Assembly: GCF_038024105.1 (NCBI RefSeq)
Contig: NZ_CP150661.1
Location: forward strand, 1-64,000
DNA from: Polaribacter butkevichii
GTDB taxonomy: Bacteria; Bacteroidota; Bacteroidia; Flavobacteriales; Flavobacteriaceae
DNA length: 64,000 bases
Reading direction: 5' to 3'
The notes beneath the pieces are model-generated. The model saw nothing but the letters and a program-made list of their open reading frames with translations. It was not told the DNA's origin and did not search any database. The position numbers were made by a program, and so were the translations under genes. Position 1 is the stretch's first letter; every line of letters starts with the position of its first letter. Shown here in pieces: positions 1-64,000 of the stretch.

Positions 1-1428
1 ATGAATGTAACTGCTGACTCTGTTTGGAATGAATGTCTGTCTTTTATCAAAGACAACATAAAACCACAAGCGTATAAAACTTGGTTCGAACCAATAAAGC
101 CAGTTAAACTTTCAGGAGAAGCATTAACAATACAGGTTCCTAGTAAGTTTTTTTATGAATGGTTAGAAGAACATTACATTAAATTATTGCGTGTTGCCTT
201 GGTAAGACAATTAGGTAATGATGCCAAATTGATTTACGATGTAAAAATGGAAAACAATTATAGCAGTAATAGACCGCAAATTGTTAAAATTCCGAGTTCA
301 AATAGAGATCCGTTAAAGCCACAGCGAGTTACAGTTCCTTTAGAATCTAATAAAAGAGAATTAAGAAATCCGTTTGTAATTCCAGGATTGCAAAAAGTAA
401 AGATTGAGTCTCAATTAAACCCAAATTATAGTTTTGCAAACTTTATAGAAGGAGATTCTAATAGATTGGCACGTTCTGCTGGTATGGCTGTAGCAAATAA
501 GCCAGGTGGAACCTCTTTTAATCCATTATTAATTTATGGTGGAGTAGGTTTAGGGAAAACACATTTAGCACATGCTATTGGGGTTGATATTAAAGATAAA
601 TATCCAGATAAAACAGTATTATATATTTCTTCAGAAAAGTTTACACAACAATTTATAGACTCTGTAAAATCAAATACAAGAAACGATTTTATTCATTTCT
701 ATCAAATGATTGATGTGTTACTTATTGATGATGTACAATTTTTATCAGGAAAAGCAGGAACACAAGATGTTTTCTTCCATATTTTTAACCATTTACATCA
801 AAATGGAAAACAGGTAATTTTAACTTCGGATAAAGCACCTGTAGATATGCAAGATATAGAACAACGTTTATTGTCTCGTTTTAAATGGGGATTATCTGCA
901 GAGTTACAAGCACCAGATTACGAAACTAGAATTTCTATTTTACAAAATAAATTGTACAGAGATGGTGTAGAAATGCCAGAAGATATTGTAGAATATATTG
1001 CTAAAAATATAAAATCTAACGTTAGAGAATTAGAAGGTGTTGTTATTTCTATGATTGCACAAGCTTCTTTTAATAGAAAAGAATTTTCTGTAGAATTGGC
1101 AAAACAGATTGTAGATAAGTTTGTAAAAAACACCAAGAAAGAAGTTTCTATAGATTATATTCAGAAAGAAGTTTCTAAATATTTTGATATGGATGTAGCT
1201 ACTTTACAATCTAAAACACGTAAACGTCATATTGTACAAGCGCGTCAATTAGCTATGTTTTTTGCTAAAAGATTAACAAAAACATCTTTAGCAAGTATTG
1301 GTAATCAAATTGGACAAAGAGATCATGCCACGGTATTACATGCTTGTAAAACGGTAGACAACTTAACGGAAACGGATAAGCAGTTTAAAAAATACGTAGA
1401 AGATTTAACTAAAAAATTGACTTTCTAA
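1..1428 (+). CDS. dnaA: Chromosomal replication initiator DnaA
   Basis: DnaA binds DnaA boxes at oriC, melts the origin and recruits the helicase. The 475-residue protein has the normal layout: an N-terminal interaction domain (about 1-85), a variable linker, an AAA+ domain with Walker A GGVGLGKT (180-187) and Walker B VLLIDD (239-244), and a C-terminal DNA-binding domain with the signature QRDHATVLHA near residue 440. The ATG is the first base of the window, so the promoter and any upstream oriC lie outside. A strong hairpin terminator follows 36 bp after the stop. Very confident. Confidence 0.98.
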   Translation: MNVTADSVWNECLSFIKDNIKPQAYKTWFEPIKPVKLSGEALTIQVPSKFFYEWLEEHYIKLLRVALVRQLGNDAKLIYDVKMENNYSSNRPQIVKIPSSNRDPLKPQRVTVPLESNKRELRNPFVIPGLQKVKIESQLNPNYSFANFIEGDSNRLARSAGMAVANKPGGTSFNPLLIYGGVGLGKTHLAHAIGVDIKDKYPDKTVLYISSEKFTQQFIDSVKSNTRNDFIHFYQMIDVLLIDDVQFLSGKAGTQDVFFHIFNHLHQNGKQVILTSDKAPVDMQDIEQRLLSRFKWGLSAELQAPDYETRISILQNKLYRDGVEMPEDIVEYIAKNIKSNVRELEGVVISMIAQASFNRKEFSVELAKQIVDKFVKNTKKEVSIDYIQKEVSKYFDMDVATLQSKTRKRHIVQARQLAMFFAKRLTKTSLASIGNQIGQRDHATVLHACKTVDNLTETDKQFKKYVEDLTKKLTF

Positions 1429-1464
1429 AAAGACAATTTTTTAGTAACTTATTGATATTTAACT

Positions 1465-1493
1465 TTACGCTCTTAAATTTTTTAAGAGCGTAA
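1465..1493 (+). terminator. Terminator after dnaA
   Basis: A perfect 13-bp stem (TTACGCTCTTAAA pairing with TTTAAGAGCGTAA) with a 3-base loop is followed by a T-rich stretch, 36 bp after the dnaA stop. Confidence 0.8.
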
Positions 1494-1524
1494 TTGTTTC
1501 TTACTTTAATCAAAAATTATTTTT

Positions 1525-1977
1525 ATGCAAAAAATATTAATGGTTTGCTTAGGTAACATTTGTCGTTCTCCTTTAGCACAAGGAATTTTAGAGTCTAAAG
1601 TAAACTCTAAAAAAGTAATGGTAGATTCTGCAGGTACAGCAGCGTATCATGTTGGCAACCTTGCAGATAAACGTTCTATAGAAGTTGCTAAAAAATATGG
1701 TATTGATATTACGAATCAAAGAGCCAGAAAATTTGTTGTAAAAGATTTTGATGAATTCGATATTATTTTTGCAATGGATGATAGCAATTACCAAAACATA
1801 CTTTCATTAGCCAGAAATAAAGAAGATGAACAGAAAGTAAGAATGATTTTAAATGAAATAGAACCTAATAAAAACCTGAGTGTACCAGACCCATATTATG
1901 GCGGTAATCAAGGTTTTGAAAACGTATATAAAATGCTAGATGAAGCTTGCAATGTAATTGTTAGTAATTTATCTTAA
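1525..1977 (+). CDS. Low-molecular-weight protein tyrosine phosphatase
   Basis: A 150-residue cytosolic phosphatase. The catalytic P-loop CLGNICRS is at residues 8-15, giving the C(X)5R signature with nucleophile Cys8 and Arg14. The late VPDPYYGG segment holds the general-acid aspartate of the DP loop. The length is normal for the family. Members dephosphorylate tyrosine kinases of polysaccharide export or other phosphoproteins; no kinase or capsule gene is adjacent, so the substrate is unknown. It lies between dnaA and the RsmI-like methyltransferase on the same strand. Confidence 0.93.
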   Translation: MQKILMVCLGNICRSPLAQGILESKVNSKKVMVDSAGTAAYHVGNLADKRSIEVAKKYGIDITNQRARKFVVKDFDEFDIIFAMDDSNYQNILSLARNKEDEQKVRMILNEIEPNKNLSVPDPYYGGNQGFENVYKMLDEACNVIVSNLS

Positions 1978-2068
1978 AAACTTTCTGTATTTTTAGCACT
2001 AAAGAAGTGAATATTTCATTTTTTTATTTGTAGAAATTCCTTAAAAATCCATTTATAAAATAGAAACA

Positions 2069-2773
2069 ATGATTGGTAAACTGTATTTAATCCCCACCAC
2101 TTTAGGCGATACTGAACCTTTAGAAGTAATGCCTTTATCGGTTAAAAAAGTAGTTGAACAAATTGATTATTATATTGTTGAAAATGAAAAATCAGCAAGA
2201 AGATTTATCAAGAAAATTTCACCTAAAAAATCACAACCATCCCTTCAATTAATGTTGTTAGATAAATATGCCGAAGAATTAGAAACTTCTAGATATTTAG
2301 ATGTTTGTAAAGAAGGAATCAATGTTGGTTTACTTTCTGAAGCAGGAGTGCCTGCAATTGCAGATCCTGGAGCAAGTATTGTAAAACTGGCACACGAAAA
2401 CAATATACGTGTAATTCCTTTGGTAGGACCGTCATCTATTTTAATGGCAATGATGAGTTCTGGTATGAACGGACAAAATTTTGCTTTTAATGGGTATTTA
2501 CCTATTGATAAATCGGATAGAAAAAAGGCTTTAAAAGATTTAGAAAAGCTTTCTAATGATAAAAATCAATCGCAAATTTTTATAGAAACTCCTTATCGAA
2601 ATGAAAAAATGTTGGCAGATTTAAAAGCCACATTATCACCCACTACAAATTTATGTATTGCAGCAGATATTACGTTGCCAACAGAATATATTAAAACCTT
2701 GATGGTTAAAGATTGGAAACATCAGCAACCAGATTTACACAAAAAACCAGCAATCTTTATTATTCAGAAATAG
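2069..2773 (+). CDS. RsmI-like SAM-dependent methyltransferase
   Basis: A tetrapyrrole-methylase-fold protein of 234 residues related to RsmI, the enzyme that 2'-O-methylates C1402 of 16S rRNA. Visible family motifs are SEAGVPAIADPG near residues 90-101 and GPSSILMAMMSSG near 119-131, which form the SAM site. It is about 45-50 residues shorter than RsmI of E. coli and lacks the C-terminal extension, so its target may be rRNA or something else. The ATG start lies 91 bp after the phosphatase gene. Confidence 0.85.
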   Translation: MIGKLYLIPTTLGDTEPLEVMPLSVKKVVEQIDYYIVENEKSARRFIKKISPKKSQPSLQLMLLDKYAEELETSRYLDVCKEGINVGLLSEAGVPAIADPGASIVKLAHENNIRVIPLVGPSSILMAMMSSGMNGQNFAFNGYLPIDKSDRKKALKDLEKLSNDKNQSQIFIETPYRNEKMLADLKATLSPTTNLCIAADITLPTEYIKTLMVKDWKHQQPDLHKKPAIFIIQK

Positions 2774-2798
2774 CTTGTATTTTATATAAAAATAACAC

Positions 2799-2847
2799 AA
2801 AAAAGGTTTAATGTTTTCTTATAAAAGATACATAAAGCCTTTTTTTA
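2799..2847. terminator. Bidirectional terminator between convergent genes
   Basis: AAAAAAGG with an adjacent TTTA pairs with TAAA-G-CCTTTTTT (one bulged G) around a long loop. Run of A on one side and T on the other serve both the methyltransferase gene (+) and the hydrolase gene (-). Confidence 0.6.
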
Positions 2848-2868
2848 TTTGAATTAAAAGAGGTTTTT

Positions 2869-3489
2869 TTAAACAATAGGGTTTTGGTCTGCTTCTATAT
2901 TAGAAACATCATACCCACCAAAGCTTTTTAAATAAGATTTAATGGTAGCTCCGTAAGCGTCAGAAAAACCATCCAAACCATTGCTACGTAAAAATTTTTT
3001 TACATTACCTGCACCACTTAAATGAGCTGCAGCTAATATCCCAGATTCTGTAACTTTAATTCCGTTTATAACTTTGCCAACAGAGCGTCTAATATCTTTT
3101 CTTAAAATCCATTTATTTACTTTACATAAAGCTATAAAAGCTTTTTCTTGCAATTCTGGATTATTTAAAAAGGCTTGTGTGTTGTAAATTTTAAAACGGT
3201 GTAAAGTAGTTCTACCAAATTGATATTTTCCTAAATATCCTAATGTGTTTACTACGGTATATTTTCCTTGAGATTCTTTAAAAGCCAATGCTTCTTTAAA
3301 ACCTACAAAATCCTTTTGTAAATAAGGAATGTTATAATCCACAAATTTTGGAAAGGTAATTTTGTTGTTAGTACCTATTTTTTTATCAATAGACGTTGCG
3401 TTGATAAATCCTAAAAATACGATACTTAAAAATAAAAACTTTTTGATAAATGTTATTTTTCTGTTTTGCGGGTGCAAAGGTATAATCAA
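2869..3489 (-). CDS. Secreted lysozyme-fold peptidoglycan hydrolase
   Basis: A 206-residue protein with an N-terminal hydrophobic segment (about residues 14-31) that acts as signal peptide or anchor. The motif FKESQGKY gives a candidate catalytic Glu72, followed by GKYQFG (87-92), the arrangement seen in lysozyme-like transglycosylases. It probably cleaves peptidoglycan glycan strands in the periplasm. No ATG precedes the signal sequence in frame; the start is TTG at 3489 (another TTG at 3477 is possible). It is the last gene of a minus-strand cell-wall group with the DUF2279 gene and mltG. Substrate specificity is inferred. Confidence 0.72.
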   Translation of the reverse strand: MIIPLHPQNRKITFIKKFLFLSIVFLGFINATSIDKKIGTNNKITFPKFVDYNIPYLQKDFVGFKEALAFKESQGKYTVVNTLGYLGKYQFGRTTLHRFKIYNTQAFLNNPELQEKAFIALCKVNKWILRKDIRRSVGKVINGIKVTESGILAAAHLSGAGNVKKFLRSNGLDGFSDAYGATIKSYLKSFGGYDVSNIEADQNPIV

Positions 3490-3526
3490 AAAACAATTAT
3501 ACTGATAATCAATATGTTAAAGTTTA

Positions 3527-4429
3527 CTAAAAATACAGATAATGAAATTTAATTCCTTTTTTGGTATTAATTTCAAGTGTTGGAGCAGGTATTTTTATGA
3601 AGTTTACAACAGAAAAGACAGATTTTAAGAATTCCGAATTTGTCTTAATTTTGGTTAAATCTAAGTCTAAACTTAGGTAGAATTGTCTGTAAGGATTGTG
3701 TAGCGTTGTGTTTGCAGCGTTTGAGTTTCCATAAAGCATTCCTTCGGCGCCATAACCTAAAGCAACATTTAACCATTTAGGAAACGTACTTTTCTTGTTA
3801 AAAGACCAAATATTTGCAGAAAGCCAATACGTTTGTCCGTTGTAATCTTTTAAAGCTTGTTGTAAATAATTTTCACCTAAAGTATTTGGCCGTTGTTTTG
3901 CGTATTCTGTTTGATGAAAAGAGTATTTTACGGTAATACGTTGCTCTCCCCAAAGTAATTCTTGACCAATTAATAAACCGGTTCCTGTGGCATTCGCAAG
4001 AATATCTCCAGGTGATGCTCCCCATTCTTCAGAAAAACCATCTAAAATTTCTACAGCAGTTAAAAAAGCAAAACCAGAGGTTGCCCCGTAAATTAATTGA
4101 TTCTTTTTAGAAACACCAGCCCAATCTAATGCTTCCATACCAATTTTACCCACATAGTAAGAAGTCATCATATGCCCAACTTTATCCATTTGTTTCCAGT
4201 CGTTATTATCATTTTTTAAATGAAAACTAGAACGTGGGTAATCTTTATACCAAAGTTGATTTAAAGCGATTAATGCACCACCCGTCATTACACTTTCTGT
4301 AATTATAATGGCATTTCTTCTCTTTGTATTTAACGTATCAGATTTTTTATAAAAGGACGCGTTTTGTGCACACAAAGAAAATGTAGAAAAGAATAGTATA
4401 AAACGGAAAATTATTTTTTTGCTTTTCAA
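3527..4429 (-). CDS. DUF2279 family (YfiM-like) exported protein
   Basis: A 300-residue protein with a clean signal peptide (residues 1-21, ending near LCAQ). The segment MDKVGHMMTSYYVGKIG followed by small-residue-rich helices is typical of DUF2279, a periplasmic or membrane-associated family of unknown function. The C-terminus (THLHN..FHYLYF-type, beta-rich with an aromatic end) could be embedded in or associated with the outer membrane. The start is TTG directly before the signal peptide; no upstream ATG fits. It lies 17 bp after mltG, so co-transcription is likely. Confidence 0.75.
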   Translation of the reverse strand: MKSKKIIFRFILFFSTFSLCAQNASFYKKSDTLNTKRRNAIIITESVMTGGALIALNQLWYKDYPRSSFHLKNDNNDWKQMDKVGHMMTSYYVGKIGMEALDWAGVSKKNQLIYGATSGFAFLTAVEILDGFSEEWGASPGDILANATGTGLLIGQELLWGEQRITVKYSFHQTEYAKQRPNTLGENYLQQALKDYNGQTYWLSANIWSFNKKSTFPKWLNVALGYGAEGMLYGNSNAANTTLHNPYRQFYLSLDLDLTKIKTNSEFLKSVFSVVNFIKIPAPTLEINTKKGIKFHYLYF

Positions 4430-4446
4430 ACCTAATTATTTAAGAA

Positions 4447-5475
4447 CTATCTATTAATTCTTTGTTTGTTCATCCAGCTATGATATTTAGCGGCATTTCT
4501 ATTGTGTTGCGCAAGTGATTTTGCAAAAGTATGATACCCAATTTTATCTACACTTGCACACATATAAAAGTAATTGTGTTTTTGTGCGTTTAAAACTCCG
4601 TCTATGGCAGAAATGTCTGGCATAGAGATAAGAGTAGGAGGTAATCCTTTATTTTTATAGGTGTTGTAAGGTGAGTTAATTTCTAAATCTGCAGTTAGTA
4701 CTCTTTTTACTACATAATCTTGTCCTTTAAGTTCTTTAACACAATAAATAATGGTAGGATCTGCTTGTAAAGGCCACCCTTTTTGTAACCTATTTAAGTA
4801 CAAACCAGCTACTATTGGTCTTTCTACTTTTTTTGCGGTTTCTTTTTGAACTATAGATGCCAAAGTAATTACTTCTTCTTTTGTTAAATTTAAGGCTTTT
4901 GCTTTTTGCAATCTACTAGCATTCCAAAAACGATTGTATTCTTTAAAAATCTTATCTCTAAAGTTGTTGGCAGAAGTAGTCCAATAAAATTGATAACTAT
5001 TAGGAATAAAAATTTGCAGCACCGATTTTTCTGTCAGGTTATTTTTTGATAAAAAATCTTTGTCTTTAAAAGAAGTTAATAAGGTAATGGAATCTGTTTC
5101 TAACTGTTCTGCAATTCTACCAGCTAATTTTTCTAGTGTATCTTGGTTGTTAAAAGAAAGTTTTACCGGTGTTTGGTTACCACTTCTTAATAAATTAATT
5201 AAATCATTATTAGACATGCCTTCTTTTAAAAGATATCTACCCGGTTTTGGTTTCGAGAAATTTTTCTTAGCAGCAACTAAAAGAAAAGTGTTTTTATTTT
5301 TAGAATAATCAGCGATTTTGTCTTTCACATCAATTAAACTATCAGAAGAATATACATATAAAACGGTGTCTTTAGTAATTGCTTTACCAAATATTTTTTG
5401 ATAGTAATTATAACCTATCATACCACCAATAAAAATAACGGTAGCTATAACTGCGTATATAAATTTTTTGCTCAA
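4447..5475 (-). CDS. mltG: Endolytic transglycosylase MltG
   Basis: MltG cleaves nascent glycan strands next to the inner membrane and ends their elongation. The 342-residue protein has one N-terminal membrane helix (about 5-22), a LysM-like region, and the catalytic YceG domain with IVQKETA (Glu212 the catalytic residue by family comparison) and LQADPTIIY (236-244). Length and layout are normal. The start is TTG at 5475; the reading frame has no better ATG upstream. It heads the minus-strand group with the DUF2279 and lysozyme-fold genes. Confidence 0.94.
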   Translation of the reverse strand: MSKKFIYAVIATVIFIGGMIGYNYYQKIFGKAITKDTVLYVYSSDSLIDVKDKIADYSKNKNTFLLVAAKKNFSKPKPGRYLLKEGMSNNDLINLLRSGNQTPVKLSFNNQDTLEKLAGRIAEQLETDSITLLTSFKDKDFLSKNNLTEKSVLQIFIPNSYQFYWTTSANNFRDKIFKEYNRFWNASRLQKAKALNLTKEEVITLASIVQKETAKKVERPIVAGLYLNRLQKGWPLQADPTIIYCVKELKGQDYVVKRVLTADLEINSPYNTYKNKGLPPTLISMPDISAIDGVLNAQKHNYFYMCASVDKIGYHTFAKSLAQHNRNAAKYHSWMNKQRINR

Positions 5476-5505
5476 TGTATTTTTTAATTTTTTAGAGTTG
5501 CGAAA

Positions 5506-6030
5506 TTACTCTTTTATCAGCTGAAATAAAACTTCATCTTTAAATTTTCCTTCGGATAAAATCCAATCTTTTTTAACACCCACTTTTAGAAAATGATGTT
5601 TGGTAAAAAGAGAGATGCTTTTAAGGTTGTTAGAAGTAATGTTAGCATACAATTGATGCACATTTAAGTATGTAAAAGCATAGGCAATTAAAAGAGATAA
5701 AGCTTCAGAAGCAAATCCGTTTTGTTGATATTTTGGGTGAATTAAAACTCCAATTCCGGCTCTTTTGTGCATTGGGTTATAATCGAAAACATCAATCATA
5801 CCCAGTTGTTTTTTAGTAGAGCTTTCTTCTATTAATAAACGTAATTGTTTGGCTTCGTAAATATCTAAATGAGCATTTTCTAAATACTGTCTTAAAATAA
5901 ATTTAGAAAAAGGAGTTTGTGTATGGCTAATTTCCCAAAAAGATTCATTGTTTTCTATTTGATATAGAAAGTCTAAATCTTCGGGTTCTAAAGCACGTAA
6001 GTTTATTTTTTTACCGTTTAAAGTCTTCAT
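5506..6030 (-). CDS. GNAT family N-acetyltransferase (RimJ/RimL-like)
   Basis: A 174-residue cytosolic acetyltransferase. The acetyl-CoA-binding region KRAGIGVLIHPKYQQNGFAS (about 90-109) has the R/Q-x-x-G-x-G/A pattern, and the C-terminal NLKSISLFTKHHFLKVG segment matches RimJ/RimL-type enzymes. The acceptor (protein N-terminus or small amine) cannot be told. ATG start; 31 bp upstream of mltG on the same strand. Confidence 0.87.
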   Translation of the reverse strand: MKTLNGKKINLRALEPEDLDFLYQIENNESFWEISHTQTPFSKFILRQYLENAHLDIYEAKQLRLLIEESSTKKQLGMIDVFDYNPMHKRAGIGVLIHPKYQQNGFASEALSLLIAYAFTYLNVHQLYANITSNNLKSISLFTKHHFLKVGVKKDWILSEGKFKDEVLFQLIKE

Positions 6031-6153
6031 TTTTTCTAAAATTGGTTTTCTTAAAAGAAAATTTAATAAGCAAATAGATTATAAAATGCAAAATACGGAA
6101 TTAAAAAATCTTAAACAGCTTAGAGTCGCACAGAAAGACTTTTTAATATTCGT

Positions 6154-7443
6154 TTAACAATCATGATATTCTTTACCAAATACTACTTTTTTTCTTGTTA
6201 CTTTTTCTATTTTTAAAGCGTATTTATCAAAGAGATTACAAGCTCCATAAAAAATAGGGGAATTCTGTGTTTTAGTATTTGTTATGATTTCTAGATTCGC
6301 ACCACCACTTCCTTTTGCTGGTAAAATATTTTGTATATAGAATGAATTTATTTCAGCAATATCAAATACTTGTGCCATGTTGTTACTAGAAAAGCCTATT
6401 TTTTTATTTTTATCATCAACCCAAATAATGGTGTTCTTTTTAAATTGAATATTTATTTTTTCTGGTCTTTTTTTTATGTACTTATTTTTCTTGTAATCAC
6501 CAGATATTGTTATATTTCCTTGTAATAATAAGAAGTTAGAAATAACCATAACTTCTTCGTAACCTTCATTGTGTAATAATGCTGGGTATTCTCTTTTATT
6601 CTCTATAGATAAAGAAGTATAGCCACCATTAAATAGCCAATCACTGTCATACGTATAACAAATTGACAAGTGCATACCTGTTAAATTGAAATTTATATTT
6701 TTTTGATCTGCTCTTTCATATCCGTTATTCATTTTACTGCTAGCTAAATCTGTGTTTAAAATTTTCTTTAGCTGTATATAACTTTCATCCGTTGCTGTGC
6801 TATTAAAGCAATGTGTGTAAAAGTGTAGCACAGGAACATCAGTTCTAGCATTATCAAAATAAGCACTAAAATCTTTTAAAAGTATATTTCCAATACGCAC
6901 AGGAGCATTAAATTTTAGTATTTTTTGTCCGTATGGCGATTTTTCAAATAATGTATTTTTATTTTTTTCTAATTCATCATAAGTAGTATCCCATGAAATG
7001 AATTGTTTGGGAGTAGATTGAATTTCAAAACCAAGGTGGTAGTCGTTATAATTAGACGTTAAGATTTTAAAAGTAGGTTGATGATTTTTTCTCCAGATTT
7101 CTTTTTTTAAAACGGTTGTTTTTGCAATGTTTTCAAAGAAAATAGGGTCATTAAAATGAAACTTGGTTGATAATTCCTGATACATTTTACTGAATCCGGT
7201 ATAGGTAACAGGTATAAAATTTTGATGGTGATCAAAAAGGAAAAGATAGGCCACTTTATTATTTCTAATAGTAATGTAGGCATATTGTAAATCTTTTAAA
7301 TGTACGGTACAACTATCTATTCCGCTTGTATCTGTACAAATAATTTGATTGTTTTTTATTTTAACATTTCCCTCATTACTTTCTTTCGGAAATATTTTAG
7401 AATGCTTTTTTTTGGTATTAAAAAGATTTTTAAAAATACTCAT
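6154..7443 (-). CDS. Conserved-looking protein of unknown function, 429 residues
   Basis: I do not recognise this family. The protein has no signal peptide or membrane helix and reads as a soluble, lysine- and asparagine-rich beta-type protein. Its first 100 residues (NQIICTDTSGIDSCTVHLKD, then a short beta-rich stretch) recur in style near the end (KNTIIWVDDKNKKIGFSSNN), so two related beta subdomains are possible. It stands alone on the minus strand between the GNAT gene and the small membrane-protein gene, with an ATG start and about 100-bp spacers at both sides. Confidence 0.6.
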   Translation of the reverse strand: MSIFKNLFNTKKKHSKIFPKESNEGNVKIKNNQIICTDTSGIDSCTVHLKDLQYAYITIRNNKVAYLFLFDHHQNFIPVTYTGFSKMYQELSTKFHFNDPIFFENIAKTTVLKKEIWRKNHQPTFKILTSNYNDYHLGFEIQSTPKQFISWDTTYDELEKNKNTLFEKSPYGQKILKFNAPVRIGNILLKDFSAYFDNARTDVPVLHFYTHCFNSTATDESYIQLKKILNTDLASSKMNNGYERADQKNINFNLTGMHLSICYTYDSDWLFNGGYTSLSIENKREYPALLHNEGYEEVMVISNFLLLQGNITISGDYKKNKYIKKRPEKINIQFKKNTIIWVDDKNKKIGFSSNNMAQVFDIAEINSFYIQNILPAKGSGGANLEIITNTKTQNSPIFYGACNLFDKYALKIEKVTRKKVVFGKEYHDC

Positions 7444-7540
7444 AAACGGTTTTTGTAATGAATGCTAGCATCAAAAAAATACGATCTTTTGATTTTTTTT
7501 AACAGTAACTTCATCAATAGCTATCATTTTAAAGAAACAA

Positions 7541-7792
7541 TTATTTCTTTTTTTCATCATTTTCACGAACTATTATAAAATAGATAACATAAAGCCATCC
7601 AAAAGCACCGTGTAATAATGCATAAAGTATAGATTTATTTCTATCCCAAGAAACAACTATTGCAATTACGCTACCTAATCCAATTCCGTTTTTAAAAAAA
7701 GTTTGTTTAATTCCAGAATTTCCGTTTTCATGACTAAAACATTCAAAAGATAATAATAGTAAGAAAATTAAAATTAGTTTTATTTTAGTCAT
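7541..7792 (-). CDS. Small membrane protein of unknown function
   Basis: An 83-residue protein starting at the ATG at 7792 (MTKIK); a TTG seven codons upstream overlaps the dapF stop but would put charged residues before the signal sequence. An N-terminal hydrophobic segment ends in SFECFSHENG (cleavage or lipid attachment at the Cys is possible), followed by two hydrophobic segments (GSVIAIVVSW and LYALLHGAFGWLYVIYFIIV). The charged C-terminus ends in EKKK. Start is 17 bp after dapF, so probably co-transcribed. Function unknown. Confidence 0.6.
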   Translation of the reverse strand: MTKIKLILIFLLLLSFECFSHENGNSGIKQTFFKNGIGLGSVIAIVVSWDRNKSILYALLHGAFGWLYVIYFIIVRENDEKKK

Positions 7793-7809
7793 TATTTTAT
7801 CCTCAAAAA

Positions 7810-8580
7810 TCAAAAAGAAATACTCCCTTTAAAAACAAAAGTAGCAGGTCCTTTTAAAAACACATTTGTATAAACACCATTTTCTTCAGAAAAAGAGACT
7901 TCTAGATTTCCACCTTCTACAGGTAGCGAAATTAAATTGCTGGTTGTTTTACCTGTTTTATGCATGGCAATGGCAACTGCTGTAACTCCGGTTCCGCAAG
8001 CTAACGTTTCATCTTCTACACCTTTTTCGTAGGTTCTTACTCTAAAAGTAGTATCGTTTATTTGTTGTACAAAATTGACATTACTTCCAGGATCACTATA
8101 AGAATATCTAATTTCTTTTCCTTTATTAAAAACAGGAAATTGATCTAAATCAGCTACTAATTCTACATGATGTTGCGTGCCAGTATAAGCAAAAACTGAG
8201 TTTTCTTTAACGGTAATTTCATCAACATCTATCATTTTTAAAGAAATAATTCCGTTGTTAATTTCAGCTAAATGAGGTCCATCAACAGCAATAAAACGAG
8301 TTTTATCAGTAATAATTTCTAAATACTTTGCAAAAGCAACAGCACATCTACCTCCGTTACCACAGAAAGTCTGACTTCCATCGGCATTAAAATAAATCAT
8401 TTTAAAATCGAAATCGGTGTCATTTTCAATTAAAATAACTCCGTCTGCTCCAACACCAAAATGCCTATCACAAAGTTTAGATATTATTGAGATGTTTTCT
8501 TTTGGGAAAGTTTTTGTTCTGTTATCAATCATAACAAAATCGTTTCCGGTTCCTTGATATTTATAAAATTCTATTTTCAT
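7810..8580 (-). CDS. dapF: Diaminopimelate epimerase DapF
   Basis: Converts LL- to meso-diaminopimelate for lysine and peptidoglycan. The 256-residue protein has both catalytic cysteines in their family motifs: Cys73 in TFCGNGGRCA and Cys195 in ETLACGTGVT. Length is slightly short but normal for Bacteroidetes. ATG start. A TAnnTTTG box (TATATTTG on the minus strand, 8586-8593) lies only a few bases upstream, so the transcript would have almost no leader. The small membrane protein gene follows. Confidence 0.96.
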   Translation of the reverse strand: MKIEFYKYQGTGNDFVMIDNRTKTFPKENISIISKLCDRHFGVGADGVILIENDTDFDFKMIYFNADGSQTFCGNGGRCAVAFAKYLEIITDKTRFIAVDGPHLAEINNGIISLKMIDVDEITVKENSVFAYTGTQHHVELVADLDQFPVFNKGKEIRYSYSDPGSNVNFVQQINDTTFRVRTYEKGVEDETLACGTGVTAVAIAMHKTGKTTSNLISLPVEGGNLEVSFSEENGVYTNVFLKGPATFVFKGSISF

Positions 8581-8675
8581 TAGAACAAATATAATGAGTG
8601 TTTGGTTGGAAATAGAAAGTTTTAGTAAAATATTTTTTTTGATGAAATTTATTTTTTTTTATTTTTAGGAAGTAA

Positions 8676-8779
8676 TTTTTAGCCTCTTAATATTAGAAAT
8701 TGTGAGTAATATTTTAGAAATAAATATTTTTATTTTATTTGTATTTATAGCTAATAACTAGATGTTTAAAGGCTAAAAA
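8676..8779. repeat. 10-bp inverted repeat upstream of degP
   Basis: TTTTTAGCCT at 8676-8685 and its exact reverse complement AGGCTAAAAA at 8770-8779 are 84 bp apart in the dapF-degP divergent spacer. It could be a protein-binding pair or a chance AT-rich match. Confidence 0.4.
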
Positions 8780-8785
8780 AGAAGT

Positions 8786-8857
8786 GTTAAAAAGCGGTTA
8801 AAGTCAGTTAAAGTAGCGTTAAACAGCTTTTTTGAATTTGTTAAAATTGTATCTTTG
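8786..8857 (+). promoter_or_regulatory. degP promoter with phased GTTAAA array
   Basis: GTTAA(A) occurs at 8786, 8797, 8807 and 8818 (steps of 11, 10 and 11 bp) and again at 8840 (22 bp on), all in one orientation. A TAnnTTTG -7 box, TATCTTTG, is at 8850-8857, 23 bp before the degP ATG; the only TTTG upstream is at 8831, closer than the usual spacing. Direct repeats one helical turn apart are the classic binding arrangement of OmpR-family response regulators. The array is seen; the regulator is inferred. Confidence 0.65.
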
Positions 8858-8879
8858 AGTAATTAAAAATGTAAAGATT

Positions 8880-10268
8880 ATGAAGAAAATTTTTGGTTTA
8901 TTAGGAATGGCCGTTTTAGGAGGCGCAGTTGCTTTAGGTGGCTATAAAATGTTTTTTGGAAATGAGGTAATTGTAAAAAACACAGTTTCTCAACCTTTGC
9001 AAACGGTCACGGCAAGTTATAATCCCGTCCTAAATAAAGCAAGCTCAATTGCAAATTCTATCGATTTTACAATTGCAGCAGAAAATAGTGTTCATGCAGT
9101 TGTTCACGTAAAAAATACGGCAATAAGGACACAAGTAAATCCGTTAGATATGTTTTTTGGAAACAGTAATGGAGGTAGACAATACGAGCAAGTAGGTACT
9201 GGTAGTGGTGTTATTATTTCACAAGATGGATACATTGTAACCAATAATCATGTTATTGATGGAGCAGCAGATTTAGAAATTACTTTAAACAATAAGCAAA
9301 AGTACAAAGCCAAATTAATTGGTACGGATAAAGAAAATGATATTGCATTGTTAAAAATTGATGCAGATATGGATTTACCTTACATTCCATTTGCAAATTC
9401 AGACAATATTAAAATAGGAGAGTGGGTATTGGCAGTTGGTAACCCTTATAACCTAACATCTACAGTAACTGCGGGTATTGTAAGTGCAAAGGGTAGAGAT
9501 TTAGAAGGAAATACAGCTATAGATTCTTTTATACAAACAGATGCAGCTGTAAATCCAGGAAATAGTGGAGGAGCTTTGGTAAATACACGTGGAGAATTGG
9601 TAGGAATTAATACTGCCATTACATCTAAAACAGGATCATTTATAGGGTATTCTTTTGCAGTACCATCTAACATTGCTAAAAAAGTAATTGATGATTTATT
9701 AGAATATGGTGCAGTACAAGAGGCTATTTTAGGGATTAATGTGGATAGCTCTAATGATGATATAGATGGAGTTAAAATTGCTTCTGTTACAGAAGATGGT
9801 GGTGCTAAAAATGCCGATTTAAAATCTGGAGATATAATTATGAAAGTAAACGATGTTAAGATTTCTAAATTCTCTGAGTTAAGAGGGCAGTTAACAGCAA
9901 AAAGACCCGGAGAAAATGTAAGTATTACGGTTGATAGAGATGGTGATGTAATTACTAAAACCGTTAAGTTAGGTAAGAAAAATTACTTTTTATCTAGAAG
10001 TTTAAATGTTACCTTAAAAGATTTAACTAAAAAAGACTTAAAAAAATATGATATTTCTGGAGGCGCAAAAATTTTGAAAAACGGGAATAGAAACTTAGAT
10101 TATTACGGAGTTAAAGAAGGATATATTATTACTAAAATTAATAAAAAAGAAGTGTTAGATGCTAATGCTGCAGCTAAAGCAATAGATGCTTCTTATGGAT
10201 CTGGAACCCCTATTTATATTGAGGTAATTAATTTAAAGGGAGAGGTAGAACGTTACGCTTTTAGATAA
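8880..10268 (+). CDS. DegP/HtrA periplasmic serine protease
   Basis: A trypsin-like protease and chaperone that degrades misfolded envelope proteins. The 462-residue protein starts with an N-terminal hydrophobic signal/anchor (5-26), then a protease domain with the triad His124 (TNNHVID), Asp154 (ENDIALLK) and Ser229 (GNSGG), then a PDZ domain (about 275-365) and a second, more divergent PDZ (about 375-462). ATG start; monocistronic, with a strong terminator 62 bp downstream. The phased GTTAAA array in its promoter suggests envelope-stress control. Confidence 0.94.
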   Translation: MKKIFGLLGMAVLGGAVALGGYKMFFGNEVIVKNTVSQPLQTVTASYNPVLNKASSIANSIDFTIAAENSVHAVVHVKNTAIRTQVNPLDMFFGNSNGGRQYEQVGTGSGVIISQDGYIVTNNHVIDGAADLEITLNNKQKYKAKLIGTDKENDIALLKIDADMDLPYIPFANSDNIKIGEWVLAVGNPYNLTSTVTAGIVSAKGRDLEGNTAIDSFIQTDAAVNPGNSGGALVNTRGELVGINTAITSKTGSFIGYSFAVPSNIAKKVIDDLLEYGAVQEAILGINVDSSNDDIDGVKIASVTEDGGAKNADLKSGDIIMKVNDVKISKFSELRGQLTAKRPGENVSITVDRDGDVITKTVKLGKKNYFLSRSLNVTLKDLTKKDLKKYDISGGAKILKNGNRNLDYYGVKEGYIITKINKKEVLDANAAAKAIDASYGSGTPIYIEVINLKGEVERYAFR

Positions 10269-10330
10269 AATAAATTATTATTAGTTTTTGTTGTTCTTAG
10301 ATATTAGTAGATTAATTATTACTAATTATT

Positions 10331-10363
10331 AAAACACTTCTAAACATTGTTTAGAAGTGTTTT
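10331..10363 (+). terminator. Terminator after degP
   Basis: A 15-bp stem (AAAACACTTCTAAAC / GTTTAGAAGTGTTTT) with loop ATT is followed by more T residues. Confidence 0.88.
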
Positions 10364-10448
10364 TTTTTACATTGAGTTCAATTTATTGATTACTGAAATG
10401 AGATTCCATTGCTGTAAACCATGCAAATTTGTGTTTACATGAACATAT

Positions 10449-10575
10449 CGTTGTTGTATAAGGGAAGTTGCGGTTTTGTCAGCGAGGAATTTCCGAAGGA
10501 AATTCAGAAGTTGGCAAAAATGCAACTGTCTTTGTTTAAACACTAATTTAGCAAATTTTTTTAGACGGTGTTGTA
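10449..10575. repeat. Structured dispersed element, copy 1
   Basis: On the plus strand it starts CGTTGTTGTA and ends ACGGTGTTGTAC. It contains a perfect central hairpin (GAATTTCC-GAA-GGAAATTC, 10487-10505) nested in an outer imperfect stem AGTTGC..TTTTG pairing with CAAAA..GCAACT. It aligns along its length with copy 2 at 14057-14181. It lies 38 bp beyond the stop of the minus-strand 94-residue gene. This and the terminator before it account for most of the 344-bp gap after degP. Confidence 0.65.
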
Positions 10576-10612
10576 CGTCGTTTTTATTTTTCAGATTATT
10601 ATTTTCAAAATA

Positions 10613-10897
10613 CTAGTTCAAAAATATAGTCAAAATAATGATTAGAATTAAGACAGTCAAGGCGAATATTATTCTTTCCTTTTTTCGTTCCGATTCCGCT
10701 TTCTTTCTAATTTCAGTTTTAATTCGAGTAAGTTCCTCTTCTGAAACTTTTTTAAAATTCAGTTTTTCAGATTCGCCACTTGAAAAATTCAAATCTCTAT
10801 TATTAGATTTAAATTTCGGTTTGTTAGATGTTTTCATAGAACGATTTTGTTTCATTCTATTATTCATATCCGCAACATGTCCAGCTCCTCCGCTCAT
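10613..10897 (-). CDS. Small tail-anchored protein of unknown function
   Basis: A 94-residue protein: an N-terminal Gly/Asn/Arg-rich segment (MSGGAGHVADMNNRMKQNR), a basic and then highly charged middle that may form a coiled coil (EEELTRIKTEIRKKAESERK), and a single C-terminal hydrophobic helix (about 76-93) that would anchor it with the N-terminus in the cytosol. ATG start. GTTGTACGT motifs flank the gene in opposite orientation (ACGTACAAC at about 10944, GTTGTACGT at about 10570), and structured element copy 1 lies just downstream, so it resembles a mobile cassette. Function unknown. Confidence 0.65.
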   Translation of the reverse strand: MSGGAGHVADMNNRMKQNRSMKTSNKPKFKSNNRDLNFSSGESEKLNFKKVSEEELTRIKTEIRKKAESERKKERIIFALTVLILIIILTIFLN

Positions 10898-11022
10898 TTA
10901 ATTAATTCTTTATTTTCTATTTCAGTTCCGTTTTTCTCAAATTACGTACAACAGGTAATAAGGTCTATCATTTATGAATCAGGTAAACAGTTATTATTCG
11001 TGTTTACTTGCGTTTAATTTTA

Positions 11023-11700
11023 CTACAACGTAAAAATAGTAAGTAAAACTCCTAAAAGAATGGCTATAAACTTCTGTAAGTTAAATTTATGGTTTTCAGA
11101 TCCTTCAAAAAGAATAATGGTAGAAATATGTAAAAACACACCAATAATTAATGCCGTAATTTCTGTTGCATAAGTAGTAAAGAAAGGAATCTTATCACCT
11201 AGTAATAAACCCAAAGGACTCATTAAAGCAAAAGCACTTAAAAAAATAAAGGTTATTTTTTTAGAATATTTTGTCTGAATTAAAAAGGTTGTTAACACAA
11301 TGGCGATGGGTATTTTATGTACTATAATTGCCCATAATAAATTATCACCCGTATTGTGTATCGGTAAACCTTCAGAAAAAGCATGCAAACATAAACTTAC
11401 AAATAATAAGGTAGGAAATTCTTTTCCATCAGAATGAATATGAATATGACCATGTTCTGCTCCTTTAGAAAAAGACTCTAAAACAGATTGAATGATAATT
11501 CCGACTAAAATAAAGATTCCTATTTTTTTATATTCCGTAGTTTCTGCATATACCTCTGGTAATAAATGTAAAACGGTAACAGATAATAAATAAGCGCCAC
11601 TAAAAGCCAATAATAGACGGACTATTTTTTTACTTGGTTTTATGATAAAAACCAAGATAGAGCCAATAAAAACAGATGCTATTAAAAGTATATAACTCAT
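11023..11700 (-). CDS. ZIP family divalent metal transporter
   Basis: A 225-residue integral membrane protein with about seven to eight hydrophobic helices. The metal-site motifs HAFSEGLPIH (around 121-130) and the following HKIPIAIVL (around 143-151) match helices 4 and 5 of ZIP transporters, and a His-rich loop EHGHIHIHSDGKE lies before them, as expected for zinc or iron uptake. Its ATG overlaps the stop of the upstream methyltransferase gene by 4 bp, so the two are translationally coupled. Confidence 0.9.
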   Translation of the reverse strand: MSYILLIASVFIGSILVFIIKPSKKIVRLLLAFSGAYLLSVTVLHLLPEVYAETTEYKKIGIFILVGIIIQSVLESFSKGAEHGHIHIHSDGKEFPTLLFVSLCLHAFSEGLPIHNTGDNLLWAIIVHKIPIAIVLTTFLIQTKYSKKITFIFLSAFALMSPLGLLLGDKIPFFTTYATEITALIIGVFLHISTIILFEGSENHKFNLQKFIAILLGVLLTIFTL

Positions 11701-12422
11701 TTTGCAATAATAATTAATCGATCAGAAGTTTTAGCTTCGTAAGTATTTAAATCGTAATCGCCAAAAACATTTGTAATTGTAAAACCAACTTCATTAAAGA
11801 AAGAAGTCATTTTAGCAAGGTCTAAATATTTAACACGTTCTGTATAAGAATGATTTTCTCCATCAGCAAAAAAAGAAATATGCTTTAAGATAAAACCCTC
11901 TTTAATTTCTCTTTTAATGTTAAAAGTAATGTTATCAACCGTTTTGGTTTCAGAAGTTACTAAATTCAGTCTTACTTTTTCTGCATTTAAAAAATCAAAC
12001 ACAAAAACACCCCCTTTATTTAACCCCTGTTTAATGTTATTTAGTATTAGAATATCTTCCTTATCATCTTCAAAATAACCAAAACTTGTAAATAGGTTAA
12101 ATACAGCGTCGTACGTGTGGTTAAAAGGCTTTCGCATGTCATGTACCTTAAATTGTAAGGTGTCATTTTCAAACTTTTTAGCAGCTTTAATACTGTTTTC
12201 AGCCAAATCGCCACCACTAACCGTATACCCTAAAGAGTTTAAAAATACAGAATGACGTCCTTTACCACAAGGCAAATCTAAAATATGCGTTGTTTTTGGT
12301 AAGTTTAAAAAAGACGTAATATTCTTCATAAACAACTGCGCTTCTCCGTCATTTCTTTCTTTATATAAAGTGTGGTAATAAGAAGTGTTAAACCAATCTG
12401 TAAACCAATCTTTTGTTTTCAT
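11697..12422 (-). CDS. Class I SAM-dependent methyltransferase
   Basis: A 241-residue soluble methyltransferase. Motif I is LDLPCGKGRHS (about 49-59), the acidic motif II is in SGGDLAENS, and the FNLFTSFGYFED segment is typical of small-molecule methyltransferases annotated as methyltransferase domain 25. The substrate is unknown. It is the first gene of a two-gene unit with the ZIP transporter (4-bp overlap) and diverges from the RlmL-like gene. Confidence 0.88.
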   Translation of the reverse strand: MKTKDWFTDWFNTSYYHTLYKERNDGEAQLFMKNITSFLNLPKTTHILDLPCGKGRHSVFLNSLGYTVSGGDLAENSIKAAKKFENDTLQFKVHDMRKPFNHTYDAVFNLFTSFGYFEDDKEDILILNNIKQGLNKGGVFVFDFLNAEKVRLNLVTSETKTVDNITFNIKREIKEGFILKHISFFADGENHSYTERVKYLDLAKMTSFFNEVGFTITNVFGDYDLNTYEAKTSDRLIIIAK

Positions 12423-12594
12423 TTTTATAATATTTGCAATAACCAGCAGATTACTTAGATTGCTATTGGGGTTTTTTATGCATGTCCTTTATGGACTTTC
12501 AGTCTGTAAAAGTAACCAAATCTTACGTTCTGTAAAATGTATTTCTTAATTAGTATAAATCCTATTTATAAATAGTATTTTTGCAGTCAATTTT

Positions 12595-13794
12595 ATGAGC
12601 ATGAACAAAGATTTTAAAATGACAGCAACAACACTTTTCGGTTTAGAAGGTGTTTTAGCAAAAGAATTAAGAGACCTAGGAGCACAAGATGTTAAAGAAG
12701 GTGTAAGAATGGTCTCTTTTAGAGGAGATAGCGGTTTTATGTACAAAGCAAATATTGCTTTAAGAACTGCTGTAAGAATTTTAAAACCAATTAAAGTTTG
12801 TAAAATTTACGATGAAGAAGATTTGTATGAAGCGATTCAGAAAATTAAATGGGAAAATTATTTAGAAACCGAAGGTACTTTTGCTATTGGAGCGGTAGTT
12901 AACTCTAAGAATTTTACATCTAACTCGCATTATATCTCTTTAAAATCTAAAGATGCTATTGCAGATTATTTTAGACATAAATACAGTAAAAGACCCAATG
13001 TAGATTTAGATTATCCAGATTTAAAGATTCACATTCACATACAAAAAGAGTGGTTAACCGTTTCTTTAGATTCATCCGGAGATTCTTTACACAAAAGAGG
13101 GTATAGAACTGCCACAAACATTGCACCCATAAACGAAGTTTTGGCAGCAGGTATGATTTTATTATCTGGGTACACAGGTGAAGAAAATTTTATAGACCCA
13201 ATGTGTGGTTCTGGTACTATTTTAATAGAAGCAGCAATGATTGCCAATAATATTCCGGCAAACATCAACAGAAAATTATTTGCTTTTGAGAATTGGAAAG
13301 ATTATGATGAAGACTTGTATTTTACCATTCAAGAATCCTTATTAAAGAAAATTCGTTCTTCTCACTTTAAAATAATGGGCTTCGATAAAGCGCCATCTGC
13401 AGTAGAAAAAGCGAATGCAAATATTATAAATGCAAATTTAGACGAGTTTATAGGTGTACACCACGTTAACTTTTTCAACTCTAAAAAAGAAGTTTTTGGT
13501 AACACCACTATTTTATTTAATCCGCCTTATGGCGAGCGTTTAAATATAGATGTAGAAGAATTTTACACTAAAATAGGCGATACCTTAAAAAACAACTATC
13601 CAGGTTCTACGGCTTGGTTAATTACTTCAGATACAGACGCTTTAAAGTGTGTAGGTTTAAGAACCTCTAAGAGAATTGCTCTTAAAAACGGAGATTTAAA
13701 CTGTAGGTTTGTAAAGTACGAATTGTACGAAGGAACCCGTAAGTTTAAAGAACGTAAAGAAAATACAGATACAGAAGAAGAAACAAATGATTAA
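12595..13794 (+). CDS. THUMP-domain RNA methyltransferase (RlmL N-terminal-half type)
   Basis: A 399-residue protein with an N-terminal THUMP RNA-binding domain (about 45-165) and a C-terminal Rossmann methyltransferase domain with FIDPMCGSGTILIEAA and the catalytic NPPYGERL (guanine N2-type NPPY). It corresponds to the N-terminal half of E. coli RlmL, which makes m2G2445 in 23S rRNA; the RlmK half is absent, as usual in Bacteroidetes. The start is ATG at 12595 (a second ATG two codons on). A TAnnTTTG box (TATTTTTG, 12576-12583) lies 11 bp upstream. Confidence 0.9.
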   Translation: MSMNKDFKMTATTLFGLEGVLAKELRDLGAQDVKEGVRMVSFRGDSGFMYKANIALRTAVRILKPIKVCKIYDEEDLYEAIQKIKWENYLETEGTFAIGAVVNSKNFTSNSHYISLKSKDAIADYFRHKYSKRPNVDLDYPDLKIHIHIQKEWLTVSLDSSGDSLHKRGYRTATNIAPINEVLAAGMILLSGYTGEENFIDPMCGSGTILIEAAMIANNIPANINRKLFAFENWKDYDEDLYFTIQESLLKKIRSSHFKIMGFDKAPSAVEKANANIINANLDEFIGVHHVNFFNSKKEVFGNTTILFNPPYGERLNIDVEEFYTKIGDTLKNNYPGSTAWLITSDTDALKCVGLRTSKRIALKNGDLNCRFVKYELYEGTRKFKERKENTDTEEETND

Positions 13795-13795
13795 G

Positions 13796-13821
13796 GCATT
13801 GCGAGGAACAAAGCAATCTGC
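13796..13821. repeat. Short REP-like element
   Basis: GCATTGCGAGGAACAAAGCAA followed by TCTGC, with ATTGC/GCAAT ends pairing, starts within 2 bp of the RlmL-like stop codon. I recognise it as a common flavobacterial intergenic repeat. A more degraded relative may lie at 12437-12475. Confidence 0.5.
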
Positions 13822-13871
13822 TAATTATTAAAAGAACTGTTTTTTTAAACGCTTAAAGAATTAGTATTTGA

Positions 13872-13940
13872 AGCTATTTCCCGCTTTCCGTTATATCTTT
13901 TTGTGAAAAACAAAAAGGATGCCACTTCAATCGGGGCTAG
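13872..13940. repeat. Dispersed flavobacterial repeat, plus orientation
   Basis: The core ATCTTTTTGTG..CAAAAAGGAT is bordered by AGCTATTTCCCGCTTTCCG on the left and TCGGGGCTAG on the right. The reverse-complement form matches repeats seen in many Flavobacteriaceae. The element at 33377-33463 shares the core in the opposite orientation. Confidence 0.65.
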
Positions 13941-13995
13941 ACTTGTTTGTAAGCTTCAATAATAATTAGGCTATTCTTTTCTTAAATATAAAAAT

Positions 13996-14042
13996 ACCTT
14001 AGACAAACTGAATATAAGTCAGTTTGTCTAAGGTGTTTTTTT
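13996..14042 (+). terminator. Terminator beyond the RlmL-like gene
   Basis: A perfect 16-bp stem (ACCTTAGACAAACTGA / TCAGTTTGTCTAAGGT) with a 7-base loop is followed by G and a run of T. It is 200 bp past the stop, so two repeats lie in the predicted 3' untranslated region. Confidence 0.88.
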
Positions 14043-14056
14043 TCCGTTTAGCTAAC

Positions 14057-14181
14057 CGTTGTTGTGTTATGAAAAGTTGCGATTAAAGTGAACGGCTATT
14101 TTCCGCAGGAAAATAGGAGTTTACAAAAATGCGGCTAACTTTGATTAAGCTAAAATTAAGCAATTTTTTTACACGGTATTA
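14057..14181. repeat. Structured dispersed element, copy 2
   Basis: It starts CGTTGTTGTG and ends ACACGGTATTA. The central hairpin is CTATTTTCC-GCA-GGAAAATAG (14096-14116). It aligns with copy 1 through shared blocks AAGTTGCG, CAAAAATGC, and AGCAA plus a T run before ACGGT. The two hairpins differ in sequence while keeping the pairing. It ends 1 bp before the stop codon of the downstream minus-strand lipoprotein gene. Confidence 0.65.
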
Positions 14182-14182
14182 G

Positions 14183-15205
14183 TTACTGGTATTTTTTCTT
14201 TAATTGTTCAATAATTTCCTTGTATGCTTGTTCAAATTCCATTTTTTCATCGTTAAGGTACTTGTCCAAATATTCATAAATTATTCTTGAATTTTTCGGT
14301 TGATGGTCAATTTCATCATCGCCTACTTTTTTTCCATAATTTAATTCCAATATTTTAGCCGTTAATCCACGCACAATAATCTCGTCTATGTCGTGATATT
14401 CATCTTTAAATTTTTCTTGATTAACCAATGAATCAAGTTTTTGGTCATAATATTTTTTATAAAGGTGGTCAGTATAAATATGACTGTTTTCGTGAATCAC
14501 AATTCTTCTGTAATCTTCGTTCCATTTCAATCTTAATGGTTTGATTGAATCATTTGGTTGGTCACATAAATAGGTCAAGAGAACCAATCTTTCATTTTCT
14601 GGATTATTTGTGAAAGTTATGGCTTTATTGGTTATTCGGTTTAATGGGTCAAAAAATATTTCAAGGTTTGTTTCTTTGTCTGTCCGATAGAATCTATTTA
14701 GTTTTTTAGTGATTTGGTTGGATTTTATGGAATCTTTAAAAGGCTTAAAATCTATATTGTAATTGTTTTTGAATTTAATTGTCTTTTTGAAATCAATAAG
14801 AAGTTTTGAAAGAGAATCTAAATGTTGTCCGTACCAACCAAACTCTATTGTAAGCACTTTAATATTTAGGTTGTCTTTTGTTTTTAAGTTTTTGTCAAGG
14901 CAAAGAGCAAGTGTTGGTAAATCCGATTTCCACACATCTCCATTTCCGATTTTTTTAACTAATGGATGATTTCTGTACTTTTTGTATGGCTCAAAATTTG
15001 TTTTGTAGAAGTCCGTTTTACAAGGTCTTAAATTGATGTCAATACTGTCCTCAAGTGCCAAAAAATAAGCAACTCTAAATAATTCCACTCTATCATCTAT
15101 GGATATTGAAATCGAGCTTTCATTTGTTTCAATTTCAGGTTTTTCATGTTTACAACCTATTAAACATAATCCTAAAATTGTCAATATGTACGGAATTTTA
15201 TTCAT
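14183..15205 (-). CDS. Lipoprotein with HEXXH zinc-protease motif (DUF4932-like)
   Basis: A 340-residue lipoprotein: the signal peptide ends in the lipobox LIGC with Cys18. The segment ISISIDDRVELFRVAYFLAL resembles the start of DUF4932, from memory. HENSH at 238-242 is a canonical HEXXH zinc-binding motif and DEIIVRGLTAKILE about 30 residues later could give the third ligand, so it may be a cell-surface or periplasmic metallopeptidase. It sits in an accessory stretch bounded by direct repeats TAGCTAACCGTT (14049) and TAGCTAACGTT (15211) with structured elements on both sides, which suggests cassette acquisition. Peptidase activity is inference. Confidence 0.65.
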   Translation of the reverse strand: MNKIPYILTILGLCLIGCKHEKPEIETNESSISISIDDRVELFRVAYFLALEDSIDINLRPCKTDFYKTNFEPYKKYRNHPLVKKIGNGDVWKSDLPTLALCLDKNLKTKDNLNIKVLTIEFGWYGQHLDSLSKLLIDFKKTIKFKNNYNIDFKPFKDSIKSNQITKKLNRFYRTDKETNLEIFFDPLNRITNKAITFTNNPENERLVLLTYLCDQPNDSIKPLRLKWNEDYRRIVIHENSHIYTDHLYKKYYDQKLDSLVNQEKFKDEYHDIDEIIVRGLTAKILELNYGKKVGDDEIDHQPKNSRIIYEYLDKYLNDEKMEFEQAYKEIIEQLKKKYQ

Positions 15206-15210
15206 ACTTG

Positions 15211-15243
15211 TAGCTAACGTTAAGACTGATATGACGTCGTTTT
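15211..15243. repeat. Cassette boundary: direct repeat and truncated structured element
   Basis: TAGCTAACGTT (15211-15221) repeats the TAGCTAACCGTT at 14049-14060. It is followed by TTAAGACTGATATGACGTCG and TTTT, similar to the end of copy 1 (TTTAGACGGTGTTGTACGTCG then T run), so it looks like the tail of a third copy. Further GTTAGC repeats lie at 15262-15276. Confidence 0.5.
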
Positions 15244-15373
15244 AATGACTTATATCAAGTAGTTAGCTAAGTTAGCTTTTTTGAGTCAAAAAGGCAAAAG
15301 TAGAAGTACTTGTTTTTCATTATTATAACCCCAAAAAAGTATACGTTGTACCTACTATATTTTTAAAAAATAG

Positions 15374-15405
15374 AACCACCATAACTTAAGGTATGGTGGT
15401 TTTAT
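15374..15405 (-). terminator. Terminator after iron alcohol dehydrogenase
   Basis: AACCACCATA pairs with TATGGTGGTT around an 8-base loop, just beyond the stop of the minus-strand dehydrogenase. The flanks are A/T-rich on both sides, so it could act in either direction. Confidence 0.72.
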
Positions 15406-15424
15406 TATATAGAAAAATGTTGTT

Positions 15425-16579
15425 TTACATGGCAGCTTTATAAATAGCAATGGTATCTTCTAAAGTTACTTCTCTAGGGTTTCCACCAGTACAAACATCT
15501 AATAAGGCATTTTTAGCCATTTCTTCAAAATCTTCTTCTTTAACCCCCAATTCTTTTAATCCAGTAGGAATTCCAACCGATTTAGACAAGGCTTTAATTG
15601 CAGCAATTGCAGCATTGGCTCCTTGGGTATCACTCATTTCTAAGACACCAACTCCCATAGCTCTTGCAACTCTTTTTAATTTATGAGCACAAGCAGGAAT
15701 GTTAAATTGTTCTACATGTGGTAATAAAATAGCATTGGCAACTCCATGAGGTAAATCGTACATACCACCTAATTGATGTGCCATAGAATGTACATAACCT
15801 AAACCTGCATTAGAAAACGCCTGACCTGCAATAAATTGTCCCCAAGCCATTTTGCTTCTAGCTTCTAAGTTTTTACCATCTACAACGGCAATTTCTAAAC
15901 TTTGTGAAATTAACTTAATAGCCTCTAAAGCCAAAGCGTCAGACCAACCAAAAGCCCCTTTTGTAACATAAGTTTCTATAGCATGTGTTAGTGCATCCAT
16001 ACCTGTAGCAGCAGTTAAAGCAGCTGGTTTTCCTAACATTAATACAGGGTCGTTAACAGCAATAGATACTAAACAGTTTTTATCTACCATAACCATTTTA
16101 ATATGGCGTTTTTCGTCTGTAATAACGTAATTTATGGTAACCTCACTTGCAGTACCGGCAGTTGTATTTATAGCTATAATTGGCAGTGATTTATGTTTAG
16201 ATAAATGCACACCATCATAATCTTTAATATCACCTCCGTTGGTTGCTAAAATACCAATGGCTTTTCCACAATCTTGCGGTGAGCCTCCTCCTAGAGTAAT
16301 AATAAAGTCGCAATTTTGATCTTTTAATAACTTTAATCCGTTATTTACGTTTTGGGTTGTTGGGTTGGGTTGTACATTATCAAATACTACAACTTCTATA
16401 TTAGAAGCCTCCATAACTTCTATTACTTTTTCTGCCACTCCAATTTTTACCAACATTTTGTCAGTAACAAATAAGGCTTTTTTATAAGGAAGACTTTTTA
16501 GCTCTTCTCCAAGATCATTTAAAGCACCAGGACCAATTAAACTTAAAGGGGGTAAATAAATTCTTCTGTTTTGTAACAT
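15425..16579 (-). CDS. Iron-containing alcohol dehydrogenase
   Basis: A 384-residue group III (Fe-dependent) NAD(P)-linked alcohol dehydrogenase. The nucleotide-binding GGGSPQDCGK starts at residue 97. Predicted metal ligands are Asp195 and His199 (GMDALTHAIE), His264 (VHSMAHQLGG) and His278 (DLPHGVANA), all at the family spacing. Members reduce or oxidise short alcohols, 1,3-propanediol or lactaldehyde; the substrate here is unknown. ATG start, single gene between a 15.4-kb terminator and a long empty spacer upstream. Confidence 0.93.
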   Translation of the reverse strand: MLQNRRIYLPPLSLIGPGALNDLGEELKSLPYKKALFVTDKMLVKIGVAEKVIEVMEASNIEVVVFDNVQPNPTTQNVNNGLKLLKDQNCDFIITLGGGSPQDCGKAIGILATNGGDIKDYDGVHLSKHKSLPIIAINTTAGTASEVTINYVITDEKRHIKMVMVDKNCLVSIAVNDPVLMLGKPAALTAATGMDALTHAIETYVTKGAFGWSDALALEAIKLISQSLEIAVVDGKNLEARSKMAWGQFIAGQAFSNAGLGYVHSMAHQLGGMYDLPHGVANAILLPHVEQFNIPACAHKLKRVARAMGVGVLEMSDTQGANAAIAAIKALSKSVGIPTGLKELGVKEEDFEEMAKNALLDVCTGGNPREVTLEDTIAIYKAAM

Positions 16580-17060
16580 TTTATGAAATTTAAGGTTTTT
16601 TTTACAAGTTAAAAGTATTGGTATTCTTTTAAGCCGTTAATGACTATTATCATCTTTCTATTTTACCTATTTATGTTCAATTTTTATGTACTAAAAAACG
16701 TGCTTTTTGTCAGTTTTAAAGTGTATGTATTTTTCCTAATGTGTTTATGTACAAGGTTTTGTGTTGTTTTTTTTGAGATATAATAAAATTAAAATAATTT
16801 TAAAAAAAAATGAAACGAGTGTTTATAGCAACAAATAGAACATCTATAAATGATGATTTAAGTAGTAGAATGTATAATGTTACTTGGCAGTGTCTTTTTT
16901 TTATGTAGGACAACAATTTTTACCTTTCTAAAGATATGCAATATAGCGGGGTAAAGAGGTAAGTTAATTACTGTTTGTTTTGCTTTTATAGTGTGTGATA
17001 GTTACCTTTCTTTTAAAGAGTGGGGTAGAAGTAAAATTATTCCTCTAAGATTCAAACAAA
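16580..17060. other. Long spacer without a recognisable gene
   Basis: No convincing gene is visible in this 480-bp AT-rich stretch. A 32-codon ATG frame at 16810 has no supporting features. Two loosely similar blocks, TTACCTTTCTAAAGA..GGGGTAAAG near 16920 and TTACCTTTCTTTTAAAGA..GGGGTAGAAG near 17003, may be degraded repeats. It should hold the promoter of the dehydrogenase on its left side. Confidence 0.4.
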
Positions 17061-17094
17061 AAAAAGTCCAAAACAATTAAGTTTTGGACTTTTT
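17061..17094 (-). terminator. Terminator after yidC
   Basis: A 14-bp stem (AAAAAGTCCAAAAC / GTTTTGGACTTTTT) with loop AATTAA lies 25 bp beyond the yidC stop. It is symmetrical enough to work in both directions. Confidence 0.85.
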
Positions 17095-17118
17095 TAAATT
17101 GTGGAAAGGCATTGCCTT

Positions 17119-18999
17119 TTATTTTTTTCCTTTCTTTTGCTGCGCTTGTTGTTCTTGCGCTTGTTTCATAGCAGAATCAATTTTCTGACGGAATTTACTT
17201 TTCGCTTTTTCCGGCTTCTTTTTGTTTTCTTCTATTTGAGCATGAATTTTATCTTCATCAATAATGTAGTTTTTAATTACTAACATAATAGTAATGGTTA
17301 ACAAGTTAGATACAAAGTAGTATAAACTTAAACTACTTGCATAATTGTTAAAGAAAAATAACATCATAATAGGAGAGAAGTAAATCATGTACTTCATCAT
17401 TTTACCCATATCTGGCATTCCTTCTTGCGTAGGTGCTTGCATATTTGCTTGTTGGCTCTGGTTCATTTTCATGTAAAAGAAAATAGCAACAGAAGCTAAT
17501 ATTGGAAATAAACTTACGTGGTTTCCGTAAAAAGGAATTTTAAATGGTAAGTTGTAGATAATATCATAAGAAGATAAATCTGGTGCCCATAAAAAACTTT
17601 TTTGTCTTAATGCTAAATTTGTAGGGAAAAACTTAAATAATGCAAAGAAAACAGGCATTTGTAATAAGGCAGGTATACAACCAGATAACATGCTTACACC
17701 AGCTTTTCTTTGAATTGCCATGGTTTCTTGCTGACGCTTCATAGCGTTTTCTTTACCAGGATATTTCTCATTTAAGGCTGTTAATTCAGGTCTTATTACC
17801 TTCATTTTAGCACTCGATAAATAAGACTTGTATACTAACGGAGACATGATAATTCTAACAACAATAGTCATTAAAATAATAATTAATCCGTAGTTAGATA
17901 AAAATCCTTTTAAGAAATTAAATACAGGATAAAATACAGTTCTGTTTAAGAAACCAAAAATTCCCCAACCTAAATCGGCAGTTTGATCTAAATCTGTACC
18001 TTTAAAAGTTTTTAATAAATTATAATCACTTGGTCCGTAATACCATTTCATGTTATAATTTAACTCTCCATTTGCCAATGCTAAAGGAGTTTTTAATTCA
18101 TATCGTTTTGTAAACACGGTATCTATTTCTTCATTTTTCACTAAATCGGTAGAAGTTACCGTTGCGTTATTAAAAGGTGTATCAGATAATAAAGTAGAAG
18201 TAAAGAAGTGTTGTTTATAAGAAACCCAATCTACATCATTTAAAATTTCTGAGTTACCAGGGTTTAAATGATCTACATCTTCTTCTGTTTTATAGTAAAG
18301 GTGAGAATACATGGTATTCTCTGTTTTTAAACTTTTTTCATGTCTGTAACCATCTAAAGACCAATCTAAATTAATTGGGTTAGAAGAGTTGATAACACCG
18401 CTTAAACCTTGAGAACGTACAGCAAAATTAACCATGTAGTTCTTTGGTTTTATTTCGTATCTATATTCTAAAAACTGAGTGTTAGAAACTTTCAGTTTCA
18501 TAGAAACAATAGTACTTTCTCCGTTTTTAGAAATGGTAGGTGCAAAAAATAAATCTTTTGTATTTAAAATTCTATTATCTGTAGTACCAAAATTAATGTT
18601 AAAAGACGCGTTTTTGTCTTTAATCATATAAAGCGGTAAAGAATCATGTGTTTTGTAATTCTTAATTTCTGCTTCTATAATTTGTCCACCTTTATTACTA
18701 ATAAGCAACTTAACCAATTCGTTTTCTAAAACAGAAGTTCCTTCAGAACCATTAATTGCGCTTTGTGCAAATGCACCTAATTTGGTAGTGTAAGCAACTT
18801 GTTTTAAAGAATCGTTTTCAAAAACAGGTGTATTCTCTACAGTAGTATTTGTGTTTTTTGTAGCATCTACAACTTGCTCGGTATTCGTAGAGTTATCAAT
18901 AGTTTCATCTGGTTTGTTGGTATTCATCCAGTATAATAAAATACCTCCTAATAAAACCATTCCTATAAAAGAATTGATGTCGAATTTTTTTTGTTCCAT
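17119..18999 (-). CDS. yidC: Membrane protein insertase YidC
   Basis: Inserts and folds inner-membrane proteins, alone or with SecYEG. The 626-residue protein has an N-terminal helix (about 12-24), a large periplasmic beta domain (about 60-345), and the conserved five-helix core with a positively charged hairpin (VRIIMSPLVYKSYLSSAKMKV) and FALFKFFPTN segment. The C-terminal tail is rich in Lys and Gln (EQQAQQKKGKK), suited to ribosome binding. ATG start; a TACATTTG box is on the minus strand at 19060-19067. It follows pyrG at 208 bp. Confidence 0.97.
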   Translation of the reverse strand: MEQKKFDINSFIGMVLLGGILLYWMNTNKPDETIDNSTNTEQVVDATKNTNTTVENTPVFENDSLKQVAYTTKLGAFAQSAINGSEGTSVLENELVKLLISNKGGQIIEAEIKNYKTHDSLPLYMIKDKNASFNINFGTTDNRILNTKDLFFAPTISKNGESTIVSMKLKVSNTQFLEYRYEIKPKNYMVNFAVRSQGLSGVINSSNPINLDWSLDGYRHEKSLKTENTMYSHLYYKTEEDVDHLNPGNSEILNDVDWVSYKQHFFTSTLLSDTPFNNATVTSTDLVKNEEIDTVFTKRYELKTPLALANGELNYNMKWYYGPSDYNLLKTFKGTDLDQTADLGWGIFGFLNRTVFYPVFNFLKGFLSNYGLIIILMTIVVRIIMSPLVYKSYLSSAKMKVIRPELTALNEKYPGKENAMKRQQETMAIQRKAGVSMLSGCIPALLQMPVFFALFKFFPTNLALRQKSFLWAPDLSSYDIIYNLPFKIPFYGNHVSLFPILASVAIFFYMKMNQSQQANMQAPTQEGMPDMGKMMKYMIYFSPIMMLFFFNNYASSLSLYYFVSNLLTITIMLVIKNYIIDEDKIHAQIEENKKKPEKAKSKFRQKIDSAMKQAQEQQAQQKKGKK

Positions 19000-19153
19000 G
19001 TGTTATTTTAAAATGTCATTTTGTCATCAAATCAAAATATTTTTTTGATATGAAGGCGACAAATGTAGTTAAAAAGCAGTTTTATATTGTTTTTACTACT
19101 TTATATTTTATACTGTTAGATAGTTCAAATAGTATTCCGTTTTTAAAATGTTT

Positions 19154-19198
19154 CATTGAGTGCAGTAGAATGTTTTAAGTTTTCTACAGCACTCAGTG
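19154..19198 (-). terminator. Hairpin after pyrG
   Basis: A 17-bp stem with one mismatch and one G-T pair (CATTGAGTGCAGTAGAA / TTCTACAGCACTCAGTG) and an 11-base loop starts 9 bp beyond the pyrG stop. The T run on the minus strand is weak, so it may end transcription or protect the 3' end. Confidence 0.55.
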
Positions 19199-19206
19199 AA
19201 ATAAAA

Positions 19207-20820
19207 CTATTTTTGAGACTGTTTTAAAGCAGCTTTAATAAAATCTACAAATAAAGGATGCGGTTTTAAAACCGTACTTTTATATTCTGGATGATATTGT
19301 ACACCAACAAACCAAGGATGTGTAGGTATTTCTACAACTTCTACCAATCCTGTTTTTGGGTTAACACCTGTAGCTTTCATACCTGCAGCTTCAATGCGCT
19401 CTAAATATGCATTGTTAAACTCGTAACGGTGTCTGTGTCGTTCACTAATCAACGCAGATTTATAAGCATTAAATATTTTAGAATCTTTTTTCAATTCACA
19501 ATCCCAAGCACCTAAACGCATGGTACCACCTTTTTCTGTAACTCCTTTTTGACTTTCCATTAAATTAATAACAGGTTCTTTAGAGTTTTTGTTCATTTCT
19601 GTAGAGCTTGCGTTTTCTATACCTAAAACGTTTCTAGAAAACTCAATAACTGCCATTTGCATTCCTAAACAAATTCCGAAGAAAGGAATATTGTTTTCTC
19701 TGGCATATCTTACAGCTCTAATTTTACCTTCAATACCTCTATCTCCAAAACCAGGAGCCACTAAAATACCATTTACACCTGCTAATTTCTTTTCAGCATT
19801 TTTAGGTGTTAAACTTTCTGAATGTACCCAACGTACTTTTACTTTCGTTTCGTGCGTAGAACCTGCATGAATAAAAGCTTCTGTAATAGATTTATAAGAA
19901 TCTTGCAATTCTATATACTTACCAATTAAGGCAATTTCTACTTCGTGTTTAGGGTTTTTATGTTTTTGTAAAAAGTTGTTCCAAACTTTTAATTCTGGTT
20001 CTCCTTTAGATGATAGTTTTAATTTATTTAAAACAACGGTATCTAAACCTTGTTCTAACATTAAATTAGGCACATCATAAATAGTTTCTGCATCAATAGA
20101 TTGTATAACGTCTTCTTTTTTAACGTTACAAAATAATGCCAACTTACGTTTAATATCGTCAGAAATTTCGTGTTCTGTTCTACACACTAAAATATCTGGG
20201 CTAACACCACTTTGCATTAACATTTTTACAGAGTGTTGTGTAGGTTTTGTTTTTAACTCACCTGCAGCAGCTAAATAAGGCACTAATGTTAAATGTATAA
20301 CAATGGCGTTTTCCTCTCCTTTTTCCCATAATAGTTGTCTAACAGACTCTACGTAAGGTAAAGATTCAATATCACCAACAGTTCCACCGATTTCTGTAAT
20401 TACAATATCGTAATCTCCGGTTTCACCTAAAATTTGAATTCTGCGTTTAATTTCATCAGTAATATGAGGAATTACTTGTACCGTTTTTCCTAAAAACTCT
20501 CCTTTACGCTCTTTGTTTATTACAGATTGGTATATTCTACCAGTTGTAACATTATTGGCTTGAGAAGTTGGTATGTTTAAATAACGTTCGTAGTGCCCAA
20601 GATCCAAATCTGTTTCTGCACCATCATCTGTAACATAACATTCGCCATGTTCATAAGGGTTTAGTGTTCCTGGATCTATATTAATGTATGGATCTAATTT
20701 TTGTATGGTTACAGAAAAGCCTCTTTCTTGTAATAGTTTTGCTAAAGAAGCAGCTATTATTCCTTTTCCAAGTGATGAAGTTACGCCTCCTGTGACAAAA
20801 ACGTATTTAGTGTTACTCAT
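19207..20820 (-). CDS. pyrG: CTP synthase PyrG
   Basis: Makes CTP from UTP, ATP and glutamine. The 537-residue protein has an N-terminal synthase domain ([16 protein letters not shown] with the P-loop, [11 protein letters not shown]) and a C-terminal class I glutamine amidotransferase domain with the nucleophile in FFGICLGMQ and a late [13 protein letters not shown]. The ATG at 20820 is chosen over an upstream TTG at 20841 because that TTG lies inside the predicted -7 promoter box. Full length, no anomalies. Confidence 0.97.
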
Positions 20821-20838
20821 GGTATTCTTAGGTTTGCG

Positions 20839-20869
20839 CAAAAATACTAACTCTAAGATTTATGGCAAA
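20839..20869 (-). promoter_or_regulatory. pyrG promoter, Bacteroidetes consensus
   Basis: On the minus strand, TTTG at 20866-20869, 19 bp spacer, then TATTTTTG at 20839-20846: a full match to the TTTG / TAnnTTTG consensus. The predicted leader before the ATG at 20820 is about 12-15 nt. Confidence 0.75.
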
Positions 20870-20952
20870 TAAAAAGAGGTATTTATTTTTATTATTTCTT
20901 CTATTTAAAATAGATGTAAATGGAATAGTTTTTGAGAAGTAAAATTTAAAAA

Positions 20953-21621
20953 TTGATTTTGAAAAAAAGTATAGTCATATTATGTACGCTACTATTGTCT
21001 AGTTGTGCAATTATTTTTCCTAAAGTATTTCAACGTAAACCCGCAAATTTTAGTTTAGAAAATTTATGGTTTAATACACAATTAGACTATCATAAAAATG
21101 CTAGGTATTTATTAAATACAACTCAATTAAGTTATAATGCCTTTAGAAGTGATGCTTATAATGAGCAACTATTAAATTTTATATCAAAGAAATTAGGCAA
21201 TAATACGCTTACAAGAGAAACTTATAAAACTGCGGATGGTAAAATAATTATTCCTTTTAAAATAGAATATGATCTTACAAAAGAAAATATTGAGCTTTTA
21301 CAAAAAACAACAGATTTAGATTATGTAATCTTATCTAAAATATTAACTCCCGATTTAATTAATAAATCAAAAGATCCACAATATGATTCTTTAAAATATA
21401 GATCAGGTGTTTTAGCAGGTTCTGTGGTGTTTTTTAAAATTTTTGACATTAAAAATAACAATGTTTTAATAGAGATGAGTTGTAAAAGTTCTGTTTATGA
21501 CGATGAACAATTTAATTTTGATACAAATAGTTATGAAAAAGACACTAGAATATCAACCTATAAAAGTGAAGATCAGTTGATAAAAAAGAGTTTTAAAAGA
21601 ATTTTTAGTAGAATTGAATAA
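20953..21621 (+). CDS. Putative lipoprotein of unknown function
   Basis: A 222-residue lipoprotein: hydrophobic signal peptide ending in LLSSCAII, the lipid attachment Cys at about residue 18. The body is a mixed alpha/beta fold with VEYD-like strand segments (LDYVILSKILTP, GSVVFFKIFDIKNNNVLIEMSCKSS) reminiscent of lipoproteins that pair with outer-membrane assembly, but I do not recognise the family. Start is TTG at 20953 or TTG at 20959; no ATG fits. It stands between pyrG (divergent) and rpmH. Confidence 0.65.
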   Translation: MILKKSIVILCTLLLSSCAIIFPKVFQRKPANFSLENLWFNTQLDYHKNARYLLNTTQLSYNAFRSDAYNEQLLNFISKKLGNNTLTRETYKTADGKIIIPFKIEYDLTKENIELLQKTTDLDYVILSKILTPDLINKSKDPQYDSLKYRSGVLAGSVVFFKIFDIKNNNVLIEMSCKSSVYDDEQFNFDTNSYEKDTRISTYKSEDQLIKKSFKRIFSRIE

Positions 21622-21646
21622 TTTTTTATTTTTTTTTGAAATAGTA

Positions 21647-21677
21647 TTTGCCACAAATAAAAACAATTGTATATTTG
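21647..21677 (+). promoter_or_regulatory. rpmH promoter, Bacteroidetes consensus
   Basis: TTTG at 21647-21650, a 19-bp spacer, and TATATTTG at 21670-21677 match the TTTG / TAnnTTTG consensus. The predicted leader to the ATG at 21746 is about 60 nt. Confidence 0.8.
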
Positions 21678-21745
21678 CAAACGCTTTAAATGAGGAGAAT
21701 TTTTAGTAGTAAAATAATAATAGAAGATATTTAAAAATACAGATA

Positions 21746-21907
21746 ATGCCAAAAAGAACTTACCAACCGTCAAAGAGAAAGAGAAGAAATAAACATGGTT
21801 TCATGGAGAGAATGGCTTCTGCTAATGGTAGAAAGGTGTTGGCTCGTAGAAGAGCAAAAGGAAGAAAGAAAATTTCTGTTTCTACTGAAACTAGACATAA
21901 AAAATAA
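21746..21907 (+). CDS. rpmH: 50S ribosomal protein L34
   Basis: A 53-residue protein, very basic, reading [19 protein letters not shown] with [15 protein letters not shown] in the middle, which is the L34 signature. It belongs to the large ribosomal subunit. The ATG follows a consensus promoter. Unlike the usual rpmH-rnpA-yidC order, no rnpA follows here and yidC is 3 kb away on the other strand. A terminator lies 24 bp after the stop, so the gene is a single transcription unit. Confidence 0.97.
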
Positions 21908-21930
21908 ATGATTAACAATTGTTAATATAT

Positions 21931-21964
21931 AAGGTGTTACTTTTTTAAGTAACGCCTTTTTTTA
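21931..21964 (+). terminator. Terminator after rpmH
   Basis: AAGGTGTTACTT pairs with AAGTAACGCCTT (one G-T pair) around a T loop and is followed by TTTTT. Confidence 0.85.
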
Positions 21965-22014
21965 TACCCAAGCACTAACTATTTTTGTAAAACTAAATAA
22001 CACAACAACTTACA

Positions 22015-24870
22015 ATGCCAAAAAGAAAAGACCTCAAATCAGTATTAATTATTGGATCTGGACCAATTGTTATTGGACAAGCGTGTGAATTTGATTATTC
22101 TGGTTCACAATCTTTACGTTCTTTAAGGGAAGATGGAATTGAAACTATTTTAATCAATTCGAATCCAGCAACAATTATGACAGACCCTTCTATGGCTGAT
22201 CATATCTATTTATTACCCTTAACTACAAAATCAATCATTCAAATTTTAAAAGAGCATCCTCAAATTGATGCTGTTTTACCAACAATGGGTGGTCAAACTG
22301 CATTAAACTTATGTATTGAAGCAGATGACAAAGGAATTTGGGAAGATTTTAATGTAAAATTAATTGGTGTAGACATTGATGCCATTAATATTACTGAAGA
22401 TAGAGAGCAATTTAGAGAGTTAATGCTAAAGATTGATGTGCCAATGGCGCCGCAAGCAACAGCTACTTCATTTTTAAAAGGAAAAGAAATTGCACAAGAG
22501 TTTGGCTTTCCTTTAGTTATTCGTTCTTCATATACTTTGGGTGGGGCAGGAGCTTCTATTGTTTACAAAGCAGAAGATTTTGACCAACTATTAAGTTTTG
22601 GTTTAGAAGCATCACCAATACACGAGGTGATGATTGATAAAGCAATGATGGGATGGAAAGAATACGAATTAGAATTATTGCGTGATAAAAACGATAATGT
22701 TGTAATTATCTGTTCTATCGAAAATATGGATCCTATGGGAATTCATACAGGAGATTCTATTACCGTTGCCCCAGCAATGACATTGTCTGACAAAACGTAT
22801 CAAAGAATGCGTGATATGGCAATAAAAATGATGCGTTCTATTGGAGATTTTGAAGGTGGATGTAACGTACAATTTGCGGTTTCACCAGACGAAAAAGAAG
22901 ATATTATTGCTATCGAGATTAACCCACGTGTTTCGCGTTCATCCGCTTTAGCGTCTAAAGCAACGGGTTACCCTATTGCAAAAGTAGCAACAAAATTAGC
23001 TATTGGTTATTCTTTAGATGAATTAGAAAACGGAATTACAAAATCTACTTCTGCTTTATTTGAGCCAACTTTAGATTATGTAATTGTAAAAATACCTCGT
23101 TGGAATTTTGATAAATTTGAAGGTTCAGACAGAACTTTAGGTTTACAAATGAAAGCGGTTGGAGAAGTAATGGGAATTGGACGTTCTTTTCAAGAAGCAT
23201 TACACAAAGCAACGCAATCTTTAGAGATTAAAAGAAATGGGTTAGGTGCAGATGGTAAAGGTTACACAGATTATAACCAAATTATAGATAAATTAACCAA
23301 TGCAAGTTGGGATCGTGTTTTTGCTATTTATGATGCAATTGCCATGGGAATTCCTTTAACTCAGATTTATGATATCACAAAAATAGACATGTGGTATTTA
23401 AAACAATATGAAGAGTTATTTCAACTTCAAAAAGAAATTTCTACCTATACAATAGAAACGCTTAGTAGAGATTTATTATTAGAGGCAAAGCAAAAAGGAT
23501 ACGGAGACAGACAAATAGCACACATGTTGGGTTGTTTAGAAAGTCAAGTTTACACAAAAAGAGAAGAGTTAAAAGTACAACGTGTTTTTAAATTAGTTGA
23601 TACTTGTGCTGCAGAATTTAAAGCAAAAACGCCTTATTACTACTCAACTTTCGAAAACGAAATTGAAACAGCAGACGGAGAAATTATTATTGCAAACGAA
23701 AGTATTGTAACTGATAAAAAGAAAATTATTGTTTTAGGTTCTGGACCAAATAGAATTGGACAAGGAATTGAGTTTGATTACTGTTGTGTACATGGTGTTT
23801 TAGCAGCTGCAGAATGTGGTTACGAAACAATTATGATTAACTGTAACCCAGAAACGGTTTCTACAGATTTTGATACCGCAGATAAATTATACTTTGAGCC
23901 TGTTTTTTGGGAACATATTTATGACATTATTCGTCATGAAAAACCAGAAGGAGTTATCGTACAATTAGGTGGGCAAACCGCATTAAAGTTAGCCGAAAAG
24001 TTAACTAAATACGGAATAAAAATTATTGGTACTTCTTTTGAAGCTTTAGATTTAGCAGAAGATAGAGGTAGTTTTTCTGATTTATTAAAGAGAAATAACA
24101 TTCCTTACCCAGAATTTGGAATTGCAGAAACTGCAGATGAAGCCTTGGCTTTGGCAGATGAATTAGATTTTCCAATTTTAGTAAGACCTTCTTATGTTTT
24201 AGGAGGACAAGGAATGAAAATTGTTATCAATAAAGATGATTTGGTAAAACATGTAGTAGATTTATTAGGTAGAATGCCTGGTAATAAATTATTGTTAGAT
24301 CATTATTTAGACGGAGCAATAGAAGCAGAAGCTGATGCAATTTGTGATGCAGATGGTAATGTGTATATTATTGGTATTATGGAGCATATAGAACCATGTG
24401 GAATTCACTCTGGAGATTCTAATGCAACTTTACCAGCCTTTAATTTAGGAGAATTTGTTTTACAACAAATTAAAGATCATACTCGTACAATTGCTACAGA
24501 ATTAAAAACGGTAGGTTTAATAAATGTTCAGTTTGCGGTAAAAGATGATATTGTATATATTATTGAAGCAAACCCAAGAGCATCTAGAACGGTACCTTTT
24601 ATTGCAAAAGCATACAAAGAACCGTATGTAAATTATGCAACTAAAGTAATGTTAGGTCACAATAAAGTAACAGACTTTAATTTTAACCCTCAATTAGAAG
24701 GTTTTGCAATTAAACAACCTGTATTTTCTTTTAACAAGTTTCCTAATGTAGATAAGAAACTAGGACCAGAAATGAAATCGACTGGAGAGAGTATCTTATT
24801 TATTGATAGCTTAAAAGACGATCAATTTTACGATTTATATTCTAGACGTAAAATGTATTTGAATAAGTAA
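22015..24870 (+). CDS. carB: Carbamoyl-phosphate synthase large subunit, short form
   Basis: Makes carbamoyl phosphate from bicarbonate, ammonia and two ATP for pyrimidines and arginine. Both ATP-grasp halves are present: the N-terminal half opens with VLIIGSGPIVIGQACEFDYS and the C-terminal half with IIVLGSGPNRIGQGIEFDYC, each followed by its own GGQTAL. At 951 residues it is about 120 shorter than E. coli CarB (1,073) and ends soon after GPEMKSTGE, where the allosteric MGS-like domain should begin. carA is not in the window. A TATTTTTG box is at 21980-21987. Confidence 0.96.
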   Translation: MPKRKDLKSVLIIGSGPIVIGQACEFDYSGSQSLRSLREDGIETILINSNPATIMTDPSMADHIYLLPLTTKSIIQILKEHPQIDAVLPTMGGQTALNLCIEADDKGIWEDFNVKLIGVDIDAINITEDREQFRELMLKIDVPMAPQATATSFLKGKEIAQEFGFPLVIRSSYTLGGAGASIVYKAEDFDQLLSFGLEASPIHEVMIDKAMMGWKEYELELLRDKNDNVVIICSIENMDPMGIHTGDSITVAPAMTLSDKTYQRMRDMAIKMMRSIGDFEGGCNVQFAVSPDEKEDIIAIEINPRVSRSSALASKATGYPIAKVATKLAIGYSLDELENGITKSTSALFEPTLDYVIVKIPRWNFDKFEGSDRTLGLQMKAVGEVMGIGRSFQEALHKATQSLEIKRNGLGADGKGYTDYNQIIDKLTNASWDRVFAIYDAIAMGIPLTQIYDITKIDMWYLKQYEELFQLQKEISTYTIETLSRDLLLEAKQKGYGDRQIAHMLGCLESQVYTKREELKVQRVFKLVDTCAAEFKAKTPYYYSTFENEIETADGEIIIANESIVTDKKKIIVLGSGPNRIGQGIEFDYCCVHGVLAAAECGYETIMINCNPETVSTDFDTADKLYFEPVFWEHIYDIIRHEKPEGVIVQLGGQTALKLAEKLTKYGIKIIGTSFEALDLAEDRGSFSDLLKRNNIPYPEFGIAETADEALALADELDFPILVRPSYVLGGQGMKIVINKDDLVKHVVDLLGRMPGNKLLLDHYLDGAIEAEADAICDADGNVYIIGIMEHIEPCGIHSGDSNATLPAFNLGEFVLQQIKDHTRTIATELKTVGLINVQFAVKDDIVYIIEANPRASRTVPFIAKAYKEPYVNYATKVMLGHNKVTDFNFNPQLEGFAIKQPVFSFNKFPNVDKKLGPEMKSTGESILFIDSLKDDQFYDLYSRRKMYLNK

Positions 24871-24892
24871 ATTCAACACTTAGATATTTAAG

Positions 24893-24940
24893 GCACTCAT
24901 TTATACTGATTTATTTTAGTAAAATGAGTGCTTTTTTTTT
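24893..24940 (+). terminator. Terminator after carB
   Basis: GCACTCATTT pairs with AAATGAGTGC around a 19-base loop, followed by nine T residues. Confidence 0.85.
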
Positions 24941-25051
24941 GTGCTTATATTTTATTTTTCATCAATTTTCGGTTTGTATTTGTTTCTGTTTTAAGATTAA
25001 TGTCTGTATGACTCGTTATAGTTAAAATAAAAAATAATAGATAAATAATAA

Positions 25052-25078
25052 ATGAATGAACATTTATTCATAAATTTG
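25052..25078 (+). promoter_or_regulatory. Operator and promoter of the TetR-efflux operon
   Basis: The imperfect palindrome ATGAATGAACATTTATTCAT (25052-25071; 16 of 20 positions symmetric) directly abuts a TAnnTTTG box, TAAATTTG (25071-25078), 22 bp before the regulator ATG. Repressor binding here would block the polymerase, as in autoregulated TetR systems. Confidence 0.6.
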
Positions 25079-25100
25079 TATACTCAAAAAAAGGGATACT

Positions 25101-25685
25101 ATGGCACGTAAAATTGATGAAGATAAAATAGCGAGAATTAAAGATGCTATTATGCATACCATCGTAGAAAATGGAATTGAAGCAACTACTATTGCCATGA
25201 TTGCTAAAAAAGCAAACGTAAGTGGTGGCTATTTATATAGAACTTATGCTGGTAAACAAGATTTAATTAATGAATTGTATCATGATAAAGTAAATTCTTT
25301 ATATAAAGAATTAGAATTTTTATTAGACTTAAATCCCAATAGTATTAAACCGTTATTAGAAGAGTTTATTAGAAATAGAGTTACTTTCTTTTTGAATGAG
25401 CCAAATGCATCGAAGTTTTTTTACCAATTACTGCATAATGAAAACTTTTTTGCATCAGAAGTTATTAAGGAAAAAAGTGCTGAGTTAATGAAGAGTATTA
25501 AAAAAATTGGTGTCAAATCTGGGGAGATTTCAAAAGATACAACGGTTTACCAATTGCATTATCACATTTTAGTATATGCGGTAGATTACATCAATTTTAC
25601 TCGAAAAAATATTTTTGGAGAACAAGATGTAACAATACATGATGTAGAGAAATTAACGGATAATATTATGAAAATTTTAAAATAA
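25101..25685 (+). CDS. TetR family transcriptional regulator
   Basis: A 194-residue repressor. The N-terminal helix-turn-helix is clear (IEATTIAMIAKKANVSGGYLYRTYAGKQDLINELY, residues about 24-58; split as TIAMIAKKANVSGGYLYRTY for the recognition part). The C-terminal half is the ligand and dimer domain. It is the first gene of the efflux operon: its stop is directly followed by the TolC-like ATG. It most likely represses this operon and responds to a transported compound. Confidence 0.9.
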   Translation: MARKIDEDKIARIKDAIMHTIVENGIEATTIAMIAKKANVSGGYLYRTYAGKQDLINELYHDKVNSLYKELEFLLDLNPNSIKPLLEEFIRNRVTFFLNEPNASKFFYQLLHNENFFASEVIKEKSAELMKSIKKIGVKSGEISKDTTVYQLHYHILVYAVDYINFTRKNIFGEQDVTIHDVEKLTDNIMKILK

Positions 25686-27068
25686 ATGAATATCAATTTA
25701 AAATTTAAACCAATGAAATTGAAGAGAATGGGAGTGTTATTCTCCTGTGTTTTGTGTTTTCTATCAGCGTTTACAAATGCACAAGATATTACATTAAGGC
25801 AAGCATATGATTTAATGTTGTCTAAAAATGGAGATGTAAAAGCATCTAGCTTTGAAGTAAAAGCGATGGAAGAAGAGCATAAAGCTACAAAAGGATTGCG
25901 TTTACCAACGCTGGGTGTTTCTGGTACTTATATGCATTTAGATAAAGATATTTCGGCAGATTTAAATGAGCAAAGAAATATGGTAGGTGGTTTATTAGGT
26001 ATTACAGATCCAGCTGCAGTTTTAGGTAGTTGGGATTTTACGTTGCAAGAAAAAAACTTGGGTTTTGCAACTGCAGATATATCGATGCCTATTTATGCCG
26101 GAGGAAAAATAAATGCCGCCAATAAAGCATCAGAAATAAAATTAGCATTATCGGAAACAAAGCATAAAATAAAGGAAGATCAATTAACGGTACAGTTAAT
26201 AAATTACTTTTTTAAGTTAAAATTAGCTAAAGAAGCTTTGCAGTTAAGGCAAGAAGTTTACAATGTTATTTTGTTACATAATAACCAAGCAATGAAGTTT
26301 TTCGAAAATGGTATCATTCCAGAAGTAGAAACATTAAATGCAAAAGTAGCGCTGTCTAATGCAAATAGGGAATTGTTAGGTGCTAAAAAAGATGTTGATT
26401 TAGCTACCACAGCTGTTCAAAACTTAATAGGAGTAAATTCCATTTCTGAGTTTAGTAGTGATTTTAAAGAACCAACCATTGTAAAACCTTTGCAAGAATT
26501 TACTAGTGATATGCTGACTGCAAATGAACAGTTAAAAATCATTAAAAAAAATTATGAGTTAGCAAAAGTAGGTGTTAAAGTAGAAAACAGTGATTATTTT
26601 CCGAAGGTTGGTGTTTCTGGAAAATACATTCTTTGGAAAGATAATTTACCTTTAGTAGATACAAAGTGGTTTGTTGGTGTTGGTGTAGAGTGGGAATTGT
26701 TTAATGGTTTTCAAAGAGAACATAAAGTAAAAGCATCTAAATATAAAATTTCTCAAGTAGAAGAAATAGATAGGCAAGCAAGATTAAATTTAACAACGTA
26801 TACAGAAAAATTGTACAATACCATGCAAAAGGAATTGGAGCAGTATGAAAGTTTAAAAACCGATGAAGCATTGGCAAACCGATTAAAGTTTATGAGAACT
26901 CGTGCTTTTGAAGAAGGAACGGGAACTTCTTTAGAAGTTGTGGATGCAACTTTAAAATTATCAGAAATTAAATTACATAAAATAAAAGCCTTATACGAGT
27001 ACAATGTAGCTTACGGAGAGTTAATGGTACTTACAGGTAAAACAGCTTCTTTCTTAAATCAAAATTAA
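25686..27068 (+). CDS. TolC family outer-membrane efflux protein
   Basis: A 460-residue outer-membrane channel. The signal peptide ends near TNAQDITLRQAYDLML, the first helix of the family. Two internally similar halves with the repeated long helices (LSNANRELLGAKKDVDLATT; MRTRAFEEGTGTSLEVVDAT) form the trimeric barrel and alpha tunnel. ATG at 25686 abuts the regulator stop; the ATG at 25713 (MKLKRMG) gives a tidier signal peptide. It would work with the following adaptor and permeases. Confidence 0.92.
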   Translation: MNINLKFKPMKLKRMGVLFSCVLCFLSAFTNAQDITLRQAYDLMLSKNGDVKASSFEVKAMEEEHKATKGLRLPTLGVSGTYMHLDKDISADLNEQRNMVGGLLGITDPAAVLGSWDFTLQEKNLGFATADISMPIYAGGKINAANKASEIKLALSETKHKIKEDQLTVQLINYFFKLKLAKEALQLRQEVYNVILLHNNQAMKFFENGIIPEVETLNAKVALSNANRELLGAKKDVDLATTAVQNLIGVNSISEFSSDFKEPTIVKPLQEFTSDMLTANEQLKIIKKNYELAKVGVKVENSDYFPKVGVSGKYILWKDNLPLVDTKWFVGVGVEWELFNGFQREHKVKASKYKISQVEEIDRQARLNLTTYTEKLYNTMQKELEQYESLKTDEALANRLKFMRTRAFEEGTGTSLEVVDATLKLSEIKLHKIKALYEYNVAYGELMVLTGKTASFLNQN

Positions 27069-27075
27069 TATTAAA

Positions 27076-28068
27076 ATGAGAAATCCAAAATTTATAAAGT
27101 CATTAATAGGTGTTGTAATTATTTCAATTATCGTACTTATAGGTGTGTGGTTCTTAACAAAACCTAAATCTGTTATTTTACAAGGTAGAATAGAAGCTAA
27201 AGAAATTTATTTATCGTCTAAAATACCTACACGAATTAATTCTTTTGAAGTTAAAGAAGGACAAAGTGTTAAAAAAGGACAATTATTAGCAACGCTTTTA
27301 AGTCCAGAAATTATGGCAAAAGAGCAACAAGCTTTGGCGTTAAGAGATGCTGCAAATGCTCAAAAAAATAAAGCACAAAATGGCGCAAGATCAGAAGAAA
27401 TTAGAGCAGCCAAAAGTGTTTATGAAAAAGCGACTGCAGCTGCCAATGTAATGAATAAAACATACACTCGTATGGCAAACTTATTTAAAGACGGCGTAAT
27501 TTCTGAACAAAAACGAGATGAAATATTTGCAAAAAAAGAAGTTGCCTTAAAGGACCAAGAAGCGGCATTAAGTATGTATCAGATGGCAATGAAAGGCGCT
27601 AGAAATGAAGATATAGATGCTGCAACAGCTATGGTAAAACAAGCAGATGGCGCTTTAACAGAATTAGAAGGTTATAAAAATGAACGTAATATTATTGCAC
27701 CAATAGATGCCGAAGTTCTTAACTTTTTACCAGAAGAAGGAGAGTTAATTGGTGCGGGTTATCCGGTGGTTCATTTGGTAGATTTAACAAATAGTTACGC
27801 CATATTAAACATTAAAGAAACTAGCCTTTTCAACTTTAAAAAAGAAAGTGTTTTTGAAGCAACGATTCCTGCTTTAAAGAATAAAAAAGTACAATTTAAA
27901 ATTTACTATGTAGCTGCTTTAGGAGATTATGCTACTTGGAGTGCAACCAAGGCTTCTGGAGATTTTGATATTAGAACTTTTGAAATTAAAGCGATGCCAG
28001 TTACAAAAGAAGTAGATTTAAGACCTGGAATGAGTATTTTAATTGATTATTCTCAATTTAATGAGTAA
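27076..28068 (+). CDS. HlyD family periplasmic adaptor (membrane fusion protein)
   Basis: A 330-residue adaptor with one N-terminal membrane helix (about 9-27), a lipoyl-like half (LQGRIEAKEIYLSSKIPTRI, then VKKGQLLATL), a long helical hairpin (about 80-200) rich in Ala, Gln and Lys, and the second lipoyl half (ERNIIAPIDAEVLNFLPEEG). It links an inner-membrane pump to the TolC-like channel. It begins 7 bp after the TolC gene and overlaps the next permease gene by a few bases. Confidence 0.93.
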   Translation: MRNPKFIKSLIGVVIISIIVLIGVWFLTKPKSVILQGRIEAKEIYLSSKIPTRINSFEVKEGQSVKKGQLLATLLSPEIMAKEQQALALRDAANAQKNKAQNGARSEEIRAAKSVYEKATAAANVMNKTYTRMANLFKDGVISEQKRDEIFAKKEVALKDQEAALSMYQMAMKGARNEDIDAATAMVKQADGALTELEGYKNERNIIAPIDAEVLNFLPEEGELIGAGYPVVHLVDLTNSYAILNIKETSLFNFKKESVFEATIPALKNKKVQFKIYYVAALGDYATWSATKASGDFDIRTFEIKAMPVTKEVDLRPGMSILIDYSQFNE

Positions 28069-29239
28069 AATGAAACCCTCTTTACGGATTGCAAAAAGAG
28101 AGATTGCTCTGTTGTTTAACAGTAAGTCGTCTTTTGTTCTTGCAATAATACTGCCTTTTGTGTCCATTTTGTTTTTCAATACGCTTTTAAGTGAAGGTGT
28201 TGCGAGAGATTTACCCGTTGCTGTGGTAGATTTAGATCATACGGCAACCTCTAGAAATGTCATTGCTCAGTTAGATGCTGCGCCAGAGATTAAAATTGGT
28301 TTTTTCCCTTTAGATCAGCAAAAAGGAGAAGCATTAATTCGTTTAGGAAAAGCGTATGGTGTCATTACAATTCCTAAGAACTTTGAAGCAGATTTAAAAA
28401 GTGGAAAACAAGTACATATCATCAATCAATACAATAGTAATTTATTATTGGCAGGAGGATTAGAGTATAAAGCATTTAGAAAAGTAATTGGTACAATTTC
28501 GGCAGGTATAAATATCGAAAAACAACGTAAAAAAGGAGTTTCCATGCAACAAGCATTGGTTAATTATCAGCCTATTTTGGCCAATAATCATGTGTTGTCA
28601 AATCCATTTACAAACTATTCGTATTATTTGAATACAGGTTTTTTAACCATGTTTTTTCAGTTATTTGTCATGCTAACTACAATTTATTGCTTTGGAGCAG
28701 ATTTAAAATATAGTAAAGGAAATAAGTTATTGAATATTACAAATGGACGTTTATCAGCAATTATTTTAGGAAAAGTTTTACCTTATACTGTATGGTTTTT
28801 GTTGGTAGGTATTATTACGTTATTAAGTATGTACGTATGGCAAGATTTTCCGTTTTTGGGAAGTAAAATAACAGTTTTGGTTGGTTTACTTTTATTGATT
28901 TTAGCAAATCAATCATTCGCTTTATTCTTTATTGCTATCAGTGGTAGTTTTAGGGAAGCATTAACAATTGGTTCTGGATTTGGAGCTGTAAGTCTTTCTT
29001 TTTCAGGAATTACATTCCCTATTTTTGGAATGCCAGAAGTATTGCAATGGTTAAGTCAGGTTTTTCCATTTACGCATTTCTTTGAATTATTATTAGATCA
29101 ATCACAACGAGGATTTCCTGTATTTTATTCTTTAAAATCGATTATTATTTTAGTTGTTTTATGTATTGTACCAATTGCAATAAGTTGGCTTAAATTAAAA
29201 AGATTGTTTTTAAAAGGAAGCTTTAATCACCGTATTTAA
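28061..29239 (+). CDS. ABC-2 type transport permease, first copy
   Basis: An inner-membrane permease (392 residues from the ATG at 28061) of the YhhJ/YbhR kind: one helix near residues 17-35, a large extracytoplasmic domain (DLPVAVVDLDHTATSRNVIAQL onward, shown here as DLPVAVVDLDHTATSRN), then five helices after residue 195. The ATG overlaps the HlyD stop by 8 bp; a second ATG is at 28070. No ATP-binding protein is encoded in this operon, so the energy source must come from another locus. Confidence 0.9.
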   Translation: MSKMKPSLRIAKREIALLFNSKSSFVLAIILPFVSILFFNTLLSEGVARDLPVAVVDLDHTATSRNVIAQLDAAPEIKIGFFPLDQQKGEALIRLGKAYGVITIPKNFEADLKSGKQVHIINQYNSNLLLAGGLEYKAFRKVIGTISAGINIEKQRKKGVSMQQALVNYQPILANNHVLSNPFTNYSYYLNTGFLTMFFQLFVMLTTIYCFGADLKYSKGNKLLNITNGRLSAIILGKVLPYTVWFLLVGIITLLSMYVWQDFPFLGSKITVLVGLLLLILANQSFALFFIAISGSFREALTIGSGFGAVSLSFSGITFPIFGMPEVLQWLSQVFPFTHFFELLLDQSQRGFPVFYSLKSIIILVVLCIVPIAISWLKLKRLFLKGSFNHRI

Positions 29240-29241
29240 AA

Positions 29242-30453
29242 ATGAAAAATTTATATAAATTTATCTACAAAGGAATCATCTCATTTAAGCATACGTTTGG
29301 TACCGAATGGAATTCAATTAAATCGGACAAAGCAGTGGCAAGCACTTTTTTATCTGTAACACTTATTATTTTGGTAGTGTACACGTATATATATTCAAAC
29401 CAAATAATTAAAGAAGTTCCGGTAGCAATTGTAAACCAAGATGGTACTAGAATGAGTAGAGATTATATTGCCATGTTAGCTGCTACAGAAGGTACAAAAA
29501 CAATCACCACATTTACAGATTTAGAAGCTGCTAAAGTAGCCTATTATTCAAGAAATGTACAGGGAATTGTTATTGTACCAAAGAATTTTGAAAAGAATAT
29601 TAGAAGCGGTAGACAAACAACAATTACAACTTTTTCTGATGCTGCTAACATGTTATTTTATAAACGTGTTTTAGGAGATGTTACTGAAGTAAACGGTTAT
29701 TTTAGCGCAGGAATTTCAATTAAAAAAGAAATGGCAAAAGGTGTTTCTTTTGATGAAGCTCAGAAAAATTATACACCTATAAAAGCAATATCGACCAGTT
29801 TATTTAATACTAATTCTGGGTATGCAACTTATTTGATTCCGATGTTAACCGCCTTAATTATTCAATTAGTTTTATTAATGGGAATTGGTCTTTTAAGTGG
29901 TTCTAGACGAGAAGCAAAATCTACACATAAAAAATTTCCAAGAATATTACATAAAGGTGGCGTACTCTCTGTTTTATTAGCAAAAGCGTGTTTATATACT
30001 TTAATTTATATTGTTATTATTCCTGTTCAAGTTGGTATTGTATACACGCTGTTTGGCATTCCGGTACGTTCCTCATTGTTATCTATTTACGTATTTATAA
30101 TTCCGTATATCTTTTCAGTCGTGTTTTTAGGTATATCAATCAGTTCTTTTTTTAAAAGAAGAGAAGATTCAATTGTGTTTTTAGTATTGCTTTCTATTCC
30201 TTCATTAATGTTAAGCGGATTGTCTTTTCCTGCTGAAGGGTTTTCGAATTTTTATAAATTTATTTCAGAAATCATTCCGTCTACAGCAGGTATGAATGGT
30301 TTTGTTAAATTAACACAAATGGAAGCTTCGTTTGTAGATGTCTTAAAAGAATGGAATCATTTATGGTTGTTAACAATCATTTATTTTGTGATTGCTGCTA
30401 TTTCTTTAAAAGTAAGAGCTAAAAAGGAATTGGCTTTAAATAAAGCATTGTAA
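29242..30453 (+). CDS. ABC-2 type transport permease, second copy
   Basis: A 403-residue paralogue of the preceding permease, with the same design: an N-terminal helix (about 35-52), an extracytoplasmic domain starting EVPVAIVNQDGTRMSRDYIA, and five C-terminal helices. The two probably form a heterodimer. ATG starts 2 bp after the previous stop. It is the last gene of the TetR-TolC-HlyD-permease-permease operon. Confidence 0.9.
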   Translation: MKNLYKFIYKGIISFKHTFGTEWNSIKSDKAVASTFLSVTLIILVVYTYIYSNQIIKEVPVAIVNQDGTRMSRDYIAMLAATEGTKTITTFTDLEAAKVAYYSRNVQGIVIVPKNFEKNIRSGRQTTITTFSDAANMLFYKRVLGDVTEVNGYFSAGISIKKEMAKGVSFDEAQKNYTPIKAISTSLFNTNSGYATYLIPMLTALIIQLVLLMGIGLLSGSRREAKSTHKKFPRILHKGGVLSVLLAKACLYTLIYIVIIPVQVGIVYTLFGIPVRSSLLSIYVFIIPYIFSVVFLGISISSFFKRREDSIVFLVLLSIPSLMLSGLSFPAEGFSNFYKFISEIIPSTAGMNGFVKLTQMEASFVDVLKEWNHLWLLTIIYFVIAAISLKVRAKKELALNKAL

Positions 30454-30662
30454 AACATAGATTGCTTTTTATTAAAAAGTTTATGAAGAATACGTTTAGA
30501 AATTAAATCATTTATCCTTTCTGTAAATTTCACGCATTTTAATCATGAATTTCTATTGCGTAAATTAAATTTCATCAACATAAAGAAGCGGTTAAATTAA
30601 GTCTCTTTTCTTAGTTTTTCTCAAAATTCTATTATCTTCGTTTTTTTTAAAAGAGATATAAA

Positions 30663-31586
30663 ATGAGTAGAAATATAAAAGATTATATTGTTATAGGTTT
30701 AAAAGGAATGGCAATGGGAGCCGCAGATGTAGTTCCTGGAGTTTCAGGAGGTACCATTGCTTTTATTTCTGGTATATATGAAGAATTATTAGGCTCTATA
30801 AGTAACGTAAATATTGGTTTATTTAAAACGTTAAAACAAGATGGTTTTAAAGCAGCTTGGACACAATTAAATGGAAACTTTTTAGCATCCTTATTTTTAG
30901 GGATTTTTATAAGTATTATTTCTTTGGCAAAAGCGATAAAGTATTTATTAGAAAATGAGCCTGTTTTACTATGGTCTTTCTTTTTTGGTTTGGTATTGGC
31001 AAGTATTATTTACATTGCTAAACAAATTACAAAATGGAACATTCTTGCATTTGTATTCTTAATTATAGGTGCTTTTTTGGCCTATTATATTACCACTTTA
31101 AATCCTTTAGTTTCAGAAAATTCATCACCAATTTTTATATTTATAGCGGGTGCAATAGCAATATGTGCTATGATTTTACCTGGAATTTCAGGTTCATTTA
31201 TATTAGTGTTGTTAGGTGCGTACAAACCTGTTTTAAATGCTTTAAATAATAAAGACATTAAAACGATTTTAATTTTTATGGCAGGTGCCGTTATTGGTTT
31301 GTTAACCTTTTCTAGAGTTTTAAAATGGTTGTTTAAACATTATAAAAATTTAACTTTAGCTGCTTTAACCGGTTTTATAATTGGTTCATTAAACAAAATT
31401 TGGCCTTGGAAAGAAACCTTAACATGGCGTACAAATTCTCATGGAGTAGAAGTACCATTTAATCAACAAAGTGTAAGTCCTTTTTCTTTTAACGGAGAAG
31501 CAGAATTAACCATGGCAATTGTATTGGCTGTTGTTGGTTTTGTTATTATTTTAGCGATGGAAAGATTAGCCGTTCAGAAAAAATAA
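30663..31586 (+). CDS. DUF368 polyprenyl-phosphate transporter (PopT family), first copy
   Basis: A 307-residue polytopic membrane protein with the family signature MGAADVVPGVSGGTIAFISG (17-36) and a second one, MILPGISGSFILVLLGAY, in the middle, reflecting an internal repeat. DUF368 (PopT) proteins recycle undecaprenyl phosphate across the inner membrane for cell-wall and polysaccharide synthesis (published 2022-2023). ATG start. The paralogous gene follows with no gap. Confidence 0.9.
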   Translation: MSRNIKDYIVIGLKGMAMGAADVVPGVSGGTIAFISGIYEELLGSISNVNIGLFKTLKQDGFKAAWTQLNGNFLASLFLGIFISIISLAKAIKYLLENEPVLLWSFFFGLVLASIIYIAKQITKWNILAFVFLIIGAFLAYYITTLNPLVSENSSPIFIFIAGAIAICAMILPGISGSFILVLLGAYKPVLNALNNKDIKTILIFMAGAVIGLLTFSRVLKWLFKHYKNLTLAALTGFIIGSLNKIWPWKETLTWRTNSHGVEVPFNQQSVSPFSFNGEAELTMAIVLAVVGFVIILAMERLAVQKK

Positions 31587-32594
31587 ATGATTGTAGAAAG
31601 AACTTTTTTACAAAAATTAAGCCTTTTTTTTAAAGGTTTAGCAATGGGAGCTGCCAATAAGGTTCCTGGTGTTTCTGGCGGAACAGTTTCTTTTGTTTTA
31701 GGTTTTTATGAAGAGTTAATTTACTCGTTTAGAAAAATAAATTTAAAAGCGTTTAAATTACTTTTTAATGGCCGTTTTAAAAGTTTTTATCAATATGTAA
31801 ATGGTCCTTTTTTAATACTAATAATGGGAGGTAGCATTTTTAGTTACTTTAGCATTTCTTTAGTATTAGATTATTTTTTGGTCAATTTTGAACTGTATGT
31901 TTGGAGTTGGTTTTTTGGAATGATTTTGGGCTCTATTTACTATATAGGTAAAGATTTTGGTGATTGGAATTTTAAAAATATATTTTCTTTAATTGTTGGT
32001 GCCTCTATAGGTATCGGAATTAGTTTTTTAACACCTGCAACCGAAAATGACAACCTTTGGTTTGTATTTATTTGTGGAATTATAGGTGTTTCTGGTATGA
32101 CGCTTCCCGGACTTTCGGGGTCTTTTATTTTAATTCTATTAGGTAATTATGTGTTGTTATTAGTAGACTCTGTAAACGTTTTATTTAATGTAATTACCAG
32201 TCTTTTATCTGGTGATTTTAAAGTGTTGTCTGATCCGATTAAAATAAGATATTTAAAAATTATTAGCGTTTTTACCGCAGGTTCTACTTTTGGTTTGGTT
32301 TCTATCAGTCATGTTTTGGGGTATGTTTTAAAACGTTGGCATCAAATAGTAAATGCGGTTATTATTGGTTTTATAACAGGATCTTTAGGAATTGTTTGGC
32401 CTTGGAAAAAAGCGATTTATTTACAAGAAAAAGGAAAATTTTTAATAGATAAAAAAGGGAATAAAATCGTTGAAAATTACGAACGTTTTGTTCCTGATTT
32501 TTCAATCTCAGAAACCTGGTATGCTATATTTTTTATAATACTAGGGCTTTTGATAATTTTAGTAATAGATTTTTATGGACGAAAGAAAAAATAA
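31587..32594 (+). CDS. DUF368 polyprenyl-phosphate transporter, second copy
   Basis: A 335-residue paralogue with MGAANKVPGVSGGTVSFVLG and MTLPGLSGSFILILLGNY. It has Asn-Lys where the first copy has Asp-Val, and a longer C-terminal loop (about 275-310) before the last helix. The ATG directly follows the stop of copy one, so the pair is translationally coupled. The next gene, aroE, overlaps its end by 20 bp. Confidence 0.9.
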   Translation: MIVERTFLQKLSLFFKGLAMGAANKVPGVSGGTVSFVLGFYEELIYSFRKINLKAFKLLFNGRFKSFYQYVNGPFLILIMGGSIFSYFSISLVLDYFLVNFELYVWSWFFGMILGSIYYIGKDFGDWNFKNIFSLIVGASIGIGISFLTPATENDNLWFVFICGIIGVSGMTLPGLSGSFILILLGNYVLLLVDSVNVLFNVITSLLSGDFKVLSDPIKIRYLKIISVFTAGSTFGLVSISHVLGYVLKRWHQIVNAVIIGFITGSLGIVWPWKKAIYLQEKGKFLIDKKGNKIVENYERFVPDFSISETWYAIFFIILGLLIILVIDFYGRKKK

Positions 32595-33333
32595 AGTTTT
32601 TGGGTTATTAGGAAAAGATATTGAATATTCTTTTTCTCGTGGTTATTTTACAGAAAAGTTTGAAAAATTAGGCTTAAAAAAACACAGCTATGTTAATTTT
32701 GATCTTCAGAAAATAGAAGAATTTCCTGGTGTTATTGATGAAGGTGGCGAAAAATTAGGTGGTATAAATGTTACTATTCCTTATAAAGAAGCCGTAATGA
32801 AATATTTAGATAAGCTAGATAAAACGGCAAAAGAAATTGGGGCAGTAAATACTATAAAATTTACCAAAAGAGGAAATTTAAAAGGGTATAATTCTGATGT
32901 TGTTGGTTTTGAAAAATCAATATTTCCGTTGATAACAAAACAACATAAAAGAGCCTTAATATTAGGTACAGGTGGCGCTTCTAAAGCAATTGCTTACGCG
33001 CTAAAAAAGAATGATATTAAATTTAAATTTGTTTCTAGAAAACCTAATGGAAAAAAAGAAATTTCGTACCAAGATGTAACGGAAGAAGTTATGGAAAAGT
33101 ATCAAATCATTATCAATTCTACACCGGTTGGTACATCGCCAAATACGGATAAGTGTCCTGATATTCCGTATCAATATATTACAGAAAAACATTTGTTATA
33201 TGATTTAATTTACAATCCAGAAGTAACTACTTTTTTATCTAAAGGAAAAGAAAAAGGAGCTATTATAAAAAATGGATATGAAATGTTGCAATTGCAAGCA
33301 GAAGAATCTTGGAGAATTTGGAATGATGTTTAA
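32575..33333 (+). CDS. aroE: Shikimate dehydrogenase AroE
   Basis: Reduces 3-dehydroshikimate with NADPH in aromatic amino acid and chorismate synthesis. The 252-residue protein shows GGINVTIPYKEAVMKYLDKL (substrate site with the catalytic Lys), DNTAKEIGAVNTI-type linker, the Rossmann GTGGASKAIAYAL, and the C-terminal NGYEMLQLQAEESW. ATG at 32575 overlaps the upstream DUF368 gene. About 20 residues shorter than E. coli AroE. A dispersed repeat follows the stop. Confidence 0.95.
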   Translation: MDERKNKVFGLLGKDIEYSFSRGYFTEKFEKLGLKKHSYVNFDLQKIEEFPGVIDEGGEKLGGINVTIPYKEAVMKYLDKLDKTAKEIGAVNTIKFTKRGNLKGYNSDVVGFEKSIFPLITKQHKRALILGTGGASKAIAYALKKNDIKFKFVSRKPNGKKEISYQDVTEEVMEKYQIIINSTPVGTSPNTDKCPDIPYQYITEKHLLYDLIYNPEVTTFLSKGKEKGAIIKNGYEMLQLQAEESWRIWNDV

Positions 33334-33376
33334 TTAGAATGATTTTTTTTAGATTAAAAAAAAAGTTAGCAAGTTT

Positions 33377-33463
33377 GCTGCGTTAGGGATTGAATTGGAA
33401 ATCCTTTTTATGAAGAATGAATAAAAAGATTGTAAAGTAAAGCCCGACCGTAAGGGAACGCCC
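33377..33463. repeat. Dispersed flavobacterial repeat, opposite orientation
   Basis: GCTGCGTTAGGGATTGAA, then ATCCTTTTTA..TAAAAAGAT, then AGCCCGACCG and a GGGAACGCCC end. I recognise it as a repeat found in many Flavobacteriaceae genomes. Its ATCCTTTTT..AAAAAGAT core is shared with 13872-13940 in reverse orientation. It lies 43 bp after the aroE stop. Confidence 0.65.
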
Positions 33464-33580
33464 AAAAGTAAATTATCTATATTATTTTAGTGGTTAGATA
33501 GTTTGTAGATTTAGTAAGATGTCAGTATCTTTATAGATATATAATAGTTGTATTATATTAAGACCTTAAACATTGTAGAT

Positions 33581-35470
33581 ATGTTAGAAAATAATGAAGA
33601 AAACGTTGATAAGACGGAAAAGAAAGTAACAGAAGTTGCGAGTGAAATTGTAAAAGTTGAAGTTAAAGAAGTTAAAGAAAAAGTAGATGATACTACTGAT
33701 GCTGTTGAAGAAATAGAGAAATCTATTGCGGTGGATGCAGAAAAAGACACGGCTAAAGAAGAAGAATCTGCAGTTGTAGATTATACAAAATTATCTTTAG
33801 AAGAGTTGGTTGCAGAACTTAAAAAAACAATTTCAAACAATCCTGTTCAAAAAATTAAAAACCAAGTTGATGGAATTAAAACTGCTTTTAACCAAAAATT
33901 TGGGGCATTATTAGCAGAAAAGAAAGCAGCCTTTTTAGAAGAAGGAGGTAATTCTATAGACTTTCAATTTTCTAGTCCGTTAAAATCTGATTACAATAGC
34001 CTTTTATCAGAATATAAAAAACAACGCGATGCTCATTATAATGATTTAGAAAAACAATTATCTGCCAATTTAAATAAAAGACTTGCCGTTATAGAGCAGT
34101 TAAAAGATTTAATTGAAAATGCAGATACAGCAACCATGTATAAAAGTTTTAGAGAGTTGCAAGATACTTGGAGAACTATTGGACCGGTTTCTAAAAACCA
34201 TTACAATGATACTTGGAAAACGTTTCATCATCATGTAGAGCGTTTTTATGATTTGTTGCATTTAAGTAACGATTTTAGAGATTTAGATTTTAAACATAAT
34301 TTAGAAGAAAAATTAAAAATCATAGAAAAAGCAAATGCGTTAGCCGAAGAAGCTGATATTAATGTTGCTTTTAAAGAATTACAAGATTTACATAAAATCT
34401 GGAAAGAAGATATTGGACCAGTTTCTCAAGAAATGAGAGAAGATATTTGGCAAAAATTTAGTGCTGCTACTAAAAAAATTCATGATAGAAGACATGATCA
34501 TTTTAGAGAAATGCGTTCTAAATATCAAGAAATTATAGAGAAAAAATTAGTAGTTGTAGAAAAGCTAAATGCGTATGATACGGCTAATAATAAAACGCAT
34601 AATGATTGGCAAAAAAGTATTAAAGATATCGAAGCTTTAAGGCAAGAGTATTTTAATGCAGGAAAACTTCCGTATTCTAAAAGTGAAGAAGTTTGGCAAA
34701 AATTTAAAGCAGCTACAAAGAAATTTAATAGTGCTAAGAATGTTTTTTACAAACAAGAAAAGAATGATCAGCAAGAGAATTTAAAGAAAAAAATGGAGTT
34801 GATAGAACTCGCAGAGTCTTTAAAAGAAAGTGATGATTGGGAATCTTCTACAAACACTTTAAAGAAAATACAAGCAGATTGGAAAAAAATTGGTCATGTA
34901 CCGCGTAAATTTTCTGATGATATTTGGAAACGTTTTAAAGCGGCTTGTAATCATTATTTTGATAGATACCACGATCAGAAAAACTCTTTAAATAAAGAAC
35001 AGCAAGAGGTTGTAGATGCTAAAAAAGCATTTTTAGAAACTGTAAAAGAATTAACAACGCCAACAAAAGATGAAATCTTCGAAATTATTAATAATTGGAG
35101 AAATTTAGGTGTATTGCCAAGAAATGCAAGACATATAGATGGTAAGTTTAATAAATTAATAGACAGAGCACTTAATGGTTTAGACTTAGATAAGAATGAA
35201 GTTGCCATGCTAAAGTTTACACATGTTGTAGATGGTCTTGCAGCAGATAATGACGTTAGAAAGTTAGATTCTGAACAAATGTTTGTTAGAAAGAAAATTG
35301 ATGAAGTTGTTAAAGAAATTCAGCAATTAGAAAACAATTTAGGTTTCTTTTCTAATGCTAAAGATGATAATCCTTTGGTATTAAATGTAAGAAACAGAGT
35401 AAATGAATTTAAAGAAGATTTAGCGCTTTGGAAAGAGAAGTTAAGCTACATAAAGAGTTTAGATTACTAG
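33581..35470 (+). CDS. DUF349 repeat protein
   Basis: A 629-residue cytosolic helical protein. An acidic, Val/Lys/Glu-rich N-terminal region (about 1-75) precedes four to five DUF349 repeats, each a three-helix unit with conserved aromatic residues (RELQDTWRTIGPVSK, KELQDLHKIWKEDIGPVSQ, IQADWKKIGHVPRKF, IINNWRNLGVLPRN). Long helices suggest coiled coil. Function is not established. The ATG at 33581 is preferred to a TTG 11 codons upstream. Terminator follows 24 bp after the stop. Confidence 0.88.
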   Translation: MLENNEENVDKTEKKVTEVASEIVKVEVKEVKEKVDDTTDAVEEIEKSIAVDAEKDTAKEEESAVVDYTKLSLEELVAELKKTISNNPVQKIKNQVDGIKTAFNQKFGALLAEKKAAFLEEGGNSIDFQFSSPLKSDYNSLLSEYKKQRDAHYNDLEKQLSANLNKRLAVIEQLKDLIENADTATMYKSFRELQDTWRTIGPVSKNHYNDTWKTFHHHVERFYDLLHLSNDFRDLDFKHNLEEKLKIIEKANALAEEADINVAFKELQDLHKIWKEDIGPVSQEMREDIWQKFSAATKKIHDRRHDHFREMRSKYQEIIEKKLVVVEKLNAYDTANNKTHNDWQKSIKDIEALRQEYFNAGKLPYSKSEEVWQKFKAATKKFNSAKNVFYKQEKNDQQENLKKKMELIELAESLKESDDWESSTNTLKKIQADWKKIGHVPRKFSDDIWKRFKAACNHYFDRYHDQKNSLNKEQQEVVDAKKAFLETVKELTTPTKDEIFEIINNWRNLGVLPRNARHIDGKFNKLIDRALNGLDLDKNEVAMLKFTHVVDGLAADNDVRKLDSEQMFVRKKIDEVVKEIQQLENNLGFFSNAKDDNPLVLNVRNRVNEFKEDLALWKEKLSYIKSLDY

Positions 35471-35494
35471 TTCTTTAAACCTTCTATAAAATAG

Positions 35495-35525
35495 AAAACT
35501 CGAAGCTTTTGCTTCGAGTTTTTTT
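35495..35525 (+). terminator. Terminator after the DUF349 gene
   Basis: AAAACTCGAAGC / GCTTCGAGTTTT, loop TTTT, followed by T residues. The stem is almost identical to that at 35627. Confidence 0.9.
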
Positions 35526-35626
35526 ATGAACATCTTTTTATGTCCTTAATTAAATTTTAAGTTTCGCTTAGGTAAGAATGATAATGTATAAAAGAAAGGT
35601 TTTTTAAATATACTTTTATCTAAAAC

Positions 35627-35660
35627 AAAAAACTCGAAGCAGTTAAGCTTCGAGTTTTTT
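35627..35660 (-). terminator. Terminator after the coiled-coil gene
   Basis: AAAAACTCGAAGC / GCTTCGAGTTTTT, loop AGTTAA. Convergent with the previous terminator and sharing its stem. Confidence 0.88.
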
Positions 35661-35685
35661 TATAAATTTATAAGAAGAAAATTAA

Positions 35686-36459
35686 TTAAGAAAAGAATTT
35701 TTCCATTTTTAATTTTTCTTCTTCAGCTAAAGCTGCATCAACTAAAATACGACCACTATGCTCGTCTATAGTTATTTTTTTTCTATTTGCTATTTCTAAT
35801 TGTACTTGAGGTGGAATTGTAAAGTAAGAACCTCCAGAAGCGCCACGTTCTATAGCAACAACAGCTAAACCATTTTTAACTTTTGTTCTAATTCTAGTAT
35901 ATGCAGTAAATAAATGAGCATCTATACTTTGAGCAAATTCTTCAGATTTTTTTGCTAATAACTCTTCTTCTTTTTCAGTTTCTTTTAAGATCGCATCTAA
36001 TTCAGCTTTTTTATGGCTTAAATGTTTTTCTTGTTTTGCTAATTTTTCTTTAGTAGCATCAATAACTGTATTTTTCTGAGCAATTTTTGCTTTGTATTCT
36101 GTAATTCTTTTTTCAGCTAATTGAATTTCTAAATCTTGGTATTCAATTTCTTTAGATAAAGAATCAAATTCTCTGTTGTTTCTAACTTTCTTTTGCTGCT
36201 CATCATACTTTTTCATTAGCTCTTTAGACTCTTCAATTGCTAATTTTTTGTTATTAATGTCAGTTTCTAAGTTTGCTGCATCTTGATTTAAGTTCGCAAT
36301 ACGCGTGTTTAATCCGGCAACTTCATCTTCTAAATCTTCAACTTCTAAAGGTAGTTCTCCTCTAACGTTTCTAATTTCGTCAATTCTAGAGTCGATTAAT
36401 TGTAAATCGTATAAAGCTCTTAATTTTTCTTCAACCGAAATTTCTTTCTTCTTTGCCAT
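35686..36459 (-). CDS. Coiled-coil protein with degenerate zinc-ribbon tail
   Basis: A 257-residue protein whose first 180 residues are heptad-rich coiled coil. The C-terminal segment GGSYFTIPPQVQLEIANRKK..DEHSGRILVD matches the position of the C4-type zinc ribbon in the DUF164-like family, but all four metal-binding cysteines are absent (a Ser stands in the HSGRI part), so it should not bind zinc. The gene is the second of a two-gene minus-strand unit with the Nif3 gene, 2 bp apart. Confidence 0.85.
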   Translation of the reverse strand: MAKKKEISVEEKLRALYDLQLIDSRIDEIRNVRGELPLEVEDLEDEVAGLNTRIANLNQDAANLETDINNKKLAIEESKELMKKYDEQQKKVRNNREFDSLSKEIEYQDLEIQLAEKRITEYKAKIAQKNTVIDATKEKLAKQEKHLSHKKAELDAILKETEKEEELLAKKSEEFAQSIDAHLFTAYTRIRTKVKNGLAVVAIERGASGGSYFTIPPQVQLEIANRKKITIDEHSGRILVDAALAEEEKLKMEKFFS

Positions 36460-36461
36460 GG

Positions 36462-37556
36462 TTATATATAATATATAGGATTTGTACTTTTTTCTGATAA
36501 AATGACTGCAAAATTACTAAATTTTTTCGTAAGATAGTCTACCAAAAGGTTTTTTGTAAACTGTTCACTCTCATAATGTCCAATATCTGCTAAAAGAATA
36601 CTGTTTTCAGCTTTAAAAAACTCATGATATTTAAAATCTGCACTAATATACGCATCTGCGCCAGCTCTTTTTGCATTAGAAATGGCAAAACTACCAGATC
36701 CACCTAAAACAGCTACTTTCCGTATTTTTTTATTCAATAAAACAGAATGACGTATACAAGCTGTTTTCATTGTTTTCTTTACATATAAAAGAAATGCTTT
36801 TTCATCCATTTCTGTTGGTAATTCTCCAATCATTCCCATACCAATATTCTGATGCACATTTTCTGTGGTAAGTATTTCGTAAGCAACTTCTTCATAAGGG
36901 TGATGCTCATTTAAAGCTCTTAAAATAGCGGCTTCATATTTACTTTCAAAAACTACAGAGATTTGGGTTTCTTTTTCGGTATGATCTACTCCTTTTTCGC
37001 CTAAAGTAGGATTTGAGTTTTCGTTACCTTTATAAGTAGATTCTCCTAAGGCATTAAAAGAACAATTGTTATAGTTGCCCATACTACCTGCGCCTGCAGA
37101 AAAAAGAGCGTTTCTTACTGTTACCGCATTTGCATTAGGTACATAGGTAGTTAATTTTTTAATGATCCCTTTTTTAGGAATTAAAATTTTAGTGTTTTCT
37201 AAACCTAAAACTTCACACATTTTTGCTGAAACTCCATTTTTAGAATTGTCTAATGCAGTGTGCGTTGCATAGATAGCAATGTCATTTTTTATTGCCTTTA
37301 AAACTACACGTTCTACATACGAATTACCGTTTAGTTTTTTTAAACCACCAAAAACAATAGGATGAAAGCTTACAATTAAATTACAATTTTTAGCAATTGC
37401 TTCTTCTACCGTTTCCTCTAAAGTATCTAAAGTTACTAAAACTCCAGCAATGGTAGTGTTGTAATTGCCAACTAATAAACCAACATTATCAAAATCTTCA
37501 GCATAATTTAAAGGAGCTAATTTTTCTAAGTAATTGGTAATATCTTTTATAATCAT
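36462..37556 (-). CDS. Nif3-like dinuclear metal-centre protein
   Basis: A 364-residue member of the Nif3/YbgI/YqfO family, hexameric with a dinuclear metal site; some members are called GTP cyclohydrolase 1 type 2. Metal-site regions are VSFHPIVFGG, YATHTALDNSKNGV and, near the end, LADIGHYESEQF. The middle (about 130-245) carries the CutA/PII-like insert of the long form. True cellular role not settled. ATG start; co-transcribed with the coiled-coil gene. Confidence 0.92.
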   Translation of the reverse strand: MIIKDITNYLEKLAPLNYAEDFDNVGLLVGNYNTTIAGVLVTLDTLEETVEEAIAKNCNLIVSFHPIVFGGLKKLNGNSYVERVVLKAIKNDIAIYATHTALDNSKNGVSAKMCEVLGLENTKILIPKKGIIKKLTTYVPNANAVTVRNALFSAGAGSMGNYNNCSFNALGESTYKGNENSNPTLGEKGVDHTEKETQISVVFESKYEAAILRALNEHHPYEEVAYEILTTENVHQNIGMGMIGELPTEMDEKAFLLYVKKTMKTACIRHSVLLNKKIRKVAVLGGSGSFAISNAKRAGADAYISADFKYHEFFKAENSILLADIGHYESEQFTKNLLVDYLTKKFSNFAVILSEKSTNPIYYI

Positions 37557-37757
37557 AAATTAATATTGTAAAGAGAATCAAAGTTAACATTTTCTGTTCA
37601 TCAATCCATAAAAATGAACTGCTTTTTAGAGATAAATTCTAGTTATTTTCAAAAAATAATACGAATAATCAAAAATTAAAGTTTTAAAAATAGGTGAATG
37701 GAGTAAATTTGTATCTTTTTCTTTTTTAACACATTTAACCTGCCTATTTTCGTATTA

Positions 37758-38771
37758 ATGAAATTTCTACGTTTTTTATTATTTCCATTCGCCATTATTT
37801 ATAATGTGGTAACGAGTATTCGTAATTTATTTTTTGAAATCGGAATTTTTAAGCAAACTTCATTTAAAATACCAGTAATAGTAGTTGGTAATTTAAGTGT
37901 TGGTGGTACAGGAAAAACACCACAAATAGAATACTTAATTCGTTTGCTTAAAGATCATTTTAAGACAGCTGTTTTAAGTAGAGGCTATAAGCGTAAAACG
38001 GAAGGTTTTGTATTGTTAAATGATACGCATTCTGCAGAAGATGTAGGTGATGAACCTTTGCAGTATTTTAAAAAATTTAAGAATATTGATGTAGCTGTAG
38101 ACGCAAATAGAGTTGCAGGAATTTCTAAATTAATAGAAGAGAACTTGCCCGAAGTAATTTTATTAGATGATGCTTATCAGCATAGAAAAGTAAAAGGTAG
38201 TTTTTATGTTTTATTGACAAAATTTGATGATCTGTTTACCGAAGATTTTTTATTACCTAGGGGAAACCTAAGAGAAAGTAGGCGAGGAGCAAAAAGAGCA
38301 GATATCATTTTAGTTACTAAATGTCCTGTAAATTTGTCTAAAACTGTTAAAAATAAAATTGAAGTAAAGTTAAAAAAATATCATAAAAAGGTTTTTTTTA
38401 CCGCTATTTCTTATGATGATAAAACTTCTGGTAAGGCTACTGTTTTAATTGATGATTTAAAGAATTATGAAGTTTTATTAATTACAGGAATTGCAAACCC
38501 AAACCCATTACTATCTTTTTTACATGATAAAGAAGTAGTTTTTAAACATTTAAAATTTGCAGATCATCATCACTTTACAGATAAAGAAATAGAAACAATT
38601 AAAGAAGAATATGTTAATTTAAAGTCTTCTAAGAAACTAATGTTAACCACAGAAAAAGATTTTGTTCGTTTAGAAAGTAGACTAGAAAATATTTCTTTTT
38701 TAGGAATACAAACTTCTTTTTTAGAAGAACAAGAAGCGTTTAATGCCATTATAAAAAAACATATAAAATAA
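37758..38771 (+). CDS. lpxK: Tetraacyldisaccharide 4'-kinase LpxK
   Basis: Phosphorylates the 4'-position of lipid A disaccharide in outer-membrane synthesis. The 337-residue protein has an N-terminal membrane-associated helix (LFPFAIIYNVVTSIRN), Walker A VGGTGKTPQ (about 48-56), and LDDAYQHRKVKG, the Walker B-like DDAYQHR signature. ATG start; a TAAATTTG box lies at 37704-37711. Single-gene unit with a strong terminator. No other lpx genes are in the window. Confidence 0.96.
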   Translation: MKFLRFLLFPFAIIYNVVTSIRNLFFEIGIFKQTSFKIPVIVVGNLSVGGTGKTPQIEYLIRLLKDHFKTAVLSRGYKRKTEGFVLLNDTHSAEDVGDEPLQYFKKFKNIDVAVDANRVAGISKLIEENLPEVILLDDAYQHRKVKGSFYVLLTKFDDLFTEDFLLPRGNLRESRRGAKRADIILVTKCPVNLSKTVKNKIEVKLKKYHKKVFFTAISYDDKTSGKATVLIDDLKNYEVLLITGIANPNPLLSFLHDKEVVFKHLKFADHHHFTDKEIETIKEEYVNLKSSKKLMLTTEKDFVRLESRLENISFLGIQTSFLEEQEAFNAIIKKHIK

Positions 38772-38773
38772 AA

Positions 38774-38810
38774 CCAGCGCTGTTAGGGCGCTGGCTTCTT
38801 TTCTTGATTT
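38774..38810 (+). terminator. Terminator after lpxK
   Basis: A 7-bp GC-rich stem (CCAGCGC / GCGCTGG) with loop TGTTAGG followed by CTTCTTTTCTT. Confidence 0.82.
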
Positions 38811-38898
38811 TTGTTAGAAGTATCTGTTAAGACCCCTTCATTATTTTAGACACTATTTTTATCAAAAAGTCACCTTATAATTATCTAACTCTAATCTT

Positions 38899-39615
38899 TT
38901 ACATTTCCATTGAATGATATACGTGTTGTACATCATCATCTTCTTCTAATTTTTCTAAAAGCTTTTCAACATCTGCTTGTTGCTCTTCGTTTAATTTAGT
39001 GGTAGTTGTCGGAATTCTTTCGAAACCAGAAGATAAAATTTCTACATTGGCTTCTTCAAAGAAAGATTGAATTGCTCCAAATTGCTCAAAAGGGGCGTAA
39101 ATAATAATTCCTTCTTCATCATCAAAAACCTCTTCAACTTCAAAATCTATTAGTTCTAGCTCTAGTTCTTCCATATCCATTGTAATATCTTCCTTTTTAA
39201 TAGTAAAGTTACAAGTATGGTCAAACATAAAAACAACCGAACCTGATGTACCTAAATTTCCATCACATTTGTTAAAGCAGGCTCTAACATTGGCTACTGT
39301 TCTGTTATTGTTATCTGTTGCAGTTTCTAAAAGAATTGCAATTCCGTGAGGCGCATATCCTTCAAAAAGTACTTCTTTGTAGTTCGCAGTATCTTTATCT
39401 GTTGCTTTTTTTATAGCTCGCTCAACATTGTCTTTAGGCATGTTTGCAGCCTTAGCATTCTGTATAACTGCACGTAAACGAGAATTTGTTTCTGGGTTTG
39501 GTCCGCCTTCTTTTACTGCCATTACAATATCTTTACCAATTCTGGTAAATGTTTTTGCCATTGCCGACCAGCGTTTCATTTTTCTTGCTTTCCTAAACTC
39601 AAATGCTCTACCCAT
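38899..39615 (-). CDS. YebC/PmpR family regulator or translation factor
   Basis: A 238-residue member of the YebC/PmpR family. The start RKARKMKRWSAMAKTFTRIG and the RAVIQNAKAANMPKDNVERA segment are characteristic. Bacterial members bind DNA as regulators, and recent work links YebC proteins to translation of difficult sequences; which applies here is unknown. The ATG at 39615 (MGRAFEF) is preferred to a TTG further upstream. A TACATTTG box lies at 39648-39655 on the minus strand. Confidence 0.94.
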   Translation of the reverse strand: MGRAFEFRKARKMKRWSAMAKTFTRIGKDIVMAVKEGGPNPETNSRLRAVIQNAKAANMPKDNVERAIKKATDKDTANYKEVLFEGYAPHGIAILLETATDNNNRTVANVRACFNKCDGNLGTSGSVVFMFDHTCNFTIKKEDITMDMEELELELIDFEVEEVFDDEEGIIIYAPFEQFGAIQSFFEEANVEILSSGFERIPTTTTKLNEEQQADVEKLLEKLEEDDDVQHVYHSMEM

Positions 39616-39776
39616 TTCTAATGATTGTTTTAAAATATGTATAAATACAAATGTAGAAATTAGCAAGTTGTTTCACAATTTTTTAACCAAGGATTTTAAT
39701 AAAATATCCCTATTTATAGGTATAATTTTATAAACTAGTTTTTTTAGTTTTGATACTAAATCTAAAAACCTTTAAT

Positions 39777-40958
39777 ATGAAAAAAATTACTTTTTTACTT
39801 TTTACATTCATAACTTTCTTAATTTATGGACAAGATAAATTAACATCCAATATAAACGAATCTTTTAATGGTACAGATTGGGTAGCTAGTTATAAAACAA
39901 ATTACGAATATGATGCAAACAATAACTTAATTAAAGAAACCTATTTTTGGAGGGATGCTGGTAGTTCTGATTGGTTAATTAGTGGTAAACAATCTTACAC
40001 GTACAACTCACAGAATAAAGTGATAATTGATAGTTATGAAAATTTTGATTTTTTAACAGGAAATAGAAGTAGTGGGTATAAAACAACTTACACCTATAAT
40101 GGTGATCATAAAATTATAACATCTATAGATCAAGAGCTAATTGATAATAGTTGGGTAAATGAAGATAAAATTACATATACTTATGCTAATAATAAGATTA
40201 CAGGTGTAGTAGATCAAAGTTGGAACGGCAATGATTGGGTATATTTAATAGATAGTGATGAGCAAGATGCTTCTTCTAAAGTTACTGTAGAATATGGATC
40301 TAATGGTTTGGTATTTGAATTTGTTTATGAAAAATGGAATGGAAGTTCTTGGGATAAAGATGGTAAAGATACTATGACCTATAATTCTAATAATAAATTA
40401 ATACAAAATCTATCGCAGACTTGGAGTGGCACTTCTTATGTGAATGAGTATAAATCAGAAAACACCTATGATGCAAGTGGGAATTTGATTTTAGAAAAAG
40501 AATTTGTATTTGAAAATGGAGCTTTTACCAGTGAATATGAAACTAGTTATACTTTTGATACCAACAAATTAATGAGTACTATTATTAACCCTTTTAAAGA
40601 TATATTAGGGTTTGCCTATTTAACAGGTGAAGATAATAGGTTTATAAATAAAATTATTAGTTCTTCTAATGGAGTAAACGATAGAACAATTTATTATTAC
40701 AATGGCGCAACTGCAAGTGTAAATGATTTTACTGCTTTACGTTTTGATGCATATCCAAATCCTACAAATAGTATTATTACAATTGATACAGAAAATTTAG
40801 ATATAGAAAAAGTAGATGTGTATAATGTTTTAGGAAATAAAATATTTTCTTCATCTAAACATAAATTAGATGTAACTTCTTTAACAAACGGAATTTATTT
40901 GTTAAAAGTACATACTAAAGAGGGGAGAATTGGTAGTAAAAGATTTATAAAAAATTAA
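39777..40958 (+). CDS. T9SS-secreted repeat protein
   Basis: A 393-residue secreted protein: signal peptide (1-18, ending TFLIYGQ), about six to seven loosely repeated units of 40-50 residues built around YDANNNLIKET and W-N-G-x-x-W patterns (SFNGTDWVASYKTNYEYD, QSWNGNDWVYL, KWNGSSWDKDGKDTMTYN, TWSGTSYVNEYKSENTYD), then a type A T9SS sorting domain (about 315-393: FDAYPNPTNSIITIDTENL to GSKRFIKN). ATG at 39777. It should be exported to the surface or medium. The repeat fold resembles a beta-propeller or YD-type stack. Binding partner unknown. Confidence 0.82.
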   Translation: MKKITFLLFTFITFLIYGQDKLTSNINESFNGTDWVASYKTNYEYDANNNLIKETYFWRDAGSSDWLISGKQSYTYNSQNKVIIDSYENFDFLTGNRSSGYKTTYTYNGDHKIITSIDQELIDNSWVNEDKITYTYANNKITGVVDQSWNGNDWVYLIDSDEQDASSKVTVEYGSNGLVFEFVYEKWNGSSWDKDGKDTMTYNSNNKLIQNLSQTWSGTSYVNEYKSENTYDASGNLILEKEFVFENGAFTSEYETSYTFDTNKLMSTIINPFKDILGFAYLTGEDNRFINKIISSSNGVNDRTIYYYNGATASVNDFTALRFDAYPNPTNSIITIDTENLDIEKVDVYNVLGNKIFSSSKHKLDVTSLTNGIYLLKVHTKEGRIGSKRFIKN

Positions 40959-40977
40959 ATCCTTTCAATTTTTTAAA

Positions 40978-41010
40978 AGCATTTTTGAGTAAAACTCAAA
41001 AATGCTTTCT
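40978..41010. terminator. Bidirectional terminator between T9SS gene and ackA
   Basis: A 13-bp stem (AGCATTTTTGAGT / ACTCAAAAATGCT) with loop AAA, T-rich on the right side and A-rich on the left. Confidence 0.85.
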
Positions 41011-41014
41011 TATT

Positions 41015-42199
41015 TTAATTTAATAATTCACAAGTCTGTTTTGCAATTTCTAGTTCTTCGTTTGTAGGAATTACTAAAACTTTAACTTTAGAATTTAGTG
41101 ATTGAATTTCTCTTATATCTTTAGAACGAATTTCGTTTTTAGAATTGTTTAATTCGATGCCTAAAAATTCTAAATTACAACAAGATAGATGTCTCATTAA
41201 ACTAGAATTTTCTCCAATTCCAGCAGTAAAAGCAATAGCATCTAAACCATTTAAAGCAGCAGCATAAGCCCCAATAAATTTCTTAATTCTATAGGCTGCT
41301 AATTTTAAAGCATTTTTGCAATCCTCATTTCCATTACCTGCTTTTTCTTCAATCTCTCTTAAATCAGAAAAACCAGTTAAACCTTTCATTCCAGATTCTT
41401 TTTGTAATAAATCATTTACTTCATCAGCAGATTTATTAAGTTTCTTCATTAAAAAGAAAATTACAGATTGATCAATATCTCCGGCTCTAGTTCCCATTAC
41501 CAAACCATTTGTAGGAGAAAATCCCATAGAAGTTTCTATGCATTTACCATTTTTAACAGCAGCCATACTACAACCATTACCTAAGTGAATGGTAATAATT
41601 TTAGAAGTATCTTTATTTAACGTTTCGATAGCTTTTTCTGATACGTATTTATGACTTGTACCATGAAAACCATAAGCTCTAATATTATAATCATCTAAAT
41701 AAGTAGACGGAATTGCATATTGGTATGCTTCTTTAGGCATTGTTTGATGAAATGCGGTATCAAAAATTGCAATTTGTTTAGCCGATGTAAAAATAGTTTC
41801 TGCAATTTCTATTCCGGTTAAATTTGCAGGGTTATGCAACGGAGCTAAATCAAATAAATCTCTAATTTTATCTTTTACTTCTTTAGTAACAACCACTGTG
41901 TGACTAAATTTACTACCACCATGAACTACTCTATGTCCTATTGCTTTAATTTCATCAACAGAATTGATAACACCAATTTTAGGATCTAATAAGGTTTTAG
42001 TGATTTTTTTTAAACCAATTTCATGGTTTAAAATAGGGGTTACTTCAGAGTGTTTTTCATTGTCTTTTTCGTGTGTAAAAATGGCATCTTCCATACCTAT
42101 TCTTTCCACTAAACCAACACATTGTACTACTTGAGAAGGCATTTCTATCAATTGATATTTTAAAGAAGAAGAGCCTGCGTTTAAAACTAAAATATTCAT
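41015..42199 (-). CDS. ackA: Acetate kinase AckA
   Basis: Makes acetate and ATP from acetyl phosphate and ADP (reversible). The 394-residue protein shows MNILVLNAGSSSLKYQL at the start, GHRVVHGG, FDTAFHQTMP, and the adenine site HLGNGCSMAAVKNGKC. Full length. It overlaps nothing and starts 1 bp after pta's stop, so it is in one operon with pta and made second. Confidence 0.97.
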   Translation of the reverse strand: MNILVLNAGSSSLKYQLIEMPSQVVQCVGLVERIGMEDAIFTHEKDNEKHSEVTPILNHEIGLKKITKTLLDPKIGVINSVDEIKAIGHRVVHGGSKFSHTVVVTKEVKDKIRDLFDLAPLHNPANLTGIEIAETIFTSAKQIAIFDTAFHQTMPKEAYQYAIPSTYLDDYNIRAYGFHGTSHKYVSEKAIETLNKDTSKIITIHLGNGCSMAAVKNGKCIETSMGFSPTNGLVMGTRAGDIDQSVIFFLMKKLNKSADEVNDLLQKESGMKGLTGFSDLREIEEKAGNGNEDCKNALKLAAYRIKKFIGAYAAALNGLDAIAFTAGIGENSSLMRHLSCCNLEFLGIELNNSKNEIRSKDIREIQSLNSKVKVLVIPTNEELEIAKQTCELLN

Positions 42200-42200
42200 A

Positions 42201-44294
42201 TTATCCTTGGTGTGCTTGTATTGCTGTTAATAAAACAGTGTTAAATATATCTTCTACTGTACAACCTCTACTTAAATCGTTTACCGGTTTGTTTAAGCCT
42301 TGTAACATTGGGCCAATTGCTAAAGCTCCTGTTTCTCTTTGTATGGCTTTGTAAGTGTTGTTTCCTGTATTTAAATCTGGGAAAATTAAAACAGATGCTT
42401 GTCCTGCTACTTCAGAATCTGGCATTTTTGTTTTTGCTACAGACATGTCTACGGCAGCATCATATTGAATTGGACCTTCAATTTTTAATTCTGGATGTAA
42501 ATTTCTAACAATTGCAGTTGCTTTTCTTACTTTTTCTACCTCTTCACCTTTTCCAGAGCTTCCAGAAGAATAAGACAACATGGCAATTTTAGCTTCTATA
42601 CCAAACGCTTCTGCAGATTCTGCCGAAGAAATGGCAATTTCTGCTAATTGTTCTGCATTAGGGTTTGGGTTTACAGCACAATCTCCCATTACAGAAACTC
42701 GGTCTGATAAACACATAAAAAATACAGAAGATACTACAGAAACTCCAGGTTTGGTTTTAATTAATTGTAAAGAAGGTTTTATAGTGTGCATAGTTGTATG
42801 TACTGCACCAGAAACCATACCGTCTGCCAATCCGTTCATAATCATTAAAGTTCCGTAATAAGAAACATCACTTACTAAATCTTTAGCAGTAGTTTCTGTC
42901 ATTCCTTTATGTTTACGAGCTTCGTATAATGTTTTTTCAAAAGCTTCATTATGAATGGAATCTTCTGGGTTTAAAATATTTATTTTATCTAAATCTATTT
43001 GTAACCCAATTTGATCGCATTTTAACTGAATAGCATTTCTATCTCCTAATAAAGTTAAATCAACAATATTTAATAATTGTAATCGAGCTGCAGCAGTAAT
43101 AATTCTTTCATCATCACCTTCTGGTAAAACAATATGTTTTTTATAAGCTCTTGCTTTTTGCAATAAATTGTATTGAAACATACTTGGTGTTAACTTATCA
43201 GAATTGTATGAGGTAAGTGTGGTTGTTAACCCTTCTGCGTTTACGTAAGTATCAAAAGTATCTAATGATAATAATATTTTTTTGTCGTGTGAAGCATAAA
43301 TTTTAGATTTTACAGCTCCAATTTTATTGGTAATTCCAAAGGTACCACCTTCTACAGATAGAATTGGCACTGTAGATTGAACACCTTCAATTAATTTGGT
43401 AATAGATTCTTCTGGGATTAATGAACCGGTTAAAACAATACCAGCAATCTTTGGGTAATTTGTAGAGGCATTTGCTTGTAAAGCACCTAAAATAATATCG
43501 GCTCTATCGCCAGGAGTAACTACTAATGCATTTTCTCTAATTCTGGTTAAATAGTTGCGCAATTGCATAGCACCAGTACTGTAACTACCAATAGCATTGT
43601 CTAAAAATTGTTCTCCAAATAATACTTTACCATTTAAAGCTTGTAAAACTTCTCTTACAGTTGGATACGCTAAAAAATCAATTTTAGGAATGATGTCTAT
43701 TTGTAAGTTTTCTGGAAAACTTTTTTGTAATTCTTTTTGAATATAATCTATTTCGTTAGCTTCAATTTTGTTAGCAATAATACCAATAACATCTACTTCT
43801 TTTCTTATAAAAGATTTATAAGTAAGTTGCATGGTATTTACAAAATCTTTCTTTTTCTTACCATTTCCAGAACCTACAATTAATGCAGGGATTCCTAAGT
43901 TTTTGGCAATCATTAAATTTACATCTAACTCTGTAAAACCACCTTCGCCAGAAAAATCAGTACCTTCTACCAATACATAATCAAATTTGGCTTCTAGTTT
44001 TTTATATTTTTTTATAACATTATGAATTACATCATCTGCTTTTCCTTCACTTAAAAGTTCTACAACCTCGTTCTGCTTGTATGCATAACAGTCATTGTAT
44101 TCGATATCTAAGTTAAAAAAATTAATAGCAGTATTGGTATGATCATCAATAGCACTGTTTTCAACTTCGTTGATAATAGGTCTAAAATAGCCTACTTTAG
44201 AAGATTTGGTTAACATCATTCTTAACAGACCTAATGATACCAATGATTTACCACTATCTGATTCTACTGCGGCAATATAAATAGCTTTACTCAT
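42201..44294 (-). CDS. pta: Phosphate acetyltransferase Pta, long form
   Basis: Converts acetyl-CoA and phosphate to acetyl phosphate. The 697-residue protein has an N-terminal P-loop domain (IAAVESDSGKSLVSLGLLRM), a middle DRTGG-like domain (about 215-330, GALQANASTNYPKIAGIVLT), and the C-terminal catalytic domain (about 375-697; VVSSVFFMCLSDRVSVMGDC, AIGPMLQGLNKPVNDLSRGC). This long form is as in E. coli. A TATTTTTG box lies at 44318-44325 on the minus strand, 24 bp before the ATG. First gene of the pta-ackA operon. Confidence 0.97.
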   Translation of the reverse strand: MSKAIYIAAVESDSGKSLVSLGLLRMMLTKSSKVGYFRPIINEVENSAIDDHTNTAINFFNLDIEYNDCYAYKQNEVVELLSEGKADDVIHNVIKKYKKLEAKFDYVLVEGTDFSGEGGFTELDVNLMIAKNLGIPALIVGSGNGKKKKDFVNTMQLTYKSFIRKEVDVIGIIANKIEANEIDYIQKELQKSFPENLQIDIIPKIDFLAYPTVREVLQALNGKVLFGEQFLDNAIGSYSTGAMQLRNYLTRIRENALVVTPGDRADIILGALQANASTNYPKIAGIVLTGSLIPEESITKLIEGVQSTVPILSVEGGTFGITNKIGAVKSKIYASHDKKILLSLDTFDTYVNAEGLTTTLTSYNSDKLTPSMFQYNLLQKARAYKKHIVLPEGDDERIITAAARLQLLNIVDLTLLGDRNAIQLKCDQIGLQIDLDKINILNPEDSIHNEAFEKTLYEARKHKGMTETTAKDLVSDVSYYGTLMIMNGLADGMVSGAVHTTMHTIKPSLQLIKTKPGVSVVSSVFFMCLSDRVSVMGDCAVNPNPNAEQLAEIAISSAESAEAFGIEAKIAMLSYSSGSSGKGEEVEKVRKATAIVRNLHPELKIEGPIQYDAAVDMSVAKTKMPDSEVAGQASVLIFPDLNTGNNTYKAIQRETGALAIGPMLQGLNKPVNDLSRGCTVEDIFNTVLLTAIQAHQG

Positions 44295-44424
44295 TTTTTT
44301 ATTAATAAATTATGTCGCAAAAATATACGATAATTAGACTACTAATTATGATAATAGTCATTATTTAGAGCCAAAAACGAGTCTTTTTAATAAAAGAACC
44401 TTGTTTTTTTGGTTCTATTTTTTC

Positions 44425-44460
44425 AAAAAAAAAGTGTAGTATTTTATTCTACACTTTTTT
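44425..44460 (-). terminator. Terminator after the OmpA-like gene
   Basis: AAAAAGTGTAG pairs with CTACACTTTTT around a 9-base loop, 28 bp beyond the stop. Symmetrical, so possibly bidirectional. Confidence 0.8.
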
Positions 44461-44487
44461 ATTTGATTTTAAGGTTAGAAATTGTGT

Positions 44488-45693
44488 TTATTTTTTTATA
44501 AAAGCTACACGTCTATTATTTGCTTTTTCTTCTGGAGAGCTATTGTTATTTAAAGGATCTGCTTTTCCTTTACCTGTTACCGTTAAACGATCTGTGCTTA
44601 TACCTTGCTCTACAATTGCTTGTTTTACTGCATTTGCTCTTTCTTCTGATAATTTTAAATTAAGATCATCATCTCCATCATTATCTGTATAGCCAACAAT
44701 ATTAAAGGTCCAATCTGAGTTGTCTTTTAATATTTTAACAATTTTATTGATAATCCCTAAAGAAGGTTTTTTAATTTCAGTTTTTCCACTGTCAAAAATA
44801 ATTCCGTTGGTTACGTATTTTCCGTCAGCAATAATTTTTTTATACATTTCTCCGCCTCCATGAGCAATTCTAACATTTTTTAAAGCTAAATATGGATGTG
44901 CTTTTTTACTATTAGAATGACAGCTTAAATTGATACCAAATACTGTAGGTGTAACATCAAATCTTGGTATGTTGGCAATTCTTTTAGAATCGTAATACAT
45001 TTTGTATTTTCCGTGATAATAAGAAATTGATATATGATGCCAATCGTTTTGTGCTCCAATAGGTAGATCTTCTATTTTAAATTTAGTATTAGATGCCCAA
45101 CCATTTAATTTACCTATTTGTTCTCTAAGTTCAATATGAACATCTTTGTTATAAAATTTAGGATTAAAGAAAATATTATGTTCCATCCACCAAATTTTTT
45201 CTTGTCTAAAATTAGGAACTAAAATATCGTATTCTATAGTAAATTCATTTCCTAAATAGTCTGTGCTTTTAATTAAAGGCGTAATTGTATTTCCAGCTTC
45301 AGCCATAAATATGATTACTTTTTCCCCATCTAGTTCTGCAACCTCTGCGCTACCTTTAACAAGATCCCAACGAGCAGGAAATTCGCCAACTTCTTCTGTT
45401 GTTAAATCATCATAAAAGACTACATTTTCTCCGGGTACAAAACGAAAATTTCGCCATAAGTTAGGCGTATCGTTATTGGCAAATTCTTCATCATCAATGC
45501 TTTTAGAATCATTACTTGATGGTTCATCTTCATCTTCGTCTCCGTTAATGGTTTGGTCAATCTTTTTTTCGGCTCCTTTTACAAGAGCTTCTTCGGCCTT
45601 CTTTTTAAGTCTTTTCCATATTTGAGCTTCACTATTTTGTGTAAAAGCAAAAATCATTAAAAATGCTACAAGTAAGTTTGTGGTTTTTTTCAT
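44488..45693 (-). CDS. OmpA-domain outer-membrane protein
   Basis: A 401-residue secreted protein: signal peptide (1-23, ending NSEAQIW), an acidic low-complexity stretch (about 40-70), a central beta-rich domain (about 85-290; FTIEYDILVPNF, WHHISISYYHGKYKMYYDSK), and a C-terminal OmpA domain (about 290-401) with the peptidoglycan-binding GYTDNDGDDDLNLKLSEERA and KANNRRVAF end. It should anchor the outer membrane to peptidoglycan. The ATG at 45693 is chosen over the TTG two codons upstream. It lies 41 bp after the carboxylase gene. Confidence 0.88.
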   Translation of the reverse strand: MKKTTNLLVAFLMIFAFTQNSEAQIWKRLKKKAEEALVKGAEKKIDQTINGDEDEDEPSSNDSKSIDDEEFANNDTPNLWRNFRFVPGENVVFYDDLTTEEVGEFPARWDLVKGSAEVAELDGEKVIIFMAEAGNTITPLIKSTDYLGNEFTIEYDILVPNFRQEKIWWMEHNIFFNPKFYNKDVHIELREQIGKLNGWASNTKFKIEDLPIGAQNDWHHISISYYHGKYKMYYDSKRIANIPRFDVTPTVFGINLSCHSNSKKAHPYLALKNVRIAHGGGEMYKKIIADGKYVTNGIIFDSGKTEIKKPSLGIINKIVKILKDNSDWTFNIVGYTDNDGDDDLNLKLSEERANAVKQAIVEQGISTDRLTVTGKGKADPLNNNSSPEEKANNRRVAFIKK

Positions 45694-45740
45694 GGTCAAT
45701 TTATAGTTGTTGTTAATATAATAAATGTGATTGTAGAGAA

Positions 45741-47369
45741 TTATACTTGTAAAATTCCCATATTAAATTGTTTTTCAATAGGAGCGTGGTTTGCTGCTTC
45801 AATACCCATAGAAATCCAATCTCTAGTTTTTAGAGGATTGATAACGGCATCGGTCCATATTCTTGCAGCAGCATAATATGGCGAAATTTGTTTGTCGTAA
45901 CGCGATTTTATTTTGTCGAATAACTCCGCTTCTTTTTCTGGGGTTATTTCTTCTCCTCGTTTTTTTAGTGAAGCTGTTTCTATTTGTAGCAATACTTTTG
46001 CAGCAGAATTACCGCTCATTACTGCTAGTTCTGCACTAGGCCACGCAACAATTAATCTAGGGTCGTAGGCTTTACCACACATGGCATAATTTCCTGCTCC
46101 GTAAGAATTTCCAATAACAATAGTGAATTTTGGTACTACAGAATTACTGACAGCATTCACCATTTTAGCGCCATCTTTTATAATTCCGCCATGTTCTGAT
46201 TTTGAACCTACCATAAAACCAGTAACGTCTTGTAAAAAAACCAATGGAATTTTTTTCTGATTACAATTGGCAATAAAACGGGTAGCTTTATCTGCAGAAT
46301 CATTATAGATTACGCCACCAAATTGCATTTCTCCTTTTTTAGTTTTTACCAACTTACGTTGATTGGCAACAATACCAACTGCCCAACCATCAATACGAGC
46401 ATAACCGGTTAATATCGTTTTTCCGTAACCTTCTTTATATTGTTCAAATTCAGAATTGTCTACCAAACGTTTTATGATTTCTAACATATCATATTGAGCG
46501 TTTCTTTCTCTAGGTAGAATTCCGAAAATATCATCTTCATTTTCTTTTGGCGGAAAAGCTTCGGTTTTACTATAACCTGCTTTGTCATAATCGCCAATTT
46601 TATCAACAATAAATTTTATTTTGTCTAATGCGTCTTTATCGTCTTTAGCTTTATAATCTGTAACTCCAGAAATTTCGCAATGTGTTGTTGCGCCTCCTAA
46701 AGTTTCATTGTCTATAGATTCGCCAATTGCAGCTTTTACAAGGTAACTTCCGGCAAGAAATATACTGGCAGTTTTATCAACTATTAAAGCTTCATCACTC
46801 ATTATAGGTAAGTAAGCACCCCCTGCAACACAGCTTCCCATAACTGCAGAAATTTGTGTAATGCCCATGCTACTCATAATGGCATTATTTCTAAAAATAC
46901 GTCCGAAGTGTTCTTTATCAGGGAAAATTTCATCCTGCAAAGGCAAATAAACGCCAGCAGAATCTACTAAATAAATAATTGGTAATTTGTTTTCTATAGA
47001 TATTTCTTGTGCTCGTAAATTCTTTTTTCCAGTTATAGGAAACCAAGCACCTGCTTTAACTGTAGCGTCATTGGCAACAACAATACATTGTTTTCCTTTT
47101 ATGTATCCTATTTTTACAACAACACCACCAGAAGGACAACCGCCGTGTTCTGCATACATATCTTCACCTGCAAAAGCACCAATTTCTATAGATTTAGCAT
47201 TGTTGTCTAAAAGATAATCAACACGTTCTCTTGCGGTCATTTTACCTTTTTGGTGAAGTTTATCAATTCTTTTTTGACCTCCACCCAATTTTACTTTGGC
47301 AAACCTTCTTTTTAAATCTGATGCAAGAAGTTTATTGTAATCTTCGTTTTTATTGAAGTTTAAATCCAT
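45741..47369 (-). CDS. Acyl-CoA carboxylase beta (carboxyltransferase) subunit
   Basis: A 542-residue biotin-dependent carboxyltransferase of the propionyl/methylcrotonyl-CoA carboxylase type. The N-half carries GKMTARERVDYLLD and the acyl-CoA oxyanion region SVMGSCVAGGAYLPIMSDE; the C-half has VTGFMVGSKSEHGGIIKDGA and YGAGNYAMCGKAYDP. The MCC-like KSEHGG context favours methylcrotonyl-CoA carboxylase (leucine breakdown), but this is inference. The biotin-carboxylase alpha subunit is not adjacent. ATG start; upstream of the OmpA-like gene. Confidence 0.9.
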   Translation of the reverse strand: MDLNFNKNEDYNKLLASDLKRRFAKVKLGGGQKRIDKLHQKGKMTARERVDYLLDNNAKSIEIGAFAGEDMYAEHGGCPSGGVVVKIGYIKGKQCIVVANDATVKAGAWFPITGKKNLRAQEISIENKLPIIYLVDSAGVYLPLQDEIFPDKEHFGRIFRNNAIMSSMGITQISAVMGSCVAGGAYLPIMSDEALIVDKTASIFLAGSYLVKAAIGESIDNETLGGATTHCEISGVTDYKAKDDKDALDKIKFIVDKIGDYDKAGYSKTEAFPPKENEDDIFGILPRERNAQYDMLEIIKRLVDNSEFEQYKEGYGKTILTGYARIDGWAVGIVANQRKLVKTKKGEMQFGGVIYNDSADKATRFIANCNQKKIPLVFLQDVTGFMVGSKSEHGGIIKDGAKMVNAVSNSVVPKFTIVIGNSYGAGNYAMCGKAYDPRLIVAWPSAELAVMSGNSAAKVLLQIETASLKKRGEEITPEKEAELFDKIKSRYDKQISPYYAAARIWTDAVINPLKTRDWISMGIEAANHAPIEKQFNMGILQV

Positions 47370-47430
47370 AGAAATTTTGTTCTTATTTTTTGTGCTAAAA
47401 TAAGAAATATTCTTTTGATTAAAAGGCTAA

Positions 47431-47469
47431 AAAAGCATCCGTAACTATTTTATAATTATGGATGCTTTT
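47431..47469 (-). terminator. Terminator after the large T9SS gene
   Basis: AAAAGCATCC / GGATGCTTTT with a 19-base loop, followed on the minus strand by TTTAGCC. Confidence 0.75.
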
Positions 47470-47490
47470 ATGTTTAAACTATAATTTCTA

Positions 47491-50400
47491 TTACCTTAAT
47501 AGCGAAAAATGTCCTTTTTTAAGAATAGGCATTTTATTAGGGTCTATTGGTATGAGTTGTACTGTAAACCAATAATCATCAGAAGGTAATGTTTTACCAC
47601 TATAAGTTCCGTTCCAACCTTCTCCGTTTATGGTTGTTTGGGCTATTAATTTACCATATCTATTAAAGATATTAATGCTACTATTGGGTTGATAAAAAGA
47701 ATTATTTGCGCCTTTTATTACCCATGTTTTGTTTTTTTGACCATTCGGCGTAAAGAATTTTGGGAATTGAATAACAGAAACAATTAAAGAAGAAGAACCG
47801 CAACCATCTTTATTTTCTACAATAATTTTATAAACTCCTCCTTCTATATTATTAAAAATATTACTGTCTTGAAAAGCACGAACAGTCATTCCGTTTTCAT
47901 CTTCTAAAGCGTATTGAAACTCTTCATTAATTAAAGGGTTTATAGGGATGTTTATAAGAATACTTAAATTAGAACTGATGCCAGAAGTATCATCTGTAAC
48001 GGTAACAAAACTATTTTCTAAGGTTTCAAAGTTAGATTTTAAAACAACAATAGTTCTGGCTCTAGAGCAAGTTGTTGTTGCTCTGCTAAATGCAGTTACC
48101 GTATATTCTCCTTGTTCACTTATTAATAGAGTTGAACTATTTCCACCAACAGTATTGCCTGCTTTGTCTGTCCATTTATAATCGTAATTAGCTTTAAAAA
48201 TACTTTGAACTTCTAAGGTATATGGAAGGTTTTTAGCACAAATAATAATAGGAGCATCAGGAGATTCTCCTTCAACAGAAAATTCAGGGATTTTATTTAC
48301 TTCTAAATAAAACACGCCAATGCCCTGGCAATTGTTATTTGTTTTACTAATTAATTTGTAAAAAATAGGAATTGGACTACCTGCATACGGATTGTTTTTG
48401 TTTCTATAATTTGCTAAGTTTTGTGTTTCTGTAATTTTTTTTATCGATTTTGTTCTATCTTCATCAGTCTCATAAAATTCTATTTTTTTATCAGAATCGG
48501 TAGTAATTTTAGCAGGAACGCCACTTAAATCAAAAAAAGTAATCCCGTCAGTGTCAGAGTTATCTGTAGTGTTGTTTCCTTCGGTATCTAAAAAATCATC
48601 ACATTCATAAAATGTGTCTTCAAAAGGTTCATTTGGAGTGTAGCTAACTGTTAAATCAATTTTAGAAATGGTATAACAACCTGTTGTTTTAGAGACTGTT
48701 CTAACCCAAGCTTCTCCGTTTGCGGCTACAAAATAACTTGTTTTATCACTAACTTCTGGTGTACCGTTTTCTGCATCAATTCTAGTTTTAAAATATTTAA
48801 AAGAATGATCTGTATCTTTAGAAATACTTATCTCTGCTTCTGTAAGGTTAAAAGTTGTTTGAAGGTCTGAATTAGTATCGCATTGAAACAATGCTGCCGG
48901 ATTGTTTAAAACTATTGGTTTAGGAGTTACGGTTAATGTAATTGGGGTAGTAGTAAGGCCACAACTATTACCAGTTCTAGTTAAAGCTACTCGATATTGA
49001 TAATTGTTATAAGAAGATGGAGTGTTTGTAATTTCTAAGGAATTTGTGTTGCTTCCTAGATAAACTGCATTGTCTGTAATCGTATTCCAAGTTGTACCAT
49101 CATCTGTAGAAAGTTCCCATTGAAAACCATCTGCTGTAGAATCTATAGTTATAGTATCTGTAGCACTTTCACAAAAAGTAACATCAGTAAATGCTGTAAT
49201 TAATTCAATTGGAGCACTTGTAATGTAATCTGAATTAGGGTTTGTGTATCCGTCATCAGGGTTTTTTACTTTTCCGTTTTCATCAACAGAAAAGGAATTT
49301 GCAAAAAGAATTCCATCATTATTATAGTCTGTAAAACCAGCTTCAATAACATCATTACAACCATCATTATCAGCATCTAATTCTAAGAAATTAAAGACGT
49401 TATCTCCATCAGTATCTGCAATTGTATATTTTAAAGAAAGAGTTTGCACTGTGGTGTCATTTTCTAGAGAATCTGCCAATCCGTTTTTGTTGATGTCTAT
49501 AAAAGTATCTATAGTTCCATTAAAATCAACATCTAAACTATGGTTAGCTTCTGTTGCGTCAAAAATACCATCGTTGTCCGCATCGTAGTCTAAATAGTTT
49601 TTAACTCCGTCATTATCGGTGTCAATATTTGTAATCAGACCATTAAAAGCATCATCTAAACCATCTAAATTTGCATCTGTTTTTAGAAGTGTAATTTGTG
49701 GTGATGAAGCCTCATAAATATCTGGTATCCCATCATTATCAGTATCTAAATCAAACATATCTTCAATTCCATCTCCATCAGAATCTCGGGAGAAACACGT
49801 TAAACCGATGGTTCCGTTAAAAGTAGAAATATCACTACTAATATTGTTGTAATGCTCAAAAGAAATGTTTTTAATTTGATGGGCTACAAATTGAAAAGTA
49901 CTTGTGCCACCAACAAGATCTGTTTTAAATTTAAATTTAATAACTGAGGAAGAAAATTGAGTGAAACTATCTTCGAACTCATCATCAAAATTAGAGTCTA
50001 TTAAAATTTGGTTATCTGGATCTATTATGGTGATGTTTTTGTCTGCTTGTGATAACCTCAGGATAAAATATTCGTTATTAGAAATCCTGTGGTCTGTAGT
50101 ATTATTTTGGGTTAACTTAAAGTTGATATTATCGTTAAAATCTAATTTGTATTTAGCATTAGATGTTACTCCTGCAGTTGCGGTAGAAATAAAGTTACCC
50201 GTTGTATTTCCTGTAAAAGTTGTGTTTTCTGTAGTTAAACTAGCAGAAACTGCTGTTAAATTATTTTCTACAGTTGGATTGTTTATATCTGATAAATCAA
50301 TGATTTTATTACCTAAAGATTCATCACAATTTAAAATTCCGTCGTTGTCAATATCAACGTCTATATTGTCAATAATACCATCTTTGTCATAATCATCAGG

Positions 50401-52059
50401 ACAAATACTAATTGGTATTTCTACGGAAATAAATTCTGTACCTGTACATATAACTTTACCAACTAATCTGTATCTACCAGGTTCTGTAGCTAAAGGAGTA
50501 TAAGTGTTGTCGGTACTTTTTGTTACCCAATTTAAGGTAGTTTCATTATACAATTGCCATTGTATACCACCATCAAATAATTCGGTATTTGCAGCTTCTA
50601 ATTTTAAATCATTACCTAGACAGTTTCCTAAAGTTTCTATGCTAACGTTAAAATTAATTTCTGGTTTAGAAGGAAACCCTGAGTAAAAGCCACCAGAAGT
50701 AGCTGCACCGTTTTGATTAAAGTAAGAACAGTAGAGTTCTGTTGCAGCATCACCAATTAAACTTTTTACGGTAACGTTTCCAGAAAGATTTGTTACTTTA
50801 TAAGTTACATAATTACCATTACCAATAATGTCTTTTGGACCATCGATTGTATGGTTTGTATTTGTAGAATTTTCTTCTATAATTAGTGTTGCTCCTTTTT
50901 TTGTAACTATAGAAACTCCTCCATCAAATGTATTAGAACCTATTTTATCTATATTAGGAATATTATCTACAAAGCCTGTGCTTTCGCAATTTAAAGGAGG
51001 AACAAAAAAGAGCCCCTGGTTTGCAGCTCTATCATTTGCACCAACACCTTGATATGCAAATACAGGTTGTGAAGTTTTTACATACATGTTTCCATTGGTA
51101 GTATATTCATCACCTTCTATCACATACCATTCTCCTGCTTTTGCTATGGTGGTTTTTGGAGTTAAATTGCCATTTATAAATACCTCTGTATTGTTATGAT
51201 GTGCAACAATTAGTATGTTTTCCCAAGCGTTTTCTCCATCACCTTTTACAAAAATATATTCGTTTCCAATTTTTTTAGCATCAACAATTTGGTCTATCCC
51301 ATAATCTCTAAGGTTGGTAGGAGTATCAAAAGTACCGGTTGCAGAACCAGAATTTACAATAATAGGTTTGTTTTCATCGTCAGATTTTATTAGCGTACCT
51401 AATAAATCACTAGGAGTTCCACCTCTATCAAAAGAAACCGATACAATAAAACTTTCACCTTCATTTAAAGTTTTTGTAAAAGGAACAGAACCTGCATAAT
51501 TGTTAATGGTAATACCGGGAGTAAAATCATCAAAAGTTACATTTGTATTATTCTCTGTAGCCATCACTGAAACAAAATTTAAATGCCCGCTCGCAGGGTT
51601 TGTGCTAGGGAAGCCTCCCATTCTAAATTCTGAACCTAAGGCAGAAAGTCCTTTACTTACAATGGCAGATGCTTGATTTCCTCTACCAGAAGAAATCATT
51701 CTTACAGAAACATAAATAACATCATTGGCTTCAATAATGTATCCTTTATCGTTTATTATGGTAGCTGTTCTTTGTGGGCTTTGAAATAATTGGTCACCAA
51801 CAGCTCTTGATGTTGTAGAAAAAGGAGAGGTATTAGAAACGGTACCTGTAATTTCTTCGGAAGCAGGTTTTCCTATTGGTTTTATCGTAAAAGAAACATT
51901 ACTACTTTTGGGTGTAGAAATATAAATGTATTGATTATCAATAGCTTCATCACTTGTAACTGGCGGTAAATAGTGCTTTTTACTTAATTGAGCATTTATA
52001 CTTTGAAATGTAATAAGACTGATAAAAATGAATAAACCTAATAAGAAACTTTTGCGCAT
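47491..52059 (-). CDS. Large secreted T9SS protein with calcium repeats and Fc-binding-like N-terminus
   Basis: A 1,522-residue secreted protein. Signal peptide ends near NAQLSKK. The N-terminal 450 residues (YIYISTPKSSNVSFTIKPIG onward) resemble the IgGFc-binding-type domain of bacterial surface proteins. A Cys-containing link is followed by an acidic calcium-binding region of thrombospondin type-3-like D-x-D-x-D-G repeats (about 570-600 and 800-930; DKDGIIDNIDVDIDNDGI, DLDTDNDGIPDIYE). Ig/PKD-like beta domains follow, then a type B T9SS C-terminal domain (FTPNGQKNKTWVIKGAN, FNRYGKLIAQ, near 1,435-1,522). Probably an adhesin exported to the cell surface. ATG start, single-gene unit. Confidence 0.88.
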   Translation of the reverse strand: MRKSFLLGLFIFISLITFQSINAQLSKKHYLPPVTSDEAIDNQYIYISTPKSSNVSFTIKPIGKPASEEITGTVSNTSPFSTTSRAVGDQLFQSPQRTATIINDKGYIIEANDVIYVSVRMISSGRGNQASAIVSKGLSALGSEFRMGGFPSTNPASGHLNFVSVMATENNTNVTFDDFTPGITINNYAGSVPFTKTLNEGESFIVSVSFDRGGTPSDLLGTLIKSDDENKPIIVNSGSATGTFDTPTNLRDYGIDQIVDAKKIGNEYIFVKGDGENAWENILIVAHHNNTEVFINGNLTPKTTIAKAGEWYVIEGDEYTTNGNMYVKTSQPVFAYQGVGANDRAANQGLFFVPPLNCESTGFVDNIPNIDKIGSNTFDGGVSIVTKKGATLIIEENSTNTNHTIDGPKDIIGNGNYVTYKVTNLSGNVTVKSLIGDAATELYCSYFNQNGAATSGGFYSGFPSKPEINFNVSIETLGNCLGNDLKLEAANTELFDGGIQWQLYNETTLNWVTKSTDNTYTPLATEPGRYRLVGKVICTGTEFISVEIPISICPDDYDKDGIIDNIDVDIDNDGILNCDESLGNKIIDLSDINNPTVENNLTAVSASLTTENTTFTGNTTGNFISTATAGVTSNAKYKLDFNDNINFKLTQNNTTDHRISNNEYFILRLSQADKNITIIDPDNQILIDSNFDDEFEDSFTQFSSSVIKFKFKTDLVGGTSTFQFVAHQIKNISFEHYNNISSDISTFNGTIGLTCFSRDSDGDGIEDMFDLDTDNDGIPDIYEASSPQITLLKTDANLDGLDDAFNGLITNIDTDNDGVKNYLDYDADNDGIFDATEANHSLDVDFNGTIDTFIDINKNGLADSLENDTTVQTLSLKYTIADTDGDNVFNFLELDADNDGCNDVIEAGFTDYNNDGILFANSFSVDENGKVKNPDDGYTNPNSDYITSAPIELITAFTDVTFCESATDTITIDSTADGFQWELSTDDGTTWNTITDNAVYLGSNTNSLEITNTPSSYNNYQYRVALTRTGNSCGLTTTPITLTVTPKPIVLNNPAALFQCDTNSDLQTTFNLTEAEISISKDTDHSFKYFKTRIDAENGTPEVSDKTSYFVAANGEAWVRTVSKTTGCYTISKIDLTVSYTPNEPFEDTFYECDDFLDTEGNNTTDNSDTDGITFFDLSGVPAKITTDSDKKIEFYETDEDRTKSIKKITETQNLANYRNKNNPYAGSPIPIFYKLISKTNNNCQGIGVFYLEVNKIPEFSVEGESPDAPIIICAKNLPYTLEVQSIFKANYDYKWTDKAGNTVGGNSSTLLISEQGEYTVTAFSRATTTCSRARTIVVLKSNFETLENSFVTVTDDTSGISSNLSILINIPINPLINEEFQYALEDENGMTVRAFQDSNIFNNIEGGVYKIIVENKDGCGSSSLIVSVIQFPKFFTPNGQKNKTWVIKGANNSFYQPNSSINIFNRYGKLIAQTTINGEGWNGTYSGKTLPSDDYWFTVQLIPIDPNKMPILKKGHFSLLR

Positions 52060-52192
52060 TGTAATATTAAATTAAGTATTAATATTATTTGTGGTTAATC
52101 AATTTTAACAACAGAATAATCTAAAGGCAAATTACAAAAGTTTATTGAATGTTTTTGTTTTTTTAAATTAGAAAAAAATAAGTTTATAGATG

Positions 52193-53038
52193 TTATAAGT
52201 CTCTCTTTTTTAGTAGTCTATAAGAGCTGTAAATAAAAATAAATGTCCAAGCACAAACTATTAGAATTGTAGAAAAATCTACATCATAACTTTTAGTGAA
52301 ATTTTCGCCTACTTGGTTTGCAATAGATTTAACAGCGCCTAATCTAGAAAAAGGTTCTTTTATTAAGTTAGATAATGCTTCTATAGGTAGAAATTGCATA
52401 ATACTATTTACAGATTCTGAGGTGTTTTCTGCACTCCTAAAAGTCCAAAATAGATACCCTTTAAACATGCTTTCTCCTATTAGCCAAACCACCATGGCAC
52501 CCACAGCAAAAGCAGAACGTTTTACCAAAATACCAAAAAATAAGCCCATAGAAAAGAAGCCAACTAGTTTGATAAAAAAGGCTATTAAGTACTCTAAATT
52601 TGTGGTAATGATAGACAGTTCATTATAGTCTGAATACATTAAACCTAAAATTAAAGAAACTACAAAAACAAATAATGTTGAAATTAATGAAAATACAACT
52701 ACGGTATAAAACTTAGAAAGGATAAATTCTTTTTTACTTAAACCATCAATTAAATTCTGTTTTAAAGTTTTGTAACTATACTCATTCGCCATCATAGAAA
52801 CAATAACCAATAATAAGAAAAACTTTAAAATGGAAGCCATATACGTGTTAAAATGCCAGATATATGGAAAATTAAAAATGCCCATATCGGCTAAATGGAA
52901 TTTAATTGGACCAATATCAAATTTTATGGCAGCAATTAAGGCAATAGAAGTAAGTAACCCAAAGTATATAAGTGATAATACCTTACTGGCTCTATTGTGT
53001 TTAAGTTTATGAAATTCTATAGTTAGTAGTCTTAACAT
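52193..53038 (-). CDS. ABC-2 type permease
   Basis: A 281-residue inner-membrane protein with six hydrophobic helices and little extracytoplasmic domain, like BcrB-type permeases. A long polar loop near LIDGLSKKEFILSKF links helices 2 and 3. It is transcribed after the ATPase gene (61-bp spacer) and would form the exporter with it. The substrate (drug, lipid or peptide) is unknown. ATG start. Confidence 0.86.
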   Translation of the reverse strand: MLRLLTIEFHKLKHNRASKVLSLIYFGLLTSIALIAAIKFDIGPIKFHLADMGIFNFPYIWHFNTYMASILKFFLLLVIVSMMANEYSYKTLKQNLIDGLSKKEFILSKFYTVVVFSLISTLFVFVVSLILGLMYSDYNELSIITTNLEYLIAFFIKLVGFFSMGLFFGILVKRSAFAVGAMVVWLIGESMFKGYLFWTFRSAENTSESVNSIMQFLPIEALSNLIKEPFSRLGAVKSIANQVGENFTKSYDVDFSTILIVCAWTFIFIYSSYRLLKKRDL

Positions 53039-53098
53039 GACGTTGTGTGTTTTTTATTTTAATTTATTCTCTACTGCGCTAGAATAGACCTTTTATGG

Positions 53099-53998
53099 TT
53101 AGTTATTGTTGGTTAAATCTAAGAATTGTTGTTCTAAACTTGGTTTACGCTTTACTAAGTGAGATAAAATAATTCCTTTTTTAAAGAGGAATTCATTTAG
53201 TTCTGTAGCAGAAATGGGATTGCTTAACGTAGCAATAATCGTTTCGTGGTCTTTGGTAACCTTGCCAATTGCCGGGTGTTCTTCTAAAACGGATAGTAAT
53301 TTTGTTTCATCAGTTGCTACTTTTAATTCGAACAAACCGTTAGAGGCTGTCATTTCATCTACACGACCTGCATATAATTTTACACCTTTTCTAATAACAA
53401 CAACATGAGAGCATACTTTTTCTACTTCATCTAAAAGATGAGACGCCAATAAAATAGTGGTTCCGTTTGCTGCAATGGTTTGTATTATTTGACGAATTTC
53501 ATGAATTCCTTGTGGATCTAAACCATTTGTAGGTTCATCTAAAATTAATATTTCAGGATCGTTTAATAGGGCAGAAGCAATTGCTAAACGTTGTTTCATC
53601 CCTAAAGAAAAGGTACTAAACTTGCTATCTTTTCTGTCAAAAAGGTTAACAATAGTCAGTTTTTCGTTAATTTTTTCTGTTGATATTTCTTTTATCTTAC
53701 AAATTAAAGCTAAGTTTTGAGTAGCCGTCATGTACGGATAAAAATTAGGACGCTCTATAATTGCACCTACTTTCTTTAAGGCTTGATGTGTGGATAGTTT
53801 TCCGTTAAACCAAGAAAATTCACCAGAAGTTCTGTTAACAACATTTAAAATAATACCTAAAGTGGTAGATTTTCCACTTCCGTTTGGACCTAAAATTCCG
53901 TAAACATTTCCTTTTTCTATATCAAAAGAAAGATTGTTTACTGCATGAACTTTTCCGTATTTTTTATCGAGATTTTTAAGTGATAAGATAGTTTCCAA
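53099..53998 (-). CDS. ABC transporter ATP-binding protein
   Basis: A 299-residue ATPase of the BcrA/DrrA type. Walker A GPNGSGKST is at 37-45, the signature SLGMKQRLAIA at about 130-140, Walker B ILILDEPTNGLDPQG at about 151-165, and a C-terminal regulatory segment after 220. It pairs with the following permease. The start is TTG directly before ETILSLKNL; no ATG fits upstream. The upstream spacer (54061-54120) has repeated GTGTAATTGTT motifs. Confidence 0.93.
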   Translation of the reverse strand: METILSLKNLDKKYGKVHAVNNLSFDIEKGNVYGILGPNGSGKSTTLGIILNVVNRTSGEFSWFNGKLSTHQALKKVGAIIERPNFYPYMTATQNLALICKIKEISTEKINEKLTIVNLFDRKDSKFSTFSLGMKQRLAIASALLNDPEILILDEPTNGLDPQGIHEIRQIIQTIAANGTTILLASHLLDEVEKVCSHVVVIRKGVKLYAGRVDEMTASNGLFELKVATDETKLLSVLEEHPAIGKVTKDHETIIATLSNPISATELNEFLFKKGIILSHLVKRKPSLEQQFLDLTNNN

Positions 53999-54062
53999 AG
54001 AAATTGATTTAGTCGATTATGAATGTAAGACGACTAAAATACAATTTTGTTACTTCTAAAAT

Positions 54063-54089
54063 GTGTAATTGTTAAAAAGTGTAATTGTT
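54063..54089. repeat. Direct repeat in the ABC-ATPase upstream region
   Basis: GTGTAATTGTT occurs at 54063-54073 and 54079-54089, 16 bp apart, then ACTGT..ACAGT as a nearby inverted repeat. It may be a tandem regulatory site. Confidence 0.45.
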
Positions 54090-54148
54090 TAACTGTAAAA
54101 AACGATTAACAGTAAACCAATTAAACAAGTTACACGCTTAAATTTTTT

Positions 54149-54652
54149 CTAGTATTCGTTATAATCGAAATCATCATCAAAATGACCAAATTCATCATCA
54201 AGGTCTTCTTCATCACCAAAACCATCGTCTAATTTTTCGGCAACAAATTCTTTTTCAGGAGCTTCACTTGGTATTTCGCCAACAGTTAAAATAATTTGCG
54301 GTAAATCTTCTTTTTTCTCGTTAGAAACCTCCAAAACTTCAACATAGAAAGTCCACATTTTTAAGAAATCGTACACGTAAATTAACTTGTTGCTTTCTTC
54401 TGGTAAAGTATCCTGTAAAATACAATTTTGCATAGAAATACCTTCGCCAACTTCTTCCATATTAAATAACGGAATTTCTTCACCTTGCGTCCATTCATCA
54501 TCGGTTCTGTAAAAAGAAGCCATCTCTTGACCTCCAAAACCAAAAGATTTAGCAATTGTGGCGTGTAAATCTTCTAAATTTAAGTTGTTGTCAACTAAAA
54601 TTGTTCTAATTACATCTTCTTTAGTGTCTAAAATTACGCGTATTTTGTACAT
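54149..54652 (-). CDS. Plasmid pRiA4b ORF-3 family protein
   Basis: A 167-residue protein starting at the ATG at 54652 (MYKIRVILD). The N-terminal half is the pRiA4b ORF-3 domain (VIRTILVDNNLNLEDLHATI, FYRTDDEWTQGEEIPLFN). The C-terminal 35 residues are very acidic and rich in Glu, Asp and Phe (FGDEEDLDDEFGHFDDDFDY). Role unknown. The divergent thioesterase gene starts 71 bp away; a TATTTTTG box lies on the minus strand at 54676-54683. Confidence 0.85.
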   Translation of the reverse strand: MYKIRVILDTKEDVIRTILVDNNLNLEDLHATIAKSFGFGGQEMASFYRTDDEWTQGEEIPLFNMEEVGEGISMQNCILQDTLPEESNKLIYVYDFLKMWTFYVEVLEVSNEKKEDLPQIILTVGEIPSEAPEKEFVAEKLDDGFGDEEDLDDEFGHFDDDFDYNEY

Positions 54653-54723
54653 GAAATGGATAAATTTTTCTGTGGCAAAAATACAAAATTTTATATGTAC
54701 TTTTACCATATAATCTAAATGAT

Positions 54724-55140
54724 ATGGATACAACTGCAATTTTAAAAGCGTTTAACGAGAGTTCTAAAAACACATTAATGGAAACGCTTGATATTGAATA
54801 TGTTGCTCTTGGTGATGATTTTTTAACAGCAAAAATGCCTGTAAATTCTAGGGTTCATCAACCTTATGGGCAATTGCATGGTGGGGCAACTGCGGCTTTA
54901 GCAGAAAGTGTTGGTAGTGCAGCTTCTAATTTTTTTATTGATAGTAAAACCCAGTTTGTAAACGGAATTCAATTATCTATAAACCATATAAAAAGCAAGC
55001 GAGAAGGTGTTGTTTTTGCCACCGCAAGGAATATTCATAAGGGTAGAACCACGCATTTATGGGAAGTTACAATTGTAGATGAAAATGACGATTTAATTTC
55101 TGTAGCTAAAATGACGAATATTGTTTTAACTAAAAAATAA
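54724..55140 (+). CDS. Hotdog-fold thioesterase, likely MenI-like
   Basis: A 138-residue 4HBT-type thioesterase with the active-site segment QLHGGATAALAESVGSAA (about 52-69), the YdiI/MenI pattern with the catalytic Glu in ALAESVGS. The isochorismate synthase gene follows 13 bp later, and MenI cleaves 1,4-dihydroxynaphthoyl-CoA in menaquinone synthesis, so that role is likely. PaaI-like action on other acyl-CoAs cannot be excluded. ATG start. Confidence 0.85.
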   Translation: MDTTAILKAFNESSKNTLMETLDIEYVALGDDFLTAKMPVNSRVHQPYGQLHGGATAALAESVGSAASNFFIDSKTQFVNGIQLSINHIKSKREGVVFATARNIHKGRTTHLWEVTIVDENDDLISVAKMTNIVLTKK

Positions 55141-55153
55141 TTTATACTTCACA

Positions 55154-56203
55154 TTGAATACCCTTTTTAATAAAATTGAAAAACATTACAAAAGCAAAAT
55201 GCCTTTTGTAGCCTATAGAAAACCAAATTCATTATCAATTTCTGGTTTTTTTATGGATGACAACACATTAAATTTTACTTCAGAATTTATAGAAACCGGA
55301 TTTGTCTTTGCGCCTTTTAAAAGTGAAGAAAATGCTGTTTTATTTCCTCTTAAAAATGCAGAATTTATCAATGAGCATATCTTAATAGAAGAAGATTTTT
55401 CTTTTAATACTATTTTTGAACATGCTACTAATTCTGATAAAGAAAAACACATTCACCTTGTAGAAAAAACGCTCGATGAAATTAATAATAATGAGCTTAA
55501 GAAAGTAGTAGTTTCTAGAAAAGAGGAGGTTTTATTAAGTGAGTTTGATGTGTTAATTACATTTAAAAAACTTTTAAAAACCTATGCAAATGCATTTGTG
55601 TATGTATGGTTTCATCCAAAGGTTGGTTTGTGGTTTGGCGCCACACCAGAAACGTTGTTAACTATTTCTGATCATAATTTTACAACAATGTCTTTGGCAG
55701 GAACTCAAGTTTATGTGGATACTAATGAGGTTATTTGGAAATCGAAAGAGTTAGAAGAACAGCAATTAGTTACAGATTTTATTCAAAATCAATTAGAACC
55801 AATAACAAGTAATTTAAAAATTGATAAAACAGAAACTGTAAAAGCAGGGAACTTATTACATTTAAGAAGCAGCGTAGAAGGTCATTTAAATAAGAGTTCA
55901 AATTTAAAAGAATTGATTAGAAAATTGCATCCAACGCCTGCGGTTTGTGGTTTGCCTAGAGAAAAGGCAACTTTGTTTATCAACCAAAACGAAAATTATA
56001 AAAGAACATTTTATACTGGTTTTTTAGGTGAATTAAATTTTGAAGATAAAAACTCATCACTTTTTGTAAACCTAAGGTGCATGTGTATAGATGGTAAAAA
56101 AGCTTTTGTTTATGTAGGTGGTGGTATAACTAAAGATAGCAATGCAAAAAAAGAATGGGAAGAAACCGTTGCTAAAACAACAACTATTAAAAAAGTACTC
56201 TAA
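55154..56203 (+). CDS. Isochorismate synthase (chorismate-binding family)
   Basis: A 349-residue enzyme of the MenF/EntC/PabB fold that makes isochorismate from chorismate for menaquinone. Visible blocks are NELKKVVVSRKEEVLLS, GLWFGATPETLLT, KSKELEEQQLVTDFI, LHPTPAVCGLPR and YKRTFYTGFLGEL; the chorismate and Mg2+ site residues are in these. The start is TTG at 55154, since the ATG at 55199 would cut the first helix. It follows the thioesterase at 13 bp, so both belong to a menaquinone operon. MenF rather than salicylate or TrpE-type function is inference from context. Confidence 0.86.
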   Translation: MNTLFNKIEKHYKSKMPFVAYRKPNSLSISGFFMDDNTLNFTSEFIETGFVFAPFKSEENAVLFPLKNAEFINEHILIEEDFSFNTIFEHATNSDKEKHIHLVEKTLDEINNNELKKVVVSRKEEVLLSEFDVLITFKKLLKTYANAFVYVWFHPKVGLWFGATPETLLTISDHNFTTMSLAGTQVYVDTNEVIWKSKELEEQQLVTDFIQNQLEPITSNLKIDKTETVKAGNLLHLRSSVEGHLNKSSNLKELIRKLHPTPAVCGLPREKATLFINQNENYKRTFYTGFLGELNFEDKNSSLFVNLRCMCIDGKKAFVYVGGGITKDSNAKKEWEETVAKTTTIKKVL

Positions 56204-56215
56204 ATATATCAATAA

Positions 56216-56247
56216 AAAAACCATAAGTATAACAACTTATGGTTTTT
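56216..56247. terminator. Bidirectional terminator
   Basis: A 13-bp stem (AAAAACCATAAGT / ACTTATGGTTTTT) with loop ATAACA, between the convergent isochorismate synthase and PUR genes. Confidence 0.85.
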
Positions 56248-56345
56248 AGGTGTAAAATAATTTGAATTTAAATAGTTCTCTTTACTTATCGTTTTTCTGA
56301 ATTTTAGTATTCATTTAAGCCAAAGTAAAAAAAGGTTGGTAACCT

Positions 56346-56723
56346 TTATATATCATCAAAAGAAACGTCTGTAAAACTTTCTGTAGATTTTTTAACGTCT
56401 GTAGTTTCAATTTCTTCTTCCTTTTTAAAGTCTTTTTGATGGCGTTCACTAATTACTTCGCTACCTTTTTCATTTAAAATGTAATCTGTTGCTTTGCCTA
56501 ACATTTCTTGAAAATCAGTAAAATCTTCTTTGTAAAGGTAAATTTTGTGTTTTTGGTAGTGAAAGCTACCATCATCATGTGTAAACTTTTTACTTTCTGT
56601 AACAGTTAAGTAATAATCATCTGCTTTTGTTGCTCTTACATCAAAAAAGTAAGTTCTTCTTCCTGCTCTTAATACTTGTGAAAAGATTTCTTCTTGTTCA
56701 ACTCTCTCTGCTCTCTCTGCCAT
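56346..56723 (-). CDS. PUR-domain nucleic-acid-binding protein (DUF3276)
   Basis: A 125-residue protein of the Bacteroidetes PUR family. The single PUR repeat is seen in SQVLRAGRRTYFFDVRATK and YYLTVTESKKF, followed by HKIYLYKEDFTDFQEML; the C-terminus (about 95-125) is acidic and probably disordered. Members bind single-stranded DNA or RNA and are abundant in Flavobacteria. ATG start. It lies 82 bp after the MsbA-like gene's start region on the same strand. Confidence 0.92.
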   Translation of the reverse strand: MAERAERVEQEEIFSQVLRAGRRTYFFDVRATKADDYYLTVTESKKFTHDDGSFHYQKHKIYLYKEDFTDFQEMLGKATDYILNEKGSEVISERHQKDFKKEEEIETTDVKKSTESFTDVSFDDI

Positions 56724-56804
56724 AATTCTTTTAAAATAGTAATTATAATATGTTTTTTATACTTAACAAATCTAACAAAATATTTTATGTAGCAATGTTA
56801 AAGA

Positions 56805-58559
56805 TTAAATTTCTTTTTCTAAAAGTTGCTGATCATACAAGTTTTTGTAATAACCCTCTTGTGTTATTAGTTGATTATGAGTTCCTTGTTGTATGATTTT
56901 ACCATCGTCTAAAACAATAATTTTATCAGCATTTTTAGCAGAAGATATTCTATGACTAATTATAAAAGTGGTAATATTTTTAGAGATTCGTTCTAGATTA
57001 GATAATATTTTTTCTTCTGTTTCTGTGTCTACAGCAGACAAACAATCATCAAAAATTAATATTTTAGGTTTTTTAATAATTGCTCTAGCAATAGAAACAC
57101 GCTGCTTTTGTCCGCCAGAAAGGGTTACCCCACGTTCACCTAAAACGGTTTTATATCCGTTAGGAAAATCGACAATGTTTTTATGTACATCTGCATTTTT
57201 GGCTGCGGTTATAATTTCTGCTTCGGTAGCATCATCTTTACCAAATTTAATATTGTCTTCGATACTTTCTGAAAACAAAAATGGGTCTTGAGGTACAAAA
57301 CCAATCTGACTTCTAACATCATCTAAATTGGCATCTTTAATAGGCGTGTCGTCTAACAAAATAGTACCTACTTTTGTGTCGTATAACCTTGATATGAGTT
57401 CGATAATAGTAGATTTACCAGAACCTGTTCTTCCTAATATTGCAATTGTTTCTCCCGATTTTACAGAAAAATTAATGTTTTTTAAAGCGGTAATATTGGT
57501 GTCATCGTAGGTAAAGGTAACATCTTTAAAGGTAACATTTCCTTTTAATGTAAATGGAGCAGTATTTGTATTTTGTATTTCTGGTACTTGCTGTAAAAAT
57601 TCATTAATTCTTGCTTGCGAAGCTTCCGCTTGCTGTACCATAGAAGTTACCCAACCTACAACGGCAACGGGCCACGTTAAAATATTTACATAGAGCATAA
57701 ACTCAATGATAACTCCAATAGGAATTTCGTCATTAATATATAATTTTCCTCCAACATAAATAACAATAATGTTACTAATACCAATTAACAAAATCATTAA
57801 CGGAAAAAATAAAGCATTTGCTTTTTGCAGGTGAATGTTCTTTTCTTTGCTTTCATCTGCAATTTTATCAAAGTCTTTAATAATAGAAGTTTCAATTCCG
57901 TATGATTTAACCACATTTATACCTGAGAAAAATTCTTGGTTAAAGGTGGTTAATTTTGATAAATATTGTTGAACAACGGTACTTCTTTTATGTATTACTT
58001 TGCTTAACACAAATATAGAAATAGATAATAAAGGAAAAGGTATTAACGTATACATGGTTAGTTTTACGTTGATGCTAATCATTTGTGTAAAACCTACCGT
58101 AAAAGTTACAATCATATTTAGGCTATACATAACAGCTGGCCCAACATACATTCTTACTTTAGAAACATCTTCAGAAATTCTGTTCATTAAATCACCCGTT
58201 CTATTTTTCTTGTAGAAATTAAGTGATAGTCTTTGGTATTGTTGATAAATTTCATTTTTGAGATCGAATTCTATCAACCTTGAAGTCACAATAATAGTTT
58301 GTCTCATTACAAAAGTAAAAAAACCAGATAGTACTGCAACACCTACAATTATAAGCACATTTATTAGTAATTGATGTTGTACGGTTTCTAAATTAGTAAC
58401 GACTCCGTTTTGATAATCTTCAACAATATTTAAAGAATCACCTACAATTTGAGGGATTTTTAAGGCTAAAAATTTGGCTAAAATGGTAATTAAAATACCA
58501 ATTAATAATCGCCATTTATATTTAGAAAAGTACTTATTTACGTGTTGTAATTCTTTCAA
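56805..58559 (-). CDS. MsbA-like ABC exporter half-transporter
   Basis: A 584-residue fused permease-ATPase: six helices (about 18-310), then an NBD with Walker A GRTGSGKST, signature LSGGQKQRVSIA and Walker B ILIFDDCLSAVD. The catalytic glutamate that normally follows the Walker B aspartate is an aspartate here (DD instead of DE), as in the degenerate site of some heterodimeric exporters. Candidate for lipid A, drug or peptide export. The start is TTG at 58559, before KELQHVNKYF; the protein sequence matches the family from there. Confidence 0.9.
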   Translation of the reverse strand: MKELQHVNKYFSKYKWRLLIGILITILAKFLALKIPQIVGDSLNIVEDYQNGVVTNLETVQHQLLINVLIIVGVAVLSGFFTFVMRQTIIVTSRLIEFDLKNEIYQQYQRLSLNFYKKNRTGDLMNRISEDVSKVRMYVGPAVMYSLNMIVTFTVGFTQMISINVKLTMYTLIPFPLLSISIFVLSKVIHKRSTVVQQYLSKLTTFNQEFFSGINVVKSYGIETSIIKDFDKIADESKEKNIHLQKANALFFPLMILLIGISNIIVIYVGGKLYINDEIPIGVIIEFMLYVNILTWPVAVVGWVTSMVQQAEASQARINEFLQQVPEIQNTNTAPFTLKGNVTFKDVTFTYDDTNITALKNINFSVKSGETIAILGRTGSGKSTIIELISRLYDTKVGTILLDDTPIKDANLDDVRSQIGFVPQDPFLFSESIEDNIKFGKDDATEAEIITAAKNADVHKNIVDFPNGYKTVLGERGVTLSGGQKQRVSIARAIIKKPKILIFDDCLSAVDTETEEKILSNLERISKNITTFIISHRISSAKNADKIIVLDDGKIIQQGTHNQLITQEGYYKNLYDQQLLEKEI

Positions 58560-58716
58560 CGAATAATGAGTTTTAAAAAAAATAAAATTACAACTATTAT
58601 AATGTTTGTAAATTATTTTTTTGTTAAAAAAGAGAAAGCACGAAGATACAAGAATCAGTATAAAATTTATTCTTAAAAAAGAATTAAAACGTGGTAGTAG
58701 AAAAATAAAATAACAC

Positions 58717-58724
58717 TATTTTTG
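58717..58724 (+). promoter_or_regulatory. nusB -7 box
   Basis: TATTTTTG, matching TAnnTTTG, 29 bp before the nusB ATG. No clear TTTG at the -33 position. Confidence 0.5.
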
Positions 58725-58753
58725 CAGCAAATTATATATAAGTTCTTTAGAAA

Positions 58754-59692
58754 ATGATTAACAGGAGACATATTCGAGTTAAAGTAATGCAATCTGTGTA
58801 CGCAATGTTACATTCTTATAATGATGATATCATTAAAGAGGAAAAATTTTTAAAACATAGTATTTTAAAAATGTACGATTTGTACGTTTTAAATTTATTG
58901 TTGTTGGTAGAGGTACAGAAATTAGCAGCAAAAAAAATAGCACTTTCTAAAAAGAAAATTCTTGCCACCAAAGAAGATTTAAATCCAAACAACAAATTTT
59001 TAAACAATAAACTAATCAACCTAATTGCAGAAAGCGTTAGTGTAGAAGGGTATGTTGAGTTAAATGATTTGAGAAATTGGGAAGAAAATGATGAGTACGT
59101 AAAAATTATTTATGACCAATTGCAAAATAGCGATTTGTATAAAAAATATTTGGCTACAGAAGCAGATTCTTACAAAGTAGATAAGACTTTTGTTATCGAT
59201 TTCTTTAAAGAAATTATTGCTCCGAATGAAAAATTAGGGGAATATTTTGAAGATACTATGATTTCTTGGTCAGATGATATTCCTTTTGTAAACACTTGGG
59301 TTGTAAAAACGTTAAGTAAGCAAAAAGAGAATGCTATTTTTGTTTTAGGAAAGCTATATAAAGACAAAGATGATGAAGAGTTTGTATCTAAAATGTTTAG
59401 AAAAACAGTTTTAAAAAATACAGAATACGAACTAATTATTGAAGAGAAAACGCCAAATTGGGAAACCGATAGAATTGCAGATATGGACATGATTCTAATA
59501 AAAATGGCCGTTTCAGAATTTCTTAATTTTCCTTCTATACCAACCCGAGTTACTATTAATGAGTACATAGAAATTTCTAAGGATTATTCTACAGAAAAAA
59601 GTAGCTATTTTATTAACGGAGTTTTAGATAAAATATCGAAGGAATTTGTAGAAAATAAAAAAATTGTTAAAATAGGAAGAGGATTACTCTAA
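58754..59692 (+). CDS. nusB: Transcription antitermination factor NusB, long form
   Basis: NusB with S10 supports rRNA transcription antitermination. At 312 residues it is twice the E. coli length: the N-terminal part (about 1-180) begins with the RNA-binding-like RRHIRVKVMQSVYAMLHSYN and a long helical insert, while the NusB fold continues to the end with WETDRIADMDMILIKMAVSE and PTRVTINEYIEISKDYS. The long form is common in Bacteroidetes. ATG start; followed 52 bp later by the DUF1573 gene. Confidence 0.92.
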   Translation: MINRRHIRVKVMQSVYAMLHSYNDDIIKEEKFLKHSILKMYDLYVLNLLLLVEVQKLAAKKIALSKKKILATKEDLNPNNKFLNNKLINLIAESVSVEGYVELNDLRNWEENDEYVKIIYDQLQNSDLYKKYLATEADSYKVDKTFVIDFFKEIIAPNEKLGEYFEDTMISWSDDIPFVNTWVVKTLSKQKENAIFVLGKLYKDKDDEEFVSKMFRKTVLKNTEYELIIEEKTPNWETDRIADMDMILIKMAVSEFLNFPSIPTRVTINEYIEISKDYSTEKSSYFINGVLDKISKEFVENKKIVKIGRGLL

Positions 59693-59743
59693 ACCATTGT
59701 TTTAGATAATATATTTATTATTTTTACACAAAATTAAATCATA

Positions 59744-60211
59744 ATGAAAAAAATAACAATTTTATTAGCTTTTGTAATTACAGCATCTTTTTTTACAGCC
59801 TGTAAAGATGGAGGAAATGTTACTTCTAAAATTAACAAAGAAAATTTAGATAAAGCTGCCTCTAGAGATAACGAAATTAAAAAAGGAACAGCTTTAATCT
59901 CTCTAGACAAAAAAGTGTACGATTTTGGTACTGTAAATGAAGGAGATATTGTAGAGACTACTTTTTTAGTTACCAACTCTGGTAAAACAGATTTAGTAAT
60001 TACCAATGCACAAGGATCTTGTGGATGTACGGTTCCTACTTGGCCTAAAACACCAATTAAACCAGGAGAAACAGGTAAGGTTGATGTAAAGTTTAATACA
60101 AACGGTAAGCCAAATAGACAACAAAAAACAGTAACTTTAACTACAAATACAGAGTCTGGTAGAGAAGTATTAACGTTAAAAGGATCTGTAACACCAAAAG
60201 CAAAAATATAA
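59744..60211 (+). CDS. DUF1573 lipoprotein
   Basis: A 155-residue lipoprotein; the signal peptide ends in FFTACKDG with the lipid-bearing Cys. The DUF1573 domain (about 55-150) is an immunoglobulin-like beta sandwich with KKVYDFGTVNEGDIVETTF and the conserved SCGCTVPTWP motif. DUF1573 proteins are widespread in Bacteroidetes and of unknown function. Its stop overlaps the yajC ATG by one base. Confidence 0.92.
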   Translation: MKKITILLAFVITASFFTACKDGGNVTSKINKENLDKAASRDNEIKKGTALISLDKKVYDFGTVNEGDIVETTFLVTNSGKTDLVITNAQGSCGCTVPTWPKTPIKPGETGKVDVKFNTNGKPNRQQKTVTLTTNTESGREVLTLKGSVTPKAKI

Positions 60212-60531
60212 TGATATCAACTGTAATATTTTTACAAGAAGGAGCAGGTAGTTTAATGAGTATGTTGCCTTTTTTAGCCATTATTGTAGTGTTTTATTTC
60301 TTTATGATAAGACCACAAATGAATAAGCAAAAAAAGGAAAAAGCTTTTCAAGCTGAAATTAAAGTTGGTACAAAAGTGGTAACTTCTAGCGGAATACATG
60401 GTAAAATTGCTACTATAAATGCTGCAGATAATACTATTACTATAGAAACAGGAGCCGGTAAAATTAAGTTTGAACGCTCTGCTATTTCAATGGAATTAAG
60501 TAAAAGGTTTTTAGAGCCAGCTAAAAAATAA
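60211..60531 (+). CDS. yajC: Preprotein translocase subunit YajC
   Basis: A 106-residue inner-membrane protein that associates with SecDF in protein export. A single N-terminal helix (about 13-33, SMLPFLAIIVVFYFFMIRPQ) is followed by the cytosolic FQAEIKVGTKVVTSSGIHGK and RSAISM-type beta segment. Length is normal. The ATG overlaps the DUF1573 stop; the pair is translationally coupled. secDF is not in the window. Confidence 0.95.
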   Translation: MISTVIFLQEGAGSLMSMLPFLAIIVVFYFFMIRPQMNKQKKEKAFQAEIKVGTKVVTSSGIHGKIATINAADNTITIETGAGKIKFERSAISMELSKRFLEPAKK

Positions 60532-60552
60532 AAATTAAGTTTTTAAAGTATT

Positions 60553-60590
60553 AAGTGAGCTTTGTCTTTTTAGATACTGCTCACTTTTTT
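60553..60590 (+). terminator. Terminator after yajC
   Basis: AAGTGAGC / GCTCACTT with an 18-base loop, then TTTTG. Confidence 0.75.
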
Positions 60591-60634
60591 GTTTACAAGC
60601 TTTTGTGTAGATTGCATTAAATTCAACTATTACT

Positions 60635-61573
60635 TTGATAAAGAATAAAAAAATTTCGAAAAGTTTTATTAGCTTTTTAATCGCTTCTATTTTAATGTGG
60701 TTTTTAATAACGCTCTCTAAAGAGTATACTACCACCTTAACTTTTCCTGTAGAATACACAAATATTCCTCAAGATAAACTATTGCAAAAAGTACCCATAA
60801 AAGAAATAGATATTGTGGTAAAATCATCTGGTTTTAACATTATAAGTTCTAGATTTGGTCGTAAAAATATCACTCTAAATGCAAATAGTTTATATAAAAA
60901 ATCATCAAATAAGTATTATTTTTTAACTAGAAACCAAGTTGTTCCTATTCAAAAACAATTGCACTATGGTGTTCAGTTACAAGAAATTATTTTAGACACC
61001 ATTTATTTAGAAATAGGCACCTTGCTTTCTAAAAAAGTGCCTTTAAAACCTAATTTAGATATTAATTACCACATAGGTTATGATATTTTAGAACCTGTAA
61101 CAGTAAAACCAGATAGTATTTTAATTTCTGGGCCAGATGCAGAAATAGAAAAGATAAAAGAAATCAATTTAAAATTATTAAAACTAGAAGGAGTTAAAGA
61201 AAACTTTTCTAAAAAAGTAAAAATGATAGTACCAGAAAACTCTAATAACATTAAAATGAAATCTACCTATGCTACTATAAGTGGTAAAGTAGAAAAGTTT
61301 ACAGAAGGTACTTTAGAAATCCCTTTTAAAGTAATAAACCTTCCAAAAGGACTTACTTTAACAACATTAAACAAAACCGTTTCTGTGACTTATGTAGTTG
61401 GTTTGTCTAATTTTGATAAAATTGATAAAAACTTTTTTGAAGTAGTTTGTGATTATAGTGTTTCTAAAAAAAACAATTTAGATTATTTAATGCCTAAAGT
61501 GGTGGCAAAATCTAACTATGTAAAAAGTTTTAAAGTGATTCCTAATAAAATTGATTTTTTAATTCAGAAATAA
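60635..61573 (+). CDS. YbbR-domain membrane protein
   Basis: A 312-residue protein with one N-terminal membrane helix (about 10-27) and an extracytoplasmic part of YbbR-type beta repeats (YTNIPQDKLLQKVPIKEIDI, GYDILEPVTVKPDSILISGP). In Firmicutes the YbbR protein CdaR controls c-di-AMP synthesis; no diadenylate cyclase gene is adjacent here, so the partner is unknown. The start is TTG at 60635; coaE follows with no gap (stop TAA, then ATG). Confidence 0.85.
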   Translation: MIKNKKISKSFISFLIASILMWFLITLSKEYTTTLTFPVEYTNIPQDKLLQKVPIKEIDIVVKSSGFNIISSRFGRKNITLNANSLYKKSSNKYYFLTRNQVVPIQKQLHYGVQLQEIILDTIYLEIGTLLSKKVPLKPNLDINYHIGYDILEPVTVKPDSILISGPDAEIEKIKEINLKLLKLEGVKENFSKKVKMIVPENSNNIKMKSTYATISGKVEKFTEGTLEIPFKVINLPKGLTLTTLNKTVSVTYVVGLSNFDKIDKNFFEVVCDYSVSKKNNLDYLMPKVVAKSNYVKSFKVIPNKIDFLIQK

Positions 61574-62170
61574 ATGATTGTAGGTTTAACAGGCGGAATA
61601 GGGAGTGGTAAAACAACTGTAGCAAATATCTTTGCTAAGTTTAATAATGTTGCTATTTATAATGCCGATTCTGAGGCTAAAAAATTAATGAATACATCGG
61701 TAGTACTTAAATCGAAAATTATTAAGGAGTTTGGAGTTGAATCTTACCTAAATAATCAATTAAATAGACCTTACATTGCCAATCTTGTTTTTAAAGATAA
61801 AAACAAACTAGCAACCTTAAATGCCATTGTACATCCAGAGGTTAAAAATCATTTTAAAGAATTTGTAAATCAACAAGACCATAAAGATTATGTAGTCTAT
61901 GAAAATGCTATTCTTTTTGAAAGTAATAGTAATTTAAAGTGCGATATAATTATTACTGTTTATGCACCACTTAATGTTAGAATAGAAAGAACAATGTTAA
62001 GAGATAATAGTTCTAAAACAGCTATAGAAAGCAGAATAAAAAATCAATGGTTAGAAGATAAAAAACTACTACAATCTAACTATATAATTAATAATTTGGA
62101 TGCAGAAAACACTCAAATTCAGGTTGTTAAAATCCATAATATTTTAACAGAAAAAAGCCGTTCAATTTAA
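61574..62170 (+). CDS. coaE: Dephospho-CoA kinase CoaE
   Basis: Adds the last phosphate in coenzyme A synthesis. The 198-residue protein begins GLTGGIGSGKTTVANIF (P-loop GGIGSGKT at about 6-13) and has the family's NADSEAKKLMN and the lid-like VIVVYAPLNVRIERTMLRDN-type segment (seen as ITVYAPLNVRIERTML). Length is normal. It abuts the YbbR gene and is followed by the regulated sensor kinase promoter. Confidence 0.95.
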   Translation: MIVGLTGGIGSGKTTVANIFAKFNNVAIYNADSEAKKLMNTSVVLKSKIIKEFGVESYLNNQLNRPYIANLVFKDKNKLATLNAIVHPEVKNHFKEFVNQQDHKDYVVYENAILFESNSNLKCDIIITVYAPLNVRIERTMLRDNSSKTAIESRIKNQWLEDKKLLQSNYIINNLDAENTQIQVVKIHNILTEKSRSI

Positions 62171-62187
62171 TTTTATTCAATAGGATT

Positions 62188-62269
62188 GTTAAATTACTCT
62201 TAAATTTAAAGTTATATTGTTAATTTAGGTTAAAAACAATAAAATCAATTTTTGAAAATCGTAACTTTG
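62188..62269 (+). promoter_or_regulatory. Sensor kinase promoter with GTTAA repeats
   Basis: GTTAAAT at 62188, GTTATA at 62211, GTTAAT at 62219 and GTTAAA at 62229 precede a TAnnTTTG box, TAACTTTG, at 62262-62269. The 62219 and 62229 sites are 10 bp apart and the last one is 33 bp before the box, almost as in the degP promoter (32 bp). The ATG at 62274 is only 4 bp after the box, so the transcript is probably leaderless. No TTTG sits at the usual -33 place, which would fit an activator-dependent promoter. Confidence 0.6.
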
Positions 62270-62273
62270 ATGT

Positions 62274-63863
62274 ATGGGTAAGAAGATGTTTGTTCTTATT
62301 GTTGTATTAATGAGCATTTCTTTAATTGGAATTATTGCTGTACAACTGTATTGGATTAATAACGCAGTAGCGAGTAAGAAAGAACAATTTAAAAATGATG
62401 TTCAAAAATCTTTGGGAAGTGTTTCTCAAAGGATTACCGATAAAGAGAATTTTTATTTAGAAAAAAAATACGAAGGTGTTATAGAAAACACTGTTTTAGC
62501 AGACGAAGCTCAAATTAAAAACTTTCTATTTCAAGAAATAGACACTGCAACAAATCAAAAATTTACTTATGGTGGTACCATTTTAGAAGAAAGTTTTAAA
62601 ATGCCTGTAGATTATCTAGATAATGAAACTGATTTTTTAGATAATGACACTATTATTTTTAAAAGAGTAACAGGTAAAAACGATTTTTTTCATTCTAGAA
62701 TTATTAAAGGTGCTGATAATTTATTTTCATCTAGTGATGAAAAAAGATTTTCGTTTACAAAACGATTAAAGAGTATTGAAAGAAGTGAATTTGCAGAAAT
62801 ATTTAGAAATATTAATAGTACAAAACCTATTCATAAAAGATTAAGTAATAGAGAGCTTAATGAAACCATAAAAGAAGAGCTAGAAAAACGAAATATTCAT
62901 TTAGAATTTAAATATGGTGTTTATAGTAATGATGGTTTAGCCACAAAATTAAAGTCGGGTTATTACACCATTAACAAAAAAAAGAGCTACCCTTATCCGC
63001 TTTTTTTTAAAGCAAATGGTGAGGTAGATTATGAGTTGTATATTACTTTTCCGGCAGAAAAAGAGCACATACTTTCTGGTATATCAGGTATTTTATCACT
63101 CTCAATATTTTTTATTTTAATTATTATAATCGCTTTTTCTAGTTCATTATACCAACTAATTAGGCAAAAGAAAATATCAGAAATTAAAACAGATTTTATT
63201 AATAATATGACACATGAGTTTAAAACACCTATTGCTACCATTAATCTGGCATTAGATTCTATTAAGAATCCAAAGATTATTAATGATAACGAAAAAGTGT
63301 TACGTTATGTGCAAATGATTAGAGACGAAAACAAAAGAATGCATTCTCAGGTTGAAAATGTATTAAGAATATCTCGATTAGAAAAAAATCAGATAGATAT
63401 TAGTAAGGAAACTATAGATATGCACGACACAATAGACGATGCAATTACACATGTTAGTTTACTAATACAAGATAGACAAGGAAGTTTAAATACACATTTT
63501 GAAGCATTAGTTACAGAAGTTCCAGGAAACGAATTTCATTTAACAAACGTAATTGTTAATATGTTAGAAAATGCTTTAAAATATTCTGCGGATACACCAA
63601 AAATTGATGTGTATACAGAAAGCACAGATAAATTCTTTATCTTAAAAATAAAGGATCAAGGAATTGGAATGAGTAAAATAGTTCAAAAACAAGTTTTTGA
63701 TAAATTTTATAGAGAACAAAAAGGAAACATTCATGATGTTAAAGGGCATGGGCTAGGTTTGGCTTATGTAAAAGAAATTATAGAAAAACATCATGGAACT
63801 GTTTTTGTTGAAAGTGAAAAAGGAAAAGGAAGTACATTTACAGTAAAATTACCTTTAATTTAA
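62274..63863 (+). CDS. Sensor histidine kinase, RprX-like
   Basis: A 529-residue membrane kinase. Helices at about 5-27 and 268-293 bracket a 240-residue periplasmic sensor region with no recognised fold. The HisKA box NNMTHEFKTPIATINLALDS holds His314. The ATPase domain has N-box VNMLENALKYS (Asn433), G1 DQGIGM (about 461-466) and G2 GHGLGLAYVKEI. It resembles RprX of Bacteroides, an envelope stress kinase. The response regulator gene follows 11 bp later. Confidence 0.94.
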   Translation: MGKKMFVLIVVLMSISLIGIIAVQLYWINNAVASKKEQFKNDVQKSLGSVSQRITDKENFYLEKKYEGVIENTVLADEAQIKNFLFQEIDTATNQKFTYGGTILEESFKMPVDYLDNETDFLDNDTIIFKRVTGKNDFFHSRIIKGADNLFSSSDEKRFSFTKRLKSIERSEFAEIFRNINSTKPIHKRLSNRELNETIKEELEKRNIHLEFKYGVYSNDGLATKLKSGYYTINKKKSYPYPLFFKANGEVDYELYITFPAEKEHILSGISGILSLSIFFILIIIIAFSSSLYQLIRQKKISEIKTDFINNMTHEFKTPIATINLALDSIKNPKIINDNEKVLRYVQMIRDENKRMHSQVENVLRISRLEKNQIDISKETIDMHDTIDDAITHVSLLIQDRQGSLNTHFEALVTEVPGNEFHLTNVIVNMLENALKYSADTPKIDVYTESTDKFFILKIKDQGIGMSKIVQKQVFDKFYREQKGNIHDVKGHGLGLAYVKEIIEKHHGTVFVESEKGKGSTFTVKLPLI

Positions 63864-63874
63864 AAAGTATAACA

Positions 63875-64000
63875 ATGGGAAGTAAAAAAATTTTATTAGT
63901 TGAAGACGATCCAAATTTTGGAACCGTTTTAAAAGATTATTTAGCATTAAACGATTACAATGTAACACATGCTAAAGATGGTATAGAAGGATTAATTATG
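63875..64000 (+). CDS. Response regulator, RprY-like (partial)
   Basis: The first 42 residues of a receiver domain, cut by the window end. MGSKKILLVEDDPNFGTVLK begins with the acidic EDD pocket; the phosphate-accepting Asp and any DNA-binding domain lie beyond the window. Its place 11 bp after the sensor kinase gene makes it the cognate regulator. An OmpR-type DNA-binding domain is expected but not seen. Confidence 0.9.
   Translation, partial: MGSKKILLVEDDPNFGTVLKDYLALNDYNVTHAKDGIEGLIM

Follow-up and report, generated by a model that had tools for sequence, protein, structure and literature searches.

We propose that the RprY-like response regulator of Polaribacter butkevichii binds direct GTTAA repeats and is predicted to switch on both its own kinase–regulator operon and degP, a reading that we hold to be probable. 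Judged from promoter sequences across the Flavobacteriaceae, control of degP and of its own operon by this regulator is likely. With an operator defined by sequence and set in a fixed promoter register, the regulon becomes testable for a regulator present in 391 of the 396 family genomes that are at least 95 % complete, and an understudied bacterial family would thereby gain a testable envelope-stress circuit.

The kinase and degP promoters of the window

The window, i.e. the whole 64,000 nt stretch of contig NZ_CP150661.1 analysed here, ends within a two-component system. Its kinase gene (62274–63863) is separated from coaE (61574–62170) by an intergenic gap of 103 bp, in which GTTAA starts at 62188, 62219 and 62229. 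The features at this locus and at degP are as follows.

8786–8822, forward strand: four phased GTTAA units (8786, 8797, 8807 and 8818) upstream of degP, read from the sequence
8840–8857, forward strand: degP promoter with an extra GTTAA (8840–8844) and the −7 box TATCTTTG (8850–8857)
8880–10268, forward strand: DegP/HtrA-like serine protease, whose Trypsin_2 and PDZ domains score above the Pfam cut-off
62188–62203, forward strand: distal unit, GTTAA (62188–62192) and degenerate CTTAA (62199–62203), lying three helical turns upstream of the main pair
62219–62233, forward strand: main direct repeat GTTAA-N5-GTTAA, the predicted regulator site; the pair is kept in family promoters
62262–62269, forward strand: −7 box TAACTTTG, placed 28 bp downstream of the repeat and ending 4 nt short of the ATG
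62274–63863, forward strand: RprX-like sensor histidine kinase of 529 aa (ORF with HisKA and HATPase_c, and orthologues in the family)
63875–64000, forward strand: opening part of the gene for the RprY-like response regulator (OmpR/PhoB type); the gene runs on to 64573 in the genome

The GTTAA-N5-GTTAA that an earlier note had described at 62219 and 62229, before the RprX/RprY-like system, was confirmed in the sequence. The note had let the repeat end 33 bp before TAACTTTG, which has to be corrected, i.e. the second unit starts 33 bp and ends 28 bp before the box. The near-identical spacing that it saw at degP holds, with 28 bp at the kinase operon vs 27 bp at degP, where TATCTTTG is counted from the end of the last phased unit. 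By eye, an arrangement similar to the distal GTTAA and CTTAA recurs in near relatives (L065–L069). For the window's kinase, the prediction is a leaderless mRNA whose start falls on the ATG or beside it.

Among NCBIfam models, the degP product scored best with the Do-family TIGR02037, at 371.7 bits below the cut-off of 416.2, and ‘DegP-like’ is therefore the careful name. The best model for the regulator was RprY (NF051850, equivalog; 277.9 bits, E 5.8e-83, top of the 94 families listed), so that the label RprX/RprY-like is apt, though the score lies below the curated cut-off of 370 bits. The structural model of the kinase sensor domain (pLDDT 89) bears a weak resemblance to other extracytoplasmic sensor domains.

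Promoter anchoring and conservation in the family

On its own, GTTAA-N5-GTTAA occurs three times in the window against 0.91 expected, and at least three matches were seen in 7 of 100 shuffles. The remaining N5 match (57939–57953), inside an ABC transporter gene, was dropped. In the organism's own 4.08 Mb genome, the bare GTTAA-N5/6-GTTAA was not enriched over the reversed pattern used as control (67 vs 104 matches) and is therefore useless as a regulon finder without a promoter anchor; a three-unit pattern likewise gave three matches in both the genome and the control. When anchored by TANNTTTG at 22–34 bp, the pattern matched three times vs zero in the control, each match being exactly 51 bp long. 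These matches belong to degP, to the kinase–regulator system and to a cobalamin adenosyltransferase gene, beyond which secA lies at a distance of about 0.5 kb. Among the matches listed for the 40 genus genomes, the one at the cobalamin adenosyltransferase recurs in three members (G570, G573 and G574). The genome-wide search suggested in the earlier note is hence specific in its box-anchored form, while the bare repeat is no commoner than the control. As to whether matches lie at envelope genes, degP is one, and the cobalamin adenosyltransferase of the third match is no obvious envelope gene. The anchored pattern gave 231 matches vs 51 for the control in 120 family genomes, and 126 vs 33 in 40 genus genomes.

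For the kinase promoters, 110 loci (30 + 80) were reduced to 98 distinct ones after removal of nine with cut or late starts and three identical ones. A GTTAA pair at 10 or 11 bp within 150 nt upstream of the kinase was present in 92 of the 98, and the full pattern of pair and −7 box in 78. With 20–36 bp allowed, the gap between pair and box was 27 or 28 bp in all 78. The common form reads TTTTGTTAA, about six bases, GTTAAA, and then CTAAATGTTAAAAT directly before the −7 box, whose end lies 4 nt (43 promoters) or 5 nt (27 promoters) from the kinase ATG in 70 of the 78. Considering that the promoter box of Flavobacterium psychrophilum is placed at −12 to −5 (PMC9723704), a leaderless kinase mRNA is therefore predicted family-wide; the same source gives only 5.5 % of mapped mRNAs as leaderless in that species.

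In 64 of the 98 kinase promoters, a third GTTAA precedes the −7 box by 3–7 nt. This promoter-proximal unit is absent at the window's kinase promoter and present at its degP promoter (8840–8844). The proximity of kinase and degP is also conserved, with opposite strands in most cases: both lie on one contig in 83 family genomes, in 72 of these at most 57 kb apart.

Upstream DNA of degP was taken from 119 family genomes, of which 117 were usable after G048 and G062 had been dropped because of contig ends. A GTTAA pair at 10 or 11 bp was found in 112 of these 117, against a mean of 0.88 and a maximum of 5 over 100 dinucleotide shuffles, and neither the opposite strand nor the reversed word gave any pair at 10–12 bp. 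Pair spacings peaked at 10–12, 22–23, 33 and 43 bp, and four phased units were present in 26 of the 117. A TANNTTT box followed the last unit at 27 bp (61 promoters) or 28 bp (23 promoters), i.e. in 84 of 112, and no other offset was used by more than six. The register of 27 or 28 bp is the same as at the kinase, and therefore two unrelated genes keep one geometry. The strict anchored pattern captured only 11 degP promoters among the 150 matches listed of the 231, because many lack the final G of TANNTTTG.

Further candidate targets come from 36 hand-picked stretches (20 + 16), which are not random and are mostly recurrent-looking matches or near degP; two of the 20 (L219 and L220) are degP promoters. 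Pfam matches underlie only L221, L324, L211 and L317, the other assignments being made by sequence or similar genes. The candidates are a DUF3108 protein (L221; by sequence also L222, L321 and L322), a MoxR-type ATPase and DUF58 operon (L324; similar genes in L317–L320) and a TetR/ABC transporter/biotin-lipoyl-like operon (L211; similar in L208–L210, L212 and L213). Selected by eye as they were, these possible targets lean towards envelope functions. In the TetR/ABC/biotin-lipoyl-like operons (L208–L213), the GTTAA repeat is often followed by a palindrome like ATAGTATTACTAT over the promoter, and this palindrome may be a TetR site on which the stress site is stacked. No claim is made for L314–L316 (apparently coding DNA), L217 and L218 (leading to carbohydrate genes), L325 and L326 (no clear promoter) or L223 (no Pfam match).

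Regulator loss, paralogues and competing readings

Evidence for a link between regulator and repeat is also given by the genomes in which the regulator is missing. The kinase has an orthologue in 117 of 120 family genomes, and no regulator orthologue was found in seven genomes (G035, G058, G284, G322, G438, G521 and G363). Five of these seven also lack the repeat at degP and can be regarded as a natural experiment; it is present in G058 (80 % complete) and G363 (96 % complete). Where the regulator was detected, degP carries the repeat in 113 of 117 genomes (111 of 115 plus G312 and G432), the exceptions being G007, G023, G087 and G100. The association has a Fisher p of 1.1e-5, to be read with the fact that G322, G438 and G521 belong to one genus; three of the five co-losses thus fall into this genus, and the independent losses are therefore few. 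The autoregulation and the operator in common with degP that the earlier note had suggested accordingly gain strong support both from family-wide conservation and from the absence of the repeat at degP in these five genomes.

G103, a candidate for degP repeats without the kinase, was rejected as such: its regulator lies at the very start of a contig and was counted as present, the kinase probably having been cut off by the assembly. In G284, G438, G322 and G521 (L417–L420), the GTTAA repeats at degP are replaced by a sigma-54-like motif, seen by eye as TTGGCA(T/C)AGTTTTTG about 50 nt before the degP ATG, and degP has possibly been rewired to sigma-54 in these genomes. In G023, which has the regulator and no repeat, the degP promoter reads TGGCACAATTGTTGCC.

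Some relatives (L205–L207, genus matches) carry a paralogous two-component system, here called class B, with the kinase followed by the regulator. Its promoter, GTTAACGTGTGTTAAC, has the extended half-site GTTAAC (GTTAAC-N5-GTTAAC), and GTTAA-N5-GTTAA stands about 25–30 bp above TANNTTTG. The class B regulator is 40–42 % identical to the regulator treated so far (class A) and is also nearest to the RprY model (270.7 bits). The window's genome yielded no class B regulator, the next full-length relatives there being 33 and 30 % identical. The SMDV-I-KLRK stretch of the DNA-binding domain, which we take to be the recognition helix, is nearly identical in the regulators of both classes, which fits the half-site common to both.

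Outside the family, 27 class-level kinase loci were reduced to 16 after exclusion of 11 in which the match starts after residue 10. Upstream of these kinase relatives, a GTTAA pair was present in nine of 16 (shuffle mean 0.07), and the nine loci represent seven families, with L262, L264 and L272 from one genus. Since the kinases are only 34–37 % identical and may be class B-like, these pairs show the age of the motif rather than orthology.

In the mechanism that we favour, the kinase would sense an envelope signal and phosphorylate the regulator. Regulator molecules would then occupy the GTTAA units in head-to-tail order, with one helical turn from unit to unit; relative to the predicted start site, the occupied stretch would span about −55 to −41 at the operon and −76 to −40 at degP. 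From these upstream sites, RNA polymerase would be recruited. Positive feedback on the kinase–regulator operon would amplify the response, and DegP would handle damaged periplasmic proteins. With its four phased units, vs a single exact pair before the kinase–regulator operon, degP would be the target of higher cooperativity. Judged from degP as the target, the signal is probably envelope stress.

The same regulator could instead act on the same sites as a repressor, both promoters being held down until stress relieves them, as RprY of Porphyromonas gingivalis has been proposed to be a repressor (PMC3646045). Binding to the GTTAA just before the −7 box, as present in 64 of the 98 kinase promoters, would block polymerase. 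The conserved pair, however, lies upstream of the −33 region, where activators of the OmpR-type class typically bind, and the promoter-proximal unit is absent from the window's kinase promoter and occurs in this form in only two of 112 degP promoters; we thus regard repression as unlikely, if worth keeping in mind. Rather less probable still is that another OmpR-type regulator, e.g. the class B paralogue, binds the degP repeats. Such a regulator would have the GTTAAC-N5-GTTAAC of its own promoter, its nearness to RprY and its nearly unchanged DNA-binding stretch in its favour, yet the window's genome, in which no class B regulator was found, carries four units at degP, and it is the loss of class A that tracks the loss of the degP repeat.

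The GTTAA pair might also be an element of promoters in general that RNA polymerase itself reads, rather than a regulator site, as its distance to the −7 box is constant at two unrelated genes. This is highly improbable, given that many promoters would then be expected to carry it, whereas the anchored pattern averages only about two matches per genome (231 in 120 genomes) and the degP arrays reach four units (26 of 117). Chance in AT-rich DNA would agree with a bare pattern that does not exceed its control in the genome and is only mildly unusual in the window; it is refuted by the conservation counts, i.e. 112 of 117 degP promoters vs 0.88 in shuffles and 92 of 98 kinase promoters, and we consider it negligible.

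Comparison with known systems

In Bacteroides and Porphyromonas, as here, the kinase and regulator genes of RprX/RprY are adjacent, as reported for rprX/rprY of Bacteroides fragilis (PMC6032018). In EMSA, P. gingivalis RprY was shown to bind to its own promoter (PMC3646045), a result with which the conserved repeat at the operon's own promoter would be compatible. Its reported targets in the passages on P. gingivalis, i.e. cytosolic chaperones and sodium and oxidative-stress genes, with ahpC and nqrA, do not include degP, unlike the target predicted here, and no RprY operator motif was seen in these passages (PMC3646045, PMC5706477). In the open-licence literature as far as covered, with subscription papers outside its scope, neither an RprY operator nor two-component control of degP in flavobacteria was seen.

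Within the same family, the Flavobacteriaceae, F. psychrophilum has a sigma-54 stress regulon linked to chaperones, proteases and envelope stress (PMC9723704). It relies on −24/−12 promoters, unlike the system here, and has GroESL, DnaK, ClpB, Lon and Skp under its control; degP is not among the selected sigma-54 promoters printed in that paper (PMC9723704).

Like Cpx of Enterobacteria, the system described here would combine an OmpR-type regulator with a short direct repeat at the promoter from which its own operon is read. Among the targets of Cpx is degP, and the operator geometry common to the kinase promoter and degP would be compatible with degP as an output here. The operators themselves differ, the CpxR site being given as GTAAA(N)4-8GTAAA (PMC3158067) and the half-site here being GTTAA, in GTTAA-N5/6-GTTAA. 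The earlier idea of a flavobacterial counterpart of Cpx therefore stands as an analogy and falls as a claim of membership, with 109.9 bits for the regulator on the CpxR model (NF008199, cut-off 341) and 91.6 bits for the kinase on the CpxA model (NF007007, cut-off 486), both far below. A wider scenario, about which our doubts somewhat outweigh our confidence, is that of an ancient GTTAA–RprY circuit of the Bacteroidia, near-universal in the Flavobacteriaceae, that would have converged on the Cpx design with a near-identical operator and degP as output; degP would have been rewired to sigma-54 where the regulator was lost, and the class B duplicate would form a second arm with an extended half-site. 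On the best reading, the regulator is an RprY-related protein of the OmpR type that would be Cpx-like in its working and no member of Cpx.
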